Origin: Rhizoclosmatium globosum
Taxonomy: Eukaryota > Chytridiomycota > Chytridiomycetes > Chytridiales > Chytriomycetaceae
Direction: 5' to 3'
Length of the DNA: 64,000 bases
Assembly: GCA_002104985.1 (NCBI GenBank)
Contig: MCGO01000154.1
Coordinates: forward strand, 1 to 64,000
A program made the translations under genes and the position numbers. Shown one piece after another: positions 1 through 64,000 of this stretch (position 1 is its first letter; each line of letters begins with the position of its first letter). The notes under the pieces are model-generated. The model did no database searches. It saw only the letters and a list, made by a program, of their open reading frames with translations, and was not told the DNA's origin.

Positions 1-1877
<1,877 letters not shown>

Positions 1878-1905
1878 CTGATGAAATAAAAAGTGGTTTC
1901 AGAAA

Positions 1906-2851
1906 ATGGCAGTAGTTGTGTTCAAGCCTGACGGTCTTGCAGGAGCTGCAGTGATGGGTATCTCCTGTCTCCTCGTCGACTTATCAAGTAACTGAATGTG
2001 TGAAAAGACCTGACTAGTTCGCCGTCTCCGAATCTGTCTGCATTGAGGCAGCTTATAACTGGCATTAAGCTTTCTCCTACTCCACGAACTACCACACACC
2101 AAGCAATTAAATCGTTGATGTATCAACTTGAGAATGCGATGGAGGAAGGTACACATTGCGAGGGTACCTACATTCAAAGATAACACTCCTACCACTCAAA
2201 AAGGAGTCATTTGACGACACTGTCTCTCTTTGCAACTCTTTACAAAGAATGCGGACCTGTGTTTCAAAATGAAGTGTCTATCGGTGATCTGGCTATTGGC
2301 TTCATCCATCGAAATGTAAGTTTTGATTGATTGATTGACTCAGCTTCATATTCAAGTTAAATAGGATATTACACCTGAAATGAGGGCTATGGCTTTAGCA
2401 ATGATTGGAGAGTGGGGATTAAATCCGGAGTCTCGTAAGTGAAACTTTGAAATCTGGTTGGAGGCTGATGCATTATGATGTTTACGATTTGTAGCGCATT
2501 CAGTACAATATGCGTTTGAAAAGATGTTTAAGGAGGAATATAGATTCCATGTCGATACTTTACGAAAGGTATGTATTTTCCTTTGAACCTCATTCCTCAT
2601 CCCTTCAGATATCACCTGAAAGAATGAAACGCATCCGTTCCACAAGCTATCCAAAGACGTTCTTGGTTATGCGGTTGTTGAAATCGCCGTATTGTCCACC
2701 GAGCCAGTTGGAAGTTCCAAAGTATTCAACTTGGAGTTCTGACTTACCACCGCTCTTTACTGAATTTGGAGTTGGGGAAAGAGAAGCGTTGGATCAAGAT
2801 ATCTTGCCGATGTACTCCGAGCCAACGTACTCTGAATTCTCTGAGGAATAG
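1906..2851 (+). CDS. VHS-like domain protein (hypothetical)
   Basis: Small multi-exon gene whose ATG is 28 nt downstream of the ABC stop. Introns that fit GT-AG lie near 1964-2023, 2147-2205, 2319-2364, 2434-2494 and 2570-2611. The middle part (LYKECGPVFQNEV, then MALAMIGEWG) resembles the helical core of VHS/ENTH domains, in which a KNCG-like motif precedes a helix ending in EW. The C-terminus is acidic and Pro/Tyr rich. The junction near 2206-2225 does not splice in frame by any option I tried, so a one-base indel or an unusual splice is likely there. A role in endosomal sorting would be inference from the fold only. Confidence 0.45.
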
Positions 2852-2878
2852 GTTTTGGGCGAATAAATCGTTTTAAGA

Positions 2879-3329
2879 ATGGCACAAGCAATCCACCAAG
2901 TTCTGGTCCAGTACAATCACTGGGCGAATGAGAAGCTCTTTGGCCATCTGTCTAGTGATTTAGTGAAGGAGAAAGTAACTGCACGCTACCAAGAGTTGAT
3001 TCGAGAGAGTTTGGTTGAATTGGATGGATTGACCGTGGCCTTCCTCTCTTTCCTTGGCATTTCAAGTGGAACCACAAACCTGACTGAAAGTACATCGATT
3101 GAATCAGTTTGTGCAGTTATCCTGAACTCCTCAGGCGCTCTACTCGCTCACTTGGCCCCAACTGACACTTCAAGTTGCCAACCAATCACCTCCGAATCGA
3201 TTCTCTCCTTCACCAACAAATCCACCCAAATCCGTGGAACAATCTCTGGTTTTCTGTGCATGTGCGGACTGAAGCCACTTGCCCTGGATGCACTGTACAT
3301 TAAACCATGCAAGGAAGTCACTGACCCAC
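2879..3329 (+). pseudogene. Tandem DinB-like protein, 5' half, interrupted by LTR retrotransposon
   Basis: The first 150 codons from ATG 2879 start with QYNHWANEKLF, a typical DinB N-terminal helix, and end with a stretch (RGTISGFLCMCGLKPLALD) aligning with the end of a DinB domain, where the usual text is HHRGQ. The metal-binding histidines of this first domain are lost. DinB-family proteins are four-helix metal-binding enzymes, many of them thiol-dependent transferases. The frame runs straight into the LTR at 3330. After removing the element and one CCAC copy, the frame continues at 14605 for about 30 codons, so the retrotransposon sits in the linker between two DinB-like domains. Confidence 0.7.
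3326..3329. repeat. Target-site duplication (left), CCAC
   Basis: Four bases CCAC precede the left LTR and recur right after the right LTR at 14601-14604. This is the expected 4-6 bp signature of LTR-element integration and fixes the element borders. Confidence 0.85.
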
Positions 3330-4421
3330 TGTCACGACTTGCGGGGTCTTTTCGCCGGTATCTTCCCGGCAGCGCTCCTCATCCCTCGCTTGTAGCCGCC
3401 AATTTCACCAGAACTGTAAAGAACAGTTCCGATGGCCCCGGACGTCGCCACTACAAGCCCATGAGGACTCGAGCACTATACCTGCATCAACATCTAAAAG
3501 AGAAAAACTAACAGTAATGATGGGATAGAAACATAAAACAACAATAAAGAAAGATAACAACGGCACCGCCTCGCACTCACCTTTACACTCACCTTGCAAT
3601 CTGTTGTTGGTTCTCCTAACCACAAAACTTGCCATCTCGATGACCACTAGAGCACCATCGAGACTTGCACTTGCACCACCTTGCTCTCGTTCCGGTCCGT
3701 TGTGATCCACCCGAATATCCTTTCCTGGGACCGCGGTACTTGCTACTCAGTTGGTTGATCTTTACACATTCCCAACTGGACAGCTTGAATCGCTTGCTCA
3801 TCGGCACCAAGGAGCTTGACCAGTCGCCTCTGTATATCCGTTTTAGGGACCCGCGCCTTGGTTTCTCCTAGCCCAGAGTCTGGAGAGAGTGGTGTAGTAC
3901 TGGCTTGCATACCACTGGTTGGGGGTGCTTGTTAGGATTTCACACACACCGGTGTTCTATCCCCTTGACCATGGAGCCGTGGTTGGGCCGGTTCCCAAGG
4001 GTACTATCCCTCCGTTCGGGAAAGAGCCCCATGGTGAAAAGAGGTTCCTGGCCTGGATTGACTTGCTTTCCCAGCGAACTTGCAACTGTTGTCTGGCAGC
4101 AACCGGGTTGGGTTCTAGGGACGGGTTGTCCTCAGCCGGCATCCAGACTTGAATCGATCATGTCCTAATGATCCACAGACAAGTGGCCTCTGGAATGCCT
4201 CAAAGAGACCTGTTGGCTCTACAGTCTACTGTTGTCTTTTTGAGGGAACTTTTTGTTTTATTTTTGCAAAACCAATTTGCTATCAAGTAACATGTCCTGA
4301 CACTCAAAGAAATTGAGTAGCCACTCAAATAAGAAAGGTTTGGCTTCCTGTACCCCTTCCGACAAACTTCGAAATTGCCGAAACGTAAATTATCCAAACT
4401 CCTTGTCAGGAACTCCTGACA
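3330..4421 (-). repeat. Left LTR (3' LTR in element sense), 1,092 bp
   Basis: Starts TGTCACGACTT and ends TCCTGACA on the plus strand, giving TG...CA ends. It has the same length as the right LTR and no difference that I noticed. In element sense the LTR begins with the near-palindrome TGTCAGGA-GT-TCCTGACA. No coding function; several short open frames occur in both copies but match nothing I know. Confidence 0.95.
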
Positions 4422-4441
4422 TTGGCCCCTTCTTTGAAATC
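4422..4441 (-). other. Polypurine tract of the retrotransposon
   Basis: Read on the minus strand, the bases just inside the 3' LTR are AAAGAAGGGGCCAA. This is a purine run in the correct place to prime plus-strand DNA synthesis. Confidence 0.7.
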
Positions 4442-4981
4442 TTGGTCGTACCATCGACCAAGGCATCCTTCATTCTATGTGTAGTCTTGTCTTGTACTTG
4501 ATCCTTGTTGGTTCTTTTTGCCCTCCTGGGTCAAGAACTCTTCCTAACTTGTGAACAGTGTGGGACTCACACCCACTAAAACACAGAAACCCAGAACTGT
4601 GAAATGCATTATGCACGAACTCAAGATACTTGTTGTGGAAATCCTTGCTTGTGGAGACTTGGTCTTGTTGGCTTTAGATGATCATGGTTTCCTCCATCCT
4701 CCACCTCCTTTCCACTTACTCCAATGCCTCCTCCTCCGCTCAAACAAGTACTCAGTCCATGACCTGAGCCCTTGCCTGTGCACCCCAAATAAATAGCCTT
4801 GGGTAAGCAATCAACTCTCTGTTAATAACTCTTTGGGCAAGTACAAAGTCATGGCTCTTTTGTCACTGTCTGGTGTTCTGTCAATATTCTTACTTCTTAA
4901 GCTGACTGAATTTGAGGGCGCGCTGCTCTCTTGGTGTCAGGATTGGTTCTGGCACAACCACATCTTCTTGTTGTGTTTCAG
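4442..4981. other. Retrotransposon 3' untranslated region
   Basis: About 540 bp between the stop of the integrase frame and the polypurine tract. I see no convincing frame on either strand and no repeat; it is probably the 3' untranslated part of the element transcript. Confidence 0.6.
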
Positions 4982-7858
4982 TCAGGACTTCTTCTGGAGC
5001 TGATTCAAGCTCTGGCTCAGGCTCTGGATCAGCATTTTTGTGTTCCAAAACTTGGGGTCATCCAAGGTCCTTGTTTCTGTAAAAACAGTATTGGCGCGTT
5101 CAGTCTCACGTTTCAGCCAATTCTGGTACTGTTTATAGGCTCTTGCCTTGGTTGTTTTCACAGACTCCCAATAGTCAGCAATCATCTGAGCAGGCATGTC
5201 AATCTCGTCCTGCCAAGAATCATGTTTTCTAGCAGCTGGCTTATTATCGCGTCCCATCCAACGTGTCTTATACCGGAATCCTCTGGTTGCACTGCCATCT
5301 GCATCTTCAATTGAGTGTATCAGGAGAAGTGGGCGTGTAATGTCTTCCTCAGTGAACTCTAAATCCCACTTCCTTAACAAAAGGGGGTGCATTCCAAGTG
5401 CCTTCTTGGGCTCCCGGTTGGGTCGTTTTGAGTAAAGCACAGCATCACTCCATGCCTTATACTCTGTAGCATAGTCATCTCCTGCTAGCACTGCTGCATT
5501 CTCTGCACTGTCCACTGGCAATCTATTAACATATGGTCTGAGTCTACTTTCATGACACTCTCTGACCATCAAGTCCATGTTGTCAAAGTTTTCAACAACT
5601 TTATATCTTGAGGCTGCGGTTCCTGTAGATCTCTCCACTACTCGCACGGGTCCAATCCAACGGAAGAGGAACTTGGTTCCAACATTCATCTGTTGTGCAA
5701 CATTCTTGAGTGGGACAGCTAACCAAGCCCGATCTCCTTTCTTGAACTCATGTGGGGCATTGTCAGTAGTCAGCGTTTTGGTAATTGCTTTCTTTTGCTC
5801 CTGGGCAACATGATCTCTGATGAACTGTTGCGCAATTGATTGTCCTTCTCTAATCTGGTCTTTAATGGCTTCGTTCATGGCTTCAACTTCTTTTCTAGTA
5901 AGTTCTTTATTGAGCTGAATATTGAATGTCTTTAGGTTCAAGGAGCGGAGTAGGTTATTCCTCAACAGGTTTGTTCGCAGGTGATCTGTTGTCCTTGGTT
6001 TGAGTATCTTTCTTGGTATGATCACTCCACCTGGGGGTTTGGTAGGGTCCACAACTATTTGAGTTACAGTAACTCCTTTGTCACGTGTGACTCTTCTTAG
6101 TGTTCCATCCCGCCCCAGGAAGATAGCTGGTAACTCAAAGGAGTCATCTATATCTTCAAGGCTATCACTACCAAATTGGTACATTCCTCTCCTTGCAAAG
6201 ACTGTAACTATCCGTTGGGGTTTCCTGAAGTTGTTGAGTTTGAGTTCTCCAGAACTCCAGTCCAGTAAGTATGTTTTTCCAACCCTATCTATACGCTCTC
6301 CATTTTTCAGGTAAAAGCAAGAGGGAAATGGCTCTTTTGGTATATTCTTTGATATGAGTAAGGGGTCAAACTGTAAGTAAAGGATGTCCAAATCATCCTT
6401 CTCAAACAGGCGCTTGAGAGTCTCATGTTTGGGCACATCTGTTTCAACACCATACAGCAGCTTTCCCAAAGTCTTGCACATGAATGGTGCTAGTCTTCTG
6501 AATTTTGCAATTCCAATTCTGGCCTCATGCTTGGTGTTTGGTTCAACTGTTTCATAGCTGGCATTGCTCTCTAACAGGTCCAATTTATGTTGGCTCTCAA
6601 TTGCAGATTGTGCTTGGAGGGGGCTGACTCCAACTAACAAATCAGCTGGTACTCTGGCTTCACGTCCAAACATTACAAAGAAAGGTGTGTCCTTTATTGA
6701 GGCATGGACCTGTGTGCGGTAAGCAAAAAGAACGTAAGGGAGGTATGCACTCCAATCATCATAGTCTGTTTTATCTACATAAGCGCGCAGCTTCTGGGAC
6801 AGAGTTTTGATAAGTCTTTCGACTGGTCCATTGGCCTCTGGGCGGTAGGGGGCTGTGAATGTCTTCTCAAAGCCAAATGCTCTACTCAGGTATTCCATGA
6901 GTTTACCATTAAATGGGGGACCATTGTCCGTGTGGATAAAGATAGGGATCCCATAGCGGCAAAATACTTGTTCTATCAGGATGCGAGCAACTGTCTCAGC
7001 CTTAGTGTCTGGGATTGGTAGTGCCTCTGCCCATTTTGAGAAGCTATCAACTAGGACAAGGATATACACATTTCCATCTGCGTCTGGTTTCAGGGGACCT
7101 ACAAAATCTAACAAAATTGTTTCCCAAGGGTAATGTCCAATGGGTATTGGGTGGGTGTAACCTTGTTTTCGTATATTGTCTTTTGATTTCTGACATGTCT
7201 CACAAGAATCAATATGATTCTTTAAATCTGCAGCCATTTGTGGCCACCAAAATCTTTCTAACAGTCTGGGCATTACTTTTCCAAATCCAGCATGGCCAGA
7301 GTATAGGTCGTCATGTGCACAGTGGAGGACTTCGCGGCGCATTCCATCGGGAACACAGAGGACAACTCTGGCTGGTAGACGTCGGGCGGAAGATGATGAA
7401 GCATTAAATACCTTGTACAATAAATCATTACTTATGATCATTGACTTACTTTCCGCTGTCAGGGTTTTTGCTGTAGCTCCTTCAGGAATAACTCCTGCCT
7501 GCCTGAATATCTTCAAAGGTCCAAGGTAGGCATCCTTTTCTTGTAATTCACAGATCCTTTTGGAGGAGAATCCCATTAACTGGATGTATTCCGCTGAACT
7601 TTGATAGGTGTATTTCTCACTGTCATCATTGTCCCAGTTTGGTTTATCAAATTCAAGTCCGTGGGGGTAATAGGGTTCATCTGCTACTTCAAGGAGGTAG
7701 TTGAAATTGATATTTATTTGGATTTTAAGGTGATCACTGAGGGGCTCCTGTTCTGGGGCTTCAACCCTCGTGTCATATGCTTTGACTGGTATTCTTTTAT
7801 CAACCCATATGTAATCAATACGCCAAAAAGGGTAGTGCTGGGTGCCTTGATGAGCCAT
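4982..7858 (-). CDS. Retrotransposon Pol, C-terminal frame: end of EEP domain, integrase, chromodomain-like tail
   Basis: 958 codons from the ATG at 7858. Residues 11-50 carry the last two EEP motifs (WRIDYIWV and SDH), so this frame completes the endonuclease begun in the upstream frame. Integrase follows: zinc finger H182-x6-H189 with C219-x2-C222, then D251 (LLDFVGP), D311 (HTDNGPPF) and E347 (GPVERL), a standard D, D-35-E core. Residues about 440-690 match nothing I recognise. A basic segment (FKKGDRAWL) like the integrase C-terminal domain follows. Near 885-930 is a chromodomain-like stretch (YKTRWMGRD, then ADYWES). The frame overlaps the upstream frame by 145 bp. It is probably not translated from its own ATG but reached by a -1 shift, or separated only by a sequencing deletion. 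Confidence 0.92.
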   Translation of the reverse strand: MAHQGTQHYPFWRIDYIWVDKRIPVKAYDTRVEAPEQEPLSDHLKIQININFNYLLEVADEPYYPHGLEFDKPNWDNDDSEKYTYQSSAEYIQLMGFSSKRICELQEKDAYLGPLKIFRQAGVIPEGATAKTLTAESKSMIISNDLLYKVFNASSSSARRLPARVVLCVPDGMRREVLHCAHDDLYSGHAGFGKVMPRLLERFWWPQMAADLKNHIDSCETCQKSKDNIRKQGYTHPIPIGHYPWETILLDFVGPLKPDADGNVYILVLVDSFSKWAEALPIPDTKAETVARILIEQVFCRYGIPIFIHTDNGPPFNGKLMEYLSRAFGFEKTFTAPYRPEANGPVERLIKTLSQKLRAYVDKTDYDDWSAYLPYVLFAYRTQVHASIKDTPFFVMFGREARVPADLLVGVSPLQAQSAIESQHKLDLLESNASYETVEPNTKHEARIGIAKFRRLAPFMCKTLGKLLYGVETDVPKHETLKRLFEKDDLDILYLQFDPLLISKNIPKEPFPSCFYLKNGERIDRVGKTYLLDWSSGELKLNNFRKPQRIVTVFARRGMYQFGSDSLEDIDDSFELPAIFLGRDGTLRRVTRDKGVTVTQIVVDPTKPPGGVIIPRKILKPRTTDHLRTNLLRNNLLRSLNLKTFNIQLNKELTRKEVEAMNEAIKDQIREGQSIAQQFIRDHVAQEQKKAITKTLTTDNAPHEFKKGDRAWLAVPLKNVAQQMNVGTKFLFRWIGPVRVVERSTGTAASRYKVVENFDNMDLMVRECHESRLRPYVNRLPVDSAENAAVLAGDDYATEYKAWSDAVLYSKRPNREPKKALGMHPLLLRKWDLEFTEEDITRPLLLIHSIEDADGSATRGFRYKTRWMGRDNKPAARKHDSWQDEIDMPAQMIADYWESVKTTKARAYKQYQNWLKRETERANTVFTETRTLDDPKFWNTKMLIQSLSQSLNQLQKKS

Positions 7859-10800
7859 GTTGCTCCAGTTTGGCTGTATTTTTCACGGAAACTATCTGTG
7901 AACAATGTTTCAAGGGAGTTGAGCCACGTCTTCTCGTCTGGAGTTGTGGTTGATGGGAACTGGTCAACAATGTCTGTCTCAAGACCTTGGAGGACATCAG
8001 TGTAGTTTCGGATAGTATTGAAGTCACCAACCAGGATGACATCACGTGTAATGCGAAGTTGTTCGCAATGGGTTTTAAGGTCATCTTGGAACTCAAGTTT
8101 GTAGTTGTGTCTATCAGCAGTCCTGTTACCACTTGGTAAGTATGTGTTAACAACTGTAAGGTTTGGTAAGTGGAGGTTGGTGATCCTTCCTTCACTTGAA
8201 TGTTTTGGGTTTCCAGGCATGTGGTTGTCAGATTCTGATTCAAGTCCTTCAAACTTGCGCCAGAGTGTTAGGACTCCGTAATGTCCTGTTCTGGGATCAT
8301 TTAATTGGTGATTCCATTCTTTGAGCTTGTTCAGGTTTTCAATGAGTTGTACTGATTTCCTGTCTGTTCCCAGTCTTGTTTCTTGGAGGCAGATTACACT
8401 GCTTTTGAAGGACTGCAGGAAATGCTCAAGTAATTGTGGCTGGTCTTCTTGTTTTCTGGACAGGTTATTCTGTCCCGCGTACTTGTTGAGAAGGCCCCGG
8501 AGGCCATTGATATTCCAACTTGTAATGTTTAAAGTGGGGTAGGAATCTTTTATTGTTTCCTGCTCTTTATTTGTTTGGAAATGCTTTGGCTTATTTCTTG
8601 ATAAGTCTTTCACAGATTGGATTCTGTCCACCTTTTTCTTTGAGTTCCATTTGAGGATGTGTTTTCCTACTTTCTTTATCAATCCTTCAATGATAGCTCC
8701 ATTGCGTTTCTGTCTATCTTCGAATGCAAGAGTGAACGTTTGTAGATTCAAGTAGATTGATTCAACTTCTTGGTCATTTTGACCATTCTCCCCGTTATTT
8801 TGATGGAAATACGTCCCAATGTGGACTTTTTCTGTCTCGCGTTTGTCAATGTTGTCCTGGCAGAAGTTGATTCTTGAAAGTGAATCAGCTACAACCTGAG
8901 CTGTTCCAGCTACGTGGACAAGTGTGATATCATGGTCTTGTAATGCGTAACACCATCGTGCAAATCTTCCAGTCAGTTCACCATTTTTGAAAAGTGGTAG
9001 AAGGGCAATATGGTCTGTCTCTATTCGGACAGGTTTATTTATAAGATAACCAGCGAAAGTGTCAACACTCCATACAACGGCAAGGCCTTCTCTGTCCGTA
9101 TTACTATATCTCTGCTCTACACTGGTCAGTGTTCGAGAAATAAATGCAACAGGTTTTCTGTCGCGGACATTCTTTGGGTCATACGTGTACAATGCAGCTC
9201 CAATTGAGGTTCCTGATGCGTCGCATTCAATAAGGAGATGTGAGTCTTTATCTGGTTCAACAAGGAGTTGGTCGTTGCGTAATTGGTTTCTTAGGATTTG
9301 AAACGCTTTCTCGCGTTCCTCTGACCAAATGAAAGGGTGGTCTGTTCTAAGTAATTCATAAAGTGGTTTAGCAGTTTCAGAGAAATTACGGAGGAAACGT
9401 CTGAAGTATGAGGTGAAACCAATGAATCTCTGTAGGTCTTTGACGTTTTTGGGGCGTGGCCAGTTCTCAAGAGCTGCCATTTTCTTGGGATCTTTTCTGA
9501 GTCCTTCTTTGGAGATGACATGGCCTAGGAAAGGTAAAGACGTGAATAGTAAGTTGCATTTCTTGGGTTTGACTTTTAGATTGAATTCGTGGAAACGTCC
9601 AAAGACCATATCTAAGTATTCAAAGTGGGAGTCTAAATCCTCGCTGTAGATTACAACGTCGTCTATATAAACAAGGCAATGTACCCACTTGAGTCCAGCA
9701 AGGACAAGATCTATCATTCGTTGGAATGTACTTGGTGAATTTACCAAACCAAATGGCATACAATTCCATTCGTAAAGTCCGGCAGAGCTTACAAAAGCTG
9801 TCTTGTGTCTGTCTTCTTCTGCGATGGGTACTTGCCAGAATCCACTCAGTAAGTCCACTGAACTGAAATATGCGTGTCCAGCCAGTTTCTCAAAAATGAG
9901 GGCAATATTTGGGATAGGATACTTGTCAATGATTGAAATCGCGTTTAATTTTCTGTAATCAACACAGAAGCGCCAACTACCGTCTGACTTTTTGGCCAGA
10001 ACGACAGGTGCTGCATACTGTGATCGAGAGCGTTGAATAACATTGTTTTCCAGCATATCTTTAATGTGTGATCTAATAATTTCTGCTCTTGCCATTCCTT
10101 CTGGGTACGGGTTTGTGTGGGGTGGTTTTGCACCGTCTTTCAAGGGGATAGTGTGTGAGGGAACAAATTGTGTACCTGTTACAACTCCTGGTCTGAAGAT
10201 ATCTGCCCATTTTTCTATGATCGAGCGTAGTTTCCTGAGTGCCTCAGCGCCGTGTAATTGTACAATATGTTCCTTGGGTATTTGGTTCCAAATGTCTTCA
10301 ATAGTGACATTCTTTTCTGGAGGGAAATAGTCCATTTTATCTTCTTTTGATGTGTCCCTCTCCCAACCATAGTTGGGTATGTCGTCCGGTTCAGTATTCA
10401 TGGTATATTTCTTATAGAACTCGTTTGAGAAGGTTGCATTCTTAAAAGCGGTGCCTCGCTCGCGTTTTACGCGTGGTTTCCTATATTTCTTTCCTTTGCG
10501 ACGTGGCGTCCAAGGGTGCATTTTGGGTAGGTCCTCAAGAGGGTCATAATATAGGTAAAAGATATCATCATCTTCTTCGGATTGCTTAAATATGTCGTTT
10601 ATTGTTGCATCTCTTATTGAAATGCTTTCGTTGTCGTTGAAGTACAATTCATAGGACTCGTCTACGTCTCCGTCGACAAATTCGAAGAATTCTTCATCAC
10701 TTTCTAAATTACTTTCTCCATAATTTTGGTTGATAGCTGCGCCCATTATGATATCATTCTGCAATGGTGATTGTTGCGGGTTCGGGAGAGGTTGTTGTGT

Positions 10801-11703
10801 CAGGTTTGGTGAACCTAGCTTCTCATAGAATGATTCAAGATCCGACGGGTTGTGTGCATTCACTAACAATGCAAAGTCTTGTGCAAGCTTGTCATCTTCG
10901 GAAATCTCCATTGGTACTTCTAATATTGGTAAGTCTCCGGCTTCTGTGTCCGTTAGGAACGCTACTGTTGTTCCTACCCTTAGCGTAAGAGGTTTTGATC
11001 CTAAATACGTTATTTGTAATGGCACAGGCCCTTTTGCGATATCTTTGAAGTCGAATACTGTTGATGCTACATGTACTGACTTGTCGCCGAGGCCGGAGGA
11101 CCCGTTGATTGTACACGTTGTGATTTCTGTGTCCGGAATTTTTGATGCTTGGACTTTTACAGTGTGTGTGTGGTTTTGTTGGAGGATAGTTGTATTGCAA
11201 AGGGTTAGTGGTATATTCTCCGTTCTTTTATTGAGGTTTGAAAGCTTCTCCGTTTGGGATTCAGGGTAATCAACGTAAGAATATAGCGGTGTTTTTAGTG
11301 TTATGTGTGGTTTACTTGGTGACTTCCAGTAAAACATATCGTCTTCGAAGGAAATTGTTGCTTTCAAAGCTTTCATTTCTGGTGTCCCAATGATTATGTC
11401 TTCTGGCATATCCTGCACTACAGTGAAACGCGTCATAAAGCCCAGAGTATGTGGCGTGTATTGTCCCGGCAGTAGTCTCATGTAACAGAATCCGATAATT
11501 CTTTGTTTTCCCGTTACTCCTCTGTTAAATGCTGGTCGATCGAGCTTGATTATCTTAGGTGGGTTAACTAATTGGTCTAAAAATGTCATAGTTACAACCG
11601 AGTGATTGCTTCCAGTGTCCTGCATAAGTCGGTTGATGAAAACTCCGTGAACCCATCCAGATATCCTTGCAACAGTGTACATGCGTTCGCTTGGCTTCGG
11701 CAT
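7714..11703 (-). CDS. Retrotransposon Pol, N-terminal frame: protease, RT, RNase H, EEP endonuclease
   Basis: 1,329 codons from ATG 11703; the frame stays open about 120 bp further upstream. Aspartic protease DTG at residues 29-31. RT has CVDYRKLNA, MPFGLVNSPSTFQ and the catalytic YIDD near residue 676. RNase H has ECDASG near 826 and ends in ADSLSR. From about residue 1057 an exonuclease III/APE-like domain begins: SWNINGLRG, LQETRLG (catalytic Glu), GHYGVLTLW, VVNTYLPSG and LVGDFN near 1228. The remaining motifs are in the next frame, about one base away near 7855. No canonical slippery heptamer is seen there, and one G added after TGG would join the frames. Such a domain is usual in non-LTR elements but not in LTR elements. 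Confidence 0.93.
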   Translation of the reverse strand: MPKPSERMYTVARISGWVHGVFINRLMQDTGSNHSVVTMTFLDQLVNPPKIIKLDRPAFNRGVTGKQRIIGFCYMRLLPGQYTPHTLGFMTRFTVVQDMPEDIIIGTPEMKALKATISFEDDMFYWKSPSKPHITLKTPLYSYVDYPESQTEKLSNLNKRTENIPLTLCNTTILQQNHTHTVKVQASKIPDTEITTCTINGSSGLGDKSVHVASTVFDFKDIAKGPVPLQITYLGSKPLTLRVGTTVAFLTDTEAGDLPILEVPMEISEDDKLAQDFALLVNAHNPSDLESFYEKLGSPNLTQQPLPNPQQSPLQNDIIMGAAINQNYGESNLESDEEFFEFVDGDVDESYELYFNDNESISIRDATINDIFKQSEEDDDIFYLYYDPLEDLPKMHPWTPRRKGKKYRKPRVKRERGTAFKNATFSNEFYKKYTMNTEPDDIPNYGWERDTSKEDKMDYFPPEKNVTIEDIWNQIPKEHIVQLHGAEALRKLRSIIEKWADIFRPGVVTGTQFVPSHTIPLKDGAKPPHTNPYPEGMARAEIIRSHIKDMLENNVIQRSRSQYAAPVVLAKKSDGSWRFCVDYRKLNAISIIDKYPIPNIALIFEKLAGHAYFSSVDLLSGFWQVPIAEEDRHKTAFVSSAGLYEWNCMPFGLVNSPSTFQRMIDLVLAGLKWVHCLVYIDDVVIYSEDLDSHFEYLDMVFGRFHEFNLKVKPKKCNLLFTSLPFLGHVISKEGLRKDPKKMAALENWPRPKNVKDLQRFIGFTSYFRRFLRNFSETAKPLYELLRTDHPFIWSEEREKAFQILRNQLRNDQLLVEPDKDSHLLIECDASGTSIGAALYTYDPKNVRDRKPVAFISRTLTSVEQRYSNTDREGLAVVWSVDTFAGYLINKPVRIETDHIALLPLFKNGELTGRFARWCYALQDHDITLVHVAGTAQVVADSLSRINFCQDNIDKRETEKVHIGTYFHQNNGENGQNDQEVESIYLNLQTFTLAFEDRQKRNGAIIEGLIKKVGKHILKWNSKKKVDRIQSVKDLSRNKPKHFQTNKEQETIKDSYPTLNITSWNINGLRGLLNKYAGQNNLSRKQEDQPQLLEHFLQSFKSSVICLQETRLGTDRKSVQLIENLNKLKEWNHQLNDPRTGHYGVLTLWRKFEGLESESDNHMPGNPKHSSEGRITNLHLPNLTVVNTYLPSGNRTADRHNYKLEFQDDLKTHCEQLRITRDVILVGDFNTIRNYTDVLQGLETDIVDQFPSTTTPDEKTWLNSLETLFTDSFREKYSQTGATWLIKAPSTTLFGVLITYGLIKEYQSKHMTRGLKPQNRSPSVITLKSK

Positions 11704-12099
11704 GCGTGTGTCTGACGTGAGCCTGCTGCTTACGCTCCTTTCGACGTCTGAGGTCGGTAGTTGTACGGCACGATTCTTGGTGGATTTTTTGCACGTCTGC
11801 GTTGTATTCCAATTTTGTTACACGATTCAGAGTAACGAAATGAAAGTAATGTGAGAAATAATGTTTATTATCATCCGTGGGAATGGGAGGGAGTGATAGA
11901 AGTCTCTACATCAATAATACATCATACAGTTACCTAGTTACGGTTCGTATTCAACAAAGCGACCAGCTTTTCCTGATTCGATTGGGGTTTGGATTGTTCC
12001 GGTATTGTTTCGTCGTCGAATGAGTTTACGTGAACGCTCGTCGATATCTAAATTGAATGAGTGAACTATACAAAGGGAGTTGGGTAGAGGCGTGGTACG

Positions 12100-12327
12100 C
12101 TCGTCCACCGACGAGTCAATAGCACGAAGAGAGCTCTCCACCGAGAGATCTTCCGCACCCAAATAGAGTATATGCACCTTCTCCCCCACCGGAGAGTAAG
12201 ATACGTGAAGAGAGCTCTCCACCGAGAGATCTTCTATACTCAGGAGAGGGGAGGGAATGGTACGTTGCCACAGCTCATCCACCGATGAGTCAATAGCGCG
12301 AAGAGAGCTCTCTACCGAGAGATCTTC
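12100..12327 (-). repeat. Array of six short hairpins with GGTG-type loops in the leader
   Basis: On the plus strand six stem-loops share the loop core YACC, which reads GGTG or GGTA in element sense: 12100-12115 (CTCGTC/GACGAG), 12126-12153 (GAAGA...TCTTC outer and CTCTC/GAGAG inner stem), 12179-12196 (TCTCC/GGAGA, larger loop), 12207-12234 (as the second), 12274-12289 (CTCATC/GATGAG) and 12300-12327 (as the second, loop TACC). The first and fifth differ by a paired change (G-C to A-T) that keeps the stem. This suggests a folded RNA, possibly a packaging or dimerisation signal. Confidence 0.7.
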
Positions 12328-13490
12328 CGCACCCGAGAGAGAGGGGGTGGGGTGATAGTCACCTTCATTATAATGTCCAGTTCGTCGACAGTGAGTGGTA
12401 GTCCAGTAGGGGGTAGCCGTGGGGATATGTACAGAGTTGGATAAAGTCTGAGTGCGAATAGACAGTTAGATCAGTGTCGTAGGCGAGGGTGAACTGACCT
12501 GAATCATTCGACGTTGGCTTCGTTGGTGTTCCACGCTGTTCCTCCGGGCATCGTTATTCGGAGTTGGTCGTCGTTCTGGTTTCGTCGTTGAACTGGTCTG
12601 GTGGTTCAGTAGGTCAGATATGATGAAAGGTGAGGGGCTCTCCGTTCATACGTGGCTCACCGGTTTGAAGTCTTCGTTTCTGCTCAGCCCGCAACGGCGA
12701 GGGCGTTGCGGCAACGTAACAGGGACGTTGGTGGTGGGGTGAGGCACGTAGTTCGTAAGGTGAGTTCCTGTATGGTTCGAGAGCGAGTTAGAGAACTAGA
12801 GACAGCTTCAAGAACAACTTACAAGCGGCTTTGAGCTTCGTAGTATCGCCGTAGTTCCGAGTGTTGTCGTGGTTTCGAGCGTCGTCGCTCGAACTGTCGT
12901 CGGTTGGTCGTTGGTTTTGAGTGAAGAAAAACGAATAGAGTTTTAGAAGAGGGATTGGGGAGGAAGATACCTTCTTTCGATTCTGAGTTTCGTCGTTTGT
13001 TGAGCCCTTGTTCTCGTCGCTCCAATTGTCTACTGGAGTTTAAGCCGGTGTTTGGGATATAAGTGCCGCAGGCCATACAGCAGAAACCAGACAACGGCAC
13101 CAGTTTGCGACGGAGAGCGAGAGGATTTCGAGCAACTTTCGACAGTTGGGTACTTTTGACAAGAGGTTTTCAAAGGTGTTCGGGATCCGTCCCGCCCAAC
13201 AAACAAACAACGGAGGTTTCGAAAGACGAGGGAGTAACGTTTCCTTCCCTCAGGTGGGTTCGAGTGAATCCTAATATAGTTATATTGAGTTTGGTGCTCT
13301 CCCGAGCTTTATTATACAGTGATCATACGATTAACAATAATGAAATGAAGGCTATGGGTGGCCAAAGCTCTGGGTTGAGCTATCACTGGATAAACCAGCG
13401 ATCTTCGCAACAAGTTGCGAGAAAGTGAATGAGTGTTCACATATACTTTACCATGTCTAGTAGAGGTCACAGCGGCCATCATCCCCTAAT

Positions 13491-13508
13491 GAGGTGAGGC
13501 CCCCAAAA
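13491..13508 (-). other. Candidate primer-binding site
   Basis: In element sense the bases after the 5' LTR read TTTTGGGGGCCTCACCTC. The TGG three bases in is compatible with annealing to a tRNA 3' CCA, but I could not match the following bases to a specific tRNA. Confidence 0.3.
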
Positions 13509-14600
13509 TGTCACGACTTGCGGGGTCTTTTCGCCGGTATCTTCCCGGCAGCGCTCCTCATCCCTCGCTTGTAGCCGCCAATTTCACCAGAACTGTAAAG
13601 AACAGTTCCGATGGCCCCGGACGTCGCCACTACAAGCCCATGAGGACTCGAGCACTATACCTGCATCAACATCTAAAAGAGAAAAACTAACAGTAATGAT
13701 GGGATAGAAACATAAAACAACAATAAAGAAAGATAACAACGGCACCGCCTCGCACTCACCTTTACACTCACCTTGCAATCTGTTGTTGGTTCTCCTAACC
13801 ACAAAACTTGCCATCTCGATGACCACTAGAGCACCATCGAGACTTGCACTTGCACCACCTTGCTCTCGTTCCGGTCCGTTGTGATCCACCCGAATATCCT
13901 TTCCTGGGACCGCGGTACTTGCTACTCAGTTGGTTGATCTTTACACATTCCCAACTGGACAGCTTGAATCGCTTGCTCATCGGCACCAAGGAGCTTGACC
14001 AGTCGCCTCTGTATATCCGTTTTAGGGACCCGCGCCTTGGTTTCTCCTAGCCCAGAGTCTGGAGAGAGTGGTGTAGTACTGGCTTGCATACCACTGGTTG
14101 GGGGTGCTTGTTAGGATTTCACACACACCGGTGTTCTATCCCCTTGACCATGGAGCCGTGGTTGGGCCGGTTCCCAAGGGTACTATCCCTCCGTTCGGGA
14201 AAGAGCCCCATGGTGAAAAGAGGTTCCTGGCCTGGATTGACTTGCTTTCCCAGCGAACTTGCAACTGTTGTCTGGCAGCAACCGGGTTGGGTTCTAGGGA
14301 CGGGTTGTCCTCAGCCGGCATCCAGACTTGAATCGATCATGTCCTAATGATCCACAGACAAGTGGCCTCTGGAATGCCTCAAAGAGACCTGTTGGCTCTA
14401 CAGTCTACTGTTGTCTTTTTGAGGGAACTTTTTGTTTTATTTTTGCAAAACCAATTTGCTATCAAGTAACATGTCCTGACACTCAAAGAAATTGAGTAGC
14501 CACTCAAATAAGAAAGGTTTGGCTTCCTGTACCCCTTCCGACAAACTTCGAAATTGCCGAAACGTAAATTATCCAAACTCCTTGTCAGGAACTCCTGACA
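13509..14600 (-). repeat. Right LTR (5' LTR in element sense), 1,092 bp
   Basis: Same length, same ends and same internal text as 3330-4421 as far as I compared. It would carry the promoter of the element transcript. Confidence 0.95.
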
Positions 14601-14604
14601 CCAC
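14601..14604. repeat. Target-site duplication (right), CCAC
   Basis: Second copy of the CCAC found at 3326-3329. It marks the right border of the retrotransposon. Confidence 0.85.
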
Positions 14605-15063
14605 AGCAACTCGAACTCTTTCGCTTGCACGCAAAACAGAACATGGAAGCATACACTGACTTGATAAAGAGTATTGAAGGACTCACGGACGAAGCGTATC
14701 ACTCAAACTGTGGATTGTGCTTTCGATCTGAATCATATGGTCATGGGTGATACAGTCTGGTACGATGTTCTGCGTGGAAAAGATGCGTCTCCATTCGATG
14801 TGTACTGGGAACGACCTGACGAAGAGTTGTATTCCAATGCAGAATCAACTTCAAGTCTGTGGGAGACTTGGTGTCCTGACCGGGATGAACTCAAAGAAAG
14901 AATCAGAAAGCAAAGTGTGTTGTGGTCTGAATATGTGAATGGATTAGAAGGATTTGATCATCCAACTGAAAAGCGGCTTGGACTGGTCTTGTTTCATGTT
15001 GTGAATCATGGATGGCATCATCGTGGACAGATTTATGCTGCGTTACGTGTTATTGGGAAATAA
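14605..15063 (+). pseudogene. Tandem DinB-like protein, 3' half, separated from its start by the retrotransposon
   Basis: Continues the frame of 2879-3329 (QQLELFRLHAKQNMEAYTDL) into a second DinB-like domain. This domain keeps the metal-site histidines that the first one lacks: HMVMGD and, near the end, NHGWHHRGQI. It stops at 15063. Near 14715-14722 the frame changes: the first part runs on to a stop, while the conserved part (from NHMVMG) lies one frame away. About four residues expected before LNH (often IHGT) are also missing. This suggests a small deletion in the broken gene or an assembly error. Without the element and with this repaired, the protein would be about 300 residues. Confidence 0.65.
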
Positions 15064-15178
15064 GAAGGTATTCGAATAAAGCGAAAGAGACGTGTGACAA
15101 ATCATCCCCACGATCTTCACAATTGAAACAGGAAAAGCAAAGTGGCAATCAAAAAACCATCGCACGAAACCACCACCA

Positions 15179-16344
15179 ATGCTTGATCTCGCAGCCGACT
15201 GTCACAAGGCAACCACCATTCTCGACTCTTTCCGCACTGAACACGGAATCATTATCCCAGATGCCATTCTGAGTGAGTTGTTTCCCCTTAACTTGTCTAT
15301 TCTCCTTGAGCTTATCCTTGCTTCAACGCATCAATAGAGAATGCAAAGGGTGTTGCAGTCTTGTCGGTAATTAAGGTATGCATCGTTGAGCAGCGAGTAA
15401 CCTTGATCACCGAGCTCTAACCTGGAACACCCTCCCTCACACAGGCTGGACTGGGTCTCTCAGGACGCCACGGAACCGGTGTCGTTGTTGCCCGACTCGC
15501 CGATGGATGTGAGTATCTACTGCCAACGAATACGAACTCGAAAGCGATGATACCCTCAATACTAATTCTTGTAACCCCAAATCCAGCCTGGTCTGCTCCA
15601 TCTGCGATCGTCACAACTGGATTCGGCGTCGGCCATCAATTGGGTGCTCAGTTGACTGACTTTGTTATCGTCTTGGTGCGTATTAAATGCTTGGTCGCTC
15701 GTGATTATGATCATTTCTAATCACTACACTTATCAAAATAACAGAACACGGACGAAGCTGTCGCGAGTTTCACAAAGCCACACAACTTTACTGCCGGTGC
15801 AAACTTGTCTAGTTGAGTGTGATTCGTACAGATTTCATAAAATACTTACTAGTTTGGACAGTTGCCGCCGGTCCCTTTGGTGCTTCCGTCGAAGCAGGCG
15901 GTCAAATAAACAGTGAAGCTGCTGCTCCAATCTACAGTTATTCCAGAAGTCAGGGTCTTTTCGCTGGTGCATCCATGGTATTCCCCCTTTTTTTCTCTCT
16001 CTCTCCAAAAACCATCCATTCTGAATCTGCGAAATTTCAGGAATTCGGTGCAATCTCGGAACGCAAGGAAGTAAACGCACAAGCATACGGAATCGACATT
16101 TCCGCGCAACAGATTCTTGAAGGGTTTGTGCCACGTCCCGAGTATGCTATGGAATTGTACTTGTGAGTGATTTTTATTTTTTTCCATTTCAATCTTGCTT
16201 AAGACTGAATGCACGATAAGGGCGTTGGATATGACTGTCACGCCACATGAGAAGGAGTCTGTTCCACTTGCGTTCAAAAAGGAGGATGAGGAGGAGGAAC
16301 AAGATGTTCCTCTTGCAAAGAAGGGTGGAGCTCCAAGTGCTTAA
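15179..16344 (+). CDS. SYLF-domain (Ysc84/SH3YL1-type) protein 1
   Basis: Eight exons: 15179-15272, 15338-15375, 15445-15508, 15587-15675, 15745-15811, 15862-15977, 16041-16162, 16221-16344. The product is a SYLF domain protein; this family binds phosphoinositides and, in yeast Ysc84, works in actin-linked endocytosis. Family marks are NAKGVAVLSVIKAG, SGRHGTGVVVAR, WSAPSAI, YSYSRSQGLFAG and EFGAI. It lacks the SH3 domain of Ysc84. The tail is acidic, then basic (EEEEQDV, then AKKGG). Exon borders match those of the neighbour at 16666, so the pair arose by tandem duplication. Start is the first ATG that gives the conserved first exon. Confidence 0.88.
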
Positions 16345-16665
16345 ATAGCTTTTGATTCTTCTTTTTTGTTTTGTTCGCTATGATTATATCTGCATGTTAA
16401 TTATCCAAAATATTGAAAAATATATCATGTTGTACCAATATCGCACGAACGGTTGAATTCACACTTTTATGATTGAGACTTTTTTATTTGTAAAGTTGAA
16501 CATGAAAGAGTATGAATACATGCGGAGTTATATGAAAGAGTGCAGTTATGTGGCTGGTTGTTGACCAACAGTATCGCCCCGTCACAATAAGTGTTGTTTG
16601 CAGGTATATAACCACAGAATATCCAACCACACAGTAATCGAACCAAAAAACTAATTCAAACAAAG

Positions 16666-17719
16666 ATGACACAACTTGCTGTCGACAGTGCCAAAGCCGC
16701 CAAGATTCTTGAAGCTTTCCGAACAGACCATGGAACCATGATTCCAGACATCATCTTGAGTATGCTCACACATCCACCATATATGTATTCTAACATGATC
16801 TGTATAACTTTCCAGAAAACGCTAAAGGAGTCGCGATCATCGACGTCTTCAAGGTAAATTTCCTCCCCGCATCAAATCATCACCAAAAAACCTAAAAACG
16901 AAATCAATTCATAGGCTGGAATCGGAATTTCAGGGAGACACGGAAGCGGAGTCGTTGTCGCCAGACTCCCGAACGGATGTAAGTAGTGGGATATCATAAA
17001 ATCCCTCTATTTTTTCTTCAACTCTTCTTACAGCCTGGTCCGCTCCATCTGCCATCGAAACAACCAGCATCGGATTCGGAAGCCAATTCGGGGCTCAAGT
17101 GACTGAATTTGTCATTATCTTGGTGAGTGCATTCACAACCACCTCACGCACTTCATATTCACTTTCTTGTAAAATGTAGAACGACGATGAGGCCGTGGAC
17201 AGTTTCAAGAAGGCGCACAATTTTACAGCTGGAGGAAACCTTTCTGGTAAGTACATGTCTTCACAGTGTCGCGACATTTATTTGAAAATTCAATGTCGCA
17301 CTTTAGTTGCAGCTGGACCGTTTGGAGCTGCGGTTGAAGCTGGCGGTCAAGTTAACAACAAGGTGATTGCCCCAATTTACAGTTACTCTAGAAGCCAGGG
17401 TTTGTTTGCTGGTGCTTCTTTGGTAAGAATATCTAAGCATCTGCAAGACGTGAAACTAATGAGCTGACAATAGGAATTCGGAGCCATCTCGGCAAACAAG
17501 GAAGTCAATCTTGAAGCTTATGGAGCTGGTATTACTTCTGAACAGATTCTGGAAGGGTTTGTTCCTCGTCCTGAATATGCTACTCAGTTGTACTGGTAAG
17601 CAACAAACACAGAGGATTTGTATCATTTCATTGACGGTGTGTTTCATAGGGTTTTGGATAAGACCGTATCTAATGAAGGTATTACGGCTCCAGCTCAGAA
17701 GAAGCAGGATGAAGAGTAA
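16666..17719 (+). CDS. SYLF-domain (Ysc84/SH3YL1-type) protein 2
   Basis: Tandem paralogue of the gene ending at 16344, with the same exon layout (junctions near 16759, 16854, 16979, 17122, 17247, 17423 and 17596). Translation starts MTQLAVDSAKAAKILEAF and carries NAKGVAIIDVFKAGIG, SGRHGSGVVVARLP, YSYSRSQGLFAGAS and EGFVPRPEYATQLYW. It is a single SYLF domain of about 220 residues without SH3 and probably binds membrane lipid on the cytosolic side. The short tail (APAQKKQDEE) differs from the paralogue. All frames join cleanly, with no indel needed. Confidence 0.9.
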
Positions 17720-17870
17720 AGATTGATGTTTTTTGGACATTATCGTTCAAACAATACAACAATAAAGCTTGAAACTTTATAAAGAATGAAGTCAAAGGAA
17801 AGAGGAGGAATGATGGCATAATTTCAGCAACAGTATGAATTTGTCCACGAAAAAACTTCTGAAAGAAAAG

Positions 17871-17953
17871 CGACAACGGCAGGACTTGAACCTGCGCACT
17901 CAGAGAGTAATAGATTTCTAGTCTATCGCCTTAACCGCTCGGCCACGTTGTCG
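17871..17953 (-). tRNA. tRNA-Ser (anticodon AGA)
   Basis: 83 nt on the minus strand fold as a class II tRNA. Acceptor ends CGACAACG and CGTTGTCG pair, the anticodon loop is CTAGAAA (AGA, serine TCT codons), there is an extra arm of serine type, and the T-arm is GCAGG-TTCAAGT-CCTGC. No intron. It is the intact parent of the defective copy at 22001-22080. Confidence 0.93.
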
Positions 17954-18813
17954 ATATTTTCTTTTTAGTCCAAAATTAAACTTTCACGCACTTTTTTCCT
18001 TGAATCTCCCCTACCAGCCACACCAAAAAACAGATTCGCGTGCTAACTAATCTCAATCTGGACCGTATTAAGAGACATGATATGAATCTTCAAGAAAGAC
18101 AGATTTATTTTGTGAAGAGAAACGATGGAGAGCAGTAAACAATTGTCAGTTTACCAATGGAAACGGAACACTTCCTCATTAAATATTACTACTGGCAAAT
18201 ACCTTTCATTTATTAACCTAATACTCATTTTAAGAAAGATTTGTTAATAAATTTGTAAGCAGCACCTTCCCCTTTCTTCTGCCCTTTCTTTCCTTTTTTG
18301 GTGATCACACATGTGCACCCTTACGCGAATCTGATTGGTGCACGCATCTTGAAATCTCCACTTTTTCGCGCGCATTTTTCTAGCGTGGAGTTTGATTTGC
18401 GCAGCGCGCGCAATATCTTTAGAATGGAATATGCTCCAATTCGCCTTCCGACACTTTCCGGCTCCTTCGGAATCTCCCGACTCTTATCTTCTCATTTCAA
18501 ATTGACAACACACAATTATCTTTCTTTTCTAGAACATTCTTTACTTTATTTACTACTATATAAGCAGTTCCTTTTTCATAACCACACAATAGAATCTTCT
18601 TCTTCCGGTATCTTCCGCAATCCGACCCTATTCCCTATCAATCTTCGATGTTTAAATAATTTAAATGATTTAAATGAAGTACTCTACTCCATCCACATTC
18701 ATAATAGACCTGTACAACTAACTTGTCTCTCAACTCTGAACAAATAATTCCAATAATCAACTCAAGTGTTTTTACCTGCATTGGATCGGAAAAAAAATCA
18801 ACCCACAATAGGG
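17954..18813. other. Intergenic region with dispersed repeat
   Basis: No gene seen. The part around 18428-18640 (AATATGCTCCAATTC... to ...CCCTATTCCCTATCAA) recurs in shortened form at 56716-56830, so it belongs to a dispersed family. The stretch from about 18660 to the start of the next gene is duplicated at about 22120-22260. Confidence 0.6.
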
Positions 18814-19504
18814 ATGTCTTCAAACAGTCAATCCCCTCCAGCGGCATTACGGTCTCCTGGAACCTCAATCCAACTGACCGATTTGATACTCAACATCGAG
18901 CCAACCGACAATGCACTTACTACTTTGGTAATCTACCTACTTCTTCCCCCCCAACTCCTCGTCCTCGTCCCATTGACCCGACCCTTCCTTTCTTGCCAGC
19001 GCTCTGACAACGACGACGACGACGCCGACGCTTTTATGACAGAGTGGGACGACACATCTCGGCAACACCAAAGCGAGAAACAGACGTTGGAACAATCAAT
19101 GGAGCCATTGACGCCAGACGATTTGCCTGAAATCATCTATGACGATTTGCCTGAAATCATCTATGAGTCAGGAGAAGTTGCGTCGTACTTTCTTGTCACT
19201 GTTCGTTGCTGGTTCGAGGCAGATGGATCCGTTGCACGCATTGAGGATTTGTATCCTCTTGTCAAAGACGTTGTTCGAGGCCAATGCGATGTTTACCACC
19301 CACTTCGTTCGACTCGTACTACTCTACAAAAGAAAAGAAGAAGAATGGGGAACAGACATGCAAGAAGAGGAAGGATTTTTTTTTGTGTTTCGCGGAGCCA
19401 ATAAGGATGTTGCAGATAAATTGGTTGCGCGATTCACAGGGGAAAATTACAAACAGGCAAAGGTCGAACCATGCTTGATGGCGTTGGAAAAAATTGATTT
19501 ATAA
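18814..19504 (+). CDS. Hypothetical acidic protein, frameshifted
   Basis: ATG 18814, exon 1 to 18927, a 72-nt GT-AG intron without stops (18928-18999), exon 2 to 19504. Exon 2 starts with an Asp run (SDNDDDDADAF) and holds a perfect 24-bp tandem repeat coding DDLPEIIY twice. The frame changes near 19275: the first frame decays, while the second (from FEANAMFTTHF to the stop at 19504) reads like protein, so one base seems lost. I recognise no domain. Its first exon and upstream region are duplicated at 22120-22386. Confidence 0.5.
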
Positions 19505-19615
19505 ACTAGTTTTTTTCTTCTTCTTCTTCATAAAAAGGGTTGGTGTGGGAAGGGGGGTAAGGAAAATTGACGATAAATCGTGCTGAGCTACTGGTTCTTG
19601 AACGATTTGTGCATA

Positions 19616-21719
19616 CACCCCTAGACCATATTTGCAACGGAATTCCCACAGAGCACGTGTTCTGTTGGAACACTGTCGGAAATTATCACATAGTTCCCAC
19701 GGAACATCTGTTAGGTGGGAATTGCCGTGGGAATTTGTGACATTGTTTTCTACAGAACGTTCCGTGGGATATTCTGTGAGAAGTTCCGACAGAGTATCAA
19801 CAGATTAGGGTTAAATCCATCCCACTTAAAATAATTCGAGACGGGAGTTTGAACCCAGAGCTTCTTGCACAGTGCCCCAAGTGTTACCAAAGGAAGCATT
19901 CCTCACCACACAGGACATGTTTAAATTTGGATCCACAAAACTAAGGAAAGAAACATTAGAACTCCAGCCACGCGCTCTGTTCAATATTACAATTTATACT
20001 GATATTCGATTATGTATATATATTAAAACTCATCCAAACCGAAGACACCATTTACAACTGGTGACCTTGTGTGATCGATTGTATGCGAGCTGTCCCTGCT
20101 GGCGATCTAACTTCCGACTTCGCGACCTTCCTCCGCAACTGTTCATTGCCAAATAAGTATAGAATAGTACAATAAAAGCGCAGGATAATGATAGACCTCC
20201 TTTGAAATAACTTCGAAATCAAGACAACAACAAGCTCAAGTTCTTTCCCTCGTCTCTCACACCCACACGCACACACACGCACACGCACACACACTCTCTC
20301 TCATCGATTTGCGTCTTGATTAAGCATATCTCTCCCAATCCATACCAACAGAGTCAAGGATTGATGAGTAATGCTGGCACATTCAATTGCAAGTCGACAA
20401 CAGAAACCTATTTCCTGTGTCCAATAATGCGCTAACCCCTCAAACAAGCTGCTATTGACACACTATAGGACTCCCCTTTGGGTTTCAAGTGTTACGGGGG
20501 TGACTTAAGTCCACACTGTAAACTCAACTCACCTCGTTTTCCCTCCAGAATTCACGTCCGCTCCTTGTGTATTGTCTCGAAAGCCGCTTGTTCCAAACAA
20601 TGGTCGCTCTGCGACGGGTGAGTACTTCAGTCCATACCACGCTGTTGGTCGGATTCAATGCTAAAACTAAGTTAGGACCAGTTACAACTGAAAAGTATGA
20701 AATGTCTCGAAGCGACGCTGCAATTACGTTCTACGCTGCAATTACGTTCTAGTACAAGTCAGGTACTTCCTCCCTTTCACTTTCTCGTTGCTCAACATCT
20801 TAGTCCACTCTTTCGCAGTTGACAAGTAAAGTCGCGCTCGATTATTGGATCGTTTATTAAGTAAGCTAGTAAAAGTTGTGCAGTTATGTGTCTTATCGAG
20901 CTTTTAGATATAACATCGAAGTTCAATCTTTACCGTTCCGTTCACTTTCTTTGAGGTTGCGAAGTAGGAGAAGGGCCTTTGTCAGTGTACATCGAGCAGA
21001 AGTTGACGCCTGCATGGACATTCTCGCTGACAGCCGAACAGATTCCTTTGAAGGCCGTTGCCCTGAAACTGGAGACTTGGTGCCAGTTTAACTCGTTTGA
21101 ACAACACTTTTAATCACTTGGCGTCGCCAAATTTGGACATCGTCGGATTCGTACAACAACACACTCGACGAACCAGGTGCTGCCCATGTTCGCATGCGCT
21201 GAACCGGTCAAATGCTTCACATGGAGAAGTTGTCGAATTGGACGAGGTTGGAGACTAAAAGATGAGCGTAAGAGGAGGGGAGGGGTGTACCTTTGTCTTC
21301 CGTGTATGGATGACTGTCGATTTCAAGTTCTTGGTTGATGCCTCTGGTTTGTTTTCCGCCAGTTGACTTTGGTGTGGTAAGTTAACTCTGAAACTGCTCT
21401 CATCTTTGATTTCATTCGGTTCTTGAAATAAATAATATAACCAATACAAATCATTTCCATCTCTTTGTCATGTGGCTGCATCCCAAAATAAGAGACGAGG
21501 AACTGAAACAAACCCTGCTCTGTAGGGATTCTGCGGAAGAGTCTGGCAGAAATCCAACAGAGTTTCCTGCGGAATTCCGACAGAGCAGCTCTGTTGAAAT
21601 TCTGGCAGATAACCTTCTGTGGGAACTCTGTGGTGTAACCCGTCGGAATTCCAGCCGGATTTTTCGACAGAATTCCGACAGAGTTCCAACAGAATTCCTG
21701 CAGAACAGGGTTAGCGGTG
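19616..21719 (+). mobile_element. 2,104-bp TA-flanked element, copy 1 (non-autonomous?)
   Basis: Bounded by CACCCCTAGACC and GGGTTAGCGGTG, imperfect inverted ends, with TA on both sides (19614-19615 and 21720-21721). The terminal 200 bp at each end are packed with variants of TTCCRACAGA and its complement, such as GGAATTCCGACAGAG. The interior has a CA microsatellite (about 20260-20295) and only short frames; no transposase motif is seen. TA duplication suggests a Tc1/mariner-type mechanism, but transposase type is unknown. Copy 2 lies inverted at 22387-24490. Confidence 0.8.
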
Positions 21720-22000
21720 TAGTAAGTGCATTGTCGGTCCGACTGGGTCTGATGCACTGTCTTCAAGAACCTCTTGGGATCGGCCTCGGATACCACAAAG
21801 AGTTTTTGCTCTATGCGTTGTACGAATCCTTGACTCAGTTCAAGTTGGCTCGTCAAGTTTTGATGTAAGTTTCAACAATCAGGGGGTTTATTTCCTCGCA
21901 GACAAGTATTTACACGAGTATTGTACAGTAAATAATAGAATCTTATGATGACAACTTCAATTCCAAAAATAGCATTCTGAGGTTGCAAAGAAACTAAAAG

Positions 22001-22080
22001 CGACAAGGGCAGGACTGGAACCTCCGCACTCAAGTAATAGATTTCTAGTCTATCGCCTTAACCGCTCGGCCACGTTGTCG
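22001..22080 (-). pseudogene. tRNA-Ser (AGA) pseudogene
   Basis: Copy of the tRNA at 17871-17953. The anticodon arm is intact but the extra arm is shortened by 3 nt, an acceptor pair is broken and the T-arm is GGAGG-TTCCAGT-CCTGC, losing one stem pair and the conserved loop purine. Probably non-functional; part of a segmental duplication with the neighbouring gene start. Confidence 0.7.
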
Positions 22081-22259
22081 ACATCTTCTGCATTTAAACA
22101 ATATATATGAAGCTTAAATATATGTACTCTACCTTTTTGTCACACTCATAATAGACCTGTTCAACTTACTTATCTCTGAACTCTGAACAAATAATTCCAA
22201 TAATCAACCCAAGTTTTTTTACCTTGATTGGATCGGAAAAAAATCAACCCACAATAGCG

Positions 22260-22386
22260 ATGCTGTCAAACAGTCAATCCCCTCCAGCGTCATTACGGTC
22301 TCCTGGAACCTCAATCCAACTGACCGATTTGATACTCAACATCGAGCCAAGCCAAATGAGTCATAACACCGACAATGCACTTACTA
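22260..22386 (+). pseudogene. 5' part of small hypothetical gene split by element copy 2
   Basis: ATG 22260 opens a frame close to exon 1 of the gene at 18814 (SPGTSIQLTDLILNIEP shared), with a short extra stretch before DNALT. It is cut at TA 22385-22386 by the 2,104-bp element. Joining it to 24493 after removing the element and one TA keeps the frame and leads to the stop at 24881, giving a protein of about 170 residues. Confidence 0.6.
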
Positions 22387-24490
22387 CACCGCTAACCCTG
22401 TTCTGCAGGAATTCTGTTGGAACTCTGTCGGAATTCTGTCGAAAAATCCGGCTGGAATTCCGACGGGTTACACCACAGAGTTCCCACAGAAGGTTATCTG
22501 CCAGAATTTCAACAGAGCTGCTCTGTCGGAATTCCGCAGGAAACTCTGTTGGATTTCTGCCAGACTCTTCCGCAGAATCCCTACAGAGCAGGGTTTGTTT
22601 CAGTTCCTCGTCTCTTATTTTGGGATGCAGCCACATGACAAAGAGATGGAAATGATTTGTATTGGTTATATTATTTATTTCAAGAACCGAATGAAATCAA
22701 AGATGAGAGCAGTTTCAGAGTTAACTTACCACACCAAAGTCAACTGGCGGAAAACAAACCAGAGGCATCAACCAAGAACTTGAAATCGACAGTCATCCAT
22801 ACACGGAAGACAAAGGTACACCCCTCCCCTCCTCTTACGCTCATCTTTTAGTCTCCAACCTCGTCCAATTCGACAACTTCTCCATGTGAAGCATTTGACC
22901 GGTTTCAGCGCATGCGAACATGGGCAGCACCTGGTTCGTCGAGTGTGTTGTTGTACGAATCCGACGATGTCCAAATTTGGCGACGCCAAGTGATTAAAAG
23001 TGTTGTTCAAACGAGTTAAACTGGCACCAAGTCTCCAGTTTCAGGGCAACGGCCTTCAAAGGAATCTGTTCGGCTGTCAGCGAGAATGTCCATGCAGGCG
23101 TCAACTTCTGCTCGATGTACACTGACAAAGGCCCTTCTCCTACTTCGCAACCTCAAAGAAAGTGAACGGAACGGTAAAGATTGAACTTCGATGTTATATC
23201 TAAAAGCTCGATAAGACACATAACTGCACAACTTTTACTAGCTTACTTAATAAACGATCCAATAATCGAGCGCGACTTTACTTGTCAACTGCGAAAGAGT
23301 GGACTAAGATGTTGAGCAACGAGAAAGTGAAAGGGAGGAAGTACCTGACTTGTACTAGAACGTAATTGCAGCGTAGAACGTAATTGCAGCGTCGCTTCGA
23401 GACATTTCATACTTTTCAGTTGTAACTGGTCCTAACTTAGTTTTAGCATTGAATCCGACCAACAGCGTGGTATGGACTGAAGTACTCACCCGTCGCAGAG
23501 CGACCATTGTTTGGAACAAGCGGCTTTCGAGACAATACACAAGGAGCGGACGTGAATTCTGGAGGGAAAACGAGGTGAGTTGAGTTTACAGTGTGGACTT
23601 AAGTCACCCCCGTAACACTTGAAACCCAAAGGGGAGTCCTATAGTGTGTCAATAGCAGCTTGTTTGAGGGGTTAGCGCATTATTGGACACAGGAAATAGG
23701 TTTCTGTTGTCGACTTGCAATTGAATGTGCCAGCATTACTCATCAATCCTTGACTCTGTTGGTATGGATTGGGAGAGATATGCTTAATCAAGACGCAAAT
23801 CGATGAGAGAGAGTGTGTGTGCGTGTGCGTGTGTGTGCGTGTGGGTGTGAGAGACGAGGGAAAGAACTTGAGCTTGTTGTTGTCTTGATTCGAAGTTATT
23901 TCAAAGGAGGTCTATCATTATCCTGCGCTTTTATTGTACTATTCTATACTTATTTGGCAATGAACAGTTGCGGAGGAAGGTCGCGAAGTCGGAAGTTAGA
24001 TCGCCAGCAGGGACAGCTCGCATACAATCGATCACACAAGGTCACCAGTTGTAAATGGTGTCTTCGGTTTGGATGAGTTTTAATATATATACATAATCGA
24101 ATATCAGTATAAATTGTAATATTGAACAGAGCGCGTGGCTGGAGTTCTAATGTTTCTTTCCTTAGTTTTGTGGATCCAAATTTAAACATGTCCTGTGTGG
24201 TGAGGAATGCTTCCTTTGGTAACACTTGGGGCACTGTGCAAGAAGCTCTGGGTTCAAACTCCCGTCTCGAATTATTTTAAGTGGGATGGATTTAACCCTA
24301 ATCTGTTGATACTCTGTCGGAACTTCTCACAGAATATCCCACGGAACGTTCTGTAGAAAACAATGTCACAAATTCCCACGGCAATTCCCACCTAACAGAT
24401 GTTCCGTGGGAACTATGTGATAATTTCCGACAGTGTTCCAACAGAACACGTGCTCTGTGGGAATTCCGTTGCAAATATGGTCTAGGGGTG
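22387..24490 (-). mobile_element. 2,104-bp TA-flanked element, copy 2 (inverted)
   Basis: Reverse complement of 19616-21719, equal in length. I saw only single-base differences in homopolymers, for example one A more or less near 20217/23890 and near 21200/22907. Flanked by TA at 22385-22386 and 24491-24492. No transposase visible. Together the copies can form a 2.1-kb hairpin with a 667-bp loop. Confidence 0.82.
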
Positions 24491-24881
24491 TATAAACTCA
24501 ACGCAACGTCAGCATCCAAGCAATCTCATAAACGCCACGGTTCCGCCACAAAGTTCTTTAACAAGACCGTCAGCTATTAGAACGCATACTCTTTCTTCAG
24601 ATTCAACACATTTGCATTGTCTGCCGTATTCATACCCACAAATCGGAGTTTCGCCAACTGTTCAAACATTGGATGACCTCGCGGCGCAGAAACATAAAAA
24701 CTACGTTTCTTTGACAGAGACGCAGGTTGACGGAATGAGTGTTGAGGACTTGGTCTTGTTTATGCAAGAAAGAGATGGGAGGTGTCGGAAAAGTATCGAG
24801 GAGGTGCAAGAAGAGTGGATGCGTGTGTGGAGGGGTGCATATGGAGCGAAAGTTGAGAGTCGGAGAAGGAGTGGCGTGTGA
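24491..24881 (+). pseudogene. 3' part of small hypothetical gene split by element copy 2
   Basis: Open frame from the TA border to the stop at 24881 (INSTQRQHPSNLINATVPPQ at its start, MSVEDLVLFMQERDGR further on). The last third is charged and probably helical. It has no start of its own near the border. It joins in frame to 22260-22386 if the element is removed cleanly. No known domain. Confidence 0.55.
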
Positions 24882-25046
24882 TGTTGGTGTGAATACGATG
24901 ACTAATCGGGTATTTCCTGAAATTTGTAATGAACCGTTTGGTCACCAAGATGCAGGATTCATTGGGTAAACTATATGAATATGAACAAGAATAGAAGTTT
25001 ATAATCACATGAATACAAAAAATAACAACAACAAACAAAAAAATAT

Positions 25047-26218
25047 CTACTCTTCATCATCACTCAACAACGCAAATCCTTCCCGATCCGTGCTTCTCTG
25101 CCCACCCTTCCACTGAAACGACGACTTTTCCTCACGCTTTTCCTTCCATCGACCGACAACACCACGTGGATCAAAGTGACCACGTTGCGAAAACTTGTAT
25201 TCCTTCTTGGATGAAGAAGGCAGAGAAGCTGACGAGACTACTTCCTTTGTAGCTTCGACGGCGCCAACCACACCGTTCTTTGTCTTTTTAGCGAGTTGGA
25301 CAGAGTAATCGCGGATTTCGGAGGTGTCTACTTTCGGGATTGAGAGTTGGTTTGGGTAGGATACGTATTTTGTAGAGTTTGTAAAGACTTTTGAGGATGC
25401 GCCTTGAGTGTAAGTTGTTGCACGGATTCGAGCAATGTCAGAATGCGTGAGCTGTTCAGATGGGGTTGAATTGGTGTGGCTGCTTGGAAAAGAGGAGCAT
25501 ACCTTTGTCAATGAATGGGCTGGGAACGGGTATTCCGCCTTGTACAATTGTTCAAAGAATCGCTTCATGTCAGGATCTTGAATCAAGGATGTTAGAGTGA
25601 CTCAACAATGTTCAGAGTTGGGAGGGTACTTCACCAGCATCATCACCCGTTCCCCAATCCGCAATCAGTTCCATCATCTGGCCCCGGTTCTCGCTCGCAA
25701 GGCTCTTTCTGTGCAGGAATTCGTATCTGAAAAAGTCCTGTTCCTTCACAACGGCTTGAACAAAGGGAGCGCCGCAGTTCTTGTAGAAGGTATCAAGAAG
25801 GGAGAGTGTGTAGTAGATTGAAACTGGCAGTGCACATATTAGCAATAAATACGTAGTTAAAAGTGTAATCAAACCAGGGTCATCGTGTGAAAGCCTGTAT
25901 TTGATAGCATCGATAGCCTCTTTTGGGTACGAGAAGGGATCGCTCTTGATCGCCTCCGCAACAAGAATCACAGCGTGCCAGTCGAGATCAGGCACTTCTG
26001 CCGACGTCATTTCTGGTTCAAATAAAAGCGAAGGTCAGTTGAATTGGCTGAGCATCGGTGGCACTTTGTAAACGACTTCAGTTACCGATAATTGGTGTTG
26101 CGATCAGTCCAAAGGGAACCTGGTCATCGCTTTCGTACGTGCTTCGAATGCTGGAAGAGCCGTTGGTGAGGCCGGGGCGCGTGAGGTTCTTGATCCAGGG
26201 CGTTGTGAAGGCGGCCAT
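25047..26218 (-). CDS. VHS-domain protein (LSB5/endosomal-sorting type)
   Basis: Start ATG 26218 (MAAFTTPWIKNLTRP). Introns near 26014-26086, 25833-25879, 25572-25629 and 25455-25504 join cleanly. Residues about 45-190 form a VHS domain: LDWHAVILVAEAIKSDP, EAIDAIKYRLSHDDP, SLLDTFYKNCGAPF and ELIADWG are its usual helices. VHS domains act in ubiquitin-dependent endosomal sorting, often bound to membranes through partners. The C-terminal half is Ser/Thr/Lys rich with no clear GAT or SH3 domain, so the best match is a small LSB5-like protein. The coding end (LLSDDEE) is acidic. Confidence 0.78.
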
Positions 26219-26645
26219 TGATTTAAAATTGAGTTGAACTAAAGATTTGAAATCCTGACAGAGTTATCTGCTTTCGATCTGGACATTGACAGTAATAGTT
26301 TAATGGAAGAGAAAAGTAGGTTTATTAATCCAGAAGCTAAATATATTCTCATGGCAGTATCGTGTTTAAAGTACGTGTAAGAATTATTAAACGTTTTGTT
26401 GGATTTATCCTATTTTCGACCGGCAAGAACAGTGTTTCAAATGGAAAACATGCCGTTGAATTTTGAATGTAAGCTTTTAATTTTCAACTCGCGTTCAATG
26501 CCTGATCGCGCAAATTGAAGTGTGTAGAATATTGGGGCAGCAACAAGCAGCCAGAATTAGCAAGAAAATTAACGGAATTTCGATCGTTTTCGGTCTGACC
26601 CCCTTCTGAGGGTCTTTTACCTCAGAGGTAAATGTATATAGATGT
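26219..26645. other. Intergenic region
   Basis: About 430 bp between two minus-strand genes. A near-perfect palindrome TTTACCTC-A-GAGGTAAA lies at about 26617-26633, close to the 3' end of the next gene. Nothing else stands out. Confidence 0.5.
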
Positions 26646-27909
26646 CTATTCTATTTGAATTTCTGCCTGCAAAGTATGAACAGCACCAAGAGCACAACAT
26701 TGTTTACCAGTTTCAGCGTCAGCCAATTTGAAATACTTTCTGAGGCGATACTTTTCTAGATGCTCTGTTTCTAGATGCTCTTTGCTACAACTCCAACGAT
26801 CGCACTTTGTGCAGACTTGTGTTGTATCTGATTCACATGTTGGGCACATGATCGATGTGCAAAACAAGCATTTGATCCAACCAGAAACAGGCATACAGTC
26901 CCCGCAAACGTACTTTCCACAATTCTTGAAACAAAACTGTTTGCGAGACGAATGTGCTCTTTCGGTCCATAGTTCACAAACTTCACAGGGACGATTTGTT
27001 GCTGAGCATTCTTTGCAAAGAATAACATTACAATCGTCCTGCTGACACGCACATTCTTGAACAGTAAGACCCGCGTCCATTCTGCAAGCGAGACAGAGAA
27101 TCGGCAACTGCTTTTCGCATTTGCTGCAGTTCCTTTCATAAACAAATTCCCCGTTGCTCTTGTACGTTGCAAGGAACGCGCCATTGCATATACATGCAAC
27201 AGGTTTCACGACAACCTCCATGGGATTCTCGACAGAGGCCAGTATGAGTTTACAAAGCTCTTGAATCTCATCAAAAAAATGATCCGCGTCCTTGACATCG
27301 AGGTCGACAAAGACAAGGTTCTTGAGCTTCAGCGGCGGACCGCCTTGACAAGGTTGAGTAAGATGCGCATATCGAGGGATAGGAAATACAGAAACACTGC
27401 CTCTAAATTATGGCATTTCGTCAAAAGAGCTGCCACTGTTTCCGGAAGCTGGACTGGGTCGTCCACATCTGGCGATAAATCTGTTATTTTGTCGAAGCAG
27501 CCTGATACAAGAACGGGGGCAACCGTGCGTAACATTGGGAATGACCAAGTTTCAATTGGATTTCTCCATAAAATTGGAGTATTTGTCAAAATATGGCTCG
27601 AGTCGTGCGATCCAAGGCTAGAAGAGTGAGGTTCATACGGAAAGCTCTTTTGGAGGCAGATTTCAGTGGCTTTGGGTTATTACCATCGCTGTGGTGCTCA
27701 TCATTGTCGCTGTCTTCACTCTTTGAATGACACGCAAGAAAGATTTGGATGAGGCACTCAGTAGGCAAAGTGCTTGTCAAAGATGGCAGTGCAATAAGAC
27801 CAGTGACAGATCCAGGGGATAAATAGACTTCCTGATCATAGACAGTGCACTCAAAATCAGTTGGAATGGCGGTGAGGGTGGCTGTGCAGGAATTGGATGT
27901 GGGAACCAT
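26646..27909 (-). CDS. F-box-like protein with Cys-rich zinc-binding C-terminus, frameshifted
   Basis: From ATG 27909 an F-box-like segment (LPSLTSTLPTECLIQIFLAC) is followed by a Ser/Asp-rich linker. The frame then needs a shift near 27595 (after LDRTTRAI) and another near 27345 (after NLVK) to continue into the C-terminal part (DADHFFDEIQELCKLI, then from 27221 to 26646). The end has about 20 cysteines in CxxC pairs (CSKCEKQ, CLAC, CKEC, CEVC, CPTC, CTKC), plausibly several zinc sites. Likely role: substrate adaptor of an SCF ubiquitin ligase, by inference. An open S/T-rich frame upstream (about 27960-28120) may be an earlier exon, but no ATG is seen. Confidence 0.55.
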
Positions 27910-28170
27910 AGCAAGCTGAGGTCAATTAAGCTCAATAAGAGTAGTTAAAATGAAAGCGTCTGCTCACAGAAACGAATGAAACTCGAGTCTCGGTACGAAT
28001 TGTGGTTGCAACTTGACCATTCACAATCGGCTTCGAAGTCGTGACTATCGTTGTGGTTCTCTTGATGACTATTTTCTGACAGTCAAATTGAGGTTGAGTG
28101 TTTTTCAAAGACTGCTCTGTACCAGTTATTGTATGCAGGGATTCTTATTATAAAGATTTTAAATATACAA

Positions 28171-29502
28171 TCATTTGAGTTTTAGGTCCATAAATAAAGC
28201 AAGTGATCCAATGGTTCCTAAGACACTCAAAACACAATACAATACCTCAACCCTCCACCAACACACTCCTCCCTGACATTCTGATCCACCTAAAATTGCG
28301 GCAACAGCCATGGGTGTCGTAACGAGGGCAACATTGAAGAGAGCTGTACATATCCCGTACGCATTTGAAAGCTGGACAGGATTCACCACAACTGCAGAAA
28401 CTAAAGGCCATAAAATGCACGTATTAATCGCATATCCGACACCAAGAAGTGCCAGAGTTGGGTGTAAATATGGCTTGAAGAATCCGAAAAGAATGTGTGC
28501 GAGAGCAAAAAGTGAGAAGCTTGCCATTAGAAAAAGTGGGGAAGATCGGTTTATGGAAATGAACGGACTAATTGAAATCAGTACAATCGTGCTGATGGAG
28601 GTTGGAATGCTGTGTGGGATTATGAGATGAATATTCGAAATATAGGAAGAATACCTCATTGCAAAGCCAGCTGAGACGGGATCATCTGGGAACCATCTGT
28701 CAATCAAGAATGCAGATGCGGTGTTATTAAAACAGACGAGCGCATAGTCCAAGATAAATAAAGTTGCGAGAATCCAGAAAGACGTAGGAAGGGATTCCTG
28801 ACACTCCGATAATTCAATCGCCACAGAAACTAAAGGCGTAGATTCGTTACAGATATCTTCCGATGCGTTCATCTGCTCCTTTTGTAGGCTTGAAACTAGA
28901 ACGATGGACGCGATGAAGGAGACAACAGCTGGAAGTATCCCGATCCAAACAGCCCAACCGACTCCCCACCAGTCACAAAGTATGGGCGAGAGAGATGCAA
29001 CCATTACAGAACCCAATGTGCATACGACAGAATCTATTAGAGAAGATGATAAGAATCTCGCATGCCACAGTCTAAACTCACTTAGACTCATTCCAAGCAC
29101 CTGATGATCCTTCCACTGCGCAATCAACGAAGCCACTGCGACACCTGAAGCTTCACCGCCAATTCCTAGGACCACCCGTCCAAAAACCATCAACCAAATA
29201 CTCTCCCCTGATACACTTAACGCAAACAGAACCTGTCCAACTGCCACTAGACCAACACTAATTATCAGGAAGTAATTGACTCCGATTCGTTCAACAACTC
29301 TCCCACTAAAGAAGGGAAGGATCGTGTTGGGTAGTGAGTAGCTAACGTACAACAGGCCAAGCACGGCTTGCCACTCGCTGAACTCAAGGTTGAAGTGTTT
29401 CATCAACTGTGTGTTAAGTGATCCGGGGACATCGTAGGCGTAGTAGGCACCAAAGCGGAGGACACTGCCAAGTAAAAGTCGAGACGCCCATTTGGAACTC
29501 AT
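28171..29502 (-). CDS. MFS transporter, MFSD1-like
   Basis: Twelve-helix major facilitator protein. The N-terminus (RFGAYYAYDVPGSLNTQ) and SYSLPNTILPFFSGRVVERIG match the MFSD1 branch, lysosome-type transporters of dipeptides or other small solutes; the substrate here is unknown. Two introns (48 nt near 29040-29088 and 45 nt near 28622-28666) are multiples of three and contain no stop, so the unspliced frame is also open. Splicing gives better helices (MSLNSVVCTLGS and GFAMSIPTSIS). The C-terminus ends in a last helix and DLKLK. About 410 residues after splicing. Confidence 0.82.
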   Translation of the reverse strand: MSSKWASRLLLGSVLRFGAYYAYDVPGSLNTQLMKHFNLEFSEWQAVLGLLYVSYSLPNTILPFFSGRVVERIGVNYFLIISVGLVAVGQVLFALSVSGESIWLMVFGRVVLGIGGEASGVAVASLIAQWKDHQVLGMSLSEFRLWHARFLSSSLIDSVVCTLGSVMVASLSPILCDWWGVGWAVWIGILPAVVSFIASIVLVSSLQKEQMNASEDICNESTPLVSVAIELSECQESLPTSFWILATLFILDYALVCFNNTASAFLIDRWFPDDPVSAGFAMRYSSYISNIHLIIPHSIPTSISTIVLISISPFISINRSSPLFLMASFSLFALAHILFGFFKPYLHPTLALLGVGYAINTCILWPLVSAVVVNPVQLSNAYGICTALFNVALVTTPMAVAAILGGSECQGGVCWWRVEVLYCVLSVLGTIGSLALFMDLKLK

Positions 29503-29749
29503 TTAAAACTTCCAAAAGCAGTTTACATTGATAAAATGAAAGTTTAATGGGATGGAGGAATCTTCTTGAAGACGTAACGCGCTGCTAAAATGTTTACCTT
29601 TGGGAGTGCACCTTGTTTGTATTAAATACATCGATCTGAAACTGTAGATGGAACCAGTTGTGACGAATATCAACGGCAAATCAGTATTTATGTAACAATT
29701 ATACTTTCTTTAATCTCTCTACACATATATTCTAAAGAAACAAAGAAAC
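29503..29749. other. Intergenic region
   Basis: Short gap between the transporter start and the 3' end of the subtilisin gene. No feature seen. Confidence 0.5.
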
Positions 29750-32734
29750 TTAGTAAACAAGAGTGAATGGAACAGTCTCCAAGACATCCCAGTCAGCTGG
29801 CTTGGTGATATCTCCAAAGTTCTTGAGACCCATGAAACGCATCACGAAGTTACCAGCTGGGAGGGCTTGACTTCTGAGGGATGGCAACTTGCTCTTAGAG
29901 TCGAAGTCGTAAGCACGTCCAGTCCACAAGTAAAGCAAGTTGGCTGGAAGACCTTGTGCCTTCTGGTAAGAAGTACGCTGGAAAGTCTGCCAGTAAGCAG
30001 GTCCTTGGTCGTCCCCGCTAACAGCATCATACAACTTGATGTAAGCAATGTTGGAAGAGAATCCGGAAGCAACCATTGCATTGTCACCACCAACGTATTG
30101 AACAACAACAGACGCTTGTCTAGATGTGTAAGTTGGAATAGCTAAGACAAATGATCCATCAGTAGCGTTAACGGCATCGTTGGCAACAAGTGGAGCAAAA
30201 GAAGTGTCAGCGTAGAGACCAGTAGTGGCAGTTTGAGCTCCCTTGACAAGAGTTCTCAACCACTGCTTCAACAAGCTGGTAGAGTTTCTGGACCAGAATG
30301 GCTTTTCAGCCCAAGAACCGATCATTCCAACGTATGGAACAGACAAAGCAGACTCGTCGATGGAGTTGGTGATGGAGATGTATCCTCCGTAAACTGGAAG
30401 GTTTCCAGCTGGGGCAAGAGCAGATGGAGTGAACTGGATGTCAACGTCAACAGATGCTCCAGCGCGAACAAGGACAGTCTTGGTACCAGTAGTGTCCTCT
30501 TCGCTACAAGTGTTGGAGAGGAAGGTAACAGTAGCGTGCTGGTCGTTGGTCAAAAGTGTACCACTCTGGTCTTCTGGGAAGTCGTCACCCGAAAGGTATT
30601 GGGTAGAGGTAGCAGCAGTCTTGGCCTGGAGCGCGTAAGTTACGTCAACTTTGTAGTTGTTGGTGATCTTGATGGTGTACTGGTTCTTGATGTTGACAGT
30701 GTCGTTCAACGCAAGACCTGGTGGGGTAACAATGGTCTGGGCAGTAGCAGCTCCGAAAGCGTCAACCAAACCAGCACCTTGGTAGGATGGAGAGTGAGTC
30801 AAAGAAGTGTTGTAGATTGGAGCTGGCTTGGCATTGTTCATTAAGTAAGCCTTGAAGGAGGCAGCTGGAATCTTTCCACGCTTTTCAATCAACAGGGCAA
30901 CAACTCCGGCAGTGTATGGAGATGACATGGAAGTACCACTCATGTCAATGTATGGCTCTGGAGATCCTTCGTGCTCGGCACTGTGTGGGGAAATGGTAGA
31001 GAGGACGTTACCACCAATTCCGGCTATTTCAGGCTTCAAGTTGAGCTCCAAGTCCAAACCTGGAGAAGAGAAGCTGGAAAGAGTTCCACCAGTCGATTGT
31101 CCGTAGGCAAAGACTTGGTATGTGGCAGTAACGTTGACAGTTTTACCGGCCTGCATCAAACGAACAATATGGTCACCAGCTTCTTGTGGGAGCAACATTC
31201 CTGGAATTTTCTCATAACCGGTGATACCGAAGTTGTCGACTGGCTTGTTTTTGGCAATGATACACGCAATGGCTCCTGCCTTGTATGCGTTTGTACATCT
31301 GGCAACAGATCCACAGACACCAGCTCCCCATCTCATGAAAGCGGCCTTTCCTGTGACGTCATTTGATGGCTTGAAACATCCATCACTGATGTTGTTTGGG
31401 TCAGCGGCAGCAGTAAGGTCTGTATTGTAGTGTCAGCACATAGCAGCATTCTTTTAAATACAAAGAACTTACTCCAAGCAACGAGTTCAACAGTTTGTCC
31501 ATCTTGCAAGTGGACTTTCTCTGCGATACTGAGACTGGCTGGGTAGGTTGAACCCTCGATAATTCCACCAAGGTGAGGGTAAGTCTCTCCGTTGTCGAAC
31601 GAGGCAACGGAAATACCGGTCTTGGCGTTAGCAGGGGATCCAGTAGCGAAAGGACCGTTGCTTCCAGAGTTACCAGAAGAGGCAAGAACGACGATCTGTT
31701 GAGCGGCAACAACCTTGTCAACAGCAAGGGAATCAGACTCATCGTTGAAGGCTGGTCCACCACCAAGAGACATGTTGATGATGTCGACACCATCCTTGGC
31801 AGCCATGTAAATAGCCTTGGTGATGATGTCACCACCAGTCAAACCTTGACAACCGAAAACACGGTAACCGTAGATTCTGGCATCCGGGGCAACTCCAGAG
31901 AAAGGAACCTTTGGAGCCCACTTGGGGTCCTTGATGTCTCTAGCGTCACCAGCAATAATACCAGTAACGTGAGTACCATGAGATACATCGGAGCAGTTGT
32001 CCAATGGGTCATCACTCTCTTGGATAGACTCGGCAGTTCCGTTGAAGCTGTTTCCAACAAAATCGTGTCCCTTGACAACCTTGAAGTTTGGACCGATACC
32101 ACCTCCCAAAGCTGGGTGCAAGTAGTAAATACCACTGTCAATGACGGCGACCTTGACACCCTTTCCAGTGAGACCCAACTCGTTACGGGCCTTGTTAACT
32201 CCAGTCAAGTCGTGAATTTGGTCTTGCTTGTGAACGAAAGGAGCACCTGATTTAAGTGGGTTGACGTCCTTGACTGGAACTGGTGGGGCACGGACAGTGA
32301 CGGCCTGGTAGTGAATGGCTCCTCCAATGCTGGCAACTATGTCTTCGTCTGATTTTAACACTATTAGTTACTTGGGCGGATGGCTGACGTCATTCAACAT
32401 ACCACACTGGCCCTTGAGCTCGAAAGAAGCGAAACTGATCAAGTCGCTGCTGAAGGAGGTACGAAGAGCGTATTTAGCAGTTGGGTACTTTGCGAAGTGG
32501 TTCTTGACTTCGGCGGCTGGGTCGACGACGGAGGTTGGGAATTCAACAAAGAAAGTGCAAGGAATGATTCCGTCGAAGCCTTCAGGGGCACCTAGTTGAA
32601 CAGTGGTATCAGCATCGGGACGTTAGATTGCTTGGTTCGGTGTGCTCACCAGTACGAGGGGCTCGGAAGACGTCATCCTGAGCAGCAACTCCAAGTGCAG
32701 CACCAAGAGTGGCCAAGAGAGAAAGGAGCTGCAT
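29750..32734 (-). CDS. Secreted subtilisin-like serine protease (S8) with PA insert
   Basis: Start ATG 32734 gives a signal peptide (MQLLSLLATLGAALGVAA). Introns lie near 32592-32648, 32351-32392 and 31420-31472. A short propeptide precedes the catalytic domain with Asp in VIDSGI, His in SHGTHVTG and Ser in SGTSMSSPYTAG. A protease-associated insert (GACGSV-like Cys pair, KIPGMLLPQEAG) sits between His and Ser, and an Fn3-like C-terminal region follows. The order fits Vpr/cucumisin-type secreted subtilases of about 930 residues. Codon use is strongly biased (GTC, ACC, AAG), which suggests high expression. Likely an extracellular feeding or host-tissue protease. Confidence 0.93.
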
Positions 32735-33338
32735 GTTGATTGGTAAGAAAGATGAAAAGAGATGTAAGCCCGGGGTTCCCGAATTTAAGGAGCTTCATGA
32801 GGCTTGTTTTTCAAATCAAAAAAATGGGAGGCTGTTTGGGAGGCACCCCTGCTCTATCACCTGGCTTAAGTTAAATTTTAAAGGCTTCTGTGCAATATTT
32901 TACCTTCTACTTTCATTTATCAGAAACAAGGACTCCATTGGATGCATAGAGAGCAGGGTCTCTGTGAACAGATCAAGAAACGAGATTTGGAGATGGTCTT
33001 AAAGATCCGTGTAACAGATTAATCTCAACGCCACCTTGCAATTTCAAACATTATTCTCACTAAAATCAGTTGTATGGATCAAACATAGTAGAAACATGAG
33101 ATACAGAGTGATCGGACTCTTTTAAATAACAACAGAAATGTACTTCCATCAGGAGGGACGTAAAATTTGCCGCCACCTCGATGAACACGGAAATTACATC
33201 TCCACTGCTTTGACAAATGAACAGTAGCCACCCATACAAAGTCTGTGCTATCACGGTTTTTCCAAAAAACGCCACCAAGCCTCTCGTCGAACTTCCCGTG
33301 AGAAATAACCCCAGCAAGAAACGAATCCAAAAAAAAAA
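32735..33338. other. Divergent intergenic region
   Basis: About 600 bp between the divergently transcribed protease and wall-protein genes, so it should hold both promoters. No convincing gene. An A-rich run precedes the ATG at 33339. Confidence 0.5.
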
Positions 33339-33761
33339 ATGCAATTCACCGCCCTCTTCCTTGCTGCCGCTATTGCTTCAGTCTCTGCTAAGCCAAAGGA
33401 CTGTCCAACCGCCACCACCGCCATTGCTCCTTCAGCAACCCTCGTCGGTATCACAGCAACTGGAACCCTCGCCATTGCTACTACGTCCCTTGCTCCACAG
33501 CCAACTGCTTATGGTGGTGATGCGTCTGGAAACTACAACCCATACAAGGGAACTGGAGTCTACGGTGCACCTGGCACAGACCCCAAGGCTGGTGCAGTTG
33601 CTTCTGGCGAGTACAAGCCTCCATCTGTAGACTACAAGGCACCTGCTCCTGCTGCCAACACTGCTGCTTACGTTGCTCCAGCTGCCAAGAACTTGTACTC
33701 TGGTGCTATGACTGTTGCTGCTTCTGGTGTTGTTGCGGGTCTCTTGGCTCTTGTTATGTGA
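33339..33761 (+). CDS. Small secreted GPI-type cell-surface protein
   Basis: 140 codons, no intron. Signal peptide MQFTALFLAAAIASVSA, then an Ala/Thr/Pro/Tyr-rich middle (YNPYKGTGVYGAPG) and a C-terminal hydrophobic tail (VVAGLLALVM) preceded by small residues. This layout is typical of GPI-anchored fungal wall proteins. The C-terminal layout resembles that of the larger surface protein at 58185. Strong codon bias suggests abundant expression. No enzymatic domain. Confidence 0.75.
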   Translation: MQFTALFLAAAIASVSAKPKDCPTATTAIAPSATLVGITATGTLAIATTSLAPQPTAYGGDASGNYNPYKGTGVYGAPGTDPKAGAVASGEYKPPSVDYKAPAPAANTAAYVAPAAKNLYSGAMTVAASGVVAGLLALVM

Positions 33762-34075
33762 TTTGTGTAGAAATGTCGCGTGTAGAACTCAGATCACAAT
33801 AAATAAAGTAATTTTGTAGAACGTTAGTGGAAATGTATGTTGCCTTCTTGGTTGTTATACTTGTTAGGTTTCAACGCAAGCGAGAAAGTGGTACCTCGGC
33901 ACTTTGGTGTTTCATCAAGAGAAAGCCCCAATCCTCAACAATTCACTGACAATTCACCATCCCTTACAAAACAACTTTTGTGAAACGTAATTGGAAGTGT
34001 TTATTCCGACTCTTTTAATATACCCAGTAACTCATCAAATACAAAGAAGAAGAAGATTCCATCATGCCTGGGCAT
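33762..34075. other. Intergenic region (convergent 3' ends)
   Basis: About 310 bp between convergent gene ends. An AATAAA lies at about 33799. Nothing else seen. Confidence 0.5.
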
Positions 34076-35638
34076 TTATTGCTGTTGCTGCTGTTGCGCG
34101 GCGGATGCGACAGCCTTAGCATTCTGCAACACCTGCAAGATATCCTTCAAGTTGTTGCTCCATCCGGCCAACTTGTCAGAAAGCAAGTCCCATTCTTTGG
34201 CACTGAACTCACGGTGGGTAGCTCGGCTAACCAAGAAACATCAGTAAACGCGAATTTACAATTCAAGAGGAATAATTCACCTAACGCAAACGACCTTTTG
34301 GACCTGATCAATTCGTCCATCAATCAAACCACTTCGGATTCCAGTCACAACCCACTCCTCCACATCCACAACGTCGATTTCCAGAGCGTCTGAAACAACA
34401 GAGAACGGCATGTCTGAGGTAGAGTCGACATATTTACACGCAACAGAGCTGAGAGTCAACAACCGAATCTTCTTCAAAAGCTTCTCCTCATCCAACTCGT
34501 TCTTGGAAACGAATCCAGAGTGTTTCTTCACAAACGCCTTAAATGCCTTCACATCGCCAGAGACAAAGATTTGAACGAGGGAAAGGAGGTCCGCGTGTGC
34601 GGTTTTGAGGGATTGGACGGGTCCCAGAGCGGCAAGGTCTGAAAAGTTTGTGACGAAGGAGAGGGTGAGAGCTTGGTGGACTGCTTTCAGGGCTGTTTCC
34701 TGAACTTGTTTTGGGTAGGCGGCAGTTGATTTTGAGGATTGGTAGGTTTTGAGGTATTGGATCAAGTATTCGTAGGAGAGGTTTTTGCTTTTAGAAGGTT
34801 AGCTGGTATTCACGTTGTTGGATGTGGAAGTTCGGGCAAAAAGGTCACCCATCGCATCCATCTTTTTAAAATCTCCATCGCTTTAGGTACATACAAGCTC
34901 TTAAGTCTCCGCTCTACTTCAACGCATCTGCTTGACGAGAAATACTCACAATTCTTCGACTTGTCCCAAAACGTCGCTCAAAAGGAGAATCAATCGTCGC
35001 TTTTCATCCAAATCAACGTCCCAGCTAACAAAGAAAGACTCCAACTGAGGGAGCACTGGAACAACAGTATCCAATTCATTGGAAGTCGAAGCAAGCTGAA
35101 CAATAGCGACAAATACAGAGTATCGAATGTGGGAAGTGGTTTCGATGGAATTGTACAGGTTGGAAAGGCTATTGAATCATGGTATGAGTACAATATCATC
35201 CATGGTACAAGACAGGTTTCAACGCACACTTTGAGTTTGATGGTAGCATTTTCCTCGCCGGAAGAAACAATTGGATTCACGATTGATGGAACCAAATCAG
35301 CCAATTCTTCCTGTTTCGCCTGGGACACGATGGCAATCAGAAGATTGTACACCTTTTCAATGTCTGGATTTGGCCCATTTAGTTTCGTTTCTTCCCCTTC
35401 ATCACTTTGACCCACCCTTTGGACCAACAGCTTCCAACAGCGACGACGACTTCTTTGCAAACTTTGCATAGACGGCATCGTAGTTCTGGGCATCGAGGAG
35501 GGTCTGGATCTCAGCCTCGCAGTCCATTAAGGCGGCAAGCTTCGACGTCTAATACAAGCTTATCAGTACCCTGCATGTTGGTGTAGTAGCCTAATAGTGC
35601 ACCTCTTCAACGGGGAAGAAGGATACTGCAGAAGCCAT
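34076..35638 (-). CDS. eIF3m: Translation initiation factor eIF3 subunit M (PCI domain)
   Basis: Start ATG 35638 (MASAVSFFPVEE). The C-terminal PCI domain is clear: KIRLLTLSSVACKYVDS, VEEWVVTGIRSGLIDGRIDQ, then RATHREFSAKEWDLLSDKL and a Gln-rich end (AAQQQQQQ). eIF3m is a core subunit of eIF3, which loads mRNA on the 40S ribosome. Introns near 35540-35625, 35212-35275 and 34221-34280 fit. Near 35420 (after VGPK) the frame must shift by one base in a G run, and the exon around 34790-34860 is hard to join, so the model is uncertain there. CSN7 shares the PCI fold, but the sequence pattern favours eIF3m. Confidence 0.82.
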
Positions 35639-35708
35639 TTGTTGGTGGTGGAGTAAAAGAAAAAAAGAGAAATCAAAACAAATCAAAAGTAGAACTGTTC
35701 ATTTTTAA

Positions 35709-36244
35709 ATGGCTGATTCAGGAAGCTCTGCTAACTTGGCTGCGGCAAGTGCTGATAAAGGAGGAGCTGCTGCGGCTTCAGATGATAAGGATACACGTAG
35801 GACCTTTAACTATCCTCTTGTGAAGGTGCGGAATATTCGGTTATTGTATCTTTTATTAACCAACCAGCCTTAGTTCTGCGATATGCAAGATGAACTTAAA
35901 ACAGAGGTCGTCGATATGGTAGTGACGGCCGTCGAAAAGCACTTTGCGAACTTTGAGGTATCGCTGTTATGAAAACTGACAAACTCTTGCTCAACATCGA
36001 TATTCCAATCACACCCGCAACCTCTAATAGACTGCTTCGAAAGTAATCAAGGAACTCATGGATAAAAGGTGTGGATCGTCATGGCACGTTGTCGTTGGAG
36101 AAGGTTTTGGGTTTGACATCACACACGAAATGAGGAATCTGATGTTCATGTACTTTGGAGGTATCGTATCTCATTTCACAAAAGTCGTTGATTAAAGTTT
36201 GGTTGATAGGAACCGTGGGAATCTTGATCTGGAAGCAATCATAA
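35709..36244 (+). CDS. DNAL4: Axonemal dynein light chain 4-like (LC8 family)
   Basis: Exons 35709-35825, 35874-35957, 36031-36160, 36210-36244. After an Ala/Ser/Asp-rich N-terminus comes FNYPLVK, then DMQDELKTEVVDM, SKVIKELMDKRCGSSWHVVVGEGFGFDITHE split over the exons, and YFGGTVGILIWK. This follows human DNAL4 closely and differs from LC8 (DYNLL). DNAL4 is an outer-arm dynein light chain of cilia and flagella. It lies 70 bp from the divergent eIF3m start, so the two may share a promoter. Its presence points to a flagellated fungus. Confidence 0.92.
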
Positions 36245-36538
36245 ACATATACACGAATCACATCACGAATAGTCTTTAAGTCGTTTCAATTAGTCGTTTC
36301 AAATTCCATCAAAATAAACTTCGGATCATTTCAGTTTACTGTGCAATCTTTTACCTCACTGGATCTTAGGAATATTATGATCGCGATAACAAATTGGATA
36401 TCACGCCATGGTGTTAATTCCGTTCGTAATCCGCACGCGTTCACTTTTTTTCTTGCGATTTGTAACACATTCAGCCTCACAACTACAAAAGGCCCGCATA
36501 GCATTTCAGCAAAGAACTCGCACAGAAAAAACTTAGCA
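36245..36538. other. Intergenic region
   Basis: About 290 bp between DNAL4 and the third SYLF gene. No feature seen. Confidence 0.5.
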
Positions 36539-37389
36539 ATGACCAAGAAACAGTTCATCGAAGAAGTCGCCTCCGCTGCCAAGATCATTGAATCCTTCAA
36601 TGGAATCCCAGCGGGAGTTCTCAGTTTCGTATTCTCCCCTTCACACTCTATTTCCCCCATCAACGCTTACAAATCGGTTTCGTGAAATAGAGAACGCAAA
36701 GGGCATTGCTGTTCTCCACGTCTCGAAAGTCGCTGTTGGTATCAGTGAGCGTCACGGTCACGGAATCGTTGTGAGTCGTTTGCCGGAGGACGGTGCCTTG
36801 CCGGCTGCGTGGTCTGCTCCTGCTGCGATTCATACTTCTGGGTGGGGTGCTGGTGAGCAAGTTGGTATTGAGGTTGAAGACCTTGTTTTTGTGTTGGTGA
36901 GTTTCGTGGTTGATATTTGTGAGGTGTGGTTTGTTGATTGGGGTATGTTGTGGTGTAGAATACTGAGAAGGCTGTCAGTGCTTTTGCAAAGGGGCACAAC
37001 TGGACTGTTGGTAAGTTTATACGATTTGTTTGGTGATGTGTTATTGAATTTGAATAGGAACTGATGTTTCGATTGCTGCGGGTCCACTTGGTGCTGCTGC
37101 CGAGTTTGATGGAACAGTTCGTGAGTTTAGTGCTATTTACACGTACAGTCACGCCAAGGGACTTTTCGCTGGTGTCGCTGTTGTGAGTCTAAGGTTTCAT
37201 TCTTGATCTGAAGCAGTCTAATGAAATGAACAGGAAATCGGGGGGATCAACCAAAGAAGTGTGATTAACGCTGAAGCTTACGGTGTTGGAACTACTGGCG
37301 AGCAGATCTTGAATGGTGTTATTGAGAGACCTGACTGGGCTGATGTTTTGTACCAGGCTTTGAAAACCAAAGAGTTTGGTGAAGAGTAA
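36539..37389 (+). CDS. SYLF-domain (Ysc84/SH3YL1-type) protein 3
   Basis: Third SYLF paralogue of the window, about 19 kb from the other two. Translation starts MTKKQFIEEVASAAKIIESF. It has NAKGIAVLHVSKVAVGIS, ERHGHGIVVSRLP, WSAPAAIHTSGWG, IYTYSHAKGLFAGV and EIGGI. Introns lie near 36625-36689, 36898-36957, 37010-37057, 37182-37232 and fit GT-AG. It is more diverged than the 15.2/16.7-kb pair, has an insert before WSAPAAI (PEDGALPAA) and fewer introns in the first half. Lipid binding is expected from the family; no SH3 domain. Confidence 0.88.
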
Positions 37390-37449
37390 ACTTGAACTTT
37401 ACTGTGAACATAGAATTGATACAAAATAAACTGCTCTTCGTATCATATT

Positions 37450-38265
37450 TTATTCCCCCTTCTTCCAAACCATCACATCCGTAACAAACACTGGTTCATA
37501 TCCCATTTTGGCATACAACCCAACAACATGTTCATCTTCCGGTCTAAGTCCAACAACAGTAACACCATGAGACTCTTTCATCGCAACATTCATACAAAAC
37601 CGTGTCAAAGCTTTCGCGATTCCCTTTCCCCGCGCACTTGGAACAACACCAACAGCACTCACAAACGCAGCTGAACCATGAATAGAAAGTGACGCAGTAG
37701 CAACGTGTTCAACAGACCCGTCCGTATTAGTAAACGATGCCGTGTAATGTCTCCACTGCTTTCCAGGACCAAACGGCTTCGAAGCGTACCCTTTCAAGTC
37801 CGTTTCAAATGTATCTTCATCAAACTCGCCGTCACAAAATGCGAGGACTTCCGTGTGTACCTTTGTACGCAGGTCTTCGTGTGTGATTGATTCTTTTATG
37901 GAGAGGGTGTACAGGTTGGACGGTAGTTTCAAGGCCATGATTTGCATTTTGGATGCGTTGTCTTGTTGGAGGGTGAAGCCGGAGGATGTTAGGGTGGACT
38001 TGAGGGATTCAAGGTGAGTTGGGTTGGAGGAGGTTGATGGACCGATCCACCATGCGATTGCGGGTGAATTCGACGTGTATTCTGAGAGTAAGGTGGAGGG
38101 AGAGGTTGAAGGGTCTGTGTGGAACAGGAACGTCTTTCCACTGCCAACTTTCATGCCGTAGATTGGGTCGGATGGACTGCCAATTGTGGCTTTGGCGTAA
38201 ATGGAGAAACAGTTTGCACTGCAGGTTTCAAGGTCCGAGAGTTCCTGGGCGGTGTAGGTGGTCAT
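37450..38265 (-). CDS. GNAT-family N-acetyltransferase
   Basis: 271 codons without intron from ATG 38265. The C-terminal half is a GNAT fold with the acetyl-CoA loop VVPSARGKGIAKAL, followed by YAKMGYEPVFVTDVMVW as the last strands. The N-terminal half (to about residue 130) is less conserved and may be a degenerate second GNAT half, as in many fungal homologues. Substrate unknown. The gene ends 60 bp from the convergent SYLF gene. Confidence 0.85.
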   Translation of the reverse strand: MTTYTAQELSDLETCSANCFSIYAKATIGSPSDPIYGMKVGSGKTFLFHTDPSTSPSTLLSEYTSNSPAIAWWIGPSTSSNPTHLESLKSTLTSSGFTLQQDNASKMQIMALKLPSNLYTLSIKESITHEDLRTKVHTEVLAFCDGEFDEDTFETDLKGYASKPFGPGKQWRHYTASFTNTDGSVEHVATASLSIHGSAAFVSAVGVVPSARGKGIAKALTRFCMNVAMKESHGVTVVGLRPEDEHVVGLYAKMGYEPVFVTDVMVWKKGE

Positions 38266-38432
38266 TTGGCTTTGGAATTTGTGGTTGATTGATTGATGGA
38301 TTGGCCTTTATATTGGACTGGTGTGGTAAAGTTACTTGTATTCGGCATTAGAGAAATTATTTACTCGTTACTTTTTATTCTTTCTAGGTCAAAAGTGCCT
38401 GATAACGAGAAAGAGGTGCTGGATTAGTCATT

Positions 38433-40936
38433 ATGTTGCGAATACCTTTACATTACACATATTTAACAACACATGATGGATCAAAAAGGTATGCCAAAGA
38501 CGTGGAGGTTGCCTTTCAAATGTATCCCCGAAAAGTGCTTGAGACAATCAGCTCACAAGTCCGCAATCGCATCAAACAGACCCGCGAAGTGACTAAGCAG
38601 CAAACTTGTGCCACTGGGCAATCAGTCGATCAAATTGTCAATAATGACCACCCACTTTCCAATGAACATGTTCCCTGGACAGTGCATTCGGTCAAGGATG
38701 AAGCCTTACTGGCGATGCTGGACAGTCTTAAACAAGTGGATCTCGATCTGAGCGGTGCTGATGCGACACAGGTACAGACAGAAGCTTGTTGAGACGGAAA
38801 GTAGGGTTGGTGCTAATGACTTGGTGAACAGATAGCATCAATCAACGCTCTCGAGTCCCTGTCTTCATCTCCCAGAAAATACTATGTCACCGAAGCGGTA
38901 ATTGCGTCCCAGGAAGAGCGAATGGCAATGGTATTTTAATTGTTTTAATATCTATCACCAAACAACCTGAACCCATTTCTTGGATAAAAAACCAGGCGGA
39001 CCCAAACCACTTCTCAACACAAGGAATATCCGTATTCCACTTCCTCCAAATAATCCTCACCTGGCAACGAACCAACCCAGACTTCCACACCCTCACAACC
39101 GCCCAAGTATGCCACCGCCTCCTAAAACCAACTACCCAAAACTCAGGACTCTCCCTATGCGCCCAAATCCTCCTCTCCGAACCCAAAGATAACCCCTCAC
39201 CCGTCATCCAACCAGCAACCTTCTTCATATCCCACACTTGGGGGACCAACTTTTCTCAATGCGTTCAAGCAATAACGGATTTCGTCGCAGAGGAACGGCG
39301 GGACTTCCGCAACACGTATATATGGTTTGACCTTTTCGCGAATTCGCAGCATGGTACTGCGGAGAAGGGGTTTTTGTGGTGGGAGACTGTGTTTATGAAT
39401 GCTGTGAAGGGGATTGGGAGGGTTGTGCTTGTGCTTGGGGGGTTGGATGGAGGTCCGGTTGTTGGGGCGGCGGGGCCGTTGACGAGGGCGTGGTGTATCT
39501 TTGAGGTGTATGCTTGTGTGGTTACGAAGTCGGAGTTTTATGTGGCGGTTTTAAGGGTGGGGAGGGGGGAGTCGGATGAAAATGTTCGTACGGTTTTAGG
39601 GAATTCCGAGCAGTTGGTTGGGTTGTTGGAAAGGATTAAGAGTTGTGAGAGTGAAAGTTTGAATCCGGGGGATAAGGAGGCGATTTTTGAGGTTGTTACA
39701 GAAACTGTTGGGTTTGAAGCGTTGGATGAAATGGTGAAGGAGACGTTGACGGAATGGATTGTTCGACGGTTGAGAGCAAACTTTGGCTTTTTGAGGCAGC
39801 AGCAGCAGAGTCGGTATATTATGCAGGAGGATCAGTTGAACGCGTTGAAGAATTTGTCCTTGTTTCTCGTTGCGCGTGGACGATTTGGACAAGCAAAGGA
39901 GTACTTGGATCAGTATATCATGTCGATTCAGCTATGGCGATTCATTCCTTCTGACACACCGCTTATCTTGAATACGTGGGCTCAAGTACTAAAAAGCGAG
40001 GGGTCACACGGCGAAGCGGAAGTGAAATTGGCCGAATCTGAACTGATTCGTCAAAAGCTGGGAGTTTCGGAATCACTGAGATGGCACGATTTGTTGGAAG
40101 AAATTGCATCCATAAGAACTCGCATTCTCGGAGACAAGCATTTTCTCACACTCCGCGCGAAACTCGACTTGTGCAAGCATTACTACTCCTTTGCCGCATT
40201 TGACCAGGTGGAGATCATAGCACGGGAGTGTTTTGACGTATCAAGAAACGAATCCTTTTTGGAAGGTGATGGCCGTGCGTATAAATGGTATGCAATGGAA
40301 TCCGCGCAACTGATGTATCGTGTATTCCTGGCTACACTGCGTATCAATGAAGCTAAACAGTTTCGTATCTCTGCCGACGTTGCTCGTGTCGTTGGCGATA
40401 ACAAGTTTGATGAAACGAATGAAGTTGTGGTTCTTGTTGATCGTTTGATGTATTTGGGGTGGTACGGTCACGCCAAAGAGTTGACCTTGTATTTCATCGA
40501 CACAGTGGAGTTTGTGAAGGTCAAACACCGGCTTACAAAGCATTTGAGCGACGCATACTTGTATGAAGGCGAAATCGAAGATTCAAGTCGAGTTGATCAG
40601 GAATATGGGATTAAGGAAGACTACGAAATCATTAGAAGTCAGGTAGTCAAGTTTCAAAGGGAGGATCGATTGTTTCCGTGGAATCGGGGACATGAACTCA
40701 AGAGGTTGATTGAATTGAGTGGGGTCTTGTGTAAAGCTAAGGGAATTGAAGAGACTGGACTTGAATTGAAGGATGGTGCTATGCCGATGTTGGAGTATAC
40801 TTTGGAAGGATGTAAGGAAGAATTTGGAGAGGTAGATTATAGGACTGGTGCTGCTGCTGCTATTCTTGCGTGGGTATACCGTAAACAAGGACGCGAGGAG
40901 GAGGCTCTCGCGTTAGAGCATAAATATCTTGGATGA
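38433..40936 (+). CDS. TIR-like domain protein with TPR-like C-terminal half
   Basis: Three exons join in frame (38433-38771, 38832-38930, 38996-40936) to 792 residues. Near residue 222 is FFISHTWG, then YIWFDLFANSQHG, VVLVLGG and LTRAWCIFEVYA near 312. This pattern recurs in algal, oomycete and fungal proteins. The first strand and the WCxxE motif recall TIR domains, where the Glu can be the NAD-cleaving residue. The C-terminal 400 residues are helical pairs like kinesin-light-chain TPR repeats (RGRFGQAKEYLDQYI, QGREEEALALEHKYLG). A signalling or immune-type role is inference; enzymatic activity is untested. Confidence 0.6.
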
Positions 40937-41067
40937 GTTTAGGGGTGAATGTTTTAGCTGGCAGTATGTGTTAAAAAGGAATGCAGTTAATAGTAAATAA
41001 ACAACAAAGTATGACGTATAATCGAGTTTCTGGAGTGCACAGATAGCCAAGAAAAGTTGCAACAGAA

Positions 41068-42031
41068 ATGACGGTTGCTGATGAGTTCAAGCCCAAGACG
41101 GGAGTGTCGTCCATCAAGCTTGCCCTTACTCAGGACATTTTCAACGAGATTAGTTTGTTGTGAGCATTCCGATCTGGTTGAACAGGGTTGGGGGTGTATG
41201 TTGCCTATCAGTCATAAGCAGTAGTGTGTCTCTGCCCCTTAATAACCCTCCCTCTCCTTGATCTGCCACCCAACACACTCTCTCCAGACTCCCTACAATC
41301 AAACACACAGTCAAATAACCAAATCAAACCACAGAATCACACCAATCGCCCAAACATTCGCCCTCGATCTCAAACTCGAAGACCAACACATCAAACAAAA
41401 AGTCCTTCTCCTGGGCGAAACCGAATTCGCCTCTGCAACCAACATCAAAATCGAAACATTTGCAATCCAGGATGTCGTCATGGAAATCCAGGACGGATTC
41501 ATTTCCATCTCAATCGACGATGTTGACTTCAAAGTGTCCACGGACATGACTGCGTTTGGCGGCAGTTTGGGGAAGGTGTTTTTGAAGGGGTTGGTCAATA
41601 TTAGAGCGAAATTGAAGTTTGGGTTGAGTGGGAAGCATTGTACCACGGATGTGTATGATATCACTGCGTCGTTGAGGGACTTTGATGCAGAGGTTGGCAC
41701 GGGGACGGCGGGTGAAGCGATTGCACAGCTTGTAGAGACTGTGGAGTATGCGTTCAAGCCATACATTGAAGGTGCACTGCGGGACTCTATTGCGAGTGCG
41801 TTGGAGGGGGGTTTGGATAGTATGCTTGTGCGTAACTGGGATATCATTGGAGAAGTGAGTCAAGTGTTTTATAAATTGGCGGTGGAGTTTGTTGCTGTGC
41901 CTGTGATTACAAAGGAGAAGGGGGTTGTGTACGAGATTGGAGTTGATTCGTTCTGGAAGAAGGATGGACCATATGTGAAGGAGGAGCCTGTTGTTGAGCC
42001 AAAGACTAAGGAGGTGAAGGCTGTAGAGTGA
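41068..42031 (+). CDS. TULIP/BPI-like protein, paralogue A (no membrane anchor)
   Basis: Exons 41068-41159 and 41335-42031. First of four tandem paralogues sharing SSIKLALTQDIFNEISLL, then a beta-rich half (LGETEFASATNIKIETF, DGFISISIDDVDF) and a helical half (GEAIAQLVETVEYAF, GLDSMLVRNWDIIGEVS). Strand/helix order and length resemble the BPI/TULIP lipid-binding fold, where a long helix wraps a beta sheet; this is inference without alignment tools. Unlike B, C and D it lacks an N-terminal membrane helix, and exons 2 and 3 are fused. The C-terminal tail is Lys/Glu/Pro rich. Confidence 0.6.
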
Positions 42032-42209
42032 TTCTTGTTCTGACTTTTACAATATTATGCATTTGATTATTATTACTATTATTGAAAGTGCCAAGAATAT
42101 GCTTGATGGGATGTGTGCTCTCACTGGTCAATTTGCAGAATGTGTCTCACCCGACCCGTAAAAGTTCCCCTTAAACCTTACCTTAATCGATTAGCTTAGC
42201 CAAGGTTGA

Positions 42210-43609
42210 ATGGCCTCATACGAAACATCGCTCGCAGTTGGCGGAGTGTTTATCGGGCTTTCTGTGTTGATTATCCTCGGAGTTCTTGTGTACACCAAGG
42301 CATTCAAGCACACCGAGATTGATCTGTCGCCACAGCCAAAAGGTGTCGCTGCTCAAAACGAAGTGGAGCAGTTCCACATTGTCACAATTCCAGCCTCGGT
42401 TCAGACGCCAACTCAGGCTCCAGTTGAGAAGTCGGTTGACCAGCCAGTTGTAACTGAATCCAAGGCAAGAGAAGTCTTTGTTTTGCCTGAGTCAGAGACT
42501 GTTCAGTCGATCCAGGTGGATCCAGTGCCAGTTGAACCAGTTGCAGTTGTCCCTGTAGTACCAGTTATCTCGAATAATGTTCAAACTGGAAAGCCAACGA
42601 ACCTCATTGCCACAAAGGGCGTCCCTTCAATCATTATCACCATCCAACAGGACATTCTTTCAGAAATGGCTAATCTGTGAGTCCTCCTCCATTTGATCCC
42701 ACTTCCCTTGATCACAGTTACCCCTAACCACCAAACAACAAACAAACAAAAGCATCGAACCAATAACCGAATCCTCCGTCCTCGCCCTCAAAATTTCTGA
42801 CCAAACAATCAAAAAGAAAGTCCCCCTCCTCGGCGAAAAACAAGTTGCTGCTGCCACAAACATCAAAGTCGATTCCTTCGACATTACAAAACTCGTGCTT
42901 GACCCGGAGGACGGATACCTCTCTGCTGTCATTGACGATATCAAATTCGAAGCGAGTTTGTTTGTCAGTGTGCTTGGTGGGAAACCTGTTTTGACGACGA
43001 TTGCGGCGGATGTCGATGTCAAGGCTAAATTGAGGTTTGGGAAGACGGGGGATGGGAAGAGTGTTAAGACTGATGTGTTTGGTGAGTTTTTTTCTTCTTG
43101 GGAGTGAGTGTGAACGTAGCGAACCATGTTGTTTCGTGCTGTACAGTGGGGACTCACTGGAACCTCTGCCCTTCGGAAACCATCCAACAACACTAAATAA
43201 CAACCATAAAACCAAAAAAGAATGCGACGTTGAACTCCGAAACTTTGACGCGAAAATCGACGTAAGCCTTGGAAAACACCTTCTCGACCACGCGCTCGAC
43301 CTCATTGAAAACACTCTCCGTGGAACACTCCAAAACCAACTCAACCAGACCTTTGAAACCAGTTTGGAACAGGGTATGGATTCGGCGTTGGCGAGGAACT
43401 GGGACTTTGTCGGGTCAGTTTCTAGAGTTAGTTATGTTCTTGGAGTTGAGTTTTTGGAGGATCCTGTTGTGAGTCATAGTGAAGGGATTTGCTTTGTGTT
43501 GGGGATTGATGCTCAGTTTACGGTTTCGGAAAAGAAGGTTGAGGAGGCTGGTACTACAGAGACTGGGAAGAAGGATGCTGATGAAATTGTTGTTGCTACA
43601 GCAGCGTAA
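42210..43609 (+). CDS. TULIP/BPI-like protein, paralogue B (membrane-anchored)
   Basis: Exons 42210-42676, 42753-43081, 43221-43609. An N-terminal membrane helix (GVFIGLSVLIILGVLVYT) is followed by a Val/Pro/Gln-rich linker of about 110 residues and the family core: IIITIQQDILSEMANL, ITESSVLALKISDQTIKKK, LLGEKQVAAATNIKV, and after the last intron VELRNFDAKIDVSLGKH and MDSALARNWDFVGSVSRVSY. A Cys at the exon 2/3 border is shared with paralogue C. Anchor plus lipid-binding-type fold suggests work at an internal membrane, by inference. Its last exon is copied at 47784-48230. Confidence 0.65.
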
Positions 43610-44021
43610 ATTTCCTTTCGATTTTTAAAAATGTGTTTGATATAGAATCTCATAAAAAGAATATTAGCTATGATTTTATGGCTGTGTTGTCAAAAATATA
43701 ATTCAAACAGTTCAAGTAGTAGTCACGGAGTGCACTGCCTCGTTTCTGTTGGCGATCGTGGTCCAAGTATTAAATAAGATGTCACCTTCGCTAGTTTTGA
43801 CTAAAATGCGTAAGTAAACACCGCGGCATTAAAAATTCTTGAACAATGCGCATTTATAGAATGTCTCTTTCAATGCGCATAATTTACTGTCATATCGAGT
43901 TCACATTCGCTTCTACACCAAATCAACGACTCTCATAATTATACCTATCTGAGTTTGGACCTAATACTCTTGTTAAGAGCTTATACTTTTATTTTAACTT
44001 TTCTTCCAAAATGGAAACGAA
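43610..44021. other. Intergenic region
   Basis: About 410 bp between paralogue B and the lectin-like gene on the other strand. No gene seen. Confidence 0.5.
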
Positions 44022-44480
44022 CTAATTGTCGTCAGCAGGATTGTAGGGTGGTCTATAGTTTCGTCGGAATTCGGCAGACATAATATCCCAAACAGGCGTA
44101 CCATAAGGAGTATCCACTAGATGTAAATAAAAGAAAGGTTAGAGACATTCTGCCTTGTAACACAGGGATATATATGTAATGCAGGGATATAAAATAGGGA
44201 ATAACTCACAAGCGACCAAGTTGCCATCATTTTGAAAACAGAGGGCATAAGCTACATGACAATTAGCAGTCCAGAATGCTTGGCCATATTCGTTACGAAG
44301 GGACACATTTCCATCCATATCGAAGCTGAGACTGAATTCCCCATTGCAAAAATTCCCATAAAATGTGACGAAGGTTCCTCCAATGTTAACAAAACACAAA
44401 AAACACAGTGAACTAAGTAAATCATTATCTTTGTCAAACGAAGCTTACATTTTTGGGGTATATCGTGCGTCAGTTGTTGA
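44022..44480 (-). CDS. Bulb-type mannose-binding lectin-like (B_lectin) gene, 5' end unclear
   Basis: Two exons are supported: from about 44392 to 44208 and, after a GT-AG intron, 44119-44022. They give FYGNFCNGEFSLSFDMDGN, then AYALCFQNDGNLVALD and TPYGTPVWDIMSAEF. The QxDxNxVxY carbohydrate motif of B_lectin domains is visible as QNDGNLVAL, with Leu for Tyr. An earlier exon may lie at 44500-44685 (GNDRICFETGDSINREMSS), but frame and start do not join cleanly. It lies antisense within the TULIP-like array, between B and C. Confidence 0.5.
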
Positions 44481-44803
44481 GCGAACTCATCTCTCTATTG
44501 ATAGAATCGCCTGTTTCGAAACAGATTCTGTCGTTTCCATAAGATGGTAAAGAGGATTTGGAACAGGTAGAGCATAGTTTGGCTCTTTTTTGGTGTGTTT
44601 TGTGACACTTCATATATATATTTGAGACTGAGTCTTGCTGTGTTCTGCTTGGTGATCGGAGCACTGCCCCGGAATGCTCTGCCACTATATTTAAGTCTAA
44701 TTATTGTCAATAGAAGAATGAGATTACATAATTAAATGAGATAGGTACACAAAAGTGGATAAATTAAAAAGCTTGATAAGAAAACTCATTCTGACACCAA
44801 CCA

Positions 44804-45939
44804 ATGCGGTTATCGACAGTACTGATCGCCACAGCCGCCACAGGTCTTGCCGTGTACTACTATGTGCTGAAGCCACGATGGACCGAAGTGGAAGCATCGA
44901 TCAAAGCGAGAAAGAGCAGAAAGACACTGTCAAAGTCGCAGCATCTGTTGGCCTCAAAGGGAATTCCATCGATTTCTCTTGTTTTAGAACAAGATATTCT
45001 GAGTGAGATTGCGAACTTGTGAGTACCCATGCCTAGTATTCTAGTAGGAGAGCAGGGAGATCAGGCTAAACAAGCATCCTATTATCCTCTCAAATGCAGA
45101 ATCAAACCAATCACCGAATCATCCGTGCTCCAACTAAAACTCAGCGACCAATCCATCAAACGAAAGCTTCCACTCGTTGGTGAAAAGCAGGTTGCCGCTG
45201 CATCCAACATCCACGTGTTATGCTTCCAGATCAAGGATGTTGTGCTTGCAACAATGAAGGACGGTTTCTTGTTGGTCCGGATCAGTGATGTGCGCTTTGA
45301 AATCGAGATGGATATGAAGGTGATGGCGGGAAAGAATCGGGACACGGTTGTGTCTGCTGATGTCGATGTGCTTGCGAAAGTCCGCTTTGTGAAGAGTGGC
45401 GATGGGAAGAATGTGAGGACGCAGGTGTTTGGTGAGTTTTTTAGTTGCATTTATTGGTTTATTGGTTGTTGGGAGGAATGGTGGTGGATGGCATCATGTA
45501 ATACTTCATGAGATGTTTGAGTCATGCCACACTTCCTTATCATTACACTCCATGCAAGAATATTAAACTACAACTTCCATCAGATTGCACCGTCGACTTG
45601 CGAAACTTTGATGCAGACGTACACGTGAAATTCGGAAAGGAAACACTCAGTCACGCCATCGATTTGATTGAAAACGTCATGAAGGATGAAATTGAGAAAG
45701 TGCTTGCAGGGACACTCAAGACGAGTTTGGAGGAAGGTTTGGACTCTTGTTTGGTGCGGGAATGGGATTTGGTGGGACAAGTTTCGAGGGTTGGGTATAC
45801 TCTTGGAGTAGAGTTCCTGAAAGATCCTGTTGTGGGAGAGGATGGAATTGAGTTTGTGCTTGGGATTGATGCCTTCTTCAAGGTTGATGACAAACCTGTC
45901 GTTCAAGAGGTTGGAGGTGTTGTTACTACCACAGCGTAA
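44804..45939 (+). CDS. TULIP/BPI-like protein, paralogue C (membrane-anchored)
   Basis: Exons 44804-45016, 45100-45431, 45584-45939, with the same three-exon plan and intron phases as paralogue B. N-terminal membrane helix (VLIATAATGLAVYYYV) with a short basic linker instead of the long Pro/Val linker. Core motifs: ISLVLEQDILSEIANL, ITESSVLQLKLSDQSIKRK, LVGEKQVAAASNIHV, CTVDLRNFDADVHV, GLDSCLVREWDLVGQVSRVGY. Ends in a Val/Thr-rich tail. Same inferred lipid-binding role as its neighbours. No frame problem seen. Confidence 0.65.
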
Positions 45940-46044
45940 ACCGTTCGAACAAAGGGCAGGAACCATATGGATATTATTCAATAAAGCATCTCATATTTTA
46001 AAGCTTGTTTGGGAAAACTGATATTAATAACAAAAACCAACCCA

Positions 46045-47130
46045 ATGTCCCGCATCACCGCCGTGGCAGCAACCACCGCTGCTCTGGTCGTAGGCTACTA
46101 CACTCTCTTCAAACAACGCCGAACAGCCGATCACTTTGTCACAAACAAAGAACGACCACACAGAACTTCCACAATCCCATCCCACCTTGAACCAAAGCAC
46201 AATGCACCGTCAATCGACGTCATTCTCAAACAAGATATTCTAAGTGAAATCGCAGAACTGTTTGAGTGTACCCTCCTCTTATGGTGATATATACTCAAAA
46301 CATCACTCAGATTCAAACCAATCGCCCTTGCAACGATCCTCTCGCTTGAAATACTCAATCTATCGCACTCGCACCGGGTTCTTGGTGTCGAGAAGGTTGT
46401 CGTTGAAGCGAAAGATGTGACTGTGCAGCAGTTTGAGTTGGATGAGTGTCGGCTTGTTGCTGAAGATGGGTATCTTGATGCGGGCATTGAGAATGTGAAG
46501 GTTTTGATTGGTTCGTAATTTGTTTTTGTTTTTGTTTGGGAGGGGCTGACAGAAGCTTGGTTTTCTGAAATAGGAATGCAGGTTAAGGTGTGGAATGGAT
46601 CTAAATGGTACCCGCTTCTTGTCGAGGCTGATGTAACTGTTCATGCGAAAGTGTATTTGACGGCGGGTGTGGGCATTGGTGCGAAAGTTGAAGGTATGTA
46701 CTCGTTTATAATGGTTGTGTGCTTTACTTGACAACTATACCCAGATCCCATCGCAGTGACTATAAGTACATTTCGAATTGACGTGCAAGTCCCACAAGAT
46801 ATCCTCCAACTCACGCTCGACCTCCTCGAAAACACAATCAAACAAACACTCACAAGTTCAATTCAACGTGTCATGAAGCGATCACTGGAGGATTTCTTGG
46901 ATAGCGCTTTGTTGAGGGATTGGGGTCATAAAGGAAGTGTAAAGAGAGTCGGGTATTCGTTGAAGGTGCAGTTTCTTGGGAATCCTGTTGTGAGTCGGAG
47001 TGAAGGTGTCAGGCTTGTTGTTGGTGTTGATGCGGAATATTCTGTTGATGAGTCGGCGGGGAAAGATAGGAGTAAGACTATTCGGAATGAGACTGGTAAA
47101 AGATGGGAGTTGGGGACTGTTGTCGAATAG
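46045..47130 (+). CDS. TULIP/BPI-like protein, paralogue D (membrane-anchored, diverged)
   Basis: Exons 46045-46259, 46311-46510, 46574-46693, 46745-47130. N-terminal helix AVAATTAALVVGYYTL, basic linker, then IDVILKQDILSEIAEL as in B and C, followed by a diverged beta half (LGVEKVVVEAKDVTVQQF) and a recognisable helical half (LTLDLLENTIKQTLTSS, FLDSALLRDWGHKGSVKRVGY). It has one extra intron in the middle, and its first intron starts GTTTGA, a weak donor. Last member of the array. Confidence 0.62.
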
Positions 47131-47415
47131 AATATTGGTTCATTTAGAATGTATTCTACCCCGTGCTTAACAAATTATTCCACTATTTGTTCCTGTTTAC
47201 TGTTATGGAGCTGGAGAAAAGGTTCTGAATCATAATCTGGAAAATTTCTTAATGAGTTGTTGACTTTGATTGGGGTTGTTGAACAATGGTAATGAAAAAA
47301 TACAACAAGAAAATGACGCGAGGAACGACGACATACGATTGGACAAGTGCACAATGAAACAGAATTTGGGATTTAAAAGTTGCGAAATCAGTTTACTTGA
47401 TAAGCTTCAACGAAA
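47131..47415. other. Promoter region duplicated upstream of the next two genes
   Basis: The stretch 47220-47415 is similar to 48350-48554: shared text includes TTGATTGGGG, GAACAATGGTAATGAAAAA and AAATGACGCGAGGAAC. The duplication thus covers promoter plus the first two exons of the Cys-rich gene. Confidence 0.65.
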
Positions 47416-48230
47416 ATGCTTGTTATTCTTGCGCTTATACTGCCCATCCGGGCTGACACTGTAATCTGTGCGCCAGGGAATTACAGCACACCAGTAAGAC
47501 AATCAAGTATTCTCTACTGTTCCTTAATCCAAATAATAGATTGGTTGCCAAACATGTAGGGAGGGTACCTTCTGCGATGGAAAGATACCGTACCCTCAAA
47601 CTTGCCCTTTTGGAGTCACTACCCCCGATAAAGGAGCAACAAATGCAACTGCCTGTTCTCTGTGTGCCAATGGCTTTGTGAAGAATGAAAACCCAGGTCT
47701 AAACGAATCAATTTGTCGTGGCATCAATCAAAGTAAATGTCAACCAGGAAATTATTCTATGGTATTTAGACTCATGATTTTACCGACGTCGAACTCCAAA
47801 ACTTTGACGCGAAAATCGACGTAAGCCTTGGAAAACACCTTCTCGACCACGCGCTCGACCTCATTGAAAACACTCTCCGTGGAACACTCCAAAACCAACT
47901 CAACCAGACCTTTGAAACCAGTTTAGAACAGGGAATGGATTCGGCGTTGGCGAGGAACTGGGACTTTGTTGGTTCAGTTTCTAGAGTTAGTTATGTTCTT
48001 GGAGTTGAGTTTTTGGAGGATCCTGTTGTGAGTCAGAGTGAAGGGATTTGCTTTGTGTTGGGGATTGATGCGCAGTTTACTGTTTCGGAAAAGAAGGTTG
48101 AGGAGGCTGGTACTACAGAGACTGGGAAGAAGGATGCTGATGAAATTGTTGTTGCCACAGCAGCGTAAATTTCCTTCGATTTTTAAAAATGTGTTTGATA
48201 TAGAATCTCATAAAAGAATATTAGCTATAT
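47416..48230 (+). pseudogene. Chimeric pseudogene: Cys-rich surface gene start fused to TULIP-like last exon
   Basis: 47416-47762 copies the signal peptide exon and first Cys-rich module of the gene at 48555 (MLVILALILPIRADT, then CREGTFCDG and CSLCANGFVKNENPG). At 47784 the text switches to a copy of the last exon and 3' end of TULIP-like paralogue B (43225 to about 43672), differing at only a few bases. No splice acceptor is visible before the inserted exon, and reading through reaches a stop within about 20 codons, so a fused protein looks impossible. Confidence 0.75.
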
Positions 48231-48554
48231 AAGTGCTATTAGTTATTCCACGATAAACAATAGTAAACAGCGAAAATCGTACCTGAATTTCATACGGCGT
48301 GGTTCAGTCAGCCTTACAAAGACATATAAGACTGACCTTTGTTTGGAATTGGAAAAAAGGTTATGCATCTTAATCTGGAAAATCTCTCAGTGAGCTTTAG
48401 AATTTGATTGGGGTCGTTGAACAATGGTAATGAAAAATGACAAAAGCAAAATGACGCGAGGAACAACGAAATGCGATTGGGTGAGTCTTTAATGAAACAA
48501 AATTCGGTGTTGAAAAGTTGTTCGTTAGATTAGCTAATAAGTGAACGACATACT

Positions 48555-51500
48555 ATGCTCTTCGTTCTCGCGCTCATACTGCCTATCCGTGCTGATACTG
48601 GAAACTGTGCGCCAGGCTCTTTCAGTTATCAAGTTCGATGTCTTCATATCTTGCACTTCTGAGAAGTCTTTCTAACTCTTTTCTAATAGGGCAGTTGTCA
48701 ACCATGTCCCAAGGGTGCCTTCTGTGATGGAATTATACCAAATCCTCAAGGTTGCACCTCTTATGGAGTCGTTACCAACATTACAGGAGCGACTAATGCA
48801 AGTGAATGTACTACATGTGCCGATGGCTTTGTCAAGAATGAAAACCCAGGTCCGAACGAATCAATTTGTCGTGGCATCAATCAAAGTAAATGTCAACCAG
48901 GAAATTATTCTATGGTATAAAGACTCACGTTTTTATTATTTTTTTCTATATATATTTTGTATGACGTTTGTCTTTTGGTTGATAGGACAATGCATCGTGT
49001 ATGTCATGTCCTCCTAATACCTTCTGTTCTGGAGGATATGCTATGCCTATAACCTGTCCAGATCAAAAAGTTGCCAACCCTGGAGCGGCTAGTGCTTCGC
49101 AATGCCTTGCAATTGACCCATCGGCAAAATGTGCACCAGGCACGTACGGAACTGCTGTAAGCTGATTATGGAATTATGTTTTTTATTGATAGTTTGAACA
49201 CCAAAAATAGCCTGCTTGTCAAGCCTGTCCTACGGGCTCTTATTGTGATGGAACTGGTCAATATCCGATGCAATGTCCGACTGGTTCTACTACATTAAAC
49301 AGCTCTTCCACGAATGCGTCTGCTTGTAGTATTTGCGCGGCAGGGTTTATCAAAAATGAGAAGCCTGGACCAGGCGAGACGGCATGTCGTGGAACAAATC
49401 AAGTCAAGTGCGCGCCAGGAAATTTCTCAACGGTAATTGCTTACATACGTATGTTGATGGGGTTTTTAAACTTTTCGCTCGTATAGCCTTATTCGCCTTG
49501 CTCAACTTGCCAGCCAAACGCCTTCTGCTTGGGAGGGTTTGCTCTTCCGCAAAATTGCCCTGTTCCATCAGTTTCTCTTAGTGGTGCCGCAAGTGTCTCT
49601 GATTGCTTTGTACGAAAAACCTGTGATAAAGGACAATACAGCACTGTAAGGATGTTTATATTGACTTTAATGGCTAGTATTAAGTGAAAAATATTTAGCC
49701 TGATTGCAAGCCATGTCCATTAGGATATTATTGTAATGGAAGTGGATCATCAATCATGTGCCCTTACGGAAGTAACACGACAAACGTTGGGGCCCAAGAC
49801 TCAAGCGAATGTAATGCTTGTGGAAACGGATTTGTTTCAGTGCAAGACTCGCTTGGATCTTTCTGTAAAAGCAATCTTCAAACCAGCTGTGTCGTTGGAA
49901 CATATTCCCAACAGATTGTGCGTTTTTGCATACTGAGAAATAGAATTAATGATATTATATAGGGCCCAAATACATACTCGTGCGTGCCATGTCCTCCTAT
50001 GGCTTATTGCCCCGGCGGATACAGGTCTGCTGCAATCTGCCAGGGAGGACCTTGTAAAACTACTTGCGCTCCAGGTCAAGTCGCCACGGTAATTTCAATA
50101 AGCCCGTCCGTTGTTGATCTTCATCTTATGTTTGAACTTTTATTAGGAAAAAGGATGCCTTCCATGTCCAAAGGGATACTTTTGCCTAGGAACCACAAGT
50201 TCACAACCGTGTCAGTTGGGATATAGTACACCTGGTGAAGGCAGCAAAGCGTCTACTGACTGTACAGCATGTGCTGACGGATTCATGCTTGTGGACAACA
50301 AATGTATTCCCATAACTCAAACTAGCTGTGATCCTGGGTCATTTTATGCAAGTTCTATTTTTTTTGGATTATCTCAATTATGCTGATAGTCTTTTAGTTT
50401 CAAGGTTCATGTGCACCATGTACTGCTAAATATTACTGTCCGGGCGGTTACACGGATCCTCAATCATGTCCTTCTCCTAAAATTGCTGAAATCGGTGCGA
50501 CTAGTGATAAGGGATGCTTCACACCAACTGCGTGTCCAGTTGGTCAGTATGACGATCATGTAAGAGTATAACAGAGGATAAGGATGTGGGGTACCAATAT
50601 GATTAATTAAGAAAACTGGATGTGTTCCATGTCCAATCGGATACGCCTGTATCGGTGGTCCAAGCAGTTTGACTTCATGCTCCATGCCATATACTACCAA
50701 AGTTGCTGGTAGCTCTATCTGTAACGACTGTAGAGATGGATTCAAGGCTGTTACTAATCCTGGCTCAACTGCTATTGTATGCACGCCTCTTCCATGTTCC
50801 ACTTTGAATTTTTCTTTGGTAACGTGATATTGTGGAATCTTTTCCTTCATCTTTGCGGTTGTTTTAATATCTCCCTCCATTTTTTCAATTGTATAGAATT
50901 GTTCAGTGGATGCTCTTGCGACGTTGACTCCAAGTGTTGTTGCTGCCAAATCCAATTTCACTGGTGATTCGACTGTGCTTGTTCAAAGTTTGGCGAGCTC
51001 CATCGACGCATCGGCTGGAACAGTGGATGTGAAGCAAGCTGTGACGAATTCAGCATACTTTACCGTTACTCCTGGAGCACTTGTGGCTATTCCTTCCCTG
51101 TCGCAGCCACCAACATACCTCAATCCAACTTCAGCTGTTCAAGTCTCCTTCGCTTCCTCGAAATTTAAGGTAGTTACTGATTTTAAAAACCCCACCATGT
51201 TAAACTTTTGGAAACAGTTCGGAACTCCAGACCAGAATTCAGGAACTGACTTCAAACTAACCCTTTCTCTTGGCGTCATTTCGTTTACATATTCGACCAA
51301 GAACGTTTCTACACTCGCGTATTCATTTTTCTTGGCGAATGATTGCAGCAAGGCGTTGTTTGCAATTACAAGTGGTTCCACGACACTCACATCGCTCCTG
51401 TTCCCAGTTACTATTGTTGATCCCACGGATCCAAGCGTTCAGATTTGTTTCAATACTCCAGTCCGTGTTGGTTCTCGTTCCTTGTCAAAGAGAGCCTTGG

Positions 51501-51916
51501 ATGCAACACAGATTATTCAAGTTGTGGCTCCAGTGAATACTGTTACGTCTTCGTCTACAACAGTTGTTGTCAGCACGACGGTTATTTCTACTGCTACGTC
51601 AATTAATTCCGGATCGTCTTCAACTGTAACAACTGATTCCGTTACGACCTCTGCTGCATCTACCACTGTTGCTGATGGAGGTTCCGCCACAGTTTCTTCG
51701 TCTTCGTCTTCGACGAGCACTGCGGTCTCTGTAGGTTCTACTGGAAGTGGAAGTGGAACAGGAAGCGGCTCTGGAAGTGGTTCTGGAGGTGGAAGTGGGA
51801 CTGGTAATGGTTCTGGAACAGGTAGTGGATCTGGAATTCTTGCGTCAGATGCCATGGCTTCTGCAGCCATTTCATTCATTGAAGCTTTGATTCCTGCTGC
51901 AGCCTTCCTTGTTTAA
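48555..51916 (+). CDS. Large modular Cys-rich surface protein with S/T and Gly-Ser stalk
   Basis: Signal peptide MLFVLALILPIRAD, then about ten Cys-rich modules (CxPCPxGxFCxG ... CxxCxxGF ... CxPG), like the ephrin-receptor-like GCC2/GCC3 repeats of protist and fungal surface proteins. Each exon holds one module and all introns are phase 0. One intron, starting at 50345-50350, appears to use a GC donor (GCAAGT). The last exon (from about 50897) encodes a roughly 200-residue domain of unknown fold, a Ser/Thr/Val-rich stretch, a (GS)n/(GT)n linker near 51745-51835 and a short hydrophobic C-terminus, possibly a GPI signal. Likely an adhesin or wall-linked receptor. Confidence 0.82.
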
Positions 51917-52178
51917 GTTTTCATTCCGTTTATTCTTCATCCACTGCTTATTCTAATGCTCCCCTCTCATTCCTTTTTGCGTTGCTGCTCATTAAAAATC
52001 ACTAGTTTTTAGTTTGCATTTTTCAATGACTTAGGGCTCAATTTTTTATGTCGATCTCGTTATACATGTATCAACATTAGTTAGTCATCCTTTCTGATGA
52101 CTTCAACTGCCCCACACTATCTGACAAGTCCCCAATCATAATGATATTTTTATTTCGCGCCATCACATTGAAACAAGA
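51917..52178. other. Intergenic region (convergent 3' ends)
   Basis: About 260 bp between convergent gene ends. No feature seen. Confidence 0.5.
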
Positions 52179-53624
52179 TCACTTTTTGGCATCAAAGAAT
52201 TCCTTAGCGCCGCTTTCTTCATACTGCTTCTTGATGGCATCAACAATAGCATCCACACCATCACCCTTTTTGAGTGATGCCAAGACAATCGGGCCCTCTC
52301 CACGCATCTTTTTCGCATTTGATTCAAGAACTTTGAGGCTGACACCACAGTGTGGAGCCAAATCTGTCTTGTTGATGACGAGAAGGTCGGCCTGGGTAAC
52401 ACCCTTTCCTCCCTTGAGTGGGCACTGAGCACCTGCAGCGGTATCAATAATAAAGATTGTGAAGTCGGAGAGGTTGCGGTCAAAGTTGGCTGCGTAGAGT
52501 TAATTAAAAAGATACATCACTTTAACAAGCAAGAAACACATACCACCCAAGTTGTCTCCGGCAGCCTCAAAAATGACAATATTACACGAATACTTTTGAG
52601 AAATAGCCTCCCCCACAGTGAAATTATCCTCCACATCTTCATCAATCGCAACTCTCGACCAAATCCCCGTCGTCAATCCTTTCACTCTTTCCTTCTCCAA
52701 CACACCATCATCAATCAAAGACTGCGCGTCCAGAGTCGTGTACAAGTCGTTGATGATGACTGAGAGTGAGTATTGAGTGCGAAGGGCTTTGCAGAGGGCA
52801 GCGACGAGGGTTGTCTTTCCGCAGCCGACTGGACCTGCGATACCGATTGAGAAACCTTTTGAAGCAAAGGAGCGGCCTTCTTCGGCGGTGTAAGGAAGGA
52901 CGCGGGTTTCGTAGGTGCCTAGTTAGTGGGAAACGAGTTGAATAAAACTGAGCACTTTTAGTATGACTGTGTAGATATTAAATTAACCTGGTTCATCCTT
53001 TGGTTCTTCGTGTGCGTGACCGTGGCCGCCGTGGCCTCCGTGGGAAGGTTCGTCGTGGGAACCGTGGAAGTTAATTCCGTCGTGCGAGTGTTGGCCTGGC
53101 GCTGGTTCTGAGTGGGAGCCGTGGAAGTTCTGGTTGGATTTGGGATGGTTTAACGAGGGTATTTTGGTGGTGAAAGGGGTAACTAACAACGCCATCGTGT
53201 GAGTGCAATCCGTGACCATGGCCTTGTTGCTGTTGTTCTTGTTGTTGTTGCTGGGCAAGTTGCTGTTGCTGCATCATTCGCATCAGCATTTGCATTTGCT
53301 GTTGCGTCATTTGAGGTTGCTGAGGCTGTTGGTCGTGCGATCCGTGGAAGTTGATGCCTGTCAACGTGCATTAATAAGGGCATTATTAATTAGAATGAGT
53401 AGTTGACAGGTACCATCGTGGGAGTGCTGCCCTGGTGCTGGCTGAGGAGCTGCGTGAGACCCGTGGAAGTTGACACCTTGGGTGGGTGGTTGTTAACATG
53501 TGTTTAAAACAGCAATCAAAGTACCATCGTGTGAGTGCATTCCTGGTTCTGGCGCATTTTGAGGACGGTAAGAAGCTGCGTGCGAAGAGAAGGGAACTTC
53601 TTGCGTTGGTTGCTTGGGTGGCAT
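52179..53624 (-). CDS. ureG: UreG-like nickel-insertion GTPase with long His-rich N-terminus
   Basis: Start ATG 53624. The first 150 or so residues are repeats of HSHDG-(V/I)NFHGSH (four of each half), with a Gln-rich stretch and HGGHGGHGHAHEE; three introns fall at the same DG|V/I point. The GTPase follows: P-loop GPVGCGKTT, NDLYTTLDAQSLI, EAAGDNLG, DFTIFIIDTAAG and NKTD. UreG delivers nickel to urease; His-rich extensions store metal. The normal CPH metal-binding motif (TGGCPH) is here TGIWSR, so nickel transfer may be altered. Stop at 52179. Confidence 0.88.
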
Positions 53625-53706
53625 TGTGTTGAGATGGAAAAATAAATGAACAGTCTTACTTGTTCTACTTGTTCTAACGCAAAAGTCAATGTGAAAAATG
53701 GGGTTA
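53625..53706. other. Promoter-proximal region of the UreG-like gene
   Basis: Short upstream stretch with repeated TTGTTCTA. It ends at the MITE border only 80 bp from the start codon, so the MITE may affect this promoter. Confidence 0.35.
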
Positions 53707-54338
53707 CAGCTGTTTGCAAAACTAATGAGCCACCCCCAACTTTTGAAGGTGGAAAAGTGATGCAATTATGATGCAAAACAGATGAATAAAGCCTCATCTC
53801 CTAATGCAAAAGTGATGCAATTCTGTGTAAAAAATAACGGGCTTTGGCCTACGTGACACTCTATCTCTTTGGCCATGTGTGATACATGTGACATTTGTGA
53901 TATGTGAACGGGGGAACGGGTTCCTTTCGGGTGCTCAACTCACTCAAATCTGAACTTACAATCTAAACACTTTCAATTATACAGAGCAATATGCACCAAC
54001 AGACAGCATATTTAGAGGGACTGCTTTAAGAACAAGATCGGGTATTTTTTAACTGATGAATGAGCCTTGACGACTCAATATTTCACTCTTTCACTTGAAC
54101 AATCATATAAAAAATGTTTGAATGAGTAAAAATCGTAGTTGAGAGTTGTTGAGTTGAGGTAACACTCAGATGAATCGCACGTGTATCGCACACTGCCAAA
54201 GCAGCAGGATGTCACGTGCACTAAGTGCCTGCTTTCTTTTTCACAAATCGAGGCTTTATTCATCTGTTTTGCATCATAATTGCATCACTTTTCCAACTTC
54301 AAAAGTTGGGGGTGGCTCATTAGTTTTGCAAACAGCTG
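53707..54338. mobile_element. 632-bp MITE with about 90-bp inverted ends
   Basis: Arms 53707-53796 and about 54249-54338 are reverse complements with one mismatch that I found. Ends read CAGCTGTTTGCAAAAC and TA stands on both sides (53705-53706, 54339-54340). The interior has no convincing frame. The layout fits a TA-target MITE; the transposase source is unknown and its ends differ from the 2,104-bp elements. Confidence 0.8.
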
Positions 54339-54460
54339 TAAATCGAAATCATAGTTGTTTTGCTTTGTCTGGAAAAGAATGTTCCCAATCCAACTACAAC
54401 GCTGCTTGACGTTCACTGTCCCATCAATTCTCTCTGTTACTAACGCAATTAACCAACATT

Positions 54461-54601
54461 AATGTTGTACAATCTGGATGATAACCCTGAGGAGCTTCTT
54501 AAAATCCTTTCGCGCATATGCTCCGTCGACGGAAAGAATCCGACTTCTGTCAGAATCAAAACAGATAAGAATAAAAACGTTCGTTCTGATTCAACATTAT
54601 G
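54461..54601 (+). CDS. 46-codon frame, possible gene fragment
   Basis: ATG 54461 to TGA 54601, starting MLYNLDDNPEELLKILSRI. The start looks like a helical protein, but nothing follows it. Could be the remnant of a gene or chance. Confidence 0.2.
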
Positions 54602-55405
54602 AGTCTTCCACCATCGCAAAAATTGGCTGTGGAGATCTAGTTAGACATTGGCACTGAAGCTTGGTGTCAGTTCGAAACCAATTCTGGCTACGTCGTAGGT
54701 TGGTATTTTTCACAGCCCCATATCAGATTGATAAAAGAAAATTGCGGAAAATTGGAGATCCGAACAAGAAGAGCGGTCCATGTTAAGCTTGTACTTTATT
54801 GTACTCTGGCCCAAGATTGGCACTAAAAATCAAATCTGGCCAACAAGTGGGATCAAAGCCAAACAATCCTAATTGGTAAAATAATATAAAATCTGGGAGA
54901 AAGAAGTAAGCTGACAAAAGGTGTTACTTTCTTGCTATTTTTGTTTCATGCAGTAGAGTTTGGTACATTAATCAAACAGAGAAAGTTGTACGTGGCTTGT
55001 CAAACAAACACAACAGACTGATCTGAGCTAGCTTAACTCAGAAGAGCAGGATTAGCTTCTGTGAACAAACTGAGTCTAGATATTTAATAGAACTATGCTG
55101 GATTTGGAATTGATTTGCAGAATGAATGGAAAACACACTGATAAACCAACTCAGCTTTAGAAGCTCTTTTATGATATTCTTGATATGAAGTAAACAATGC
55201 AAAGTGATGGATATATTGTGGCTCGCAAAAGGGAAACAAATAGAAACAGAGAAAAGAAACGAAAAGAAAATGATGGACAGTAGTACTTGTGCCAACACAC
55301 ACAAAAAATCAACCCTGTTTTAGCTTTTAAGTCATGTTTAGGACTTGTCAACTGTTGTTTGCATTGCCAAGCAGACTTGAGGAAACTCATGTGGGTTGCG
55401 GGTAT

Positions 55406-55674
55406 CTAGAGGACAAAGAAAACCATTAAGTGGATATACCTTATTGAGAACCTTAAAGACAAAGGTTTTGTAATAGTGTGGCATGCAATACAAGACCTAA
55501 CATAAGTAACAGATTCAGCCAAAGGACAAATGACGCACTAGAGGTCAAAGAAAAACCATTAAGTGGATATACCTTATTGAGAACCTTAAAGACAAAGGTT
55601 TTGTAATGGTGCGGCATGCAATACAAGACCTAACATAAGTAACAGATTCAGCAAAAGGACAAATGGCGCACTAG
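55406..55674. repeat. Tandem repeat, two copies of about 132 bp
   Basis: Copies start CTAGAGG at 55406 and 55538 and share nearly all bases (for example CATTAAGTGGATATACC and CATGCAATACAAGACC). A few substitutions separate them. Confidence 0.85.
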
Positions 55675-55924
55675 TTACCTCTATCCAGCGTAAAATAGGA
55701 AACTTGAGTTTCTCACCTCTTATACATGCAGGACCAGAGAGAGATTTAAGGATATGTGATTAAATTGTTGGCCCACGACTTTCACTTGGTGTAAAAATAG
55801 TAAATCCAATTTGAGGAAATTGGGAGGCGCGTGGTGGACTGGAATAGTTCTCTCTTTCTTCTACTGTGTTTTTTGCCTTTTTTCACCCCAAAACTACCTC
55901 TCCTCGCGCCCCCTCTCTCTCCTT

Positions 55925-56220
55925 GCTCAGTCCAGCATCAGCGATTCCTGTCCACCACCCCCTAACTCCTCTTCATTGCTGAAGGGGTAATCTACCAACG
56001 AAGGGGTGGTGGACTTGAGGTTGTTGTTGGTGTGTCTGCAGCTCCCGCCCACCCTCTCTTCTCGCTCAGTCCAGCATCAGCGATTCCTGTCCACCACCCC
56101 CTAACTCCTCTTCATTGCTGAAGGGGTAATCTACCAACGAAGGGGTGGTGGACTTGAGGTTGTTGTTGGTGTGTCTGCAGCTCCCGCGCACCCTCTCTCT
56201 CTCTCCTTGCTCAGTCAAGG
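55925..56220. repeat. Tandem repeat, 139-bp unit with internal hairpin
   Basis: Units start GCTCAGTCCAGC at 55925 and 56064, with a partial third start at 56209. Each unit holds the inverted pair GTCCACCACCCC ... GGGGTGGTGGAC about 40 nt apart, so each can form a hairpin. Confidence 0.85.
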
Positions 56221-56389
56221 TTACAGCAACCCTTGCCCAGACCAGTGTTGTATTTTAATTATAACGTGCGCTCCTTGTGAAGGGATCAGAGTGTAGGTGT
56301 CTCTGGCCAAGGGGCTTCAGTACACGGACTGGAGCCCTAGGGTGACGACCCTGGCTGTTTCACGCTCCACCCGATTCTGAGGGGCGCGC

Positions 56390-56452
56390 GTCTTGAATGA
56401 GCTCCCCTTGCATCGAATGAACTCCCCTTGAATTGAATGATCTCCCCTTGAC
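56390..56452. repeat. Short direct repeat, three copies of about 21 bp
   Basis: Three successive copies of GAATGANCTCCCCTTG separated by five or six variable bases. No coding role seen. Confidence 0.7.
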
Positions 56453-56624
56453 CGAGAACCCCCTGTTATAAGTGTAAGAGCATATTTTATTGATTACGCA
56501 TCCTAATTTTCTTATTCTTTCTGTAGCTGCCTGTCATGACCACGTATGTTACAGGTAAAGTAGATGAGTAGATATTTCTGATAAATTCTGGTTTTGTATT
56601 TGTTGTGATCAAAAAGAGACTAGT

Positions 56625-56703
56625 GGACAGCAGGGCACGAGGTTCGAACCTGCACCATCTGAATGACAAGTCCACATGTTCTACCATATGAACTAGCAAC
56701 CAT
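56625..56703 (-). other. tRNA-like sequence (tRNA relic or SINE head)
   Basis: The minus strand contains an A-box-like TAGTTCATATGG and a B-box GGTTCGAACCT about 45 nt apart, with a possible seven-base anticodon loop CTTGTCA. T-stem and acceptor pairing are poor, so it is not a clean tRNA. It may be a tRNA pseudogene or the head of a tRNA-derived SINE. Confidence 0.4.
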
Positions 56704-56715
56704 GAAATGTGTAAC

Positions 56716-56830
56716 AGAATATGCTCCAATTCCGCTTCCGGCTCCTTCGGAATCTACCGGCTCTTATCTTCCAATTTCAAATTGACAACACCAAATTTAT
56801 CTCCGCAATCCGACCCTATTCCCTATCAAA
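56716..56830. repeat. Dispersed repeat, second copy of 18.4-18.6 kb sequence
   Basis: AATATGCTCCAATTC, CGGCTCCTTCGGAATCT, ATTTCAAATTGACAACA and CGCAATCCGACCCTATTCCC all recur in the same order at 18428-18640, with a deletion here. In both places a tRNA or tRNA-like sequence lies shortly upstream on the minus strand. Confidence 0.75.
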
Positions 56831-58184
56831 ATGTAGGAGAAAGAAGTCTCTCCCATCTCCCCTTTCGCGTTGACAAGGACACAGTCAATCAGCCAGGCTA
56901 CCACATTCTTAACTACTACTTTTAATTTATATATTTGTCCGTTTATTACTTTAAGTTGCTTTGAGAGTATTGATATCCACCTTGATATTTAATGAGTAGA
57001 AACTGAATAGCACAGTAAGAAGGAGAAAACTACTTGGAATGAATCCTGAGTTGAACCCTAACCCTAAGGGAGAGGGTGTGAGAGAGGGACTGTCCATTTT
57101 GTATACTTGTATACAGTTTGAAGGGCGGACCTTCCAATTGTACAAAAATGGAAGGACCGACCTTCAAATTTTACAAAAATGGAAGGACCAACAACCACTT
57201 GCCACCACCAGTACAAGATGATCACTGCTCATTGTACTCCAACATAAAAATGCAACAACATGTTTCTGATCTTCTCCACCATCTACAACAAATGAGAGGG
57301 TGTGAGTGGATGCGAGTAGAATTCTTGCTCTTAAAAGCGCACAACAGCCCATATAAATGGTGGAGGAGTTGGGTGGTTTGTGTAGGTGGTGTGAGTGGAT
57401 GCGAGGACATTATCAAAGCAGGGATACAAGAATGTTGCGCGTTGGTCAAAAAAAGCAGTCAACTTGATGACAACACTTGCGTTTATATGCTGGGTTGAAT
57501 CACCATCATCTCCAATACATCTGTTAGCCCAAAGTTGTTGCAGAAGTGGATCTTGTAAACCAGCCATACACTTAGATCAGAATCGGCAATGACTCAGCTC
57601 CTCAACAATTGCAATAATATTTCTCCATCATTGACAATAATTGGAGTCCAAACCTTGCTCCAGTTAATGCCAAAATTCCAACGTCAATCCAGCGTCAAAT
57701 TTGGCTTTCGAAACCCAAAAACTCATCCACCCCAATCCAAACCCTTACTTTCTGTCAATTTGGCATGAATTTTAACTCCAAAGAAGTTCCGTTTGATATG
57801 GTGTCAAATCACCGCCAAAAAAGCAGGGCAAATTTTTGCGATGACACCACCTGGTAGTAACGTTTTGCACATTCCGCATCTTTGCGGCTTCTTTGATAAG
57901 GACAATTTTGATCATATAAGCAGTCTTATGCGGTTATACATTCATTTATCTAAAGTCATTTGCGTTGGGAAAAATAACTCCTGAGCATATATGACGAATT
58001 CCGATAGCCTTTCATTCGTGGAAAAACACCTTGTGCCTGTGGTTTTAACAACAATGTTAGCAGATAAGTAGATTTTGATGACAATTTTGCTCCCGAATCC
58101 CGACCAAAGATTGAAATTTTTGCGGGCTTGTCTCAACACAACCACATTCAAAAATTGAAACACATCCGCATTTCCTTCCTGAAA

Positions 58185-59576
58185 ATGAGCGTCACTTTCA
58201 ACGGAGGCACCTTCGAGCGTTTCTTAGGTCCTGGTCAAGACTGCTATCTGGCTGACTTGGTGGTTGCTGATCCAACTTCAGCCCAATTGAGGTGCTTGAC
58301 CTTTTCTCTTCCAGCCACAGTCACAGTTCCTTCGAATGATTATAACAAGGACAATACTTTGGTCAATCAAATGACATTTGTTGACACTAGTCCAACGTGT
58401 GGAGGTTCTGATCTTGTGTCGCGTTTGTCCCTTGCTTATGGCCATAATGCGACCGGTCTTAAGTTTGACGCTTCTTTCAATCAAGATGCTACACCTTACG
58501 ACGTTCTCTACCTAAGAGCTGGATTTGACGTCTCCAAACATACTGGCAAGCGTCGTGACTTAAATACGGAATGCGCTATTGAGTGGATCCCAACAAATAG
58601 GCTGAAGTCGACTGAATATGTGCTGGAGTACAAGAACCCTGTTTGCGGGGTGTCTGCTCCAAAACTTATTGACGACTCAGCCGAGAACCTTGTGCTTCTG
58701 GATAGTGCCAGCGTCTATGAAAATCAGATGATTTCATTGACAGGAGGGGATTTTCAAACGGTTCTATCGCAGGCATATGGAGTCTCTGCCGAAACCATCA
58801 AGTCACATTTCATTTCCGACGTCAAATTTAATATTACTGTTTCGTCCAATCCAGATAGTCCAAATGCGGAAAACTCGTGCGTTTACGACTATATTGCGGT
58901 TGATAGGAAATTTTTAAGTCGTGTTTATTCTCTTGTCGACTACGCTATTGGCAATCAGGCTATTTTGCCTGGTATGAACCTTCAGGATGGATGCATCAAC
59001 GAATTTATGCCAGGAGCTATTTTGGAGGCAATATCAATGTTAACGTCAACACCCTTGATGAAGCAAACGTTTACTTGAACTTCACTGTCAGCAAGCAATG
59101 GAGGTCGTCGTGCGCCTGGGGATATCTCATTCCACTACTTTGACAAGTCATTTAGTCCGACTACAACTATTGCTTCCACCGCGATTTCGACTACTTTGAG
59201 TACATCCACTATGGCTTCTTCTTCCGCGGTTGTTTCCACCACACTTGATTCATCAACTATTTCTGTCAATGCCGCTACTGCTGTTGCTTCTATCAGCGCA
59301 TCTACTGTAATTCCTTCTGTCAGCACTACTTCGGCTATTGCTTCTGTCAAAGGTTCTGCAGTTACCACTATCGCAGATTCCATTGCGTATAATGCGGTTT
59401 CGACCACAGTTGCCATTCCAACGGTTGTTCCTACTGGTTACGTCGCTCCAACTGGGAACGTGAGACCAACAGCTTACGGTGTTCCAGCTGCAGTCAACAA
59501 TATCTACAAGAGTGCTTCTGCTGGTGTCGTTGGATTGGTTTCCGCGTTTATGGTTTCCCTCTTGTTTGCTTTCTAG
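58185..59576 (+). CDS. Cell-surface protein with S/T-rich stalk and GPI-type end, frameshifted
   Basis: From ATG 58185 the frame encodes about 280 residues of two similar beta-rich repeats (FNGGTFERFLGPGQDCYLADL and a second starting near SASVYENQMISLTGGDFQT). Near 59009 a lost G is needed to continue (YFGGNINVNVNTLDEANVY), and near 59095 another base (NGGRRAPGDISFHYFDKSF). Then comes a Thr/Ser/Ala/Val stalk and the end NIYKSASAGVVGLVSAF with hydrophobic tail, resembling the small wall protein at 33339. No clear signal peptide is seen at this start, so an upstream exon may exist. Domain type unknown. Confidence 0.6.
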
Positions 59577-59833
59577 ACTGCTATTATGTTCTTTGAATCT
59601 CATTTGATCTATTCCCAGTATGGAATGGTTCAAGTATTACTAAAGTAATAAACTTGATTTCTTTTCAATTGATTATTCGATATCTTTACATTATTCGAAG
59701 AGATGATTACTTTTTTTCCAATTCATTTTACTATCTGTTTTCTGACATCTCTAATTAAAACGACAACACGGATCGTGACCAAAACTCTAACCCGACACAC
59801 ACAACCCACATACCGACAAAGAAAAAGGGGGCG
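59577..59833. other. Intergenic region (convergent 3' ends)
   Basis: About 255 bp between convergent gene ends. No feature seen. Confidence 0.5.
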
Positions 59834-61710
59834 TCATCCCCAAAACGAACTGCTCGACTTTTTCAATGAACTTTTCAGTCTGTTGCCTGAACTCGTTTGA
59901 CTGTTACTTCGTTGCGGAAGTCCGTCAGCTCTTTCTGCTGCTGATGCAGCATGTCCGCCGAAAGTTGTTCCTCCAACGGGTCGTTGTGGGACTGGGTATG
60001 CGGCCAAGTCTGCGTCTGATGGGAGGAAGAGGTGGGACGATGAAGTTCCTGAGCGTTGGTTATGGTATACGGATGGGATTTCGGGGATAGGCGGGGGCGC
60101 TAAGGTTGAGAAGGAGGGGGTTCCTGGGGCGGAGTCTGTTCCTGCGGGGGATTTCATTGTTAGGTAGGAGACGGCGGACGGTGGGGCTGTTGGAGCGTTT
60201 GGTGTGCGAGCGGATGTTCCGTGGTTGTTGAAGCGGGAGAGGAAGGATTGTTTTGAGGAGGTTGTGGTTGTGTTGTTGGAGGAGGTTGTTGAGGTGCCGG
60301 TTGGGGTTTTTGGGTGGGAGGTTGTGGAAGGGGTTGAGTGAGAGTGCGAACGGGTTCGTGAGTACATGAATGAAGATGATGGTGTTGTTGGGTTTTGGGT
60401 CGTGGGCTTTGGCTGTGGTTTTGTGTTGAGGAGGTGAGAATCTGTTGAGGCGGTTGCTGTACTTCCAGAGGGTAACAAGCCTTTCAGCATACGCATGAAT
60501 GAGGCACCACGGACACCTCCGGATGACGTTGTTGAAGTGTGGGACATTGCTGTTGGAGTTTCAGAGGACGAAGAAGGAAGGAGCGAATTTGAGGAGAGAA
60601 GAGCGGGAGAAGCAGGTTTTGGAGGATGTTGGGCATTGTTTTCGGAGAGGTTTGGCATTGGAGGAGCTTCGTCTGCGGGTATTGGTTTTGAAGCAGGTTT
60701 CGATGTGTCTGAGGTGGAAACACCGACAAACTTTGCGAACATTTCACGGCCACGAGAGAGCGATCTGCGAAGGGTTCCCTCTGAGGAAGAAGTAGTAGGA
60801 ATGGGTGGCTGAGGATGCTGTGGGGGGTGCGAGACAGCCTTTGCGTTAATGTCGGCCTGGGACAAGGCATTTCTGAGTTCTCGTTCGAGTTCTGCACCCG
60901 CTTCGGTCATTCGGGTGCGTGCAGAAGGATGGTGCTGGTTTCTGTTTGTGGGGGTTGTTGCGGTTGACATTGAGGTGGAAGGGGTGTTTGAGCCAGATGT
61001 TCTCGACGACGATTGCTGGATGTATTGCTGTTCCTGCTCCTTTTGAAGGGCTGCGAGAAGAGCCATTGAGGCAAGGGACGACTTGTTGGCATTGGTTGAG
61101 GGAGTGTTGGAGGTGTGACGTGATGCATCCTGTATGAGACAACGCATTAGATGAGAAGTTCAGGGTGGGTGCATGCTGATACGAACCACCTTTGCCTGGG
61201 TAAAAGCTGGTTCTTTTCCCTTGTTCTTGTTCTTTCCAGTGTTGAGCTCGACTATTTCAAAGTAGCGATCGGGTACGACTCCATTGACGGCCGTGCGTGA
61301 GAAGGGCGTGGCATACTCTGTGCTGACAAAGAAGGTCTTTGATAGGTCGTTGTGGTTGAGGGCACTAGAGCAGGTTAGCACTAGTTGGGTACTAGTTGGA
61401 TGCTAGTAGATACGAAGATACTCAACTAGAAGGCCTGTCCCTTTCGAAACGACAAATGCGATGGCAGCGACGCCGGGGCCAAGTACGCTTCAATTGCTTT
61501 AATCTTAAAGATCTGGTCGTTCTTGAAAACAACGGATTCGTTCGTGGAGAAGGTTGACGGTGTTGGAAGAACGACTTGGAGCTGGAGACTGGGCGAGCTC
61601 AGATCATTGTGGCTCTTTGATCGCTCAAATGCCTTTGAATTGGTTCCAGTGGTTCCAGTTGTTCCAGTGGTTCCAAGTGGTGCATTTGATGAAGGGGGCG
61701 TGGGAAGCAT
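59834..61710 (-). CDS. SH3-domain scaffold protein with long disordered tail
   Basis: Start ATG 61710 (MLPTPPSSNAPLGTTGTTG; three GTT codon repeats). Exons 61710-61431, about 61369-61192 and 61131-59834 join in frame. An SH3 domain spans about residues 65-150: FKIKAIEAYLAPASLPSHL, SFRKGQAFY across the intron, and NGVVPDRYFEIVE. It resembles Bem1/NoxR-type SH3 domains. The rest, about 450 residues, is Ser/Thr/Pro rich with basic patches and ends in SLKKSSSSFWG. Probably a cytosolic adaptor for polarity or signalling; no PX or PB1 domain is visible. Confidence 0.75.
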
Positions 61711-61978
61711 CAGACGTTACTGTCACTTGATGGAAGTGTTTCACCTTTCTTTCAATGTCATCCAACTTCAAAACCAACAACTATCACAATTTTATCAAAC
61801 ACATTTTCGGGCATTTTTATCTTGTCGCCCGCCCTTCTCGTCTTTCTCTTTCTTCTGGAACGCACTTGCTACTCTCTGCCTGAAAATTCCATTGTTCTCC
61901 AGAACTCACCCTTTCCTGCCCCCAAATCTCACTCCAATCTTCTATCGTATCCATCAAACACTCTAATTAGTTACAAGT

Positions 61979-64000
61979 ATGGTCTTTTACGACGCCCAAG
62001 GCTATCCAAAGCCTGCGCGTTCTCGCTCATCGCACTCTGTTTATCAAGAGACTGAGGCATCGAAGGAATCCTTGAGGGATGACTCTTACGGCCGCGCACC
62101 TGAGCAAAAGAAGGAATCATCAGTTTGGGATTCTAACTGGACCTGGGACAAGTACTGGGACCAATTGGATCAAAAGAATCAAGAAATGGATGGCCAGGTT
62201 GATTCGAGTCAAAAGAGAAGTGGCTTCGCTTCAAAAAACACGGATCAAGAAAGTGTTTGGGACTCTGTCGCTTCCGCTTTAAAATCTTCTTCTTCGTCTC
62301 CGGATTCGCAACATTCGTCAAAGGATTCGTCAACGAAATCGAAAAAGGATTCTGGCTCAATCTTTTTCACTCAACAATTCGATTCAGATTCTGTGGATGG
62401 AAATAACAAGGATGAAGACTGGGGCTGGTGGAACAAAGTGGCGGGTCAGTTTGCTGACTTGAAGAGTGTCAATGGGAAGGAACTGAATGTCGCCGATTCT
62501 TTTAATTCATTTTTCGGGATGGATGTCTTTGTGTCGAGTCGTGATGGACCTTCTGCTACGAATCAAAAGTCAAGTGAAGGTGTTCAGGATTCAAAGCCAT
62601 CTGCACGTGCATCAAATGTTCATGAAAGTAGACGATCTGATGGAGCGACAAAGGAAAAGAGTGTCTGGGATTCTTTCAATGTCAACGACTTTGTTGCGTC
62701 TCCAAAGCCGTCTTCATCATCTAAGTCAGTGAGGGATCTACCTGTCAAGAGTGCGAACCAACAGCGGCCAATCTTTTATGGACAACAGCGACAACAGCAA
62801 AACGAACAGCAATACCATCAACAGAGACAGCCGGAACGCCTTCAAGTTCGGCCTGTTGTTGCTGATTCGGATTTTGTTCGTGAACGTGGTTCCGGTCATC
62901 AAAGATATCCTGCTCGCGAAGAAAGTCGTCGCGAGTATGAGTCCGATGGATACGTTCGTGCTCAGCGGGATGAATGGGATGGTGGTCGTCGTCATTATCG
63001 TAGTGAGGAGTATGAGTCCCTGCCACAAAGGCGTTATGAACGTGGAAGTAGTCCTGGTGCACGTCCAAGGGAGTATCAACGAGAGGAGTACAATGAAAGA
63101 CGACCAAGAGAAAGGGAGCAGCCAAAGCGTCGATACCGCGATGAATCCTATGAACGTGAATACGAAAAGATTCGTTCTGCATCAAAAGATCGTACTCGCG
63201 TGACTGAAAAGCCGAAAGTTGCGGCGGATCGTGGTGAGAAAAAGCAGAAGTCACAAACAAAGGAAGGAACTTCTGCGTGGGATCAATACTGGGATTCTAC
63301 TATTGCTTCTTATACGGCTTCTGGGAAGAGTGGATCCGAGGTATGCATTTACTTGAATTCAAGAACTTCATTTAAATTCTTTCTCACAGGGTCATGGACG
63401 TCAAGGCTTGTGGAGCGCGTATGACAGTGTCTTGCAATTCGTGGGCGATAAATTGGTTTCAGGAAACCCTCGCCAACAAAACTACCAACAAGACACACAA
63501 GAACCTGTCGTTTCGACTTCGCAACGTTCGAAGAAAAGTGGATGGTTCTCGTCGAAGGAAAAGAGTATCTGGGATGGGTATGGAGTTAGTGCTCAGAATG
63601 TGAATGGCGGAGAAAGGAAGAGTGGACATGAATTTCATGGATTGAAGGATGGGCCTGTGTTTCCGGAGACGGCTAAGACCACTGGGTGGAGTCTTTGGGG
63701 GTCGACGCCTGTAAAGACTCCCATTGTTGGTGGAAAGAGTAATGCGGCAAAGCAGCAGAGTTGGTTTTCGAAGAAGGAAGAGAGTGTTTGGGATGGGGCG
63801 AAAAGTTATGGCCGTGTGAAAGGGTATGGAGGAAATGGCGGGGACTTGTATCATGGACTGAAGGATGGACCTGTGTTTCCTGAGATTGCGAGAATTGGAC
63901 TTACGGTTCAAGGTTTCGGAAATGGTCTCTTTTGGATTATTGCCTTTGGTCTTACTGTTCGTGGGGTTTATGAGGTCAGTGATTTTGTCTTGTTTAATAG
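61979..64000 (+). CDS. Low-complexity protein with repeated WD motifs, 3' end outside window
   Basis: ATG 61979; exon 1 to 63340, intron 63341-63389, exon 2 63390-63974, then a likely intron running to the window edge. The protein is Ser/Lys/Asp rich in the first half and Arg/Glu/Tyr rich from about residue 270 (REYQREEYNERRPREREQ). The motif (K/E)SxWD recurs at least six times (ESVWDS, KSVWDSF, KSIWDGY, ESVWDGA), and HGLKDGPVFPE occurs twice. Near the end a hydrophobic stretch (GLFWIIAFGLTV) could span a membrane. No known domain. Confidence 0.7.

Follow-up and report, generated by a model that had tools for sequence, protein, structure and literature searches.

The window, by which we mean the whole 64,000-nucleotide stretch of Rhizoclosmatium globosum DNA that was analysed, contains a Ty3/gypsy, chromovirus-like LTR retrotransposon on its minus strand. 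Its 3' LTR (3330..4421, minus strand) and 5' LTR (13509..14600, minus strand) are identical over 1,092 bp, have TG..CA ends and are flanked by a 4-bp target-site duplication, CCAC (left copy 3326..3329, right copy 14601..14604); more copies of this LTR are found elsewhere in the genome. A candidate primer site starting with TGG lies immediately inside the 5' LTR and a purine run lies immediately inside the 3' LTR. Pol is divided between two frames of the minus strand. The first ORF (7714..11817) encodes a protease-like DTG motif, a reverse transcriptase (RT; RVT_1, residues 609-768), an RNase H (residues 831-961) and the first part of an endonuclease/exonuclease/phosphatase (EEP) nuclease domain (Exo_endo_phos, PF03372, residues 1100-1290, E = 2.6e-9), while the second (4982..7882) encodes the end of the EEP, an integrase (Integrase_H2C2, residues 177-235; rve, residues 257-348) and a C-terminal part. 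By Pfam and motif comparison, the first part of the EEP (7945..8520, minus strand) holds the catalytic Asn, Glu, Tyr, Asp and Asn, and the last part (7730..7837, minus strand), in the other frame, holds WRIDY and SDH with the last three catalytic positions. An earlier note, made from the letters of this DNA, had described a true LTR element with a polypurine tract and a DDE integrase, and an EEP domain between RNase H and integrase whose quoted motifs run on as WRIDYIWV and SDH in another frame; all of these features are borne out.

The RT and RNase H are of the Ty3 type, as those of the in-genome relative L012, which shares an RT clade with the window, match Ty3 Gag-Pol (7q5b) at E = 2.3e-108. 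Further Ty3/gypsy features of the window copy are its TG..CA LTRs, its 4-bp target duplication and a DDE integrase downstream of RNase H. LINEs have neither LTRs nor a DDE integrase, and the window element has both. Its C-terminal tail aligns with the chromodomain-bearing tails of two polyproteins from other sources, P0121 (2e-42) and P0122 (2e-26), through a divergent chromodomain-like region at approximately 5160..5345 (minus strand). The chromodomain profile PF00385 is found in P0121, P0122 and a third such polyprotein, P0024; Pfam gave no match to it in the window, nor in the five in-genome ORFs examined.

The window copy is a defective member of its lineage. Its own EEP is broken: by comparison with L009, a paralogue with 99% identity in this part, 7 nt are missing, and the domain is consequently split over two frames. 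This frame change is not common to the family. We rejected a programmed frameshift inside the EEP because the frame changes fall at differing places among the copies and five copies are in one frame throughout. The region between the 5' LTR and Pol (11818..13508, minus strand; tblastn and ORFs) gave no tblastn match to the gag-side residues 1-936 of L010. The gag region is missing in the window copy and in L009 and present in the related copy L028, and a zf-CCHC zinc knuckle is found in the relatives L010, L012, L014 and L018, with no match in L023. The window copy is a deleted derivative that lacks a gag with a zinc knuckle; it looks young, given its identical LTRs, yet it is defective.

We also observed three 62-bp direct repeats at 12099-12334, between the 5' LTR and Pol, the second and third being 74% and 94% identical to the first. 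An ORF with a DinB family match (14668-15063; PF05163, 2.1e-9) directly adjoins the 5' LTR, so the element may have inserted in or beside a DinB gene. Elsewhere in the window, two arms of about 2.1 kb (19613-21738 and 22368-24493) form an inverted repeat with 99.9% identity, lie about 630 bp apart and overlap no open frame longer than 182 aa.

Distribution of the EEP domain in the genome and in other sources

Our search of the window's own genome (56.9 Mb, 420 contigs) for the EEP returned 49 matches, which fall in 39 places (one of them the window) once pieces of one copy are merged. At all 39 places an integrase match lies downstream on the same strand, within 806 nt in 34 cases and at 1,966-3,016 nt in the other five; this count took the 39 EEP places and nine PF03372 matches, the remaining PF03372 matches being LINE, host or unexamined. 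Five in-genome elements encode RT, RNase H, EEP, H2C2 and rve without a break in a single open frame; in the stretches retrieved, four of the five also have a gag zinc knuckle. Open frames holding the EEP reach 3,901 aa. Elements of LINE layout, with the endonuclease followed by RT, also occur in this genome (L029, L031 and others, L040).

When counted from the RT, on 62 of 96 RT matches (the set leaves out 34 that are shorter, many belonging to copies already counted), the EEP lies downstream in 32 of the 36 matches with at least 49% identity to L012. Three of the four exceptions are fragments. In the fourth, C384:148815, which has nearby LTR copies 99% alike to those of the window, the RT and integrase matches are 356 nt apart, and this short gap suggests that the EEP was deleted; the domain may not be needed, or may be provided in trans. 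Among the 26 RT matches of lower identity, the EEP is downstream in six, upstream in seven and absent in 13. To judge from match coordinates only, G000:C384:126121-154529 is an element of the window's LTR family, seemingly without an EEP, with a second, EEP-bearing element (C384:141210-144596) between its LTRs.

Outside this genome, five polyproteins from other sources carry an EEP (P0007, P0024, P0121, P0122 and P0125). One of the protein searches listed 120 of 1,953 proteins, and EEP-less members of the clade are possible beyond those listed. The domain follows RNase H in P0007, P0121 and P0122 and stands ahead of the protease in P0024 and P0125; P0007 ends where the integrase would begin. 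A protein search with the EEP region itself found none among 602 candidates at E <= 0.001, though P0007 and P0024 fall within its length range, and scans of viral contigs found no relatives. The scan of genome contigs gave 273 relatives, and the 19 examined of the best 80 are lone ORFs of 257-343 aa. The EEP belongs to a family and not to a single copy. The earlier note had named absence from all related elements, together with signs of an assembly chimera or a single insertion, as what would refute it, and the counts above run contrary to both. With 39 of 39 in-genome places followed by an integrase and five polyproteins from other sources, we reject an assembly chimera or the insertion of one EEP gene into one element, which is scarcely conceivable and has nothing in its favour.

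An RT tree of 44 rows, a check that the note had proposed, places P0007, P0024, P0121 and P0122 with eight in-genome rows in one clade (100/100), and the EEP-less P0110 is the neighbour of this clade (90/98). Its references were 26 EEP-less proteins, from 29 picked by hand among 129 listed without an EEP, the spans of three being too long. Here the closest partner of P0007 is the in-genome L018 (98/94), which puts P0007 within the range of elements from this one genome; the EEP tree sets it just beyond the six in-genome rows, with weak support (80/45). A FastTree was also built from 134 of 142 rows of listed proteins, leaving out eight rows from the second clade or on long branches; on it, two changes are enough to explain the presence of the EEP, one for the main clade and one for P0125. 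At the level of sequence, these trees show that EEP and RT have been inherited together in a clade with members outside this genome as well as in it. A second in-genome RT clade, supported at 100/100 and made up of L024, L025 and the elements of L131-L133, has the EEP in either of two positions. In a second type of element, seen in L024 (G000:C368), L025 (G000:C146), C301 and C383:75956, the EEP precedes RT, and RNase H and integrase follow, in one frame in L024 and L025. We consider the domain, its position and its clade to be nearly certain.

Kind of nuclease and conservation of its sites

The profile search and the nuclease tree that the earlier note had also proposed gave results of different clarity. 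A profile of 11 in-genome EEP relatives matches solved ExoIII at 6e-49, and the L1 endonuclease and the LINE EEPs score far lower on this profile than ExoIII/APE1. The predicted fold of the L012 EEP falls with the ExoIII/APE1 repair nucleases, its nearest solved structures including exonuclease III homologues, and the L012 EEP has 24-30% identity to solved ExoIII/APE1-family chains among the matches listed. LINE endonucleases are absent among the 50 structure matches listed, which excludes nothing, and a viral structure library gave no named retrovirus or LTR element among the 50 listed of 771 matches, a few of the 50 being unnamed. An abasic-pocket Trp is kept in 8 of 16 aligned Ty3-type EEPs, the window's group among them, and is missing in the five LINE EEPs compared.

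The EEP tree, which took 13 of 80 loci from the genome-contig scan, separates the cellular rows and 15 Ty3 rows from the LINE rows and P0125 (87/89). Another of its splits sets the 16 cellular rows apart from every Ty3 and LINE row (79/83), and neither split is starred. A single origin of all Ty3-type EEPs reaches 75/66 when P0125 is left out and is not rejected by the AU test (p = 0.124). The tree thus yielded splits but does not settle how the domain stands between ExoIII/APE1 and LINE nucleases. A LINE origin of the EEP has the profile and the pocket Trp against it and is left possible by the tree. Very probably, on the evidence of profile, fold and pocket, the EEP is of the repair (ExoIII/APE1) type rather than the LINE type.

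The note's expectation that the catalytic residues would align holds, with eight catalytic positions kept in all 16 aligned Ty3-type EEPs at identities down to 22% to L012. The window row lies outside this alignment and its motifs were compared with the alignment's columns. Most in-genome rows entered the alignment because their frames were open and because QETR-like and SDH motifs had pointed to them, so that intact sites are favoured in this count; this does not apply to L025, L048 or the five P rows. The D, D, E and HHCC columns of the integrase are invariant in 15 of 15 rows, the window included. The EEP is more divergent than RT in all seven pairs compared, with identities of 73% versus 94% in L010/L009 and 62% versus 63% in L012/L014. 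The ratio of dN to dS is usable for one of the seven pairs only, because synonymous sites are saturated in the other six; in that pair, L018/L019, dN is 0.006 versus a dS of 0.151.

Possible roles of the nuclease

Since the catalytic and zinc residues of the integrase are kept, we expect these elements to integrate in the usual way, with no need for the EEP to take over that step. The domain adjoins RT/RNase H and integrase, so the element's own cDNA is the simplest substrate. We propose that the nuclease, released by proteolysis or still fused to RT or integrase, would travel with this cDNA, where it may cut abasic or damaged sites or clean blocked or mismatched 3' ends; the outcome would be a long cDNA that is fully copied and has ends that the integrase could join. 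The EEP would then be an on-board repair helper, by analogy in the functional class of the retroviral dUTPase. This reading has two parallels: the Ty3-like polyprotein P0131 also carries a nuclease, a 3'-5' exonuclease, between RNase H and integrase, and retroviral dUTPases occupy the two kinds of place in which the EEP is found. Whether the whole statement holds, a lineage with an ExoIII/APE1-type nuclease in Pol and a cDNA-repair mechanism, seems to us evenly balanced. Against the repair mechanism stand the faster change of the EEP, the loss of the pocket Trp in half of the aligned domains and the apparently EEP-less C384 copy, as well as the broken EEP of the window despite its identical LTRs.

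From the catalytic residues, AP cleavage is not distinguishable from simple nicking or from activity as a 3' exonuclease or 3' phosphatase. ExoIII and APE1 are known to have 3'-5' exonuclease, 3' phosphatase and RNase H-like activities, and the EEP might act mainly through these and not in abasic repair, trimming ends so that RT errors are proofread or primers removed on an unusually long element. We regard this as possible though unlikely: exonuclease III homologues are among the nearest solved structures, the open frames are up to 3,901 aa long and the exonuclease of P0131, a Ty3-like polyprotein that also matches a chromodomain, occupies the slot between RNase H and integrase, but the abasic-pocket Trp is retained in 8 of 16 EEPs. 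If instead the domain were a captured passenger, kept for the folding or spacing of Pol without catalysis, its greater divergence than RT in the pairs compared and its apparent loss from C384:148815 would be understandable. All 16 rows, down to 22% identity, keep the eight catalytic positions, in a set whose choice favours intact sites; this and the low dN relative to dS in L018/L019 make such a role very improbable.

EEP nucleases nick target DNA in LINEs, and the EEP here could likewise nick chromosomal DNA for a target-primed or integrase-independent insertion. The LINE-like EEP-first order of L024, L025, P0024 and P0125 would fit with this, as would the common group of Ty3 and LINE transposon EEPs that the tree allows (79/83). 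On the other side are the complete identity of the two LTRs and their 4-bp duplication, both seen in the window copy only, the conserved D, D, E and zinc residues of the integrase (15 of 15 rows) and a profile much closer to ExoIII/APE1 than to the endonuclease of L1, and we consider target nicking improbable. The LINE-like, target-primed side route that the earlier note had floated is accordingly not upheld, with the EEP tree leaving the relation open. A broader version, in which the EEP is part of the insertion machinery and nicks target or cDNA in a second route, either integrase-independent or assisting the integrase, is a little more doubtful again; were it true, the elements would be an LTR/non-LTR hybrid in at least two RT lineages, with a nuclease moving between two Pol slots.

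Comparison with known systems and significance

These elements resemble Ty3/gypsy chromoviruses in their LTRs, Ty3-type RT and RNase H, H2C2 and DDE integrase, and in the chromodomain of P0121, P0122 and P0024, and differ from them in having an EEP in Pol. The domain shares its fold, the eight catalytic positions and, in the window's group, the pocket Trp with the ExoIII/APE1 AP endonucleases (Mth0212, ExoA, plant ARP, APE1), but it lies within a retrotransposon polyprotein and has diverged to the low identities given above. LINEs also have an EEP in an RT polyprotein, and the EEP-first order is a further likeness, whereas their EEPs, in the five compared, lack the pocket Trp and score far lower on the profile; the tree leaves this relation unsettled. 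Retroviral dUTPases act on nucleotides, not on DNA, and their fold differs from that of the EEP; the lentiviral enzyme sits in the slot between RNase H and integrase. They are accessory DNA-protection enzymes found, like the EEP, in two kinds of place, in pol and ahead of the protease; according to PMC1224870 they protect cDNA from uracil and occur once in a third place, after the integrase, unlike the EEP.

Other enzymes have been captured by retroelements, including DNMT (PMC5890265), an extra RNase H (PMC5348765), AlkB as a separate ORF in an orchid Gypsy element (PMC9289625) and, in bdelloid LTR elements, a DEDDy exonuclease and GDSL as separate ORFs (PMC5408684). They are alike in being accessory enzymes at the level of a lineage and unlike in the enzyme concerned. 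We also observed that P0131 (3233 aa), labelled a bacterial methyltransferase in its source, and P0124 (1686 aa) are Ty3-like polyproteins with a C-terminal cytosine DNA methyltransferase.

The earlier note knew of no standard Ty3/gypsy clade with such a nuclease, and the literature searched agrees as far as it reaches. In a fungal chromovirus survey (PMC2864245), the word endonuclease is absent from the main text. PMC6338049 names the chromodomain and a DnaQ-like exonuclease as accessory domains of LTR elements, PMC3248453 mentions four 'complex transposons', from Pyrenophora, Rhizopus and Chaetomium, that have additional domains, a fungal survey (PMC10799480) attributes PF03372 in transposons to the LINE order, and PMC3391268 contains the Pfam name. 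No EEP in an LTR element is reported in the titles and opening abstract text of the papers listed, several of the lists covering the first matches only. Provisionally, we conclude that this is a Ty3/gypsy lineage with a captured enzyme, and that enzyme and slot are new within the literature searched; novelty is provisional because most subscription papers and Repbase lie outside that literature.

For annotation, these elements are a warning that an EEP together with an RT does not mean a LINE. LTR retrotransposons are thought to handle their cDNA with RT, RNase H and integrase and to depend on host enzymes for repair. A clade with a repair-type nuclease fixed in Pol makes it possible to test whether retrotransposition is limited by abasic sites, by blocked ends or by errors of RT.
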